This document shows, piece after piece, positions 1 through 32,322 of a stretch of DNA of 32,322 bases (the stretch's first letter is position 1; every line of letters starts with the position of its first letter). Made by a program: the position numbers and the translations under genes. Source of the DNA: an uncultured Anderseniella sp. (lineage in GTDB: Bacteria; Pseudomonadota; Alphaproteobacteria; Rhizobiales; Aestuariivirgaceae); contig CALHUA010000026.1 in assembly GCA_938039915.1 (NCBI GenBank), positions 1-32,322 on the forward strand, in the 5' to 3' direction. The notes under the pieces were generated by a model that saw only the letters and a program-made list of their open reading frames with translations, was not told the DNA's origin and made no database searches.

Positions 1-1090
1 GGTGTACATTGCCGAATTCCGCATATTTTACAGGAAGGTCGCGATAGGACTTCAGACCATGCTTGAATATCTGCACGTGACCGGGACAATTCATCGGTTT
101 GATCGCAAACACACGGTCGTCTTCCGTCTGGGTGACGAACATGTTTTCCCGGTACCAGTCCCAGTGGCCGGATGTCTCCCACAGGGCTTTATCCAGGATT
201 TCCGGCGCATTGACCTCTTCATAGCCTTGCGCATCGAGCCGGCGCCGCATGTAGTTCACCAGGTTCTGGAACATGCGCCAGCCCTTGGCATGCCAGAAAA
301 CAACACCGGGGCCCTCTTCCTGGAAATGAAACAGGTCCATTTCACGACCCAGCTTGCGGTGGTCGCGCTTTTCGGCCTCCTCCAGCATCATCAGGTAGTT
401 GTCGAGATCGGCCTGGGAGGCCCACGCCGTACCGTAAATGCGCGTCAGCATCTCGTTGTCGCTGTCACCGCGCCAGTAGGCACCAGCCACCTTCATCAGC
501 TTGAAGGCAGTCCCGATCTGGCCGGTGGACGCCATGTGCGGGCCGCGGCATAAATCAAACCAGTCCCCCTGGTAGTAGATTTTCAGTTCTTCCTCGTCGG
601 GGATCGCGTCTACCAGTTCGACCTTGTAGGCCTCGCCCTTGTCCTGGAACACCTGCTTGACCTTGTCGCGCGGCCAGACTTCCTTGGTGAACGGCTTGTT
701 GCGCTGGATGATCTCGCGCATCTTCTTCTCGATGACCGGCAGGTCTTCCGTCGTGAACGGCTGATTGCGCTTGAAGTCATAGAAGAAGCCGTTTTCGATG
801 ACCGGCCCGATGGTAACCTGTGTCCCCGGCCACAGTTCCTGCACAGCTTCCGCCATCACGTGGGCGGCATCATGCCGGATCAGCTCCAGCGCATCGGCAT
901 CGTCACGCGTGATAATCTTGAATTCTGCGTCCGCATCAATCGGGTCAGACAGGTCGGCAAGCGCCCCGTCCAGCATGATCGCCACCGCCTTTTTCTGCAG
1001 CGACTTGGCAATCGAACCGGCAACATCGCGCCCGCTTGTGCCTGCCTCGAACTGGCGCACGGATCCATCAGGAAATGTAAGGGAAATCAT
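1..1090 (-). CDS. thrS: Threonine--tRNA ligase, N-terminal part (runs off the left edge)
   Basis: Charges tRNA(Thr) with threonine in the cytoplasm. About 363 N-terminal residues are present and the rest lies beyond base 1, so the ORF track does not list it. Reading the minus strand from the ATG at 1090 gives [11 protein letters not shown], the start of a TGS domain. The HDAAH Zn-binding motif of the second additional (editing) domain follows, then DLCRGPHM with its cysteine. The class II catalytic core begins near residue 240 ([13 protein letters not shown]) and reaches KPMNCPGH before the cut. An AGAGGTGA ribosome site lies 6-7 bases upstream of the ATG. yidD is 96 bp upstream on the same strand, so co-transcription is plausible. 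Identity is secure; only the C-terminal half is unseen. Confidence 0.96.
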
Positions 1091-1186
1091 TGTCGTCACC
1101 TCTTGCTCACTCTCTGCATACAAACGCAGGTAAGCTGACTAATTGTGGTTTGGTTGCGCGCTGCCTCTTTGCACGCAATGGGCAAC

Positions 1187-1510
1187 TTATTGCCCGTTAT
1201 CGGCCCGCTTCGTCAAGCGGGCATAGTGCCAGACCTTCAGTCCGGCCCGCTCGATCTTGTCTGGCACCGGGTCATGGCCGCTCGTGCCCCAAGGATTGCA
1301 GCGGGCAATCCTGAACAATCCCAGCCAGAATCCCGCCCATGCCCCATGGGCGGATATCGCCTCCATGGCGTAGCTGGAACAGGTCGGCAGGTGCCGGCAG
1401 GTGCGGCCGAAAAAATACGACAGGGTGAGCTGGTATCCGCGAATCAGGACCAGCATCACCGAAGCCGCAAGGCCCTGTCGCGGCTTTGCTGGAAATGGTC
1501 GGTCTTTCAA
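1187..1510 (-). CDS. yidD: Membrane protein insertion efficiency factor YidD
   Basis: Small (107 aa) membrane-associated protein that helps YidC insert inner-membrane proteins. The family signature is clear: LIRGYQLTLSYFFG, an amphipathic helix, then CRHLPTCSSYAMEAI, then RIARCNPWGTSGHDPVP. The cysteines and the CNPW motif are intact and the length is normal. The exact start is uncertain: an internal ATG at MLVLIRGY would still keep the whole conserved domain. In many rhizobia yidD lies near thrS, hisI and folE. Here it is directly upstream of thrS, but the divergent choline-sulfatase gene lies between it and the rest of that cluster. The two genes share a 66-bp divergent upstream region. Confidence 0.93.
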   Translation of the reverse strand: MKDRPFPAKPRQGLAASVMLVLIRGYQLTLSYFFGRTCRHLPTCSSYAMEAISAHGAWAGFWLGLFRIARCNPWGTSGHDPVPDKIERAGLKVWHYARLTKRADNGQ

Positions 1511-1576
1511 TCTATTGCTCCATGTACGGACGCTAATCTGGCGTAAAGCCTACACCAACTCATATGGGGATCCACC

Positions 1577-3121
1577 ATGCCTGAAAACAAACCCAATATT
1601 GTCCTCATCATGGTTGATCAGCTGTCCGCCCTGTTCCTGTCGTCTTACGGGCACCCGGTCGTCAAGACACCCAACATCGACCGGCTGGCGAAAGACGGCG
1701 TGGTGTTTGAGAATTTCTACTCACCAAGTCCGCTGTGTGCACCGGCGCGCGCTGCAATGATGTCCGGGCAGTTGCCGTCGCGCAACCGGGTCTATGACAA
1801 CGCAGCCGAGTTTGCATCGCAGATCCCGAGCTTTGCGCACTATCTCAGGCTGGAAGGCTATCGCACGTGCCTGTCCGGCAAGATGCATTTTGTCGGTCCC
1901 GATCAGTTGCACGGCTTCGAAGAACGCCTGACAACGGACATCTACCCGGCAGATTTCGGCTGGACGCCCGACTGGCGCAAACCTCAGGAACGCGTGGACT
2001 GGTGGTATCATAACCTGCTGTCGGTCAAGCAGGCGGGCATTGCAGAACAGACAAACCAGCTTGAATATGACGATGAGGTGGGGTTTCAGGCCTGCCGGCG
2101 CATATATGATTACGCCCGAAATCCGGAGCAGCGCCCGTTCTGCCTCGTCGCCTCATTCACCCATCCGCATGACCCCTACGCTGCCCGGGCGAAATACTGG
2201 AACCTGTATTCAGACGATGACATTGATGCCCCGGCAACCCCGGCATTTTCCTATGACGACATGGACCCGCACAGCCAGCGGCTGTGGAAGGTCTCCGCCA
2301 TGGATGATTACGACATCTCAGACCAGGATATCCGCAATGCCCGGCGCGCCTACTATGCCAACGTATCCTACCTGGACGATCACGTGGGCAGGATACTGGA
2401 CACCCTTGATGACTGCGGGTTGAAGGATGACACCATCATCATGTTCACATCCGACCATGGCGACATGCTGGGTGAGCGCGGCCTGTGGTACAAGATGAGC
2501 TTCATGGAGCATTCCGCCCGGGTGCCGCTGATTGTGCATGCGCCAGGTCGCTACGACGCGCGCCGGGTCACGCAACCGACCTCATTGCTGGATATCGTGC
2601 CGACCCTGAGCGATATTGCCGGGCGTCAAGACCATGCTGCCACGCTGGACGGACACTCGCTCCTGCCCCTGCTGCAAGGCGGCGCGGAAAACCCAGATCA
2701 TGCCATATATGCCGAATTGACGGCGGAAGGCTGCCTGGCCCCGCTATTCATGATCCGGCAGGGAAACTGGAAATACACCGCATCCCGTCCCGACCCGGAC
2801 CAGCTGTTCGACCTTGACGCAGATCCGAACGAAATGACCAATCTTGCAGACGATCCCGATCATGCCGCAGTCATCAGGAAATTCCGCTCCATGGCGGCGG
2901 CGCGCTGGAACCCGTCAAAGCTGGAAGCCGAAATCAAGGAAAGCCAGCTGGTGCGGCTTGCCGTGTGGCAGGCGCTGCGCAAAGGCAACTGGTATCCGTG
3001 GGACTACCAGCCATTGCGTGCTGCATCGGAACAGTACATGCGCAATCACAAGGACCTGAACGTGCTGGAAAAGACCTCAAGGTTTCCGCCACCGCCGCAG
3101 CCTGAGAAAAAACAAGGGTGA
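1577..3121 (+). CDS. betC: Choline-sulfatase (type I sulfatase)
   Basis: Predicted to hydrolyse choline-O-sulfate to choline and sulfate, feeding glycine-betaine synthesis or giving S and C. The 514-aa protein matches the BetC subfamily. The sulfatase signature CAPAR puts the formylglycine cysteine at residue 54, with D14, R58, K102 and H104 (SGKMH) in the active-site positions known for rhizobial choline-sulfatase. GPDQLHGFEERLTTDIYPADFGW and the C-terminal RAASEQYMRNHKDLNVLEKTSRFP are subfamily-specific stretches. MFTSDHGDMLGERGLW supplies the second metal-binding Asp/His pair. The start is the ATG after GGGGATCCACC. There is no betA, betB, betI or choline transporter in the window, so the gene is an orphan. 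Its stop is 4 bp from the stop of the convergent scaffold gene. Confidence 0.92.
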   Translation: MPENKPNIVLIMVDQLSALFLSSYGHPVVKTPNIDRLAKDGVVFENFYSPSPLCAPARAAMMSGQLPSRNRVYDNAAEFASQIPSFAHYLRLEGYRTCLSGKMHFVGPDQLHGFEERLTTDIYPADFGWTPDWRKPQERVDWWYHNLLSVKQAGIAEQTNQLEYDDEVGFQACRRIYDYARNPEQRPFCLVASFTHPHDPYAARAKYWNLYSDDDIDAPATPAFSYDDMDPHSQRLWKVSAMDDYDISDQDIRNARRAYYANVSYLDDHVGRILDTLDDCGLKDDTIIMFTSDHGDMLGERGLWYKMSFMEHSARVPLIVHAPGRYDARRVTQPTSLLDIVPTLSDIAGRQDHAATLDGHSLLPLLQGGAENPDHAIYAELTAEGCLAPLFMIRQGNWKYTASRPDPDQLFDLDADPNEMTNLADDPDHAAVIRKFRSMAAARWNPSKLEAEIKESQLVRLAVWQALRKGNWYPWDYQPLRAASEQYMRNHKDLNVLEKTSRFPPPPQPEKKQG

Positions 3122-3125
3122 AAAA

Positions 3126-3581
3126 TCAGGCCGTTTGGACCGCGTCTTCACCCTGTTTGCCTTCCGCCATGTCAAGCGCACTGCACACGGCATCGAAAGT
3201 CAAAAGGGTCGACGCGTGGCGCGCCTTGAAATCACGCACTGGCGACAATGCTTCAAGTTCAGACCATTTGCCGTCGGGAGCCGGCCCATTGTTCTTGAGC
3301 ATGTCGTACATCTGGTCGCGAACTGCGCGCAACTCGTCCGGACTTGAGCCGACAACATGATGTGCCAGAATGGACGATGATGCCTGGCCCAACGCACACG
3401 CCTTCACATCGTGGGCGAAGTCGGACACCACACCATCATCAAGCATGATATCAACCGTCACCTTGGACCCGCACAACTTCGAGTGGGCAACAGCGCTGCC
3501 CTGCGGTGCGGGTAACCTGCCCAGCCGGGGAATATCAGCTGCAAACCCCAGTATCTGCTTGTTATAGACGTCGTTTATCAT
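3126..3581 (-). CDS. IscU/NifU-type iron-sulfur cluster scaffold protein
   Basis: Predicted Fe-S cluster assembly scaffold of 151 aa. The ORF track starts 39 codons earlier, but the ATG at 3581 is preferred: it begins MINDVYNKQILGFAADIPRLGRL, as IscU/NifU N-termini do, and has GGGG just upstream. The three scaffold cysteines are present at 37 (KLCGSK), 62 (KACALGQAS) and 133 (DAVCSAL). The aspartate that follows CG in E. coli IscU is a serine here, as in a separate alphaproteobacterial subgroup of this family. It is divergent from folE. No iscS, sufS or hscAB lies nearby, so its partner is unknown. Family is confident; the specific role is inferred. Confidence 0.88.
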   Translation of the reverse strand: MINDVYNKQILGFAADIPRLGRLPAPQGSAVAHSKLCGSKVTVDIMLDDGVVSDFAHDVKACALGQASSSILAHHVVGSSPDELRAVRDQMYDMLKNNGPAPDGKWSELEALSPVRDFKARHASTLLTFDAVCSALDMAEGKQGEDAVQTA

Positions 3582-3830
3582 GGCAGCCCCAATATGGGTC
3601 GAACTTGCTTGTATTACCAGTCTCATTCGACCATATGCTGTTCGCAGGGAACGATTATGTGAGACCGCCGGTGTAATCTCCCTTTTGGATTCCGGCAAAG
3701 CTTATGCTAAGACCAGACCCTGAATTCAGATTTTTGGCTTTTTGCTGAAAAACGAGTGAACCCAAACACGCAACACAGCGTTAAATCAACGAATTTAGCC
3801 CTGAAATTTCAAGACTCTATAGAGGCCATA

Positions 3831-4472
3831 ATGGACGCTGTCGTTAAACATACAGATGCCGTAAAGCCCAATATCGGGTCTGGCCCGACCGTTGAAAAGC
3901 CGAACGAAGAAGAAGCACTGGCTGCCGTTCGTACGCTGATTGCATGGGCCGGTGATGATCCGGACCGCGAGGGGCTGCTGGATACGCCAAAGCGGGTCCT
4001 CAAGGCATATGGCGAATTGTTCTCCGGTTACCAGGCGGACGGTCGCGATGCATTGCAGCGGACCTTCGAGGACGTCGGCGGATATGACGACATCGTACTG
4101 GTGCGAAATATTGAGTTCTTCTCACATTGCGAACACCACATGGTGCCGTTCCAGGGCCATGTTCACATTGCCTATCTGCCGACCAACGGTGTCGTCGGAC
4201 TGTCAAAGCTGGCCAGAGTGGTGGAAGTTTTTTCGCGTCGTTTGCAGACGCAGGAAAACCTCACCGCCCAGATCGTGCATGCCATCGACTCACAACTGGA
4301 TGCCCGCGGTGTTGCCGTCATGGTCGAAGCTGTACATAACTGCATGACCATGCGCGGCGTGCAGAAGCGTGACGCCTCAACACTGACCACCCGGTTTACC
4401 GGTGATTTCAAGTCGGTGCCGGCTCTGCAGGCACGCTTCATGGAAATGGTTCGATACCGCCAGCCCGACTGA
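3831..4472 (+). CDS. folE: GTP cyclohydrolase I
   Basis: Converts GTP to 7,8-dihydroneopterin triphosphate, the first step of folate (and often queuosine) synthesis. With the ATG at 3831 the protein has 213 aa. The ORF track uses a GTG at 3756, but [10 protein letters not shown] resembles rhizobial FolE N-termini (MDAIVK...), and AGAGG lies 5 bases before this ATG. The Zn ligands are Cys100 and His103 ([10 protein letters not shown]) and Cys171 ([11 protein letters not shown]). Other family stretches are [11 protein letters not shown] and [23 protein letters not shown]. hisI follows after 28 bp on the same strand, so the pair probably forms one transcript. Type IA identity is secure. Confidence 0.96.
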
Positions 4473-4500
4473 TACTGCCATCAACTGCAGGGAAATCCAT

Positions 4501-4944
4501 TTGACTGATACGCTGTTTCCCCTTCCCTCCACCATTGATGATATCGAGGAAGGCAGCGCATTTGCGCCGCGCTTTGATGACGCCGGGCTGATCCCCGCAA
4601 TGGCAATTGATGCACAGACCAATGCGCCGTTGATGTTCGCCTACATGAACAGGGAAAGCCTCGCTCTCAGCCTAGAAACCGGGTTGGCGCATTATTATTC
4701 GCGGTCGCGCCAGTCCTTGTGGAAGAAGGGCGAAACGTCCGGGCAATTGCAGCACATAGACCGCATTCGAACAGATTGTGATCAGGACATCCTGGTGCTG
4801 GAGGTTCGTGTTGAAGGTGATGGCGCGGCGTGCCACACCGGGCGGGCCACCTGTTTCTACAGGCAGGTCAATTCAGACAGAAGTCTGACGACAATCGACA
4901 ATGTCAGAAAAATAGATCCGGAAGCGACATACGGCAAGAAATAA
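4501..4944 (+). CDS. hisI: Phosphoribosyl-AMP cyclohydrolase
   Basis: Opens the purine ring of phosphoribosyl-AMP, the third step of histidine synthesis. It is monofunctional (147 aa, no HisE domain). The Mg-binding motif DCDQD is at 92-96, and the Zn cysteines are C93, C111 and C118 ([11 protein letters not shown]). [37 protein letters not shown] is the typical core. The ORF track begins inside folE. The best start is a TTG at 4501, preceded by CAGGGAA at about 8 bases, which gives a normal N-terminus. The next gene on this side is convergent, and the gap between them is filled by a MITE-like palindromic element beginning 13 bp after the stop. Confidence 0.95.
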
Positions 4945-4990
4945 GCTGCCGTGTCTAGAGTCCTTCACCCTTAAATAGAAGCGTTTGATG

Positions 4991-5084
4991 GTACCAAATC
5001 AGTTCACTCGGCTAGGCGCAAAGCGAAGCGCGATGTGGTGCATCGGGCAAGCTTTGCAACGACGCCGATGGACTGATTTGGTCC
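4991..5084. repeat. Internal inverted repeat, arm 1 of the MITE-like element
   Basis: GTACCAAATCAGTTCACTCGG (4991-5011) pairs with CCGATGGACTGATTTGGTCC (5065-5084), apart from one mismatch, one bulge and one G-U pair. Between them a smaller repeat, GCAAAGC (5018-5024) with GCTTTGC (5051-5057), encloses GATGTGGTGCATC, itself a short hairpin. The arm therefore folds almost to its tip. Confidence 0.75.
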
Positions 5085-5092
5085 ACCGAAGG

Positions 5093-5188
5093 CCTATTTT
5101 CTGCGCCCGCTGGACTGCGTTACGTCTCCCTTGTGGTCAACCAGACCACGGCGGGAGCCGTGCCTTGCCAGCAAACGCAGAAAATCGG
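5093..5188. repeat. Internal inverted repeat, arm 2 of the MITE-like element
   Basis: CCTATTTTCTGCG...CGCTGG (5093-5113) pairs with CCAGCAAACGCAGAAAATCGG (5168-5188), with a three-base internal mismatch (CCC against AAA) and one further mismatch. Its loop holds a second nested hairpin, GTGGTC-AACCA-GACCAC (5133-5149), and CTCCC (5126-5130) can pair with GGGAG (5153-5157) around it. With arm 1 and the terminal repeats this uses nearly all of the element in base pairs. Confidence 0.75.
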
Positions 5189-5218
5189 TCAAACGATTCT
5201 ATTTAAGGGTGAAGGACT

Positions 5219-5743
5219 CTAAGCCGAGGTACGGACCTCTTCATATTCAGGTGTCGGCGGCACAGCATCTGATGCTTCAGGCTCTGCCTGTTTCGACGCA
5301 GCAGACTTGGCGGCAGCAGTTTGCGGTTTGTCAGGTTTTGCCTCGTCTTCTTCGGTCAGGGCATGCAACAGCAGGTCATGCAGGTCAGCAAGCGTAATCA
5401 TTCCCTTGATCTCACCGTTTTCTGTGACCAGCACAAATTCCGATGCGGTGTTGTTCAGCAACTCCATGACCTGGATAATCTGCGTTGTGGTTTCACATGC
5501 CGGAACCAGATCGCGGACCAGATCACTGGCAACCATCTGCATCACTGACGATCCGAGCCTGCCGGACGCATTGATGATGTCCTTCTGCGACAGGGTTCCC
5601 TTGACTTCACCATACTCACTTAGGATGACCGTTCCGGGAGCCTGACACGACAGCAGGTATTCACACACATCCACGATCTTGGTGGATTGGACAATTGCCG
5701 GAACACCGCGCCCGTACTGTTCAATAATGTCCGCGGCATTCAT
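5219..5743 (-). CDS. CBS-domain pair protein
   Basis: A 174-aa soluble protein made of two CBS domains (about residues 12-70 and 76-130), which as a pair usually sense adenine nucleotides or related ligands. Each repeat ends in the usual strand-helix pattern: GEVKGTLSQKDIINA in the first, GEIKGMITLADLHDLLLHA in the second. The C-terminal 40 residues are low-complexity, rich in Ala, Glu, Pro and Lys, and probably disordered. No effector domain is attached, so the partner is unknown. The stop TAG is formed by the TA at the right end of the MITE-like element plus the terminal repeat's first G (minus strand). Upstream, on the same strand, are a terminator-like hairpin and the rhomboid gene. Confidence 0.85.
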   Translation of the reverse strand: MNAADIIEQYGRGVPAIVQSTKIVDVCEYLLSCQAPGTVILSEYGEVKGTLSQKDIINASGRLGSSVMQMVASDLVRDLVPACETTTQIIQVMELLNNTASEFVLVTENGEIKGMITLADLHDLLLHALTEEDEAKPDKPQTAAAKSAASKQAEPEASDAVPPTPEYEEVRTSA

Positions 5744-5767
5744 CGCAGGTGCATACCTTTTTCGCGC

Positions 5768-5789
5768 AAAAAACGGGGCTCAAAAGCCC
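5768..5789 (-). terminator. Terminator-like hairpin between the rhomboid and CBS genes
   Basis: Read on the minus strand, GGGCT-TTTG-AGCCC is followed by CG and six T residues. The 5-bp stem is short, but the T run makes it a plausible intrinsic terminator for transcripts coming from the rhomboid gene. It ends 25 bases before the CBS start codon, so it could also act as a leader attenuator of that gene. The rest of the 206-bp gap (5744-5949) shows nothing I can identify. Confidence 0.45.
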
Positions 5790-5949
5790 GATGCAGGATT
5801 ATTGGCACAAAACCCTTAATCAGATGTTTCCCAAACGGCTCGTATCTGTTTCAGTTGCAATTTGGATGAAAACTGCTTCAGAAAATAATCCCTATCGATC
5901 TCAATGAGATAGACCGGCACGTCTGCACATGGCTGCAACATAGTTCCGA

Positions 5950-6735
5950 TCAGGTCCGTCTGGCCGGATCGAGCCACCCGAACACCAGCAATCCGGTCAG
6001 AAACCCGCCCAGATGAGCCTCCCAGGCAATACGGGCATCGCCCATCAGGCCTGATGATGCCGTGAACATGTCGACACCAAACCAGATCGCCATGAAGACA
6101 ACCGCTGATTTGTTGGTGAAAAGCCGCAGCAGGGGTTCCGGAGGCACCATGCTGAGATCCTTGCGCAAGCTGGACATCAATGTCCCGCCATGGGCAAAAA
6201 TCAGCCGCACGGCCACAGCCATCTGACCTGCAATGGCACCCGATGCGCCAACGAGTATGGCTCCTGTCCCCCAGTTCATGACCATGGAAAATGCAGCTGC
6301 AACGCCTGCGGCCAGCATCGAAAGACCGATGAACCGGGCCGCTCCCAGCCGTCTTGCTGCAACTGATCCGAATGCCAGCATCCAGACCATGTTCATGATG
6401 AGATGCGTCCAGCTTCCGTGTAACAGTGCATATGAGAAGAAAGAGGTCACCCGGGCAGTTTCGCCCCCGGGCAGCAACTGGCCGCCGAATTCCGTCAGCG
6501 TCTGAAAGCGTGCCGGAATGAATGCCAGTGTCAGAACGGCACGGTTGTAGGTTTCACTGCCGACAAGCTGCAAACCGACGTGAACGACCAGCATGACCCC
6601 TGCCAGCAGCAACACCACACCCGGCGCGTTGATGACAGGTGGCTGTGTGCGCTGAAGCTTCATCGCTTCAAACTCATCACGTGTCAGCCGACCCTCTTCA
6701 ATTGGCCGGTTTTCGGGCGATTTCTCGTCATTCAT
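5950..6735 (-). CDS. Rhomboid family intramembrane serine protease
   Basis: Integral membrane protease expected to cleave single-pass membrane proteins inside the inner membrane. With the ATG at 6735 (AGG about 8 bases upstream) it has 261 aa; the longer ORF begins with a GTG 11 codons earlier. A 35-residue cytoplasmic N-terminus is followed by about six or seven hydrophobic segments. The catalytic serine is S166 in GASGAIAG, and the histidine is H241 in AHLGGFLTG. The HGSWTHLIMNMVWML segment matches the conserved HxxxxHxxxN region of TM2. Substrate unknown. The gene is divergent from the PAS gene across about 107 bp. Confidence 0.92.
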   Translation of the reverse strand: MNDEKSPENRPIEEGRLTRDEFEAMKLQRTQPPVINAPGVVLLLAGVMLVVHVGLQLVGSETYNRAVLTLAFIPARFQTLTEFGGQLLPGGETARVTSFFSYALLHGSWTHLIMNMVWMLAFGSVAARRLGAARFIGLSMLAAGVAAAFSMVMNWGTGAILVGASGAIAGQMAVAVRLIFAHGGTLMSSLRKDLSMVPPEPLLRLFTNKSAVVFMAIWFGVDMFTASSGLMGDARIAWEAHLGGFLTGLLVFGWLDPARRT

Positions 6736-6842
6736 GGAATTGCCTGTGTTTTTTCTTCTGTCTGGCACGGTGCCTGCAAAGACGGGTCAACAGCGTTCAG
6801 CTTTGAAACAACGACGAGATACCAGTCAGGCAGGTGACATTT

Positions 6843-7487
6843 ATGTCAGGCACGAACCAAATTTTCAACAACGTCTCTGATAACACGGTTATGCACCCGA
6901 CCAGCCGCAAGTTGCTGCGCATCTGGGAACGGATCAGAGGTGAAGAAGCCGCACCATTGAGAACCGACATCACCATGCGCGATCTGGTCGCCATTGTGCC
7001 GTGGACATGCATATTAGCACGTGATCCGCACAAAATGTCTTATATGTACCGGCTGGCAGGTTCTGCCGTGTGCGACACAATCGGCCGCCAGCTGACAGGT
7101 ACCACTGCATTCGAGGACTGGTCAAACTTTGACCGTGAAACCATCGTTCGCGGCCTGGATACGGTTGTCGGCATGAAGCAGCCGTGCGTCGGCCGGTTTC
7201 TTGCCCACTCCTTTGGCGGCCGTGAGGTTGGGTTCGAGTTGGTTGCTGTCCCGGTCATTTCCGCAAACGGCAGGGATATTCACGCCCTTACAACCATCGC
7301 ACCGTTCAGGGACGCACGAGGTGTAACACCAGATCCCCTGATAAAATTCAAGGTGCGCAAAATTCGTGTTTTGTGGAGTGACCAGTTGCCCGGCAAACCG
7401 GTTTGCACACCGGTGTCCAGCAGTGATGAGGTCCGGCGCATCAATTCGAGCTTTCTACGTGTCATTGAAGGCGGCAAGACCGGGTAG
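6843..7487 (+). CDS. PAS domain protein of the PAS_5 family
   Basis: A 214-aa cytoplasmic protein with a single PAS_5-type domain, common in alphaproteobacteria and usually without an attached output domain. The pattern RKLLRIWERIRG...LRTDITMRDL...FxMYRLAGSAVCDTIGRQLTG is characteristic of the family; the tract near residue 70 reads MSYMYRLAGSAV. The ATG at 6843 has AGGTGA 6-9 bases upstream; the ORF track's GTG start is 9 bases earlier. There is no signal peptide and no membrane segment. The ligand and function are unknown. Nothing nearby suggests a partner. Confidence 0.75.
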   Translation: MSGTNQIFNNVSDNTVMHPTSRKLLRIWERIRGEEAAPLRTDITMRDLVAIVPWTCILARDPHKMSYMYRLAGSAVCDTIGRQLTGTTAFEDWSNFDRETIVRGLDTVVGMKQPCVGRFLAHSFGGREVGFELVAVPVISANGRDIHALTTIAPFRDARGVTPDPLIKFKVRKIRVLWSDQLPGKPVCTPVSSSDEVRRINSSFLRVIEGGKTG

Positions 7488-7787
7488 GTCAGGATGGCTT
7501 TGCCTGAATCGGCCAAAACCCGAAAAAATCAGCCCGTTTCGAAGTGATCGAGCGGCCTGACAGGGGGGGGTCGAACCCGCGCTGTTGCAGTACCGCGCCA
7601 AATGGCACCGCGCAGCTTTACAATCGCTCTGCAAGTGCACTTTTACGAAATACTGGCATGCGGGTAATTTTATCCGTTGTTAAGGCCGCATTTACGTGAA
7701 CACGCTTAAAATCCCATCTGAGATGAGAGAATTATCGGTCGATTTCTCGAAAAAACCTTCAATGGCGCCTTGCAGAGGACTGTCAAC
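7488..7787. other. Intergenic region of 300 bp, no gene recognised
   Basis: This gap precedes the PilZ gene. It contains an 8-base G run (7563-7570) directly before TCGAACCCGCGC, which on the minus strand looks like a tRNA T-arm (GGGTTCGACCC). No acceptor stem or anticodon arm can be built around it. The ORFs in this stretch are short and have no coding character. No convincing promoter was found; AT-rich sequence near 7670-7750 is the likeliest place. Confidence 0.5.
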
Positions 7788-8381
7788 GTGAATGCAAATT
7801 CAGTAACCGCTGATTCAAACAAATCAGCAACGTCATCCGGTACCAGCAAAAGGATCATCTTCGGCCGCTTCATGCTGCCTGATATGAACGAGTATCCCTG
7901 CCAGGTATCCAGCATCGATGCAGATGGCGCGAAACTGCTGAGTGACCATACCGTCGAGCCAGGCACCCCGATCATAGCCTATCTCGATGATATCGGCCGG
8001 GTGGACGGCAAGATGGAAGAAGCCGTCGAAGATGGCTTTTATGTTTCGTTCAATCTCACCGGCAGGCGTCGCGAGCGCATGGAACGCCGCCTTGAGTGGT
8101 TCGAAACATCAGACCCGGAAGAACGCCGGGATGACCGGTTTGCTCCAAAGGACTCAGCCTCCCAGATTACGCTGAACGATGGTCGTGAGTATCCGTGTGA
8201 AGTGATCGACATCTCTGTCTCAGGCGCATCGATCAAGACCAGTGTGCTGCCAAGCATCGGCACTTACCTTTCGCTGGGCAGAATGCGCGGCCGTGTGGTG
8301 CGTTTTACAGCGGACGGTATCGCCATTGAATTCATGAGCCAGCTGGAACCGGCAAATTTGGCCGATCACGCCGTGCTCTAG
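7788..8381 (+). CDS. Tandem PilZ-domain protein, putative c-di-GMP receptor
   Basis: A 197-aa soluble protein with two PilZ-like beta-barrel domains joined by a charged helix (TGRRRERMERRLEWF, 91-105). The second domain carries RRDDRF (113-118) and DISVSG (141-146), matching the RxxxR and DxSxxG c-di-GMP-binding signature. The first keeps the fold pattern (YPCQVSSIDADGAKL), but its second motif is degenerate and the arginine motif is missing, so it probably does not bind. The GTG at 7788, with AGAGGA 8 bases upstream, is a better start than the TTG used in the track. A strong terminator follows. The secreted peptidase gene downstream is a separate unit. Confidence 0.82.
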   Translation: MNANSVTADSNKSATSSGTSKRIIFGRFMLPDMNEYPCQVSSIDADGAKLLSDHTVEPGTPIIAYLDDIGRVDGKMEEAVEDGFYVSFNLTGRRRERMERRLEWFETSDPEERRDDRFAPKDSASQITLNDGREYPCEVIDISVSGASIKTSVLPSIGTYLSLGRMRGRVVRFTADGIAIEFMSQLEPANLADHAVL

Positions 8382-8444
8382 ATCAGGTATTGGGATCCTC
8401 CGAACCCATATTGCCGTAGACACCAGTCACTTTACGTATTCTTC

Positions 8445-8481
8445 AAAACCCGCTGAAGCGCATCGCTTCAGCGGGTTTTTT
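8445..8481 (+). terminator. Intrinsic terminator after the PilZ gene
   Basis: AAAACCCGCTGAAGCG, loop CAT, CGCTTCAGCGGGTTTTTT: a 16-bp perfect stem, including the A/T pairs, that ends in a T run. The A run on the other side means it could also work weakly on the minus strand. The remainder of the gap up to 8671 shows no gene. Confidence 0.93.
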
Positions 8482-8671
8482 CAGGCCTCCAGGAATGACC
8501 AACCATCCGGCGTTGACACCGTAACAGCCCGGCTGAGCATCCGTTAGCAACTGCTTCATGATTAACGAATTTCACGCTGAACGATTCAAATCTGGCACAT
8601 CTGTTTAGCTGAATCTCAAGTCCCGTCCGGTAGCTTCTGTCCAACAACAAAAAAGGATGGGGCGTTTGAAA

Positions 8672-9310
8672 ATGAGTAGATTAAAGGGGTTGGCCCTGTG
8701 CCTGGCGGTGATGGCGACAGCACTTCCGGCACATGCCTATAACCAGCAGAAGACCGGAAATCTGACCGGGTCTTCGAACATTCATGCACCGGAGTTCGGT
8801 GTGACTTTGCCGCCGATTGGCTATGTGCAGTTCTGCGCCCGCTACAAGGCGGAATGCCGCAATGTCGGCACTGACAAGACCCAGGCCGAGTTGAACAACA
8901 AGACCTGGGCGCAGCTTGTAGAGGTCAACAGTTTCGTCAATGACAAGATCGCTCCGGCAACAGACATGGACCTTTACGGCATTGTCGAGCGCTGGGACTA
9001 TCCATCAATCGCAGGCGACTGCGAAGACTACGTTCTCATGAAGAAGCGCTACCTGGAAGGTCTCGGCTTTGCCCCTGAAGCACTGCTGATCACGGTTGTG
9101 CTCGATGAAAACGGTGATGGCCATGCTGTCTTGATGGTCCGTACCGATGGTGGTGATTTCGTTCTCGACAACCGCCGTCGCACGGTCCTGCGCTGGTCGG
9201 AAACCGGATACGAGTACCTCAAGCGCCAATCCCAGACCAATCCACGCATCTGGGTATCGATGAACACGCGCTATGCCAAGAACAAGGACACGATCGCAGG
9301 AGCAAACTGA
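8672..9310 (+). CDS. Secreted transglutaminase-like cysteine peptidase (BTLCP family)
   Basis: A 212-aa exported protein of the bacterial transglutaminase-like cysteine peptidase family, to which the adhesin protease LapG belongs. The N-terminus MSRLKGLALCLAVMATALPAHA is a Sec signal peptide with an AHA cleavage site. The catalytic triad is visible: Cys117 in AGDCEDYV, His151 in DGHAVLMV and Asp166 in VLDNR. The track starts 5 codons earlier at 8657, but there AAAAGG touches the ATG. The second ATG (8672) has GGGG 9 bases upstream and gives a cleaner signal peptide. The substrate is unknown: no RTX adhesin, LapD or type I secretion gene is in the window. A terminator follows. Confidence 0.88.
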   Translation: MSRLKGLALCLAVMATALPAHAYNQQKTGNLTGSSNIHAPEFGVTLPPIGYVQFCARYKAECRNVGTDKTQAELNNKTWAQLVEVNSFVNDKIAPATDMDLYGIVERWDYPSIAGDCEDYVLMKKRYLEGLGFAPEALLITVVLDENGDGHAVLMVRTDGGDFVLDNRRRTVLRWSETGYEYLKRQSQTNPRIWVSMNTRYAKNKDTIAGAN

Positions 9311-9431
9311 TCTGAAGCGGTAGCTTTTCCGTAAATGCAGGTCCGCCCGCAAGGCAAATGGCCTGAACAAAACGAACATACAGAACGGCCCGGTCGGCAT
9401 CCCCTCCCCATCCCCCACCAACCGGGTCCCA

Positions 9432-9474
9432 GGGGCCAGCATCATTCCCACCTGATGCTGGCCCCGCTTTTTTT
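9432..9474 (+). terminator. Intrinsic terminator after the BTLCP gene
   Basis: GGGGCCAGCATCA, loop TTCCCACC, TGATGCTGGCCCC: a 13-bp perfect GC-rich stem followed by GCTTTTTTT. It ends the plus-strand peptidase transcript, just before the convergent carbonic anhydrase-type gene. Confidence 0.95.
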
Positions 9475-9528
9475 GAGCGGTGTCATAGCAGGATAGCTGT
9501 CGGTTCAACTCGTGCGTATCGTGGGGTG

Positions 9529-10068
9529 TCAGTCTTCCACCAGCTTCAGCCCATTCTCGCCGGCATAGCGATGGACCTTGTCCACATAGGTCCGGGCTGC
9601 CGCGCGCAGCACGGCTTCGGCCTTGGCATCCAGTGACTTTACCACCCGCCCGGGTGCGCCCAGCACCATCGAATTGTCCTCAATGATTTTGCCTTCACCG
9701 ACCAGGGCATGAGCCCCGACAATGCAGTTGCGACCGATAACGGCACCGTTCATGACGGTTGCTCCCATGCCGATCAGTGAATTGTCATGAACCGTGCATC
9801 CATGCAGCATGGCGAGATGACCGACGGTGACACCCTGTCCCACCGTCAAGGGAAAGCCCGGATCAGTGTGCAGGACGCAATTGTCCTGGATGTTGCTTTC
9901 CTCGCCTATGTCTACCAGTTCGTTGTCGCCGCGAAGAACGGCGCCAAACCAGACACTTGCAAGCCGCCCCAGGCGCACTTTGCCTATGAGGGAAGCCGTG
10001 GGGGCCGCGTAATATGGATCAGACTTCGGAAATTGCGGCCGGTGGCCCTCAAACTCATAAATGCTCAT
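9529..10068 (-). CDS. Gamma-carbonic anhydrase family protein (left-handed beta-helix)
   Basis: A 179-aa trimeric hexapeptide-repeat protein of the gamma-carbonic anhydrase/PaaY-YrdA family. The repeats run from about residue 25 to 145 (for example [42 protein letters not shown]). The three Zn-binding histidines are in place at 67 (VLHTD), 84 (VGHLA) and 89 (MLHGC). Many members show no measured anhydrase activity, so the enzyme call remains tentative. The C-terminal helix [25 protein letters not shown] is typical. An uncharacterised membrane-protein gene lies 27 bp upstream on the same strand, so they may be co-transcribed. Confidence 0.9.
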
Positions 10069-10095
10069 GAAACGTGCGCGTACGCCCTTGCCTGG

Positions 10096-10419
10096 TTATG
10101 TCGTCAACAGAAAACCGAGACAGACAACTAGCACGATCCCGTTCATGAAACACCATACGCCGGACAGGATGAAACCTGCCAGCATGCCAGCCGCATACCG
10201 CCAGCCATCATCCATCATGCGCACGGCGCTGCCTGCGAGTATCAACGGCGCCGCCAACATGATTGCCATAACGCGCAGCGGCATCGAGATGGCTGGTCCG
10301 CCATCCAGCAGGCTGGCGAATGACGGTCTGGTGTATCCCAGCCACAGCCAGCCCGAATGCACCAGCCCTGCCCCGGTCAATCCAAAGGCCATGATTGTCA
10401 AAAAAGTGTCATATGTCAT
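10096..10419 (-). CDS. Small uncharacterised membrane protein (about 3-4 TM segments)
   Basis: I do not recognise this gene. The 107-aa product (MTYDTFLTIMAFGLTGAGL...) is very hydrophobic. Segments lie at about residues 5-28, 45-67 and 75-105; the last is long enough to cross the membrane once or twice. Short loops contain TRPSFASLLDG and MMDDGWR. The track's ORF starts 11 codons further upstream at 10452, but MCGEPNWECPR looks less like a natural N-terminus; neither start has a well-spaced ribosome site. It sits 27 bp before the carbonic anhydrase-type gene, which suggests one transcript. Similar small proteins occur in Hyphomicrobiales; that is from memory, not a search. Confidence 0.65.
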   Translation of the reverse strand: MTYDTFLTIMAFGLTGAGLVHSGWLWLGYTRPSFASLLDGGPAISMPLRVMAIMLAAPLILAGSAVRMMDDGWRYAAGMLAGFILSGVWCFMNGIVLVVCLGFLLTT

Positions 10420-10676
10420 CCTGGGACATTCCCAATTTGGTTCGCCACACATCGAAAACTACGGAAATCTGCCATTTTCCACAAAAACAACGGAAACCCG
10501 GGCAAGTCTCATCGTGCTTGCACAGAACGCTTGCAACGGGCATACCAATTGAGTGGGCCGGGGCCATGTCTTGCAAACCGGGAGCGCCGGTTTCACCAAC
10601 TGGAGATGTGCCCATAACCAGTGGAACGCGGTTTGATGCAGTCAAAACCGGCATGTTGCTCTGGCACTTTGAAAGC

Positions 10677-10724
10677 GATCAGTTTTATGGTTTTTGATTG
10701 CTTCAATCAAAAGCCATACTGATC
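10677..10724. repeat. AT-rich 20-bp-arm inverted repeat
   Basis: GATCAGT-TTT-ATGGTTTTTGATT pairs with AATCAAAAGCCAT-ACTGATC around the loop GCTTC; one arm has three extra T residues and there is one G-U pair. No T run follows, so it is not a typical terminator. It lies 23 bp before the start of the next plus-strand gene, where it could be an operator or a leader structure. The rest of the 294-bp gap (10453-10746) holds only weak short ORFs. Confidence 0.6.
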
Positions 10725-10746
10725 TGGTCAATATCCGAAAGGTCCC

Positions 10747-11487
10747 ATGAGCCGGCACCGACACAGCGCGTACAGCCGCGGACCGCAGGAACGGTCAATC
10801 GGCGGGATGATGATTACATTCATCGGCCTGGTTATCGTGACCGGGGGTTTCATTATCGCATGGCTGTTTCTGGCAGACAGGGATCTTCTGTTTGCAACCC
10901 CGCAACAGGTCGCCAGCCCGGACGCGGCTCCTGTTCTGGCCCGCTATCGTTTCGACACCGCCGAACTGGTCGCACCGACCCGTCTCGTCACCAGGGTCAA
11001 CCGGCGTACGCTCGGCAATATCGTGAAACTCGATTTACTGCTGCCATGGCCGTACCAGCCGGGCAGCATTCCCCGGCTTCCGGAAACATCGCGCGAGTTC
11101 AATGACTGGATTATCCTGACCTTCGAAACCGCAACCAGGGATGAACTGACGCCCGTGGAACGCTATGGTGAAATTTACCCGGTTTATTTCGACGGAGAAC
11201 CCGAACAGGTTGACGGCAATCTGTTGCGCTACAAATTCAAGGGAACGTCGCCATACGCGGATCTGACATTGTTTGTGGCGACCGTGGAAGGCCGCCATAT
11301 CGTTCACCGCTGCGACCGCAAGCCATCTGTCCTGGGCCCGATCCTGTGTGAACGCACCTTGTCGCTGGCCAACAATATGAAGCTCAGGGTCCGGTTTTCA
11401 CGCAGCCATCTGGAAAACTGGGCGCAGATAGAGCGCAATGTTCGTCTTGCGCTGGCAAACATGTTCAGAACAATTCAGCCGGGCTAG
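10747..11487 (+). CDS. Uncharacterised single-pass membrane protein
   Basis: I do not recognise a named family. The 246-aa protein has a short basic N-terminus (MSRHRHSAYSRGPQERS), one transmembrane segment at about 20-43 (MMITFIGLVIVTGGFIIAWLFLA) and a periplasmic domain of about 200 residues. The domain has alternating polar and hydrophobic stretches (LVTRVNRRTLGNIVKLDLLLPWPY, RYGEIYPVYFDGEP) and two cysteines (RCDRKPS, LCERTLS) that could form a disulfide. N-in/C-out topology follows from the charges. GAAAGG lies 5 bases before the ATG. An inverted repeat lies immediately upstream. It converges with the DUF3126 gene over 9 bp. The context gives no function. Confidence 0.8.
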   Translation: MSRHRHSAYSRGPQERSIGGMMITFIGLVIVTGGFIIAWLFLADRDLLFATPQQVASPDAAPVLARYRFDTAELVAPTRLVTRVNRRTLGNIVKLDLLLPWPYQPGSIPRLPETSREFNDWIILTFETATRDELTPVERYGEIYPVYFDGEPEQVDGNLLRYKFKGTSPYADLTLFVATVEGRHIVHRCDRKPSVLGPILCERTLSLANNMKLRVRFSRSHLENWAQIERNVRLALANMFRTIQPG

Positions 11488-11496
11488 AAAACTGCC

Positions 11497-11709
11497 CTAC
11501 TGCAGATCAAAGTCCAGAATCGCCATCTGGAAATTGTACGACAGATCATCAGGATCTTCATCATCGCGGTAAACAACACCTATGAATTCGTCACCGATGT
11601 AGACTTCGCCGGAATCGTCCTTCTGCGGCCGCTTGCGCACCTGCACTGAAGCGTTATCAAAGGTTTTCTGCAGGAATCGCGTCAGCTTTGAAATTTCGTC
11701 AGGTGTCAT
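11497..11709 (-). CDS. DUF3126 family protein
   Basis: A 70-aa acidic protein of the alphaproteobacterial DUF3126 family: MTPDEISKLTRFLQKTFDNASVQVRKRP, then GEVYIGDEFIGVVYRDDEDPDDLSYNFQMAILDFDL. The track begins 7 codons earlier, but AGAGG-CCAAC-ATG places a perfect ribosome site before the ATG at 11709. The function is unknown. In rhizobia it usually follows cysE, and it does so here, 185 bp downstream on the same strand. The gap contains a perfect palindrome, so it may have its own promoter. Confidence 0.9.
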   Translation of the reverse strand: MTPDEISKLTRFLQKTFDNASVQVRKRPQKDDSGEVYIGDEFIGVVYRDDEDPDDLSYNFQMAILDFDLQ

Positions 11710-11786
11710 GTTGGCCTCTTCAAACGTCATACAAAATGGTCACACGGCGCGCGCAGCAAAACGAAAACGCTGCCCGCAAGCGATGT

Positions 11787-11801
11787 CACGGTTTAACCGT
11801 G
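11787..11801. promoter_or_regulatory. Perfect 15-bp palindrome upstream of the DUF3126 gene
   Basis: CACGGTT-T-AACCGTG has 7-bp arms around a single base. It lies 78 bp upstream of the DUF3126 start codon and 86 bp beyond the cysE stop. It has no T run on either strand, so an operator is likelier than a terminator. The binding protein is unknown. Confidence 0.45.
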
Positions 11802-11894
11802 TTCACACCTTCGGAACAACCCCCAACGTGGAAATCGGAGCTTTTTACAACCGTACCCGCCCTGAAGCACTCGGGAAACGATCCGGTTAATGAT

Positions 11895-12728
11895 TTATGC
11901 CGATTTGTCAGTCTCGGAAACCGTGATGCTGTGGTCCATACGACGTGCAGGCTCATCGCACCCCGCATAACCGACCACCTTCGCCGGCACACCGGCAACG
12001 GTACGATTTGGCGGCACGTCATGTAACACGACAGAGCCTGCCGCAACGCGCGAGCAGTGCCCGATCTCGATATTCCCCAATATCGAGGCGCCCGCCCCGA
12101 TCAGGCAGCCGTGCCGCACTTTGGGGTGCCGGTCACCGTCGGCCTTGCCGGTGCCGCCGAGGGTCACCGAATGCAGCATCGAGACATTGTCTTCAACCAC
12201 GGCGGTTGCACCGATGACGATGGAGTGGGCGTGGTCGATCATGATGCCGCGCCCGATCTGTGAAGTGGGATGAAGATCAGTACCGAAGATCATCGAGGAC
12301 CGGCTTTGCAGGTAGTACGCGAAATCCTTGCGCCCCATCTTGAACAGCCTGTGCGCCATGCGATAGGTCTGCAAAGCCTGAAAACCCTTGAAGTACAATA
12401 AAGGCTCGATATAGCGATCACAGGCCGGATCCCGGTCGAATACCGCCAACAGGTCGGCACGCGCTGCAGCCCCAATCTCCGGGTCGGCATCAAGAGCATC
12501 TTCAAAACCCTGCACGATCAGCTCAGCGCCGATATCCGCATTGCCAAGGCGCTGCGCCAGGCGGTGACACAATGCTTCTTCGAAACTTGACGGGTTCAGA
12601 ACCGACGTAAACAAGAAGCCACCAAGACTTGTATCGGCCCGTGTTGCGGCTTCGGCTTCTTCGCGGATGCGGGTCCATACCGGATCAACTGTGGTCAGTT
12701 TCGCAGCTGTGGTTTTCAAGTTTGACAT
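11895..12728 (-). CDS. cysE: Serine O-acetyltransferase
   Basis: Makes O-acetylserine from serine and acetyl-CoA, the carbon skeleton for cysteine synthesis. The 277-aa protein has the helical SATase N-terminal domain (to about 165) and then a left-handed beta-helix: IGRGIMIDHAHSIVIGATAVVEDNVSMLHSVTLGGTGK contains the catalytic histidines. The C-terminal end VGYAGCDEPARRMDHSI is typical of rhizobial CysE. The ATG is preceded by GGAGG at 8 bases. A TATAAT box on the minus strand lies 33-38 bp upstream. The first of two alpha/beta hydrolase genes ends 80 bp upstream on the same strand. Identity is secure. Confidence 0.96.
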   Translation of the reverse strand: MSNLKTTAAKLTTVDPVWTRIREEAEAATRADTSLGGFLFTSVLNPSSFEEALCHRLAQRLGNADIGAELIVQGFEDALDADPEIGAAARADLLAVFDRDPACDRYIEPLLYFKGFQALQTYRMAHRLFKMGRKDFAYYLQSRSSMIFGTDLHPTSQIGRGIMIDHAHSIVIGATAVVEDNVSMLHSVTLGGTGKADGDRHPKVRHGCLIGAGASILGNIEIGHCSRVAAGSVVLHDVPPNRTVAGVPAKVVGYAGCDEPARRMDHSITVSETDKSA

Positions 12729-12760
12729 TTTTCAAGCCTCCGGCTTCACCGTGTGCAGGC

Positions 12761-12766
12761 ATTATA
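12761..12766 (-). promoter_or_regulatory. cysE: Candidate -10 box of the cysE promoter
   Basis: The minus strand reads TATAAT here, 33 bp before the cysE start codon, which would give a leader of about 25 bases. No good -35 hexamer is found at 16-18 bp, so the call rests on the perfect -10 alone. Confidence 0.35.
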
Positions 12767-12807
12767 GCCGATCCGGTGTTGATGCCATTATTTAGTACGC
12801 AAACGTG

Positions 12808-13689
12808 TCAACGCCAAGTCAGGTCAGCAAAAAAAGTAAGTAAAGCATCCGTGAAGACGTCGTTGCGATCACCGGCAACCATATGGCGCGCGCCGGCAAT
12901 ATCGGCAAACTTTGCGTGCGGAACGGCGTCAACAAAGGCATCGACCTCATCTTCACCGACCAGCTCGCTTTCGCGACCGCGCACCAGTAAAACCGGCATT
13001 TTCAGACGCTTTGCGGCTTGAAAGCCTTGTGCTTCGACCTCTTTGGCATGGTGGTCGGCATCTGCCCGCGACGAAATGAACTTCGGGTCCCAATGCCAGC
13101 GCAACCGGCCGTCCGCACCCTGCCTGAGGTTTTTCGAGAGGCCGGACAGATCAGTTGGTCGTGGGCGGTGCGGAAGATAGGCCGATATAGCGTCCGCAGC
13201 CTCTTCAACAGTGGCAAATCCCTCTTCGGAGTGCTCCGACATGAAACCAATGATGCGGCGAACCCCGTCGACTTTCATCTTCGGCGTAATATCCACCAGC
13301 ACAAGAGCTGCAATCGTGGCCTCACCGGCCTCAGCCCCAGCCGCAAACAACCCGGCCAGCCCTCCGAGAGACGCCCCGACAACTGCCGGTTTGAACCCGG
13401 TTCGATCCCTGACCTGGGTCGCCACACACCCCATGTCACCGGCAAATGAATTAAAGTCATAGGTAGAGCTTTCAACCCAGTCACTGTCACCATGCCCGCG
13501 CTGGTCCATGGTCACAGCAGTAATGCCCCGGGCCGCCAACGCGCGCGCGGTTCCACCCCACGAGTGCCGGGTCTGACCGCCACCGTGAGCCAGAAGCACC
13601 AGACCGCGCGGAGTATCCGCGCCATACAGGTCCGCCACCAGCCGGTTACCTTCGGAGCCGGTGAACTCAATCCGCTCGTTTGATGTCAT
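12808..13689 (-). CDS. Alpha/beta hydrolase
   Basis: A 293-aa soluble alpha/beta-fold hydrolase of unknown substrate. The oxyanion-hole HGGG is at 35-38 (LLAHGGGQTRHSW), the nucleophile is Ser107 in VVGASLGG, and the catalytic histidine is probably H269 in GARHMVAGD. The acid is probably the residue near RGRESELVGEDEV. MDQRGHGDSD is the usual strand-4 signature. A cap region lies at about 140-215. Its ATG overlaps the stop codon of the preceding hydrolase gene (ATGA), which points to translational coupling. cysE follows. The substrate cannot be told; esterase and epoxide hydrolase-like roles are both possible. Confidence 0.87.
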   Translation of the reverse strand: MTSNERIEFTGSEGNRLVADLYGADTPRGLVLLAHGGGQTRHSWGGTARALAARGITAVTMDQRGHGDSDWVESSTYDFNSFAGDMGCVATQVRDRTGFKPAVVGASLGGLAGLFAAGAEAGEATIAALVLVDITPKMKVDGVRRIIGFMSEHSEEGFATVEEAADAISAYLPHRPRPTDLSGLSKNLRQGADGRLRWHWDPKFISSRADADHHAKEVEAQGFQAAKRLKMPVLLVRGRESELVGEDEVDAFVDAVPHAKFADIAGARHMVAGDRNDVFTDALLTFFADLTWR

Positions 13690-14438
13690 GGCCGCCTGTC
13701 CAGAAAATCCAGTACCGATAACTTGTACGTCTTGTCCCCTACCGCTTTCATGTGATCCTTGCCGGCCAGCACAATTCCCTCGGCAAACGGAATCGCCTCC
13801 ACCAGTGTGTTGACGGAGCCGGCAAGCTCGTCTTCATCACCGGCCACAACAAGGGTTGGCACCCTGATTTGCGCCAGTTCGTCCTCACTGATCAGGCTTC
13901 TTTGCGATGCCATGCAGGCAGCAAGAGCCTCAAGATCCGAACCCGTCTGCTCTGCAAATGCCCTGAATGCCCTACCCTGTACGCCGCGCGCCTCCGCCAG
14001 CGACGTTGCCTGAAGTGCGGCCACAATTTCCTCGGCTCCGATCACACCGCTGATCATGTTGCCGGCCAGACCGCCCAGCACCAGGGATCGCACCTGTTCG
14101 CCGTTGTGAACGCCCAGCAAGGCAGACAGGCGCGCGCCCATGGAATAACCCATCACATCCACTTTCTCGTGGCCGAGGTGCGCAATCAATCGGCTTGAAT
14201 CGCGGGCCATTTCGAGCGACGTGTAGCGTACCGGGTCATGCGGTTTGTCGCTGTCGCCATGCCCGCGATTGTCAATTGCAATGACCTGCCGGCCGGCTTT
14301 GGCCAGAAGATCGATCCAGCCGGTGGACCCCCAGTTGATCCGCACATTGGAGGCAAATCCGTGGATCAGCAGTATCGGCTCACCTTCCCCGTGCACCTCA
14401 TAGGAAATATTGACGTTATCCGACATGAAACTTGGCAA
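13686..14438 (-). CDS. Alpha/beta hydrolase (second of a tandem pair)
   Basis: A 250-aa alpha/beta hydrolase. HGFASN holds the oxyanion turn, the nucleophile is Ser99 (VMGYSMGA) and the histidine is about H229 (AGKDHMKAV); IDNRGHGDSDKP is the strand-4 signature. Three starts are possible: GTG 14480 (track), TTG 14438 or ATG 14426. The TTG is preferred because it gives MPSFMSDNVNISYEVHGEGEPILLIHGF, which aligns with the MPxFxxDGVxIxY opening common in this family, and GGAG lies about 10 bases upstream. It overlaps the next hydrolase gene by 4 bp. The two proteins share little sequence outside the fold motifs, so this is not a recent duplication. Confidence 0.87.
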   Translation of the reverse strand: MPSFMSDNVNISYEVHGEGEPILLIHGFASNVRINWGSTGWIDLLAKAGRQVIAIDNRGHGDSDKPHDPVRYTSLEMARDSSRLIAHLGHEKVDVMGYSMGARLSALLGVHNGEQVRSLVLGGLAGNMISGVIGAEEIVAALQATSLAEARGVQGRAFRAFAEQTGSDLEALAACMASQRSLISEDELAQIRVPTLVVAGDEDELAGSVNTLVEAIPFAEGIVLAGKDHMKAVGDKTYKLSVLDFLDRRP

Positions 14439-14580
14439 AGACTTCTGGCTCCGATTGGCGTTACGGGCTTGGCCCAGCACACCAAGTTATGCTATCGCCG
14501 CAATAACGGCTATAACCAAACGCAGTTCCATCAACACAAGAAATTCCGTGAACCGCATAAAACTTGAGGCAGGCAGAGAC

Positions 14581-14817
14581 ATGGCGAGTACCGGCACCCC
14601 GAAATTTCACAATGACATGGGCGTTTCCGTAATCGAGATCGGCGTACACGAATTTCAGTGCACCGGTGCCAGTGCCCCGTTCGATCATCCGCATGTGTTT
14701 CTGGACATGGGCGCAGACGACGAGATTGTCTGCCCGTATTGCTCGACCCTGTTTCGTCATTCAAGTGCGCTGAAAGCAGGTGAAGCCATGCCGCCGGAAG
14801 CCGTTTTTCGCGACTGA
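14581..14817 (+). CDS. zf-CHCC zinc-finger protein (NDUFS6-like)
   Basis: A 78-aa protein with a zf-CHCC domain, related to the mitochondrial complex I accessory subunit NDUFS6, and often found as a small stand-alone protein in alphaproteobacteria. The Zn ligands are Cys27 (EFQCTGA), a His in FDHPHVF (36 or 38), and Cys51 and Cys54 (VCPYCSTLFRH). The track's ORF starts 57 codons earlier, inside sequence antisense to the hydrolase. The ATG at 14581 has AGGCAGAG upstream and yields the expected length. It is divergent from the hydrolase pair. A link to complex I is family knowledge, not shown by this locus. Confidence 0.88.
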   Translation: MASTGTPKFHNDMGVSVIEIGVHEFQCTGASAPFDHPHVFLDMGADDEIVCPYCSTLFRHSSALKAGEAMPPEAVFRD

Positions 14818-15151
14818 GCAGCGTCGTTTCCGCGCGCTGCGAAGCCTGGTGCGCATGTACACGACAGGTTTTGCGCCGGAAGGCGGTCGCAACCTGATTT
14901 CAACAATTGGGATTGCGGGCAACTGAAAAGGCAACGGCGGCGTTGGCCCCTCAACCAACACCGCCGTCATGCGTACTTCGCTTCTTTCGTCAGCGGGACT
15001 GCCCTTACCCCTCAGAAAGGACGATCAGCTCAGCGAAGTCGTCTCGAACATTTTTCAATGCTGGACTGAACGCTGAAGTCAGTGTCTCATTACGGCCCGA
15101 AGAATACAATTTGAATTGAATTTTACAGTGAATGGTAAGTTAACATTGACC
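14818..15151. other. Intergenic region of 334 bp with one GC-rich hairpin
   Basis: ACGGCGGCGTTGG (14934-14946) and CCAACACCGCCGT (14955-14967) form a 13-bp stem with one mismatch around CCCCTCAA. No T run follows on the plus strand, so a terminator role is uncertain. The short ORFs here have no recognisable product. The last 60 bp are AT-rich and probably hold the promoter of the GNAT-SDR-glycosylase unit. Confidence 0.5.
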
Positions 15152-15637
15152 ATGTCGACAGCGCCGCAAATCCGGGACTACGACGATGACGATGAGGCGC
15201 AGCTGATCCGGTTGACACGGGAACTGCAAAGCCATGAAACGTCTTACTATGACCGCATGATCCCGCCGGACGAGATTGCGGGCTGGTATGTTGAGGGCAT
15301 CAAGGCAGATTGCCGGGACTGCGCCGGGCGTATCCGGCTCGCATGGCTGGCTGACGAACCTCTCGGGTATTGTGTCATCCTGACCAAAGTTCCCAATGAA
15401 GAAGTCGACGAACAGGCTTTTGACTATGCCTATGTAAGCGAGATTGTTGTCGCAAAATCGGCCCGCGGCCAGGGCGTCGGTACAGAATTGCTGCGCGATG
15501 CGGAAAATCTGGCGCGCGCGGCCAATGCAAAATGGCTTCGCATCAACGTGCTGGCGAAGAACACGCTGGCACGTGATGTCTATGACCGCTTTGGATTTGA
15601 GGAACACCTGGTTACCATGGAGAAACCGCTCAAATGA
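15152..15637 (+). CDS. GNAT family N-acetyltransferase
   Basis: A 161-aa acetyl-CoA-dependent acetyltransferase with an unknown acceptor. The CoA pyrophosphate-binding loop is SARGQGVGTELL, preceded by the strand YVSEIVVAK and followed by WLRINVLAKNTLARDVYDRFGFEEH, the usual C-terminal half of the fold. The ATG at 15152 is chosen because it gives MSTAPQIRDYDDDDE, a normal first strand; the ORF track starts at a TTG 12 codons earlier. The ribosome site is weak. Its stop overlaps the SDR start (ATGA), so the two are probably coupled. It begins a three-gene run. Confidence 0.88.
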   Translation: MSTAPQIRDYDDDDEAQLIRLTRELQSHETSYYDRMIPPDEIAGWYVEGIKADCRDCAGRIRLAWLADEPLGYCVILTKVPNEEVDEQAFDYAYVSEIVVAKSARGQGVGTELLRDAENLARAANAKWLRINVLAKNTLARDVYDRFGFEEHLVTMEKPLK

Positions 15638-16392
15638 GAATGAAGAACAAGACAGTGATCGTTACCGGTGGCGCCTCCGGTTTCGGTGAGGGCATGATCC
15701 GCCGGTTTGCCGAGGAAGGCGCCAATACCGTTATCGCCGATATCAATGATAATGCCGGCGAGGCCCTGGCCAGAGAGATTTCGGGCAAGGGCACGCCGTG
15801 CGTCTATACCCACTGTGATGTCACCGACAGCGGTTACTTCCAGAACCTGGTCACCTCGACAGTTGACCAGTTCAGCACCATTGACGTGATGATCAACAAT
15901 GCCGGCATGCCGCAGACCAACCAGCCTATGCTGGATGTGGATGAAGACACCTTCCAGCGCATCTTCGATGTCAATGTGAAATCCATATTCCTGGCGACAA
16001 GAGCGGTTGTACCGGTCATGCGCGAACAGGGCTCAGGCTCGATCATCAACACCGCGTCAACCGCAGCCCTGCGCCCGCGTCCGGGGCTTGTCTGGTACAA
16101 TGCATCCAAGGGTGCCGTGACCACCATGACCAAGGCCATGGCCGTTGAACTGGCGCCCGATCAGATCCGCGTCAACGCACTGTGTCCCGTCGCCGGTGAA
16201 ACACCGATGCTGGGCGCGTTCATGGGTGGCGAAATCACCAATGAAATGCGCTCCGCCTTTGTTTCAACGGTCCCCATGGGCAGGCTGTCCACCCCGCTGG
16301 ACATGGCCAACGCAGCTCTGTTTTTCGCCTCCGATGAAAGCACCTTCATCACCGGTGTCTGCATGGAAGTCGACGGCGGGCGTTGTATTTAG
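15634..16392 (+). CDS. Short-chain dehydrogenase/reductase (SDR)
   Basis: A 252-aa classical SDR oxidoreductase. The nucleotide-binding motif TGGASGFG is at 11-18, NNAG at 88-91, and the catalytic Ser142, Tyr155 and Lys159 (WYNASK) are all present. The acidic residue after the second strand (IADIND) suggests NAD(H) preference. The FabG-like C-terminus ends FITGVCMEVDGGRCI. The substrate is not evident; FabG-like and glucose 1-dehydrogenase-like proteins look alike at this level. The start overlaps the GNAT stop by 4 bp, and the glycosylase gene starts 2 bp after this stop, so all three are likely one transcript. Confidence 0.92.
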   Translation: MRMKNKTVIVTGGASGFGEGMIRRFAEEGANTVIADINDNAGEALAREISGKGTPCVYTHCDVTDSGYFQNLVTSTVDQFSTIDVMINNAGMPQTNQPMLDVDEDTFQRIFDVNVKSIFLATRAVVPVMREQGSGSIINTASTAALRPRPGLVWYNASKGAVTTMTKAMAVELAPDQIRVNALCPVAGETPMLGAFMGGEITNEMRSAFVSTVPMGRLSTPLDMANAALFFASDESTFITGVCMEVDGGRCI

Positions 16393-16394
16393 CT

Positions 16395-17609
16395 GTGGCA
16401 AAACCTCAACGTATCAGTCTCAAATCAGCCCGCCGCCTTGCACTGACGGCGCAAGGCTTCTCTGGCGCCCCTCCGGCACCTGGCAAGACCACGCGCTGGC
16501 AGGCTCTGTCGAAGGTCATCGACAATCTCAACCTGTTGCAGATCGACAGTGTGAACGTGTTGTCGCGCTCACATTACCTGCCCGTGTTTTCGCGGTTGGG
16601 CAGTTACGACAAGACCGTGCTGGACAAGCACACGCTGGCGGCAAAGAACCGGCGCTGCTTTGAATACTGGGCGCATGAGGCATCCATACTGCCACATCGC
16701 TACCAGCCATTGCTGCGCTGGCGCATGGATGATGCACGCAACGGCACCGGCATCTACAAGGGACTGGTGGAGTTTGCGCGCAACAAGCAGCAGGTTATTG
16801 CAGACACGCTTGAAAAGGTTCGTGCCGAAGGCCCGTTGCGCCCGCGCGATTTTGGCCAGCCGGCGGTTCGCTCAGGCGAATGGTGGGGCTGGAACGAAAA
16901 CAAGACTGCACTGGAATATCTGTTCTGGACCGGCGATGTGACCACCGCCAGCCGCGACGGTTTCGAACGGTTGTATGATGTGCCGGAACGGGTGTTGCCT
17001 GATGACATACACACCGCCGTTTCGCCCGCACGGGCGGACGCCATCCGTGAACTGGCCAGGCACTCCGCCCGCGCACTGGGCATTTCGACCGAGACCGACA
17101 TCAGGGACTATTTTCGCCTGCCCGTGGCCGATGCCCGCCGCGCGGTTGCAGAACTTGTGGAAAGCGGCGAACTGCACATGGTCGAGGTCAAGGGCTGGAC
17201 CAAGCCGGGTTATGTCTGGCATGCAGCAAAGTCCTCCCGCTCGTTTGAGCGCGCAACCGTGCTGTCGCCGTTTGATCCATTGGTCTGGAACCGGGACCGC
17301 GCGGAACGATTGTTCGACTTTCGCTATCGCATAGAAATCTATACGCCCGCCCCGAAACGCCAGTTCGGCTATTACGTGCTGCCGTTTCTGATCGGCGAGC
17401 AATTGTCAGGCAGGCTGTGCATGAAGGCAGACCGGCAGGCAGGCACCTTGCGCATCAATGCAGCCTGGCATGAAGACGGCGTGGATGCCGGCAGCGCATC
17501 CGAAGCTATTGCGCCTGCCCTTCACGACATGAGCCGGTGGCTTGATCTTGAGCGCGTCGAGATTGCCGGCCAGGGTAATATGGCGACGGCACTCAAGGCC
17601 GCCGTCTGA
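16395..17609 (+). CDS. YcaQ/AlkX-type DNA glycosylase (winged-helix HTH_42 family)
   Basis: A 404-aa protein of the winged-helix family that includes the DNA glycosylases AlkZ and YcaQ (AlkX), which excise bulky alkylated bases and unhook interstrand crosslinks. The catalytic motif here is Q49-I-D51 in NLLQIDSVNVLSRSHYLPVFSRLG. That is the Q-hydrophobic-D form of the AlkX branch, not the QxQ of AlkZ. Other family stretches are EYWAHEASILP, GWNENKTALEYLFWTGDV and LSPFDPLVWNRDRAERLFDFRYRIEIYTP. The start is a GTG two bases after the SDR stop (the track uses a TTG inside it). No antibiotic cluster is near, which suits a housekeeping role. It converges with the aminotransferase gene. Confidence 0.88.
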   Translation: MAKPQRISLKSARRLALTAQGFSGAPPAPGKTTRWQALSKVIDNLNLLQIDSVNVLSRSHYLPVFSRLGSYDKTVLDKHTLAAKNRRCFEYWAHEASILPHRYQPLLRWRMDDARNGTGIYKGLVEFARNKQQVIADTLEKVRAEGPLRPRDFGQPAVRSGEWWGWNENKTALEYLFWTGDVTTASRDGFERLYDVPERVLPDDIHTAVSPARADAIRELARHSARALGISTETDIRDYFRLPVADARRAVAELVESGELHMVEVKGWTKPGYVWHAAKSSRSFERATVLSPFDPLVWNRDRAERLFDFRYRIEIYTPAPKRQFGYYVLPFLIGEQLSGRLCMKADRQAGTLRINAAWHEDGVDAGSASEAIAPALHDMSRWLDLERVEIAGQGNMATALKAAV

Positions 17610-17611
17610 AA

Positions 17612-19012
17612 TCAGATCACCCCTTCCCTGACAAGTTCATCGGTGACCTCGACAACCGCACCGCGAATTGTGTCCACCAGGAAGTCGGCATCGTCTCTTG
17701 TCATGGTCAGCGGCGGCGACATCACGTCCAGGTGGCCCATGGGGCGCACCAGAAGTCCGCGTGTTTCGCATAGATTGGAAATCCGCTTGGAGATGTTCAT
17801 TTCATGGGGAATGTGTGCCTTGGTGTGCTTGTCGGCGACATATTCAACACACATCATCATGCGCTTGCCGCGCACATCACCGACGATGGGAAGCTCAGAC
17901 AATTCACGCAGGCGGCCTTCAAAATAATCGCCCACGTCTTTCACGTTGCCGCAGATGTCTTCGCGTTCCATGATTTCGATATTCTTCAGCGCCACTGCGC
18001 AACCTACCGGATGACCGGCACAGGTGAAGCCGTGCGCAAACCAGCCATCAGGATTTTCACTCGACATCACATCGTGTATTTCATCCGTATAGAGCGTCGC
18101 GCCCATCGGGAAGTATCCCGAGGTGATGCCCTTGGCGCACACGATCATATCCGGCTGGATGCCGAATTCATCCCATGATGCAAACATGTGCCCGATGCGT
18201 CCAAACGCCGTGACGACCTCGTCGGCGATGAACAGGATGTCGTGTTCACGGCACACGTCGATCATCCGCTTCAGATAGCCCGGCGGCGGCGGCACGACGC
18301 CGCCGGATGCCTGGATGGGTTCGGCAATGAAGCAGGAGATTGTGTCAGCGCCCAGTTCGGCAATCTTGTCCCTGAATTCCTGCACCAGGAAGTCGGTGAA
18401 TTCAGATTCCGTCATGCCATCGCCGCCGCGATAAAAATACGGTGCCGAGAGATGGTGGATAAAGCTGGTCAGGTACTGGAACTCGTCCTGGCGGTCACCG
18501 TCACGCAGGCCCACAGATGCCGTCAGCACGGTCGAACCATGGTAGGAATTCTTGCGGCTGATGATGTGCTTGCGGTTCTTGCGGCCCTTGCGTCCGTGAT
18601 AGTACTGCGCAATCCGGATGGCGCCTTCATTGGCGGCTGATCCCGTAAGGGAATACATGACCCGGTTCAGCGAACCGGGCGCCATGGATGCCAGCTTGCC
18701 CGACAGCAAGGCCGCCGGCGCATTGGAGACGTCAACAAACGTATTGGAGTAGGCCAGTTGACTGGCCTGCTGTGCCATCACCTGTGCCAGTTCATCACGG
18801 CCATAGCCGACATTGACACACCACATGCCGCCAATACCGTCAAAATACCGGTTGCCCTCGGTATCGGTGACGTGACAGCCCTCGCCCTTGGCCAGCACCA
18901 GGGAACCTTCCTTCTTGAAACTGTCAAAATGCGTCCAGGGATGCAGGAAATGGTCACGATCCAGCGCCCACAACTTTTCATGGTCGTACTGGTTGTGCAA
19001 AGGGTTCAGCAT
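17612..19012 (-). CDS. Class III (omega) aminotransferase, PLP-dependent
   Basis: A 466-aa class III aminotransferase. The PLP lysine is K294 ([14 protein letters not shown]), with D264 in [13 protein letters not shown] and the [13 protein letters not shown] turn at about 121-133. The long N-terminal stretch [19 protein letters not shown] and PYFYRGGDG are typical of the omega-amino acid/diamine:pyruvate subgroup. The amino donor (putrescine, beta-alanine, taurine and similar) cannot be fixed from sequence. The ATG at 19012 has GGAAGG at 8 bases; the track's ORF begins 32 codons upstream, before the promoter palindrome. The cinA-type gene upstream ends 105 bp away. A perfect 26-bp palindrome overlaps the putative promoter, so repression by a dimeric regulator is likely. 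Confidence 0.9.
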
Positions 19013-19023
19013 TACGGCACCTT

Positions 19024-19049
19024 CCATATTGAATGAACATTCAATATGG
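19024..19049. promoter_or_regulatory. Perfect 26-bp palindromic operator before the aminotransferase gene
   Basis: CCATATTGAATG-AA-CATTCAATATGG: two exact 12-bp arms around AA. It begins 12 bp upstream of the aminotransferase ATG. On the minus strand TTGCCA, a 17-bp spacer and CATATT form a possible sigma70 promoter whose -10 lies in the palindrome. The TGAATG/CATTCA half-sites resemble TetR-family operators. No regulator gene is adjacent. Confidence 0.75.
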
Positions 19050-19117
19050 CGGATTTTGTGCACACTGGCAATGTCCCTGGTCCACACAGGCCCGAAACAA
19101 TACAACAATGGCTCCTG

Positions 19118-19864
19118 TCAATTACTCGGGGCAGCCAGTTCCGCCGGCAGCGCCTCAACCTCCTCAGCCGCCGCATTCATGGCTACTTCATCGCGCGAGC
19201 GGACAACTATGTTGGTTGCGAACCGGCCATCACGTTCATACGGATAAGATCCGATCATCACGCCTGGATGCTCGAGCTGGATCTCCTTCAACCGCTTGGC
19301 CACATCGCCTTCACCCAGATCAAGCGGCACGGTGCGTGACAGCATGACCGCGCCGCCGGTGAGCTTGGGCGCCACTTCATCCAGCATGGCCTGCATAATC
19401 CTGGGCACACCTGCCATCACGAACACATTGCCGATGTGAAACCCGGGCGCCTTGGAGACGGAATTGAGGATCAACTCGGCCGTGTCGGGTATCCGGGCCA
19501 TGCGTAGCCTGGCTTCGTTCTCCTCGATACCGCGGGCCTGCCAGTGTGCCCGCAAAATCTTCAGGGCCTCGGGATGGTGGTCGATTGCAACACCAAACGC
19601 CGCTGCCACGCAGTTTGCGGTAATGTCGTCGTGAGTGGGTCCAATGCCACCTGTAGTGAACACATAGGTATACCGGGTGCGCAATGCATTCAGCGCGGCC
19701 ACAATGTCGTCCTCCTCGTCAGACACGACACGCGCTTCCTTCAGGTCTATGCCGATGACGGTAAGATAATCTGCAATGTATCCAAGGTTCGCATCCTTGG
19801 TGCGCCCCGATAGAATTTCGTCTCCAATCAGCAGGACCGCTGCTGTAGGGATTGAGCTTGTCAT
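19118..19864 (-). CDS. CinA-type molybdopterin-binding domain protein
   Basis: A 248-aa protein containing the MoCF_biosynth domain as found in the N-terminal part of CinA (competence/damage-inducible protein A). The motifs are LLIGDEILSGRTKDAN (residues 12-27) and VFTTGGIGPTHDDIT; the C-terminal nicotinamide-deamidase domain of full CinA is absent. The ATG at 19864 is preferred to the TTG three codons earlier. Short CinA-N proteins are widespread in alphaproteobacteria, and biochemical roles are poorly defined. sfsA is divergent, 71 bp away, followed by map and radC, a gene neighbourhood also seen in rhizobia. Confidence 0.88.
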   Translation of the reverse strand: MTSSIPTAAVLLIGDEILSGRTKDANLGYIADYLTVIGIDLKEARVVSDEEDDIVAALNALRTRYTYVFTTGGIGPTHDDITANCVAAAFGVAIDHHPEALKILRAHWQARGIEENEARLRMARIPDTAELILNSVSKAPGFHIGNVFVMAGVPRIMQAMLDEVAPKLTGGAVMLSRTVPLDLGEGDVAKRLKEIQLEHPGVMIGSYPYERDGRFATNIVVRSRDEVAMNAAAEEVEALPAELAAPSN

Positions 19865-19935
19865 GGCTGGCAAATTTCCGGTTTATGTGACACTTATTCA
19901 CTTACGTCAGAAGCCATCAAACAGGTCAAGCCATC

Positions 19936-20661
19936 ATGATAATATCAGACAAGCCATTGCTGCGCGGCAGCTTGATCAAGCGCTACAAGAGGTTTCTGAG
20001 CGATGTCAGGCTGGAGACAGGGGAAATCGTCACCGCGTCCTGTCCGAACACCGGCTCCATGATGGGTTTGCTGGATCCGGGAAATCCGGTCTGGCTGTCG
20101 GTCTCCGACAGCAAGACCCGCAAATACAAACACACCTGGGAAATGGTCGAGGCCGTCAATGCCGGCGGCGACAAGGCCCGTGTCGGCCTGAACACCGGCC
20201 TGCCCAACAAGCTTGTCGAGGAAGCCATTACTGCCGGGCGCATTCCCGAACTTGCTGGCTACGACACGCTCAAGCGCGAACAGAAATACGGCAAGAACAG
20301 TCGCATCGACATCCTGTTGTCGGACGACAACAAGCCGTCATGTTATGTGGAGGTCAAGAACGTCACACTGTCGCGGTCCGCAGGCATGGCCGAGTTTCCC
20401 GACGCGGTTACCTCCCGCGGGGCAAAACACCTTGTGGAACTGGCAGACATGGTTCGTGACGGACACCGCGCGGTTATGGTGTATTTGATCCAGCGCAGTG
20501 ACGCGAAAAGCTTCTCACTGGCCCGCGACATCGATCCGGTGTACTTTGAAACCTGGAGCAATGCGACTAAATCAGGCGTCGAGAGCATCGCGATGGCTTG
20601 CACCATGGGCGATGATGCGATTTCATGTGATAAGGCAATAAGAATTGAGGGCGTGTCCTGA
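19936..20661 (+). CDS. sfsA: Sugar fermentation stimulation protein / nuclease SfsA
   Basis: A 241-aa SfsA family protein, proposed to bind nucleic acid and to be a PD-(D/E)XK-like nuclease. The nuclease-like core is seen as SRIDILLSDDNKPSCYVEVKNVTL (D...ExK). Family-wide stretches are CPNTGSMMGLLDPGNPVWLS, KHTWEMVEA, GLNTGLPNKLVEEAI and EFPDAVTSRGAKHLVEL. The start has AGGTCAAG upstream of ATCATG. The length is normal. It begins a plus-strand run with map (19 bp later) and radC, so they may be co-expressed. Family identity is secure; its physiological job is unresolved in general. Confidence 0.94.
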   Translation: MIISDKPLLRGSLIKRYKRFLSDVRLETGEIVTASCPNTGSMMGLLDPGNPVWLSVSDSKTRKYKHTWEMVEAVNAGGDKARVGLNTGLPNKLVEEAITAGRIPELAGYDTLKREQKYGKNSRIDILLSDDNKPSCYVEVKNVTLSRSAGMAEFPDAVTSRGAKHLVELADMVRDGHRAVMVYLIQRSDAKSFSLARDIDPVYFETWSNATKSGVESIAMACTMGDDAISCDKAIRIEGVS

Positions 20662-20680
20662 GACCACCACAAGGTAAATC

Positions 20681-21511
20681 ATGCAAACCACTTATGTAGA
20701 AGCAACCGCCGCCCCGCTGGTCAACAATGGTCAGGTCAAGCTGCACGGACCGGAAGATTTTGAAGGCATGCGCAAGGCAGGCAGGCTGGCGGCCGAAGCC
20801 CTCGACCTGCTGGTCCCGCTGGTGCAGCCGGGTGTCACCACCGAAGAACTCGACCGGGCGGCCCTGATGTTCGCAAGAGACCATGGCGCCACGCCGGCGC
20901 CGCTGTATTATCGTGGCTTTCCCAAATCCATCTGCACATCGATCAACCATGTGGTCTGCCACGGCATTCCCGGCCCGCGCGCGCTCAAGGAAGGCGAAGT
21001 CGTAAATATCGACATCACCCTGATCGTAGACGGCTGGCACGGTGACTCCAGTCGCATGTACCCTGTGGGCGCCATCAACCGCCGGGCTGAACGGCTGATA
21101 GAAATCACCTATGAATGCCTCATGCGCGGATTGGCGGAAGTGCGCCCGGGCGCTCATACCGGCGACATCGGCCATGCCATTCAGACATATGCCGAAGGCC
21201 AGCGCTGCTCGGTGGTGCGTGATTTCTGCGGTCATGGCCTGGGCAGGCTGTTCCATGACATGCCGAACATTCTGCACTATGGCCGCAAGGGCGAAGGGAT
21301 CGAACTGCGCGAAGGCATGTTCTTCACCGTCGAGCCGATGATCAACCTGGGCAGGCCGCAGGTCAAAGTGCTGTCTGACGGATGGACTGCGGTGACCCGT
21401 GACCGGTCCCTGTCGGCACAGTTTGAACACTCCATCGGCATTACCGCGGACGGATGCGAGATCTTCACTTTGTCGCCGGAAGGCTATCACTGCCCGCCGC
21501 ACAAGACCTGA
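20681..21511 (+). CDS. map: Type I methionine aminopeptidase
   Basis: Removes the initiator methionine from new proteins in the cytoplasm. The 276-aa protein has all five metal ligands: D111 and D122 (NIDITLIVDGWHGDSSRMY), H185 (GHGLGRLFH), E218 (TVEPM) and E249 (QFEHS). The ligand spacing matches E. coli MetAP with a constant 14-residue offset, caused by the longer N-terminus (TYVEATAAPLVNNGQVKLHGPEDF). AAGG lies 7 bases before the ATG. Its neighbours are sfsA upstream and radC 30 bp downstream. Long antisense ORFs on the other strand are shadows. Confidence 0.96.
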   Translation: MQTTYVEATAAPLVNNGQVKLHGPEDFEGMRKAGRLAAEALDLLVPLVQPGVTTEELDRAALMFARDHGATPAPLYYRGFPKSICTSINHVVCHGIPGPRALKEGEVVNIDITLIVDGWHGDSSRMYPVGAINRRAERLIEITYECLMRGLAEVRPGAHTGDIGHAIQTYAEGQRCSVVRDFCGHGLGRLFHDMPNILHYGRKGEGIELREGMFFTVEPMINLGRPQVKVLSDGWTAVTRDRSLSAQFEHSIGITADGCEIFTLSPEGYHCPPHKT

Positions 21512-21541
21512 TCACGCGACAAGTACCCCGGGGATCTGAGA

Positions 21542-22267
21542 ATGGGTTTCAAGGACGAACAGGGGTTTGATCTTCCCGGCCGCGCCAAACCGGATGCGCC
21601 CGACCATCTTGGCCATCGCGAGCGTCTGCGTGTGCGCTTCAACCAGGGCGGCGCGGACGCCATGCCGGATTATGAACTGCTGGAACTGATGCTGTTTCGG
21701 GCCATCCCCCGGCAAGACACCAAGCCGATTGCCAAGGCGCTGATAGCCAGGTTCGGATCGTTCGGCGATGTCCTGGCCGCACCGCCCCCCCGGCTGAAAG
21801 AAGTCAAAGGCGTTGGCGACAAGGTCGTGTTTGAACTGAAGCTCATTCAGGCAGCCGCCGTGCGCATGGCCCGCAACACTGTGCTGTCGAAGCCTGCACT
21901 GACGTCCTGGACCGCATTGATCGAGTATTGCACCGCCGCCATGGCCTATGACGACCGTGAACAGTTTCGCCTGCTGTTCCTTGACCGCAAGAACGTGCTG
22001 ATTGCAGATGAGGTGCAGCAACGCGGCACGGTCGATCACACGCCCGTCTATCCGCGCGAGGTGATCAAGCGGGCGCTGGAACTGTCGGCATCGGCGATTA
22101 TCCTGGTGCACAATCACCCGTCCGGTGATCCGACACCGTCACAGGCCGACATCGACATGACCCGGCAGATTGTGGATGCGGCATCAAAGCTGACGATCAC
22201 TGTTCACGACCACATCATCATCGGCCGCGCCGGTCATGCCAGTTTCAGGGCAATGAAGCTGATTTAG
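21542..22267 (+). CDS. radC: RadC family JAB/MPN-domain protein
   Basis: A 241-aa RadC protein. A helix-hairpin-helix-like N-terminal part (about 25-110, with [17 protein letters not shown]) precedes a JAMM metalloprotease-like domain: H190, H192 and D203 in [17 protein letters not shown], and [16 protein letters not shown] before it. RadC was named for DNA repair, but that role is not well supported; the activity is unproven. The start is the ATG at 21542 after GGGGATCTGAGA. The stop TAG overlaps the stop of the convergent glutathione S-transferase gene by 4 bp. Confidence 0.95.
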
Positions 22268-22866
22268 CTCGCTTCACGCTTGGCCCAGGCCGCTTTGAAA
22301 GCAGGCCGCTCGCGCACCCGTGCCAGATAGTCCCGCAACGGGCCTTTCGGCGGCATCCACTTCATCACATTGATGCCCCAGCCCATGCAGTGACCGATGA
22401 TCAGGTCGGGCACAGTGAACTCATCGCCTGTTACAAACTGGTTATCGCCAAGCCGGGCTTCCAGATGGTCAAGCCCGCGCTTGTAGTCATACTCGCAGGC
22501 GGCTGCGGCCTTGTCGCTGCGCAGGTCTTCCGGCAGCACGAAACTGTTCTTCGCCGCCCACCACAGGGCCCCATCCAGTTCGTCCAGTGCCAGGTGGGTG
22601 AAACTGTCCTGCCGGGCACGTTCAACTGTTCCGGCCTTGTGGGTGAACCTGTCGTGCTTGTCGGCCAGATACTGGCAAATCGCTACACTGTCTATGATGA
22701 CATCATCACCGTCCATGAACGCCGGCACCTTGGCAGACGGATTTACCGCCAACGCTTCAGGTGAGCGTGGTGCTGCGCTGTCTTGCTCATAGGTTTCGCC
22801 CAGTTCTTCCAGCATCCACATCACCCGGAAGGCTCGGGACTTTGCAGATCCAATCAGCTTGTACAT
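22264..22866 (-). CDS. Glutathione S-transferase family protein
   Basis: A 200-aa GST. The thioredoxin-like N-terminal domain (1-75) has [25 protein letters not shown], the cis-proline segment [25 protein letters not shown], and the helical C-terminal domain with [15 protein letters not shown] (N-capping box and DLxxGH). The glutathione-activating residue is probably Ser/Lys in SAKSRAFR. The substrate is unknown. The gene lies 37 bp downstream of the mocA-like gene on the same strand, so it may be the last gene of the cox-type transcript; the link may be only read-through. Confidence 0.9.
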
Positions 22867-22903
22867 GGTATGAAATTCTCCGGCTTACTTATTGAACTGA
22901 CTC

Positions 22904-23488
22904 TCAAAAATCACGTTCACGATGGTTCAGGCTGTCAGGTGTGTCAAAATCCCGTAATACCGCGTCGCTGTCCACGTCGATCATGCGCACATTGTCCCCG
23001 CTCAATAAGCTGCGCGCGCCCTTGTCACCGCTGGTTCTCTCAAGTTCGGCAAAATTCCCTCTGCCCAAAATCACCGGATTGCCGCGCACGCCTTTGTGGT
23101 GCGGAACGACAATACAGTCCTCACCGGTAAACGCATCCAGCAACTGATTGATGGTTTCAGCGGACACATCCGGCATGTCCCCGAGCAGGATCATTGCGCC
23201 TGCGCAACTGTGTGGCAAAACCGTAATGCCGGTTTTCAGTGATCCCGCCTGCCCAGCCGCATACTCTGCATTGTGGGCGAAAACGACATCAAGCCCGCAG
23301 AGCGCTTCCTGAACCGCGTCAGCGTCATGGCCGGTTACAACAATGACCGGGTCGAGGTCTGTGGCCAGTGCAGCTTCAGCAACGCTGCGCACCATCGGTT
23401 GGCCGCCATACTCCGCCAGCAATTTGTTGGCCGCACCAAAGCGTGCCGATGTCCCGGCTGCCAGGACCACGCCGGCCAACCGGCTCAC
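22904..23488 (-). CDS. MocA-like molybdenum cofactor nucleotidyltransferase
   Basis: A 194-aa NTP-transferase of the MobA/MocA type, predicted to attach CMP (MocA-like) to the molybdenum cofactor, as molybdenum hydroxylases of this kind need the cytosine dinucleotide form. The signature LAAGTSARFGAANKLL (9-24) provides the phosphate loop and the lysine. LLGDMPDVS holds the metal-binding Asp, and GVRGNPVILGRGNFAELERTSGDKGARSLL is the conserved C-terminal part. The ATG overlaps the stop of the MoeA-like gene (4 bp), so they are coupled. MocA rather than MobA is inferred from the cox context. Confidence 0.85.
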   Translation of the reverse strand: MSRLAGVVLAAGTSARFGAANKLLAEYGGQPMVRSVAEAALATDLDPVIVVTGHDADAVQEALCGLDVVFAHNAEYAAGQAGSLKTGITVLPHSCAGAMILLGDMPDVSAETINQLLDAFTGEDCIVVPHHKGVRGNPVILGRGNFAELERTSGDKGARSLLSGDNVRMIDVDSDAVLRDFDTPDSLNHRERDF

Positions 23489-24492
23489 CGGCCTGCCTCG
23501 CGCGGTGACGGCCTGGTTTCAATTTCCATCAGCAGCCCGCCTGCCCCCATATCCATGATATCCTGAGGTCGCACATCAATTCCTGCCAACACCCGGCCCA
23601 GCACCCAGTCAAACCCGTTCAGTTTCGGCGATCGGGCACACGATGGCACTCCGATGACCGCTTCGCCGTCAAGCGTGCCAAGCAACAGCAGGTTACCCGG
23701 ATCAACAGGCATCCCCAGATGCACGATTTGCCCGCCGGCCGCTTTCAGGCCCGCCGGCACCACATCGCCGCGGTCGACGATGGCCGATGCCCCGAACACC
23801 AGCACCGGATCATGACCTGACGCCTTCAACTGACGGATCCCGTCAGACACGCCGTCAATTGTATGCGCAACTTCAACCACATCGCCCAGTGTGCTGCCAT
23901 GGAGCTCGAGCCGGTCACGAATGACCGTCGCCGATTTTTCCAGCAAGGTTTCCTTCATGCCGGCGGTGCGGGTCAAGACCAGACCGGCCTTGTGCGGCTT
24001 GAAGGGGACAACCGACAACAGTGTACCGGATTCGGTCAGTTCCACTGCCTCATCGACGATACTCGCCGGTGCAGAAAACGGAATGATCTTGACGGTGGCC
24101 ACCATCTGCCCCGCCTTGACGGCTTGAAATGGCGTCAGCGTCGCCAGCGTCACGGCCTCATGCAGCCGATTGAGTGCCCGCACCAGGCCTGCATCCACCA
24201 GCACAATGCCGTCATGGGCAGAGTGGATATTGGCCCGCCCGGTGGCGGCCTGCTGCCGGGTAACACCGTCGCCGCACACCGCATCCGCCAGGCGCGCAGC
24301 GGCTGCATCTTCATGGACATCGCTTGCCTCGACACGCGCAGCAAACACAGTTGCAACGCCGGCCTTTTTCAACTCCGCAACATCCGCTGCAGAAAGAACC
24401 CTGCCCTTCTTGAAGCTGATGCCGTCAGTGCGTACCGAATGGGCAAGAATGGCGCCTTGAGCCAGGGTTACCTCGATTTCGCCGAATGTCAT
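23485..24492 (-). CDS. MoeA/CinA-like molybdopterin-binding protein
   Basis: A 335-aa protein with a MoCF_biosynth (molybdopterin-binding) domain in the C-terminal half: VLVFGASAIVDRGDVVPAGLKAAGG and GTLDGEAVIGVPSCARSPKLNGFDWVLGRVLAG. The N-terminal half (GAILAHSVRTDGISFKKGRVLSAADVAELKKAGV) resembles the MoeA-N region. In many alphaproteobacteria the same protein is fused to the MocA-like transferase; here they are separate with overlapping genes. It overlaps the upstream XdhC gene by 4 bp. The expected role is in molybdenum-cofactor maturation or delivery for the cox enzyme. The exact reaction is unknown. Confidence 0.84.
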   Translation of the reverse strand: MTFGEIEVTLAQGAILAHSVRTDGISFKKGRVLSAADVAELKKAGVATVFAARVEASDVHEDAAAARLADAVCGDGVTRQQAATGRANIHSAHDGIVLVDAGLVRALNRLHEAVTLATLTPFQAVKAGQMVATVKIIPFSAPASIVDEAVELTESGTLLSVVPFKPHKAGLVLTRTAGMKETLLEKSATVIRDRLELHGSTLGDVVEVAHTIDGVSDGIRQLKASGHDPVLVFGASAIVDRGDVVPAGLKAAGGQIVHLGMPVDPGNLLLLGTLDGEAVIGVPSCARSPKLNGFDWVLGRVLAGIDVRPQDIMDMGAGGLLMEIETRPSPREAGR

Positions 24493-25166
24493 GTATCCAG
24501 GCCCAGTCGAAGTGCTTTTGTCATCTCCGCCATGATGGCAATGGCAATTTCCGGCGCACCGCGCGCGCCGATGTCCAGACCAACGGGACCGCAGATGCGC
24601 GACGGTTCGACACCTGCCTGTTTCAGCCTCTCGGTTCGCGCCGTCTGGGTGCGCCTGGACCCCAGCGCACCAATGTAAAAACAGTCACTTTGAAGTGCCG
24701 CAACCAGGGCCGGATCATCCACTTTCGGATCATGGGTAAGCGCCAGAAATCCGGTGCGTGCATCAAGGCCTATTTCGGGCAACACTTCGTCTGGCCAATC
24801 TGCGTGAAGTGCAACACCGGGAAATCTGTCTTCCGTCGCAAATGCCCCGCGTGGATCGATCACTGTGATATCATAGCCTGCCGCTTTCGCCATCGGCACG
24901 ATTGCCTGGGCAATATGGACCGCCCCAACAATCACGAGCCGCAGGGCGGGATTGTGAATATGGATGAAGAACTCGGCAGTGTCCGTTGAAACGACTCCTG
25001 ATTTGTCAAACCGGAACCCGTTTTCCAGGGCATCCGCCAACGCATGCTCATCCGCATAACGCTGGGCCACCACCTCCTGTGCACCGGAGGCAATATCGGT
25101 CACTACCGCCACGGCCAGCCGGTCGGCGCGCGCCTTCTGCAATGTTTCAAGAACTGAAATATCCAT
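24489..25166 (-). CDS. XdhC/CoxF-like protein with Rossmann C-terminal domain
   Basis: A 225-aa XdhC-family protein. These bind the sulfurated Mo cofactor and load it into molybdenum hydroxylases. The C-terminal Rossmann domain is clear (LVIVGAVHIAQAIVPMAKAAGYDITVIDPR, FLALTHDPKVDDPAL, YIGALGSRRTQTAR, GLDIGARGAPEIAIAIMAEM). The N-terminal 80 residues are only weakly like the XdhC-N domain; that conserved part is supplied by the separate gene just upstream. It lies 7 bp after that gene and overlaps the next, a continuous operon. The split into two proteins is common in form II cox clusters. Confidence 0.88.
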   Translation of the reverse strand: MDISVLETLQKARADRLAVAVVTDIASGAQEVVAQRYADEHALADALENGFRFDKSGVVSTDTAEFFIHIHNPALRLVIVGAVHIAQAIVPMAKAAGYDITVIDPRGAFATEDRFPGVALHADWPDEVLPEIGLDARTGFLALTHDPKVDDPALVAALQSDCFYIGALGSRRTQTARTERLKQAGVEPSRICGPVGLDIGARGAPEIAIAIMAEMTKALRLGLDT

Positions 25167-25173
25167 TGGTGTT

Positions 25174-25503
25174 TCAGGCTCCGGTTACGGGCTCGACATA
25201 GACCCTGATCTTGCCGCCGCACGCCAATCCGACTTCCCATGCGGTTTCATCCGCCACGCCGAAGGCCAGAACCTTGCCTTTACCGGTTTCAATGGCGTCC
25301 TGCGCCTCGGTCACAACGGCTCCTTCAACGCAGCCGCCGGATACGGAGCCTTCAAAATTGCCGTCGCCGTCGATGACCAGTTGCGAGCCGACCGGTTGCG
25401 GAGCGGACCCCCAGGTCTCGATGACCGTGGCCAGCGCCACTTTGCGGCCTTCGCGGACCCAGCTATTGGCCGTATTCAACAGGTTTGCATCATTGCTGCT
25501 CAT
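25174..25503 (-). CDS. XdhC N-terminal domain (CoxI-type) protein
   Basis: A 109-aa protein that is only the XdhC/CoxI N-terminal domain: KVALATVIETWGSAPQPVGSQLVIDGDGNFEGSVSGGCVEGAVV, with GSAP and GSVSGGCVE as the defining motifs and the cysteine likely to contact the Mo cofactor, then GKIRVYVEPV. It starts at an ATG that overlaps the coxE stop by 4 bp, and a second XdhC gene with the Rossmann half follows. Together the two amount to one full-length XdhC. Its role in cofactor sulfuration or insertion is by family analogy. Confidence 0.88.
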   Translation of the reverse strand: MSSNDANLLNTANSWVREGRKVALATVIETWGSAPQPVGSQLVIDGDGNFEGSVSGGCVEGAVVTEAQDAIETGKGKVLAFGVADETAWEVGLACGGKIRVYVEPVTGA

Positions 25504-26777
25504 GGTCTCACCTCATCCGTTTTCCGCGGATCAACCGCTGTGCCATCAAGCCATCGTTGCGGATCATGGGTTTCATTGCGCGAACCTGACAGGACTTCGG
25601 CCAGATCAGCAAGTGTATTCAATGAATGGCAGGGCCGGAACTCGTCCACATGGGGCATGATTGCCTTGATTCCGCTGGCGCGCGCTTCAAATCCACCATA
25701 GCGCAAAAGCGGATTGAGCCAGACAATTCGTTTGGCAGAGCGCGCCAGCCGCGCCATTTCCGCCTCCAGCAGGTCGACATCATCGCGGTCCAGTCCGTCC
25801 GTCATCATCAGCACGTGGGCGCCCTGGGCCAGAACCCGGCGCGCCCACTTCCGGTTGAACTCACGCAAGGTGTGGCCGATGCGGGTGCCGCCGGACCAGT
25901 CATCAACATGGCTGCCGACCAGCTCCATGGCTTCATCCACATCCCGGCGTTTCAGCTCACGGGTGATATTGGTCAGCCGCGTACCGAACACGAACACCTG
26001 GACCCGTGACCGGTCATTGGTCAGGGCATGCAGAAAATGCAGAAACACACGCGAATAGTTCGCCATGGATCCGGAAATATCCAGCAACACGACCAAAGGC
26101 GGCTCGCGCGTCTGGCGGGCCTTGTGGGCCAGAGACGTCATATTGCCCCCTGCCCGTAGTGACCGGCGTATGGTGGCACGCATATCCACCACGCCCTGGC
26201 GGGAAGGTTTGAACCGCCGCATCTTCACTTCCAGCCGGTTCATGCGCATGCGGGCAATGGCGGCACGGGCGATACGCTCTTCATCCGCACTCATCTGCTC
26301 AAAGTCCTTGTTGCGCATCACCTCGCGCGCTGACGAGGTAAACTCGCCTTCAAGTTCAACCTCGTCCGAAGGGCGTTCGCGTTGAGATTGCGCGTCGTCC
26401 TGATTGAAAAGGGCTTCTGCCAGCCGTTTGTTGCCGGCCTTCTTTTTCGCCGGTGCGGTTTCCACGCGGACCTGCTGAAACAACAACTGCATCAGTTGCT
26501 CAACCATTTGCGGCTTGCGCCAGAACACTTCGAACGCATGATCAAACAGCGTTGTGTGCTCATGCCGTTTCACGAACACCGAGTGCATGATCCAGTAGAA
26601 ATCGGTCTTGCTCGCCATGCCGCCACCGCGAACCGCCTCGAGTGCATCGAGCACGGCGCCGGGCCCGACCGGCAGGCCGGTGTCGCGCAACACCCGGGCG
26701 AAATGCATGATGTTGTCCGGCAGATGACCTGTTGGAGGCGGCTTGTTGGAATTGGCTGCTGTCGGCTGCATCGCCAT
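25500..26777 (-). CDS. coxE: CoxE-like VWA-domain protein
   Basis: A 425-aa VWA-domain protein of the CoxE family. With the MoxR ATPase CoxD it is needed to mature the active site of CO-dehydrogenase-type enzymes. The VWA MIDAS motif DISGS is at 233-237 (VLLDISGSMANYSRV), with the later SGGTRIGHTLREF and MMTDGLDRDD. The N-terminal half contains the CoxE helical region (FARVLRDTGLPVGPGAVLDALEAV) and a charged linker at about 105-150. It follows the coxD stop by 5 bp and overlaps the next gene by 4 bp. MoxR-VWA pairs are a standard chaperone pairing. Confidence 0.93.
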   Translation of the reverse strand: MAMQPTAANSNKPPPTGHLPDNIMHFARVLRDTGLPVGPGAVLDALEAVRGGGMASKTDFYWIMHSVFVKRHEHTTLFDHAFEVFWRKPQMVEQLMQLLFQQVRVETAPAKKKAGNKRLAEALFNQDDAQSQRERPSDEVELEGEFTSSAREVMRNKDFEQMSADEERIARAAIARMRMNRLEVKMRRFKPSRQGVVDMRATIRRSLRAGGNMTSLAHKARQTREPPLVVLLDISGSMANYSRVFLHFLHALTNDRSRVQVFVFGTRLTNITRELKRRDVDEAMELVGSHVDDWSGGTRIGHTLREFNRKWARRVLAQGAHVLMMTDGLDRDDVDLLEAEMARLARSAKRIVWLNPLLRYGGFEARASGIKAIMPHVDEFRPCHSLNTLADLAEVLSGSRNETHDPQRWLDGTAVDPRKTDEVRP

Positions 26778-26782
26778 CAGGA

Positions 26783-27706
26783 CTACTCGGCAGCGCGCAA
26801 GCGGATATCGGACTGTATCTGGTCAACCAGCCGCTTGGCTTCAGACCCCTCCATGCGGGCGATGTCATCCTGATATTTCAGCAGTACACCAAGCGTGTCG
26901 TTCACTGTCGCCGGGTCCAGGGCGATGGCATTCAGTTCGTTCAACGCCCCAACCCAGTCCAGGGTCTCAGCAACACCAGGTGACTTGAAAAGGTCCTGGC
27001 CACGCAATGCCTGGATGAAACCGACAACTTCCTGGGCCAGATCATCACCGACGCCGGGCTTGCGCGCCTTGATGATGGCAAGTTCACGCTCGGCCGAGGG
27101 ATATCCGACCCAGTGATACAGGCAGCGCCGCTTAAGCGCATCATGCACTTCGCGGGTGCGATTGGAGGTTACGATGACGATCGGCGGCTCAGCAGCCTTC
27201 ACCGTGCCAATTTCGGGAATGGTGATCTGATAGTCTGACAGCACTTCCAGCAAGAAGGCTTCGAACGCCTCGTCTGTCCGGTCAAGTTCATCGATCAACA
27301 GAACGGGCGGGCCGCTCTTGTGAGGCTCAAGTGCCTGCAGCAACGGCCGCTTGATCAGGAAGCGGTCGGAAAAAATATCCGACTGCAGCCGGTCACGGTC
27401 ATCGACACCTTCTGCTTCGGCCATGCGGATCTCGATCATCTGCGCCGAGTAATTCCACTCATAAACGGCTGCAGCCAGATCAAGGCCTTCATAGCACTGC
27501 AACCGGATCAGGTCGCGGCCGAGCACGGAGCTCAGCACCTTGGCAATTTCCGTCTTGCCGACACCTGCTTCGCCTTCCAGAAACAAAGGCCTGCCCATTT
27601 TCAATGCCAGATAAACCACCGTCGACAGCGGCCGGTCTGCCAGGTAACCGTCGTTGGACAAGAGTTCCTGTGTGGCATCAATGGAGGAAGGCAGTGGTTT
27701 GGGCAT
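26783..27706 (-). CDS. coxD: CoxD-like MoxR-family AAA+ ATPase
   Basis: A 307-aa MoxR-type AAA+ ATPase. Walker A is GEAGVGKT (45-52), Walker B LLIDELD (136-142), sensor 1 IVTSNRTRE, and the arginine-rich RRCLYHWVGYP follows. CoxD of Oligotropha is known to be required for [CuSMoO2] assembly; since the large subunit here lacks the copper ligand, its task here is likely to be general activation. It is the first gene after the terminator that follows coxM, so it is either expressed by read-through or from its own promoter near 27710-27730. coxE follows at 5 bp. Confidence 0.93.
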   Translation of the reverse strand: MPKPLPSSIDATQELLSNDGYLADRPLSTVVYLALKMGRPLFLEGEAGVGKTEIAKVLSSVLGRDLIRLQCYEGLDLAAAVYEWNYSAQMIEIRMAEAEGVDDRDRLQSDIFSDRFLIKRPLLQALEPHKSGPPVLLIDELDRTDEAFEAFLLEVLSDYQITIPEIGTVKAAEPPIVIVTSNRTREVHDALKRRCLYHWVGYPSAERELAIIKARKPGVGDDLAQEVVGFIQALRGQDLFKSPGVAETLDWVGALNELNAIALDPATVNDTLGVLLKYQDDIARMEGSEAKRLVDQIQSDIRLRAAE

Positions 27707-27730
27707 ACGTTCGCTCAGCTTGTGTTGTTC

Positions 27731-27765
27731 TAAAAAAATAGTCCGCGAGCAAGATACCCGCGGAC
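27731..27765 (-). terminator. Intrinsic terminator between coxM and coxD
   Basis: On the minus strand GTCCGCG-GGTATCTTGCT-CGCGGAC is followed by TATTTTTTTA: a 7-bp GC-rich stem with a U tract. It lies 23 bp after the coxM stop and 25 bp before the coxD start, so it separates the structural genes from the accessory genes. Confidence 0.82.
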
Positions 27766-27787
27766 CGGTGTTGATACGGGGTTTGGC

Positions 27788-28582
27788 CTACTTGGCGGCA
27801 GCAATTGCCCGTTTGGCCATCACGCCCACAAGGTGTGCACGATACTCGGCGGACGCATGAATGTCCTCGTTCATGTCGTCAGCCTTGATTTTCACCTTGG
27901 CGATCGCATCGGCGGAGAAGTCTGCCGTCAGTGCCTTTTCCATGGCCTTTTCCCGGTAGGCAGAGCCTTTCGCGCCGGTTACTCCAACGCGAACACCCTT
28001 CTTGCCGAAATCTGCCACGAAGACACCAACCATGGCATAGCGTGATGCCGGGTTCGGGAACTTCGAGTAGGCAGACCGTGCCGGAATTTCAAACTCGATC
28101 TGCTTTATGATCTCGTTCGTCCGTAAGGCAGTTTCAAACAAAGACTTGAAGAACTTGTCCGCTTCAATTGTACGGCTGTCCGTAACCACTTTGGCATTCA
28201 GCGCCAACAAAGCTGACGGATAGTCCGCCGCCGGGTCGGCATTGGCGACCGAACCCCCAATGGTGCCCTTGTGGCGCACATGCGGATCTCCGATCATGCC
28301 GGCCAGTGCGGCAAGCGCAGGCACAGCCTTCTTCAGGTCAGAACTGGAAGCGACCTCCGCATGGGTGGTGCCCGCCTTGATGGTGACCTTGGTCTTGGTC
28401 ACGCTCACACCTGAATTGCCCAGGCCTGAAAGGTCGATCACGTCGGTTGGCGAAGCCAGTCGCTGTTTCATGGTTGGGATAAGCGTCATGCCCCCCGCCA
28501 TCAGCTTGCCTTCCTTCTTCGACTTGATCAGCTTGACCGCATCCGCCAGCTTCTTGGGACGGTGATATTCAAATTCATACAT
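27788..28582 (-). CDS. coxM: CoxM-like FAD-binding subunit of molybdenum hydroxylase
   Basis: A 264-aa medium subunit that binds FAD and passes electrons from the Fe-S subunit onwards. The two FAD loops are AGGMT (29-33, LMAGGMTLIPTMKQRL) and TIGGSVANADPAAD (107-120). The N-terminus FEYHRPKKLADAVKLI and the C-terminal CO_deh_flav_C region (VGVTGAKGSAYREKAMEKAL) are typical. GGAG lies 8 bases before the ATG. Third in the S-L-M order, 23 bp after coxL. A terminator follows the stop. Subunit identity is secure; the substrate is that of the complex. Confidence 0.93.
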   Translation of the reverse strand: MYEFEYHRPKKLADAVKLIKSKKEGKLMAGGMTLIPTMKQRLASPTDVIDLSGLGNSGVSVTKTKVTIKAGTTHAEVASSSDLKKAVPALAALAGMIGDPHVRHKGTIGGSVANADPAADYPSALLALNAKVVTDSRTIEADKFFKSLFETALRTNEIIKQIEFEIPARSAYSKFPNPASRYAMVGVFVADFGKKGVRVGVTGAKGSAYREKAMEKALTADFSADAIAKVKIKADDMNEDIHASAEYRAHLVGVMAKRAIAAAK

Positions 28583-28605
28583 AGGTTTTCTCCTGTCCCT
28601 TTGGT

Positions 28606-30969
28606 TTATTCAGCCGCTTCGCGCAGATGCGCCATGGCGTTCCAGACATTTTGCGGTGTAGCCGGCATTGGCACGTCCTTGACGCCCAGTGCGCTGGTCA
28701 GTGCATTCATCACCGCAGCAGGTGCCGCAATCGCACCGGCCTCGCCACAACCCTTGATACCCAGCGGGTTCGACGGGCACTCGGTCTTGGTAAAGCCCAG
28801 CTTGAACGACGGCAGATTGTCAGCCCGTGGCATGCAATAGTCCATGTACGATCCAGTCAGAAGCTGACCGCCTTCATCATAGACAACAGCTTCGGTCAGT
28901 GCCTGACCGATACCCTGCGCAATGCCACCGTGCACCTGACCTTCGACAATCATCGGATTGATGACATTGCCGAAATCATCCACGGCCACCCAGTCGACGA
29001 TCTCGGTCACGCCGGTATCTGCATCGACTTCCAGTTCGCAGATATGACAACCGGCCGGGAACGTAAAGTTGGTCGGATCGTGGAAAGCGCCTTCCTTGAG
29101 ACCCGGCTCGATTTCCGAGGTCGGGAACTTGTGCGCCACATAGGCAGACAGCGCAACTTCGCCGAATGCCATCTTCTTGTCGGTGCCTTTGACCGAGAAG
29201 CTGCCATCCTTGAATTCGACATCACTCTCGGATGCTTCCATGACGTGAGCAGCCACCTTCTTCGCCTTGGCCTCGATCTTGTCGAGCGCCTTGGAAATAG
29301 CCGTCATGCCGACCGCACCCGAGCGCGACCCGTAGGTGCCCATGCCGAACTGAACCTTGTCGGTATCGCCATGAACGATAGCCACCTGATCGGCCGGAAT
29401 GCCAAGCCGGTCCGATACGAGCTGTGCAAAGGTCGTCTCGTGACCCTGGCCGTGACTGTGCGATCCGGTGAGGATCTCAACTGTGCCAACCGGGTTCACG
29501 CGGACTTCAGCCGACTCCCACAACCCGACGCCGGCACCCAGTGAACCAACCGCGGCCGACGGCGCAATACCGCATGCTTCAATATAGTTGGAGAACCCGA
29601 TGCCGCGCAGCTTGCCTTTGCGGGCCGAGGCGGCCTTGCGCTTTTCAAAGCCGGCATAATCGATCATCTCCATCGCCTTTTTCTGCGATGCGCCGTAATC
29701 GCCTGCGTCATAACACATGATGACAGGTGTCTGATGCGGGAACGAATTGACGAAATTCTTCGCCCGGAAGTCTGCCGGATCCATGCCCAGTTCGCGAGCC
29801 GCTGTTTCCATCAGCCGCTCCACGACATAGGTCGCTTCCGGCCTGCCGGCACCGCGATAGGCGTCCACGGGGGAGGTGTTGGTATAAACCGCATCCACCT
29901 CGGCATAGATGGCGGGAATATTATACTGGCCCGACAACAGCGTTGCATAAAGATAGGTCGGCACGGAAGACGCAAACGTCGACAGATATGCCCCCATATT
30001 GGCAATTGTCTTGGCACGCAGACCGGTGATTCTGCCATTGCTGTCGGTTGCCAGTTCCGCCTTGGTCACGTGGTCGCGGCCATTGGCATCGGTCAGGAAA
30101 GCTTCCGAACGGTCAGCCACCCATTTGACCGGCACGCCGCCGGCACGTTTCGACGCCCACAGGCACACAACCTCTTCGGCATAGATGAAAATCTTGGAAC
30201 CGAAACCACCGCCCACATCCGGCGCGATCACGCGCAGCTTGTGCTCAGGCGCCAGCCCTACGAATGCCGAGATGACAAGCCGGGCCACATGCGGGTTCTG
30301 GCTGGTGGTGTAGAGCGTGTAGTGATCTTCGCCCTCATCATACGAACCGATCGCAGCACGCGGCTCCATGGCATTCGGTGCCAGCCGGTTATTGACCAGA
30401 TCAAGGCTGGTTATGTGGGCTGCGCTGGCGAAGGCGGCCTCGGTTGCGGCCTTGTCGCCAAGCTCCCATTCAAACACGGTGTTCTTTGAAGCAACGTCAT
30501 GTACCTGCGGCGTGCCACGTTTTTGCGAAGCCACGGGATCGACATTGGCGTCCAGCACCTTGTACGTGACATTGATCATTTCGGCTGCGGCTTTTGCCTG
30601 CGCCATGGTATGGGCCACGACAACCGCCACCTGATCACCCACATGACGAACCTTGCCTTGCGCCAGCACCGGATGCGGCCCCGCCTTCATCGGCGAGCCG
30701 TCCTTGGAATGGATCATCCAGCCGCAAATGACACCGCCGATATTGTCGGCTGCGGCATCCTCGCCAGTCAGCACGCACAAGACACCCGGTGCCTTCTCGG
30801 CCTTCTTGATGTCGATCTTCTTGATCTCTGCGTGTGCATGGGGTGAGCGCAGGAAATATCCAACTGCCTGGCCCGGCAGGTTTATGTCGTCGGTATACCG
30901 GCCCTTGCCGGTGATGAAGCGGTGATCTTCCTTGCGCAGCATGCGTGCGCCAATGCCTGTATCACTCAT
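28606..30969 (-). CDS. coxL: CoxL-like form II molybdenum hydroxylase large subunit
   Basis: A 787-aa Mo-binding catalytic subunit. The diagnostic loop at 370-376 is AYRGAGR, the form II signature; true CO dehydrogenases (form I) carry AYRCSFR, whose cysteine binds copper. The catalytic glutamate is E743 (GIKGCGEAGAIAAP). Other cofactor stretches are GGGFGSK (253-259) and GSHSHGQGHETTFAQL. The N-terminus GARMLRKEDHRFITGKGRYTDDI is standard. Form II enzymes have unsettled or varied substrates, so CO oxidation should not be assumed. Second gene after coxS (73-bp gap with AGAGGA), followed by coxM. Confidence 0.95.
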   Translation of the reverse strand: MSDTGIGARMLRKEDHRFITGKGRYTDDINLPGQAVGYFLRSPHAHAEIKKIDIKKAEKAPGVLCVLTGEDAAADNIGGVICGWMIHSKDGSPMKAGPHPVLAQGKVRHVGDQVAVVVAHTMAQAKAAAEMINVTYKVLDANVDPVASQKRGTPQVHDVASKNTVFEWELGDKAATEAAFASAAHITSLDLVNNRLAPNAMEPRAAIGSYDEGEDHYTLYTTSQNPHVARLVISAFVGLAPEHKLRVIAPDVGGGFGSKIFIYAEEVVCLWASKRAGGVPVKWVADRSEAFLTDANGRDHVTKAELATDSNGRITGLRAKTIANMGAYLSTFASSVPTYLYATLLSGQYNIPAIYAEVDAVYTNTSPVDAYRGAGRPEATYVVERLMETAARELGMDPADFRAKNFVNSFPHQTPVIMCYDAGDYGASQKKAMEMIDYAGFEKRKAASARKGKLRGIGFSNYIEACGIAPSAAVGSLGAGVGLWESAEVRVNPVGTVEILTGSHSHGQGHETTFAQLVSDRLGIPADQVAIVHGDTDKVQFGMGTYGSRSGAVGMTAISKALDKIEAKAKKVAAHVMEASESDVEFKDGSFSVKGTDKKMAFGEVALSAYVAHKFPTSEIEPGLKEGAFHDPTNFTFPAGCHICELEVDADTGVTEIVDWVAVDDFGNVINPMIVEGQVHGGIAQGIGQALTEAVVYDEGGQLLTGSYMDYCMPRADNLPSFKLGFTKTECPSNPLGIKGCGEAGAIAAPAAVMNALTSALGVKDVPMPATPQNVWNAMAHLREAAE

Positions 30970-31042
30970 TTGATTTTTGTTTCCTCTAATTCGGTAACAT
31001 GTTCCAACCCGGTCAGCGCCACGATAGGGCGACCGGTGCGCA

Positions 31043-31507
31043 TCACATCTTGGCAGCGCCTGCCTGGATGGCCTTGACGATGTTGTGATAGCCGGTACAG
31101 CGGCAGATATTGCCTTCCAGCTCTTCGCGAATGGTCTCTTCCTTGAGCTTCTTGCCCTTGCGCTTCACGATATCGATACCCGCCATGATCATGCCCGGTG
31201 TACAGAAACCGCATTGCAGACCGTGATGTTCGCGGAAGGCTTCCTGCATGGGATGCAGCTTGCCGTTGGTGGCAAGTCCCTCAACCGTGTTGACCGTTGC
31301 ACCGTCGCAGGCAACTGCCAGAGCCGTGCACGATTTAATGGCCTTGCCATCCACATGCACCACACAGGCACCACACTGGCTGGTATCGCAGCCTACATGG
31401 GTACCCGTTTTTCCAAGATTACCGCGGATGAAATCGACAAGAAGTGTGCGGCCTTCCACGTCACCACAGACTTTTTCGCCGTTCACCGTCATTGATATTG
31501 CCGGCAT
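31043..31507 (-). CDS. coxS: CoxS-like [2Fe-2S] subunit of molybdenum hydroxylase
   Basis: A 154-aa small subunit carrying two [2Fe-2S] clusters. The plant-type cluster cysteines are C40, C45, C48 and C60 ([13 protein letters not shown]...KSC); the second set, C99, C102, C135 and C137 (QCGFCTPG...NICRCTGY), is complete. It transfers electrons from the Mo site to FAD. It is the first gene of the set, which has the S-L-M order typical of form II (form I is M-S-L). GGGAGG lies 6 bases before the ATG. The promoter must lie in the 169-bp region shared with the divergent DUF4864 gene. Confidence 0.95.
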
Positions 31508-31569
31508 TCAGAACCTCCCTTTGTATTCAAATCACCCGCCATGATCCATCTGGCGGCTTTGCCGGGCGC

Positions 31570-31586
31570 CAGCTTGCGTCAAGCTG
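31570..31586. promoter_or_regulatory. Inverted repeat in the coxS / DUF4864 divergent region
   Basis: CAGCTTG-CGT-CAAGCTG has exact 7-bp arms around three bases, 63 bp upstream of the coxS start codon and 91 bp upstream of the divergent gene. It is a candidate operator for a dimeric regulator; no regulator gene is in the window. Confidence 0.45.
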
Positions 31587-31676
31587 CAAGCCAAGGTCAA
31601 GCAGTACCACTCATCCTCCCCACGCATTTTGGCGTATACTGGTCCAACTGACGGAAAACCTGATGAAAGGCTGGTT

Positions 31677-32099
31677 ATGTTCCAAAAAATTGCAGGCATC
31701 ATGATTGTAGTTTCGGGCCTTGTTGCAGGCACCCCGGCAGGCCATGCCCAGGAACCCGATACACTGAAGTCCATCATCTCGAACCAGATAGAAGCATTTC
31801 GCAACAATGACGGCGTGACGGCCTTCGGCTTCGCCTCCTTGAGGCTGAGATCTATTTTCCAGTCGCCGGAACGGTTTATGGAAATGGTAAAACGCCAATA
31901 TGGACCCGTTTACCGGCCTGAAAACTTCAGCTTTGGACAGACCTCGCTCGAGACTGCCGGGCAGCCTGTTCAGGTCGTTGACATTGTCGATCAACAGGGC
32001 CGGTCATGGAGAGCCTTTTACACCTTCGAGCAGCACCCGGACGGCTCGTGGCGCATCGCAAGCGTGCAGCTTGAAAAACTGCCGGGCAGCAGTGTTTGA
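31677..32099 (+). CDS. DUF4864 domain protein, exported
   Basis: A 140-aa small exported protein. The N-terminus MFQKIAGIMIVVSGLVAGTPAGHAQE is a signal peptide with an AHA-like cleavage site. The mature part has the DUF4864 pattern: LKSIISNQIEAFRNNDGVTAFGFASLRLRSIFQSPERFMEMVKRQYGPVYRPENFSFG, then a strand-rich C-terminal half ending in DGSWRIASVQL. The fold resembles SnoaL/NTF2-like proteins, but no function is known. The ATG at 31677 has AAAGG 8 bases upstream; the track starts 16 codons earlier at a TTG. It is divergent from coxS, but a functional tie is not shown. Confidence 0.82.
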   Translation: MFQKIAGIMIVVSGLVAGTPAGHAQEPDTLKSIISNQIEAFRNNDGVTAFGFASLRLRSIFQSPERFMEMVKRQYGPVYRPENFSFGQTSLETAGQPVQVVDIVDQQGRSWRAFYTFEQHPDGSWRIASVQLEKLPGSSV

Positions 32100-32322
32100 A
32101 AAACACTCATGTGGACGCTTGAACAAAGCAATTCACGCAGGTTTTCCGGCCCGGAAATTGAGATACAGCAAGTGTGAGTTTTCTGGTTAAGCCTCCGGTA
32201 ATCACACCGGCATTTAACTCAAAACAGCAACGTTTCCGCAACCAGACACGCGTATCAATGATCCCTACAAAGATATGTCTTTGCATTTTATTGCGAAAGG
32301 CTGTCAGGACCTTGCAGGGCTT
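32100..32322. other. Right-edge non-coding sequence
   Basis: No gene is seen. Two small hairpins are present: CCGGT-AATCAC-ACCGG (32195-32210), flanked by GTTAA/TTAAC, and CAAAGA-TATG-TCTTTG (32268-32283), followed by the T-rich CATTTTATT. Either might end the DUF4864 transcript, but neither is a strong terminator. Confidence 0.4.

Follow-up and report, generated by a model that had tools for sequence, protein, structure and literature searches.

A probable intrinsic terminator between the structural and maturation genes of form II CODH-like clusters in Aestuariivirga and relatives

Intrinsic terminators located inside operons have been described for clostridial ABC importers. There, they follow the genes for the substrate-binding proteins, and termination was measured at 20.7-96.1% (PMC9045158). 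These terminators have U-poor tails, and the hairpin additionally stabilises the upstream mRNA (PMC9045158). Among the cox clusters, that of Oligotropha carboxidovorans is predicted to contain several internal promoters, and its CoxD, an AAA+ ATPase, is predicted to take part in assembling the Cu-S-Mo centre (PMC2997495). Form II clusters are defined by the AYRGAGR motif together with the S-L-M gene order, and CO uptake is often absent in isolates which carry form II alone (PMC13203968). A literature search for terminators within cox clusters and for transcript maps of cox genes returned nothing direct, subscription papers lying outside this search.

The window analysed here, a stretch of 32,322 nucleotides from an uncultured Anderseniella sp., makes up the whole of contig C26 in the draft genome G000 (3.37 Mb, 78% complete). 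It contains a CODH-like cluster on the minus strand in the order coxS, coxL, coxM, coxD, coxE, XdhC-family ORFs, Pfam-less ORF and MocA-like gene:

31043..31507, minus strand: coxS-like gene, [2Fe-2S] subunit (Fer2, Fer2_2)
28606..30969, minus strand: coxL-like gene, molybdopterin subunit, with the AYRGAGR active-site motif at residue 370 (form II); below the NCBIfam CODH cut-offs
27788..28582, minus strand: coxM-like gene, FAD subunit (FAD_binding_5), the final gene ahead of the terminator
26783..27706, minus strand: coxD-like gene, AAA+ ATPase (AAA_5), the first gene past the terminator, with its ATG at 27706
25500..26777, minus strand: coxE-like gene, VWA protein (VWA_CoxE, 1.3e-65)
24489..25503, minus strand: XdhC/CoxI family in two ORFs (XdhC_CoxI, XdhC_C), an N-terminal domain (25174-25503) and a Rossmann domain (24489-25166)
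22904..24492, minus strand: Pfam-less ORF (23485-24492) and MocA-like NTP transferase (22904-23488)

The CoxL of the window carries AYRGAGR, not AYXCSFR, and reaches 656 bits against TIGR02416, whose cut-off is 991; it does not qualify as form I. The Cys of the AYXCSFR loop is absent from form II CoxL. With AYRGAGR and the S-L-M gene order, the cluster is form II CODH-like.

The arrangement of the accessory genes varies. In the genus of the window, the Pfam-less ORF and the MocA-like gene are separate ORFs that overlap; across most of the other genera in the family (e.g. L114, L118, L126), they share one stop and look fused. In most loci, the XdhC family protein comes as two ORFs, the N-terminal one and the Rossmann-domain one; at L143 (G051), a single frame with one stop covers both parts, which suggests a fused form.

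Both flanks of the coxM-coxD gap lie on one strand, and the remaining junctions of the cluster in the window measure -4 to 73 nt. In the coding sense, the gap reads TAG-GCCAAACCCCGTATCAACACC-GGTCCGCGGGTA-TCT-TGCTCGCGGACT-ATTTTTTT-AGAACAACACAAGCTGAGCGAACGT-ATG and comprises the following elements:

27740..27766, minus strand: terminator hairpin with a 12-bp stem and a 3-nt loop, GGTCCGCGGGTATCTTGCTCGCGGACT (from folding, and from covariation and conservation in relatives)
27732..27739, minus strand: terminator U tract, ATTTTTTT (from the sequence and the T-rich tails of relatives)
27707..27731, minus strand: remainder of the coxD leader, 25 nt, with hardly any room for a promoter (from the sequence)

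The stem, GGTCCGCGGGTA-TCT-TGCTCGCGGACT at 27766..27740, comprises 12 bp if G-U pairs are counted. It is followed in the coding sense by one A (27739) and then by seven T (27738..27732). A stable GC-rich stem-loop with a U tract directly 3' of it on the coding strand is present; these are the sequence features of an intrinsic terminator. The earlier note had placed such a hairpin and U tract between coxM and coxD, after the structural genes; both are found on the minus strand within 1-2 bases of the coordinates it gave, 3' of coxM (27788-28582) and 5' of coxD (26783-27706). The folding energy of the hairpin is -19.7 kcal/mol, whereas shuffles average -6.6 (z = -6.2), and none of 200 shuffles was as good. 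Within a 240-nt context, the pairing probabilities of the stem are 0.68-1.0 and the terminator fold is dominant. A loose consensus scan over 19 kb returned 17 terminator-like sites against 18.8 in shuffles; a consensus match alone is therefore no proof, which is supplied instead by conservation and covariation in relatives. Elsewhere in the window, at 14969-14932 on the minus strand, lies another strong terminator-like hairpin with 17 pairs and the tail CCTTTTCAGT.

Relatives of CoxD were sought in 69 genomes of the family, which includes Aestuariivirga sp. YIM B02566 (L033), and in 84,980 species genomes, and the cluster was read out at 43 loci. The 100 nt downstream of the stop of each gene were scanned with a strict test (-15 kcal/mol or lower, 9 or more pairs, no more than 2 unpaired stem bases and 4 or more T in the 8 nt after the stem). 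A looser detector had called 23% of shuffles positive and was discarded. As background, the strict test is passed by 7 out of 610 random coding windows, and by 0.3% of shuffles. The earlier note had named conservation of the hairpin in the form II clusters of relatives as a check, and the hairpin is indeed kept there, with compensatory changes: 30 of the 39 coxM-coxD junctions in the family pass and 9 fail, against 0/202 at the S-L, L-M, D-E, E-XdhC, XdhC-XdhC, XdhC-ORF and ORF-MocA junctions of the same clusters. A general feature of gene junctions can consequently be rejected. In particular, the strict test was negative at every junction from coxD through the MocA-like gene, and no clear end-of-cluster terminator was found within 150 nt 3' of the MocA gene.

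In the family, the hairpin follows the coxM stop at a median distance of 21.5 nt (range 7-41). In 32 family members, 4-7 of the 8 nt in the T-rich tail are T, and on average 5.4 of the 8 nt 3' of the stem are T against 2.6 A in the 8 nt 5' of it, a comparison to be read with the detector's own requirement for at least 4 T. On the antisense strand of the coxM-coxD regions, the strict test was passed at 7 of 39 loci, against 30 in the sense direction. Together, the tail on the sense side and this strand difference point to termination of transcripts which arrive from coxM. In the window, one A precedes the T tract, and many relatives have an interrupted tract; a d'Aubenton-Carafa-type score gives +1.9 for the window and -52 to +47 across the family, so that the strength of the terminator is uncertain. 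Some coxM-coxD gaps contain extra sequence: 898 nt at L116 (G053), 4364 nt at L120 (G045) and 667 nt at L029 (G009). At L116, the terminator is still found 24 nt past coxM, with the extra sequence behind it.

Covariation of the stem was scored on an alignment of 20 sequences and 11 pairs. The stem sequences vary between genera while the pairing is kept, 97.7% of cells being paired; when the partner is slid by 1-3 columns, pairing falls to 27-48%. The 5' and 3' arms of the same locus give on average -19.1 kcal/mol, and swapped arms -12.3 kcal/mol. Changes on both sides occur at 7 of the 11 pairs, and double changes were counted in 27 cells, compared with 8.0 in shuffles; such counts are not probabilities because the aligned sequences are related and were picked for folding. 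The argument rests on the two-sided changes and on the zero at the other junctions.

Other identities of the element were considered and rejected. A dispersed or REP-like repeat is contradicted by the 81-bp gap, which matches its own place alone in the 3.37 Mb genome, and a riboswitch or other curated RNA family by the absence of an Rfam match in the window. As for a stock terminator cassette, the pattern CCGC...GCGG(A/G)C(C/T)NTTTT was matched 8 times, at 7 sites, in G000, 4 times in G042 and 3 times in G057 (control with the pattern read backwards: 0, 9 and 11, respectively); so few matches per genome do not indicate a mass-produced cassette.

Beyond the family, the strict test was passed after coxM at 13 of 58 loci, whereas all remaining genes together gave 4 of 462. 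The 3' end of coxM is still the favoured site there, though in a patchy manner, and the element was not found in the Bradyrhizobium-type clusters examined. Most relatives beyond the family lack the terminator, which is therefore dispensable for the operon. Within the family itself, form I coxMSL-D clusters were compared at loci which carry AYRCSFR (L150/L154, L152, L153, L155, L156, L157); between coxL and coxD they contain some weak hairpins, and none comparable with a T tract.

The element is probably an intrinsic, Rho-independent terminator that acts with partial efficiency within one coxSLM-DE-XdhC-MocA operon. From the hairpin, the U tract, their position, conservation, covariation and direction, and the lack of room for a downstream promoter, all of which are shown here, we infer termination, its partial nature and the resulting protein ratio. 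RNA polymerase would start upstream of coxS and transcribe coxS, coxL and coxM. A fraction of the polymerases would stop at the hairpin and U tract and yield a coxSLM mRNA, and the remaining ones would read through into coxD-E-XdhC-MocA. The hairpin would, in addition, shield the 3' end of the coxSLM mRNA. As the outcome, the enzyme subunits would be made in excess over the putative maturation proteins.

The earlier note had left the downstream genes to either read-through or a promoter of their own. The latter option implies a full terminator, with coxD onwards forming a second operon whose promoter overlaps the hairpin or lies just behind it, and we consider it unlikely. A distance of at least 60 nt separates hairpin and coxD in 14 of 32 family loci, which is room enough in those genomes. 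In the other 18, however, the coxD start lies 14-38 nt from the hairpin end (33 nt in the window, 25 of them after the T tract), and a promoter behind the hairpin hardly fits, though one overlapping it could. At several loci, the T tract even passes straight into a Shine-Dalgarno-like sequence and the ATG, e.g. TTTGTTTTGAAGGATCGTCATG and TTCGTTTCGAAGGAGTGACAATG. Between 40 nt before the hairpin and coxD, the best sigma70-like match is 7/12 in the window, below the scan threshold, and 5-9 elsewhere. Alphaproteobacterial promoters are predicted poorly, and such weak matches are not decisive. Intact coxD genes are found throughout the family, with at least 73% identity in the main set; coxD must therefore be expressed, and partial read-through offers the simplest route. 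Thus, read-through is favoured over a separate promoter, for which 18 of 32 loci leave little room.

A second alternative, to which we assign a low likelihood, is an mRNA stability element: the polymerase would continue past the hairpin, the transcript would be cut downstream by an endonuclease, and the hairpin would guard the coxSLM 3' end against exonucleases. The stable hairpin soon after a stop codon agrees with this, as 3'-end hairpins block 3'-5' exonucleases (PMC7509114), and both roles can coexist. Yet a pure stability element has no need of a T tract, and the T-rich tails are found on the sense side of the stem. A possible look of such an element is provided within the genus of the window. 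Here, the coxS-coxL gap (30970-31042 in the window, minus strand) measures 73 nt in four genomes (the window, L112, L113 and L145); in the rest of the family, it is mostly 11-30 nt long. Within the 73 nt lies a GC-rich hairpin (CCGGTCGCCCTATCGTGGCGCTGACCGG) that looks conserved and lacks a T tract, perhaps an mRNA stability or translation element.

Two conditional scenarios remain to be mentioned, both very improbable. In the first, a condition-dependent terminator would uncouple the form II enzyme from the AAA+/VWA machinery, so that read-through, and not promoter activity, would decide enzyme activation. Least likely of all is a conditional attenuator opened or by-passed on a signal such as Mo or substrate supply, with the maturation genes switched separately: conservation is lineage-restricted and all downstream genes lie behind the hairpin, but the ~20 nt between the coxM stop and the stem are too short for a sensing domain, the terminator fold dominates its 240-nt context and Rfam gives no match.

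Codon adaptation was measured against ribosomal-protein genes, the reference for the window being taken from the same-genus genome G042. In the window, values of 0.73, 0.75, 0.69 and 0.69 were obtained for coxS, coxL, coxM and coxD, and of 0.64, 0.68, 0.58, 0.64 and 0.59 from coxE to the MocA-like gene. Six relatives with their own reference follow the same general direction: coxL exceeds coxE in all six, and coxD is intermediate or near coxM. The step from S-L-M to E-XdhC-MocA independently supports unequal expression, with the enzyme made in excess. It does not prove the role of the terminator, and codon bias cannot separate termination from translational control.

Form II clusters are common. 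The probable terminator is kept across the family at the boundary between enzyme and maturation genes, and the form I clusters of this family lack it. This suggests that, for form II, the proportion of enzyme to CoxD and CoxE matters. In practice, coxL expression seen in RNA-seq data should not be taken to mean that the maturation genes are expressed to the same level.

The kind of element is known and its mechanism ordinary; the site between coxM and coxD is newly noted. The form I coxMSL-DEF cluster of the O. carboxidovorans type (PMC2997495) shares the same kinds of genes, with the structural genes followed by coxD and coxE, but form I clusters of the present family lack the hairpin and T tract ahead of coxD. 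Hairpins of the puf operon type (PMC7509114) are likewise intercistronic within one operon and associated with unequal mRNA levels; unlike the coxM-coxD element, they act through decay and need no U tract. As in the clostridial ABC-importer operons (PMC9045158), where partial termination sets the ratio to the downstream genes, a hairpin with a T-rich tail stands right after one or more highly needed genes inside one operon, stems differ between loci and tails are often imperfect. The clostridial terminators concern other genes in another phylum, and termination was measured there while it is predicted from sequence here; in the present family, by contrast, one site is kept throughout, with covariation. 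By analogy with this shared anatomy, the coxM-coxD element most likely combines both effects, termination and stabilisation of the upstream mRNA.
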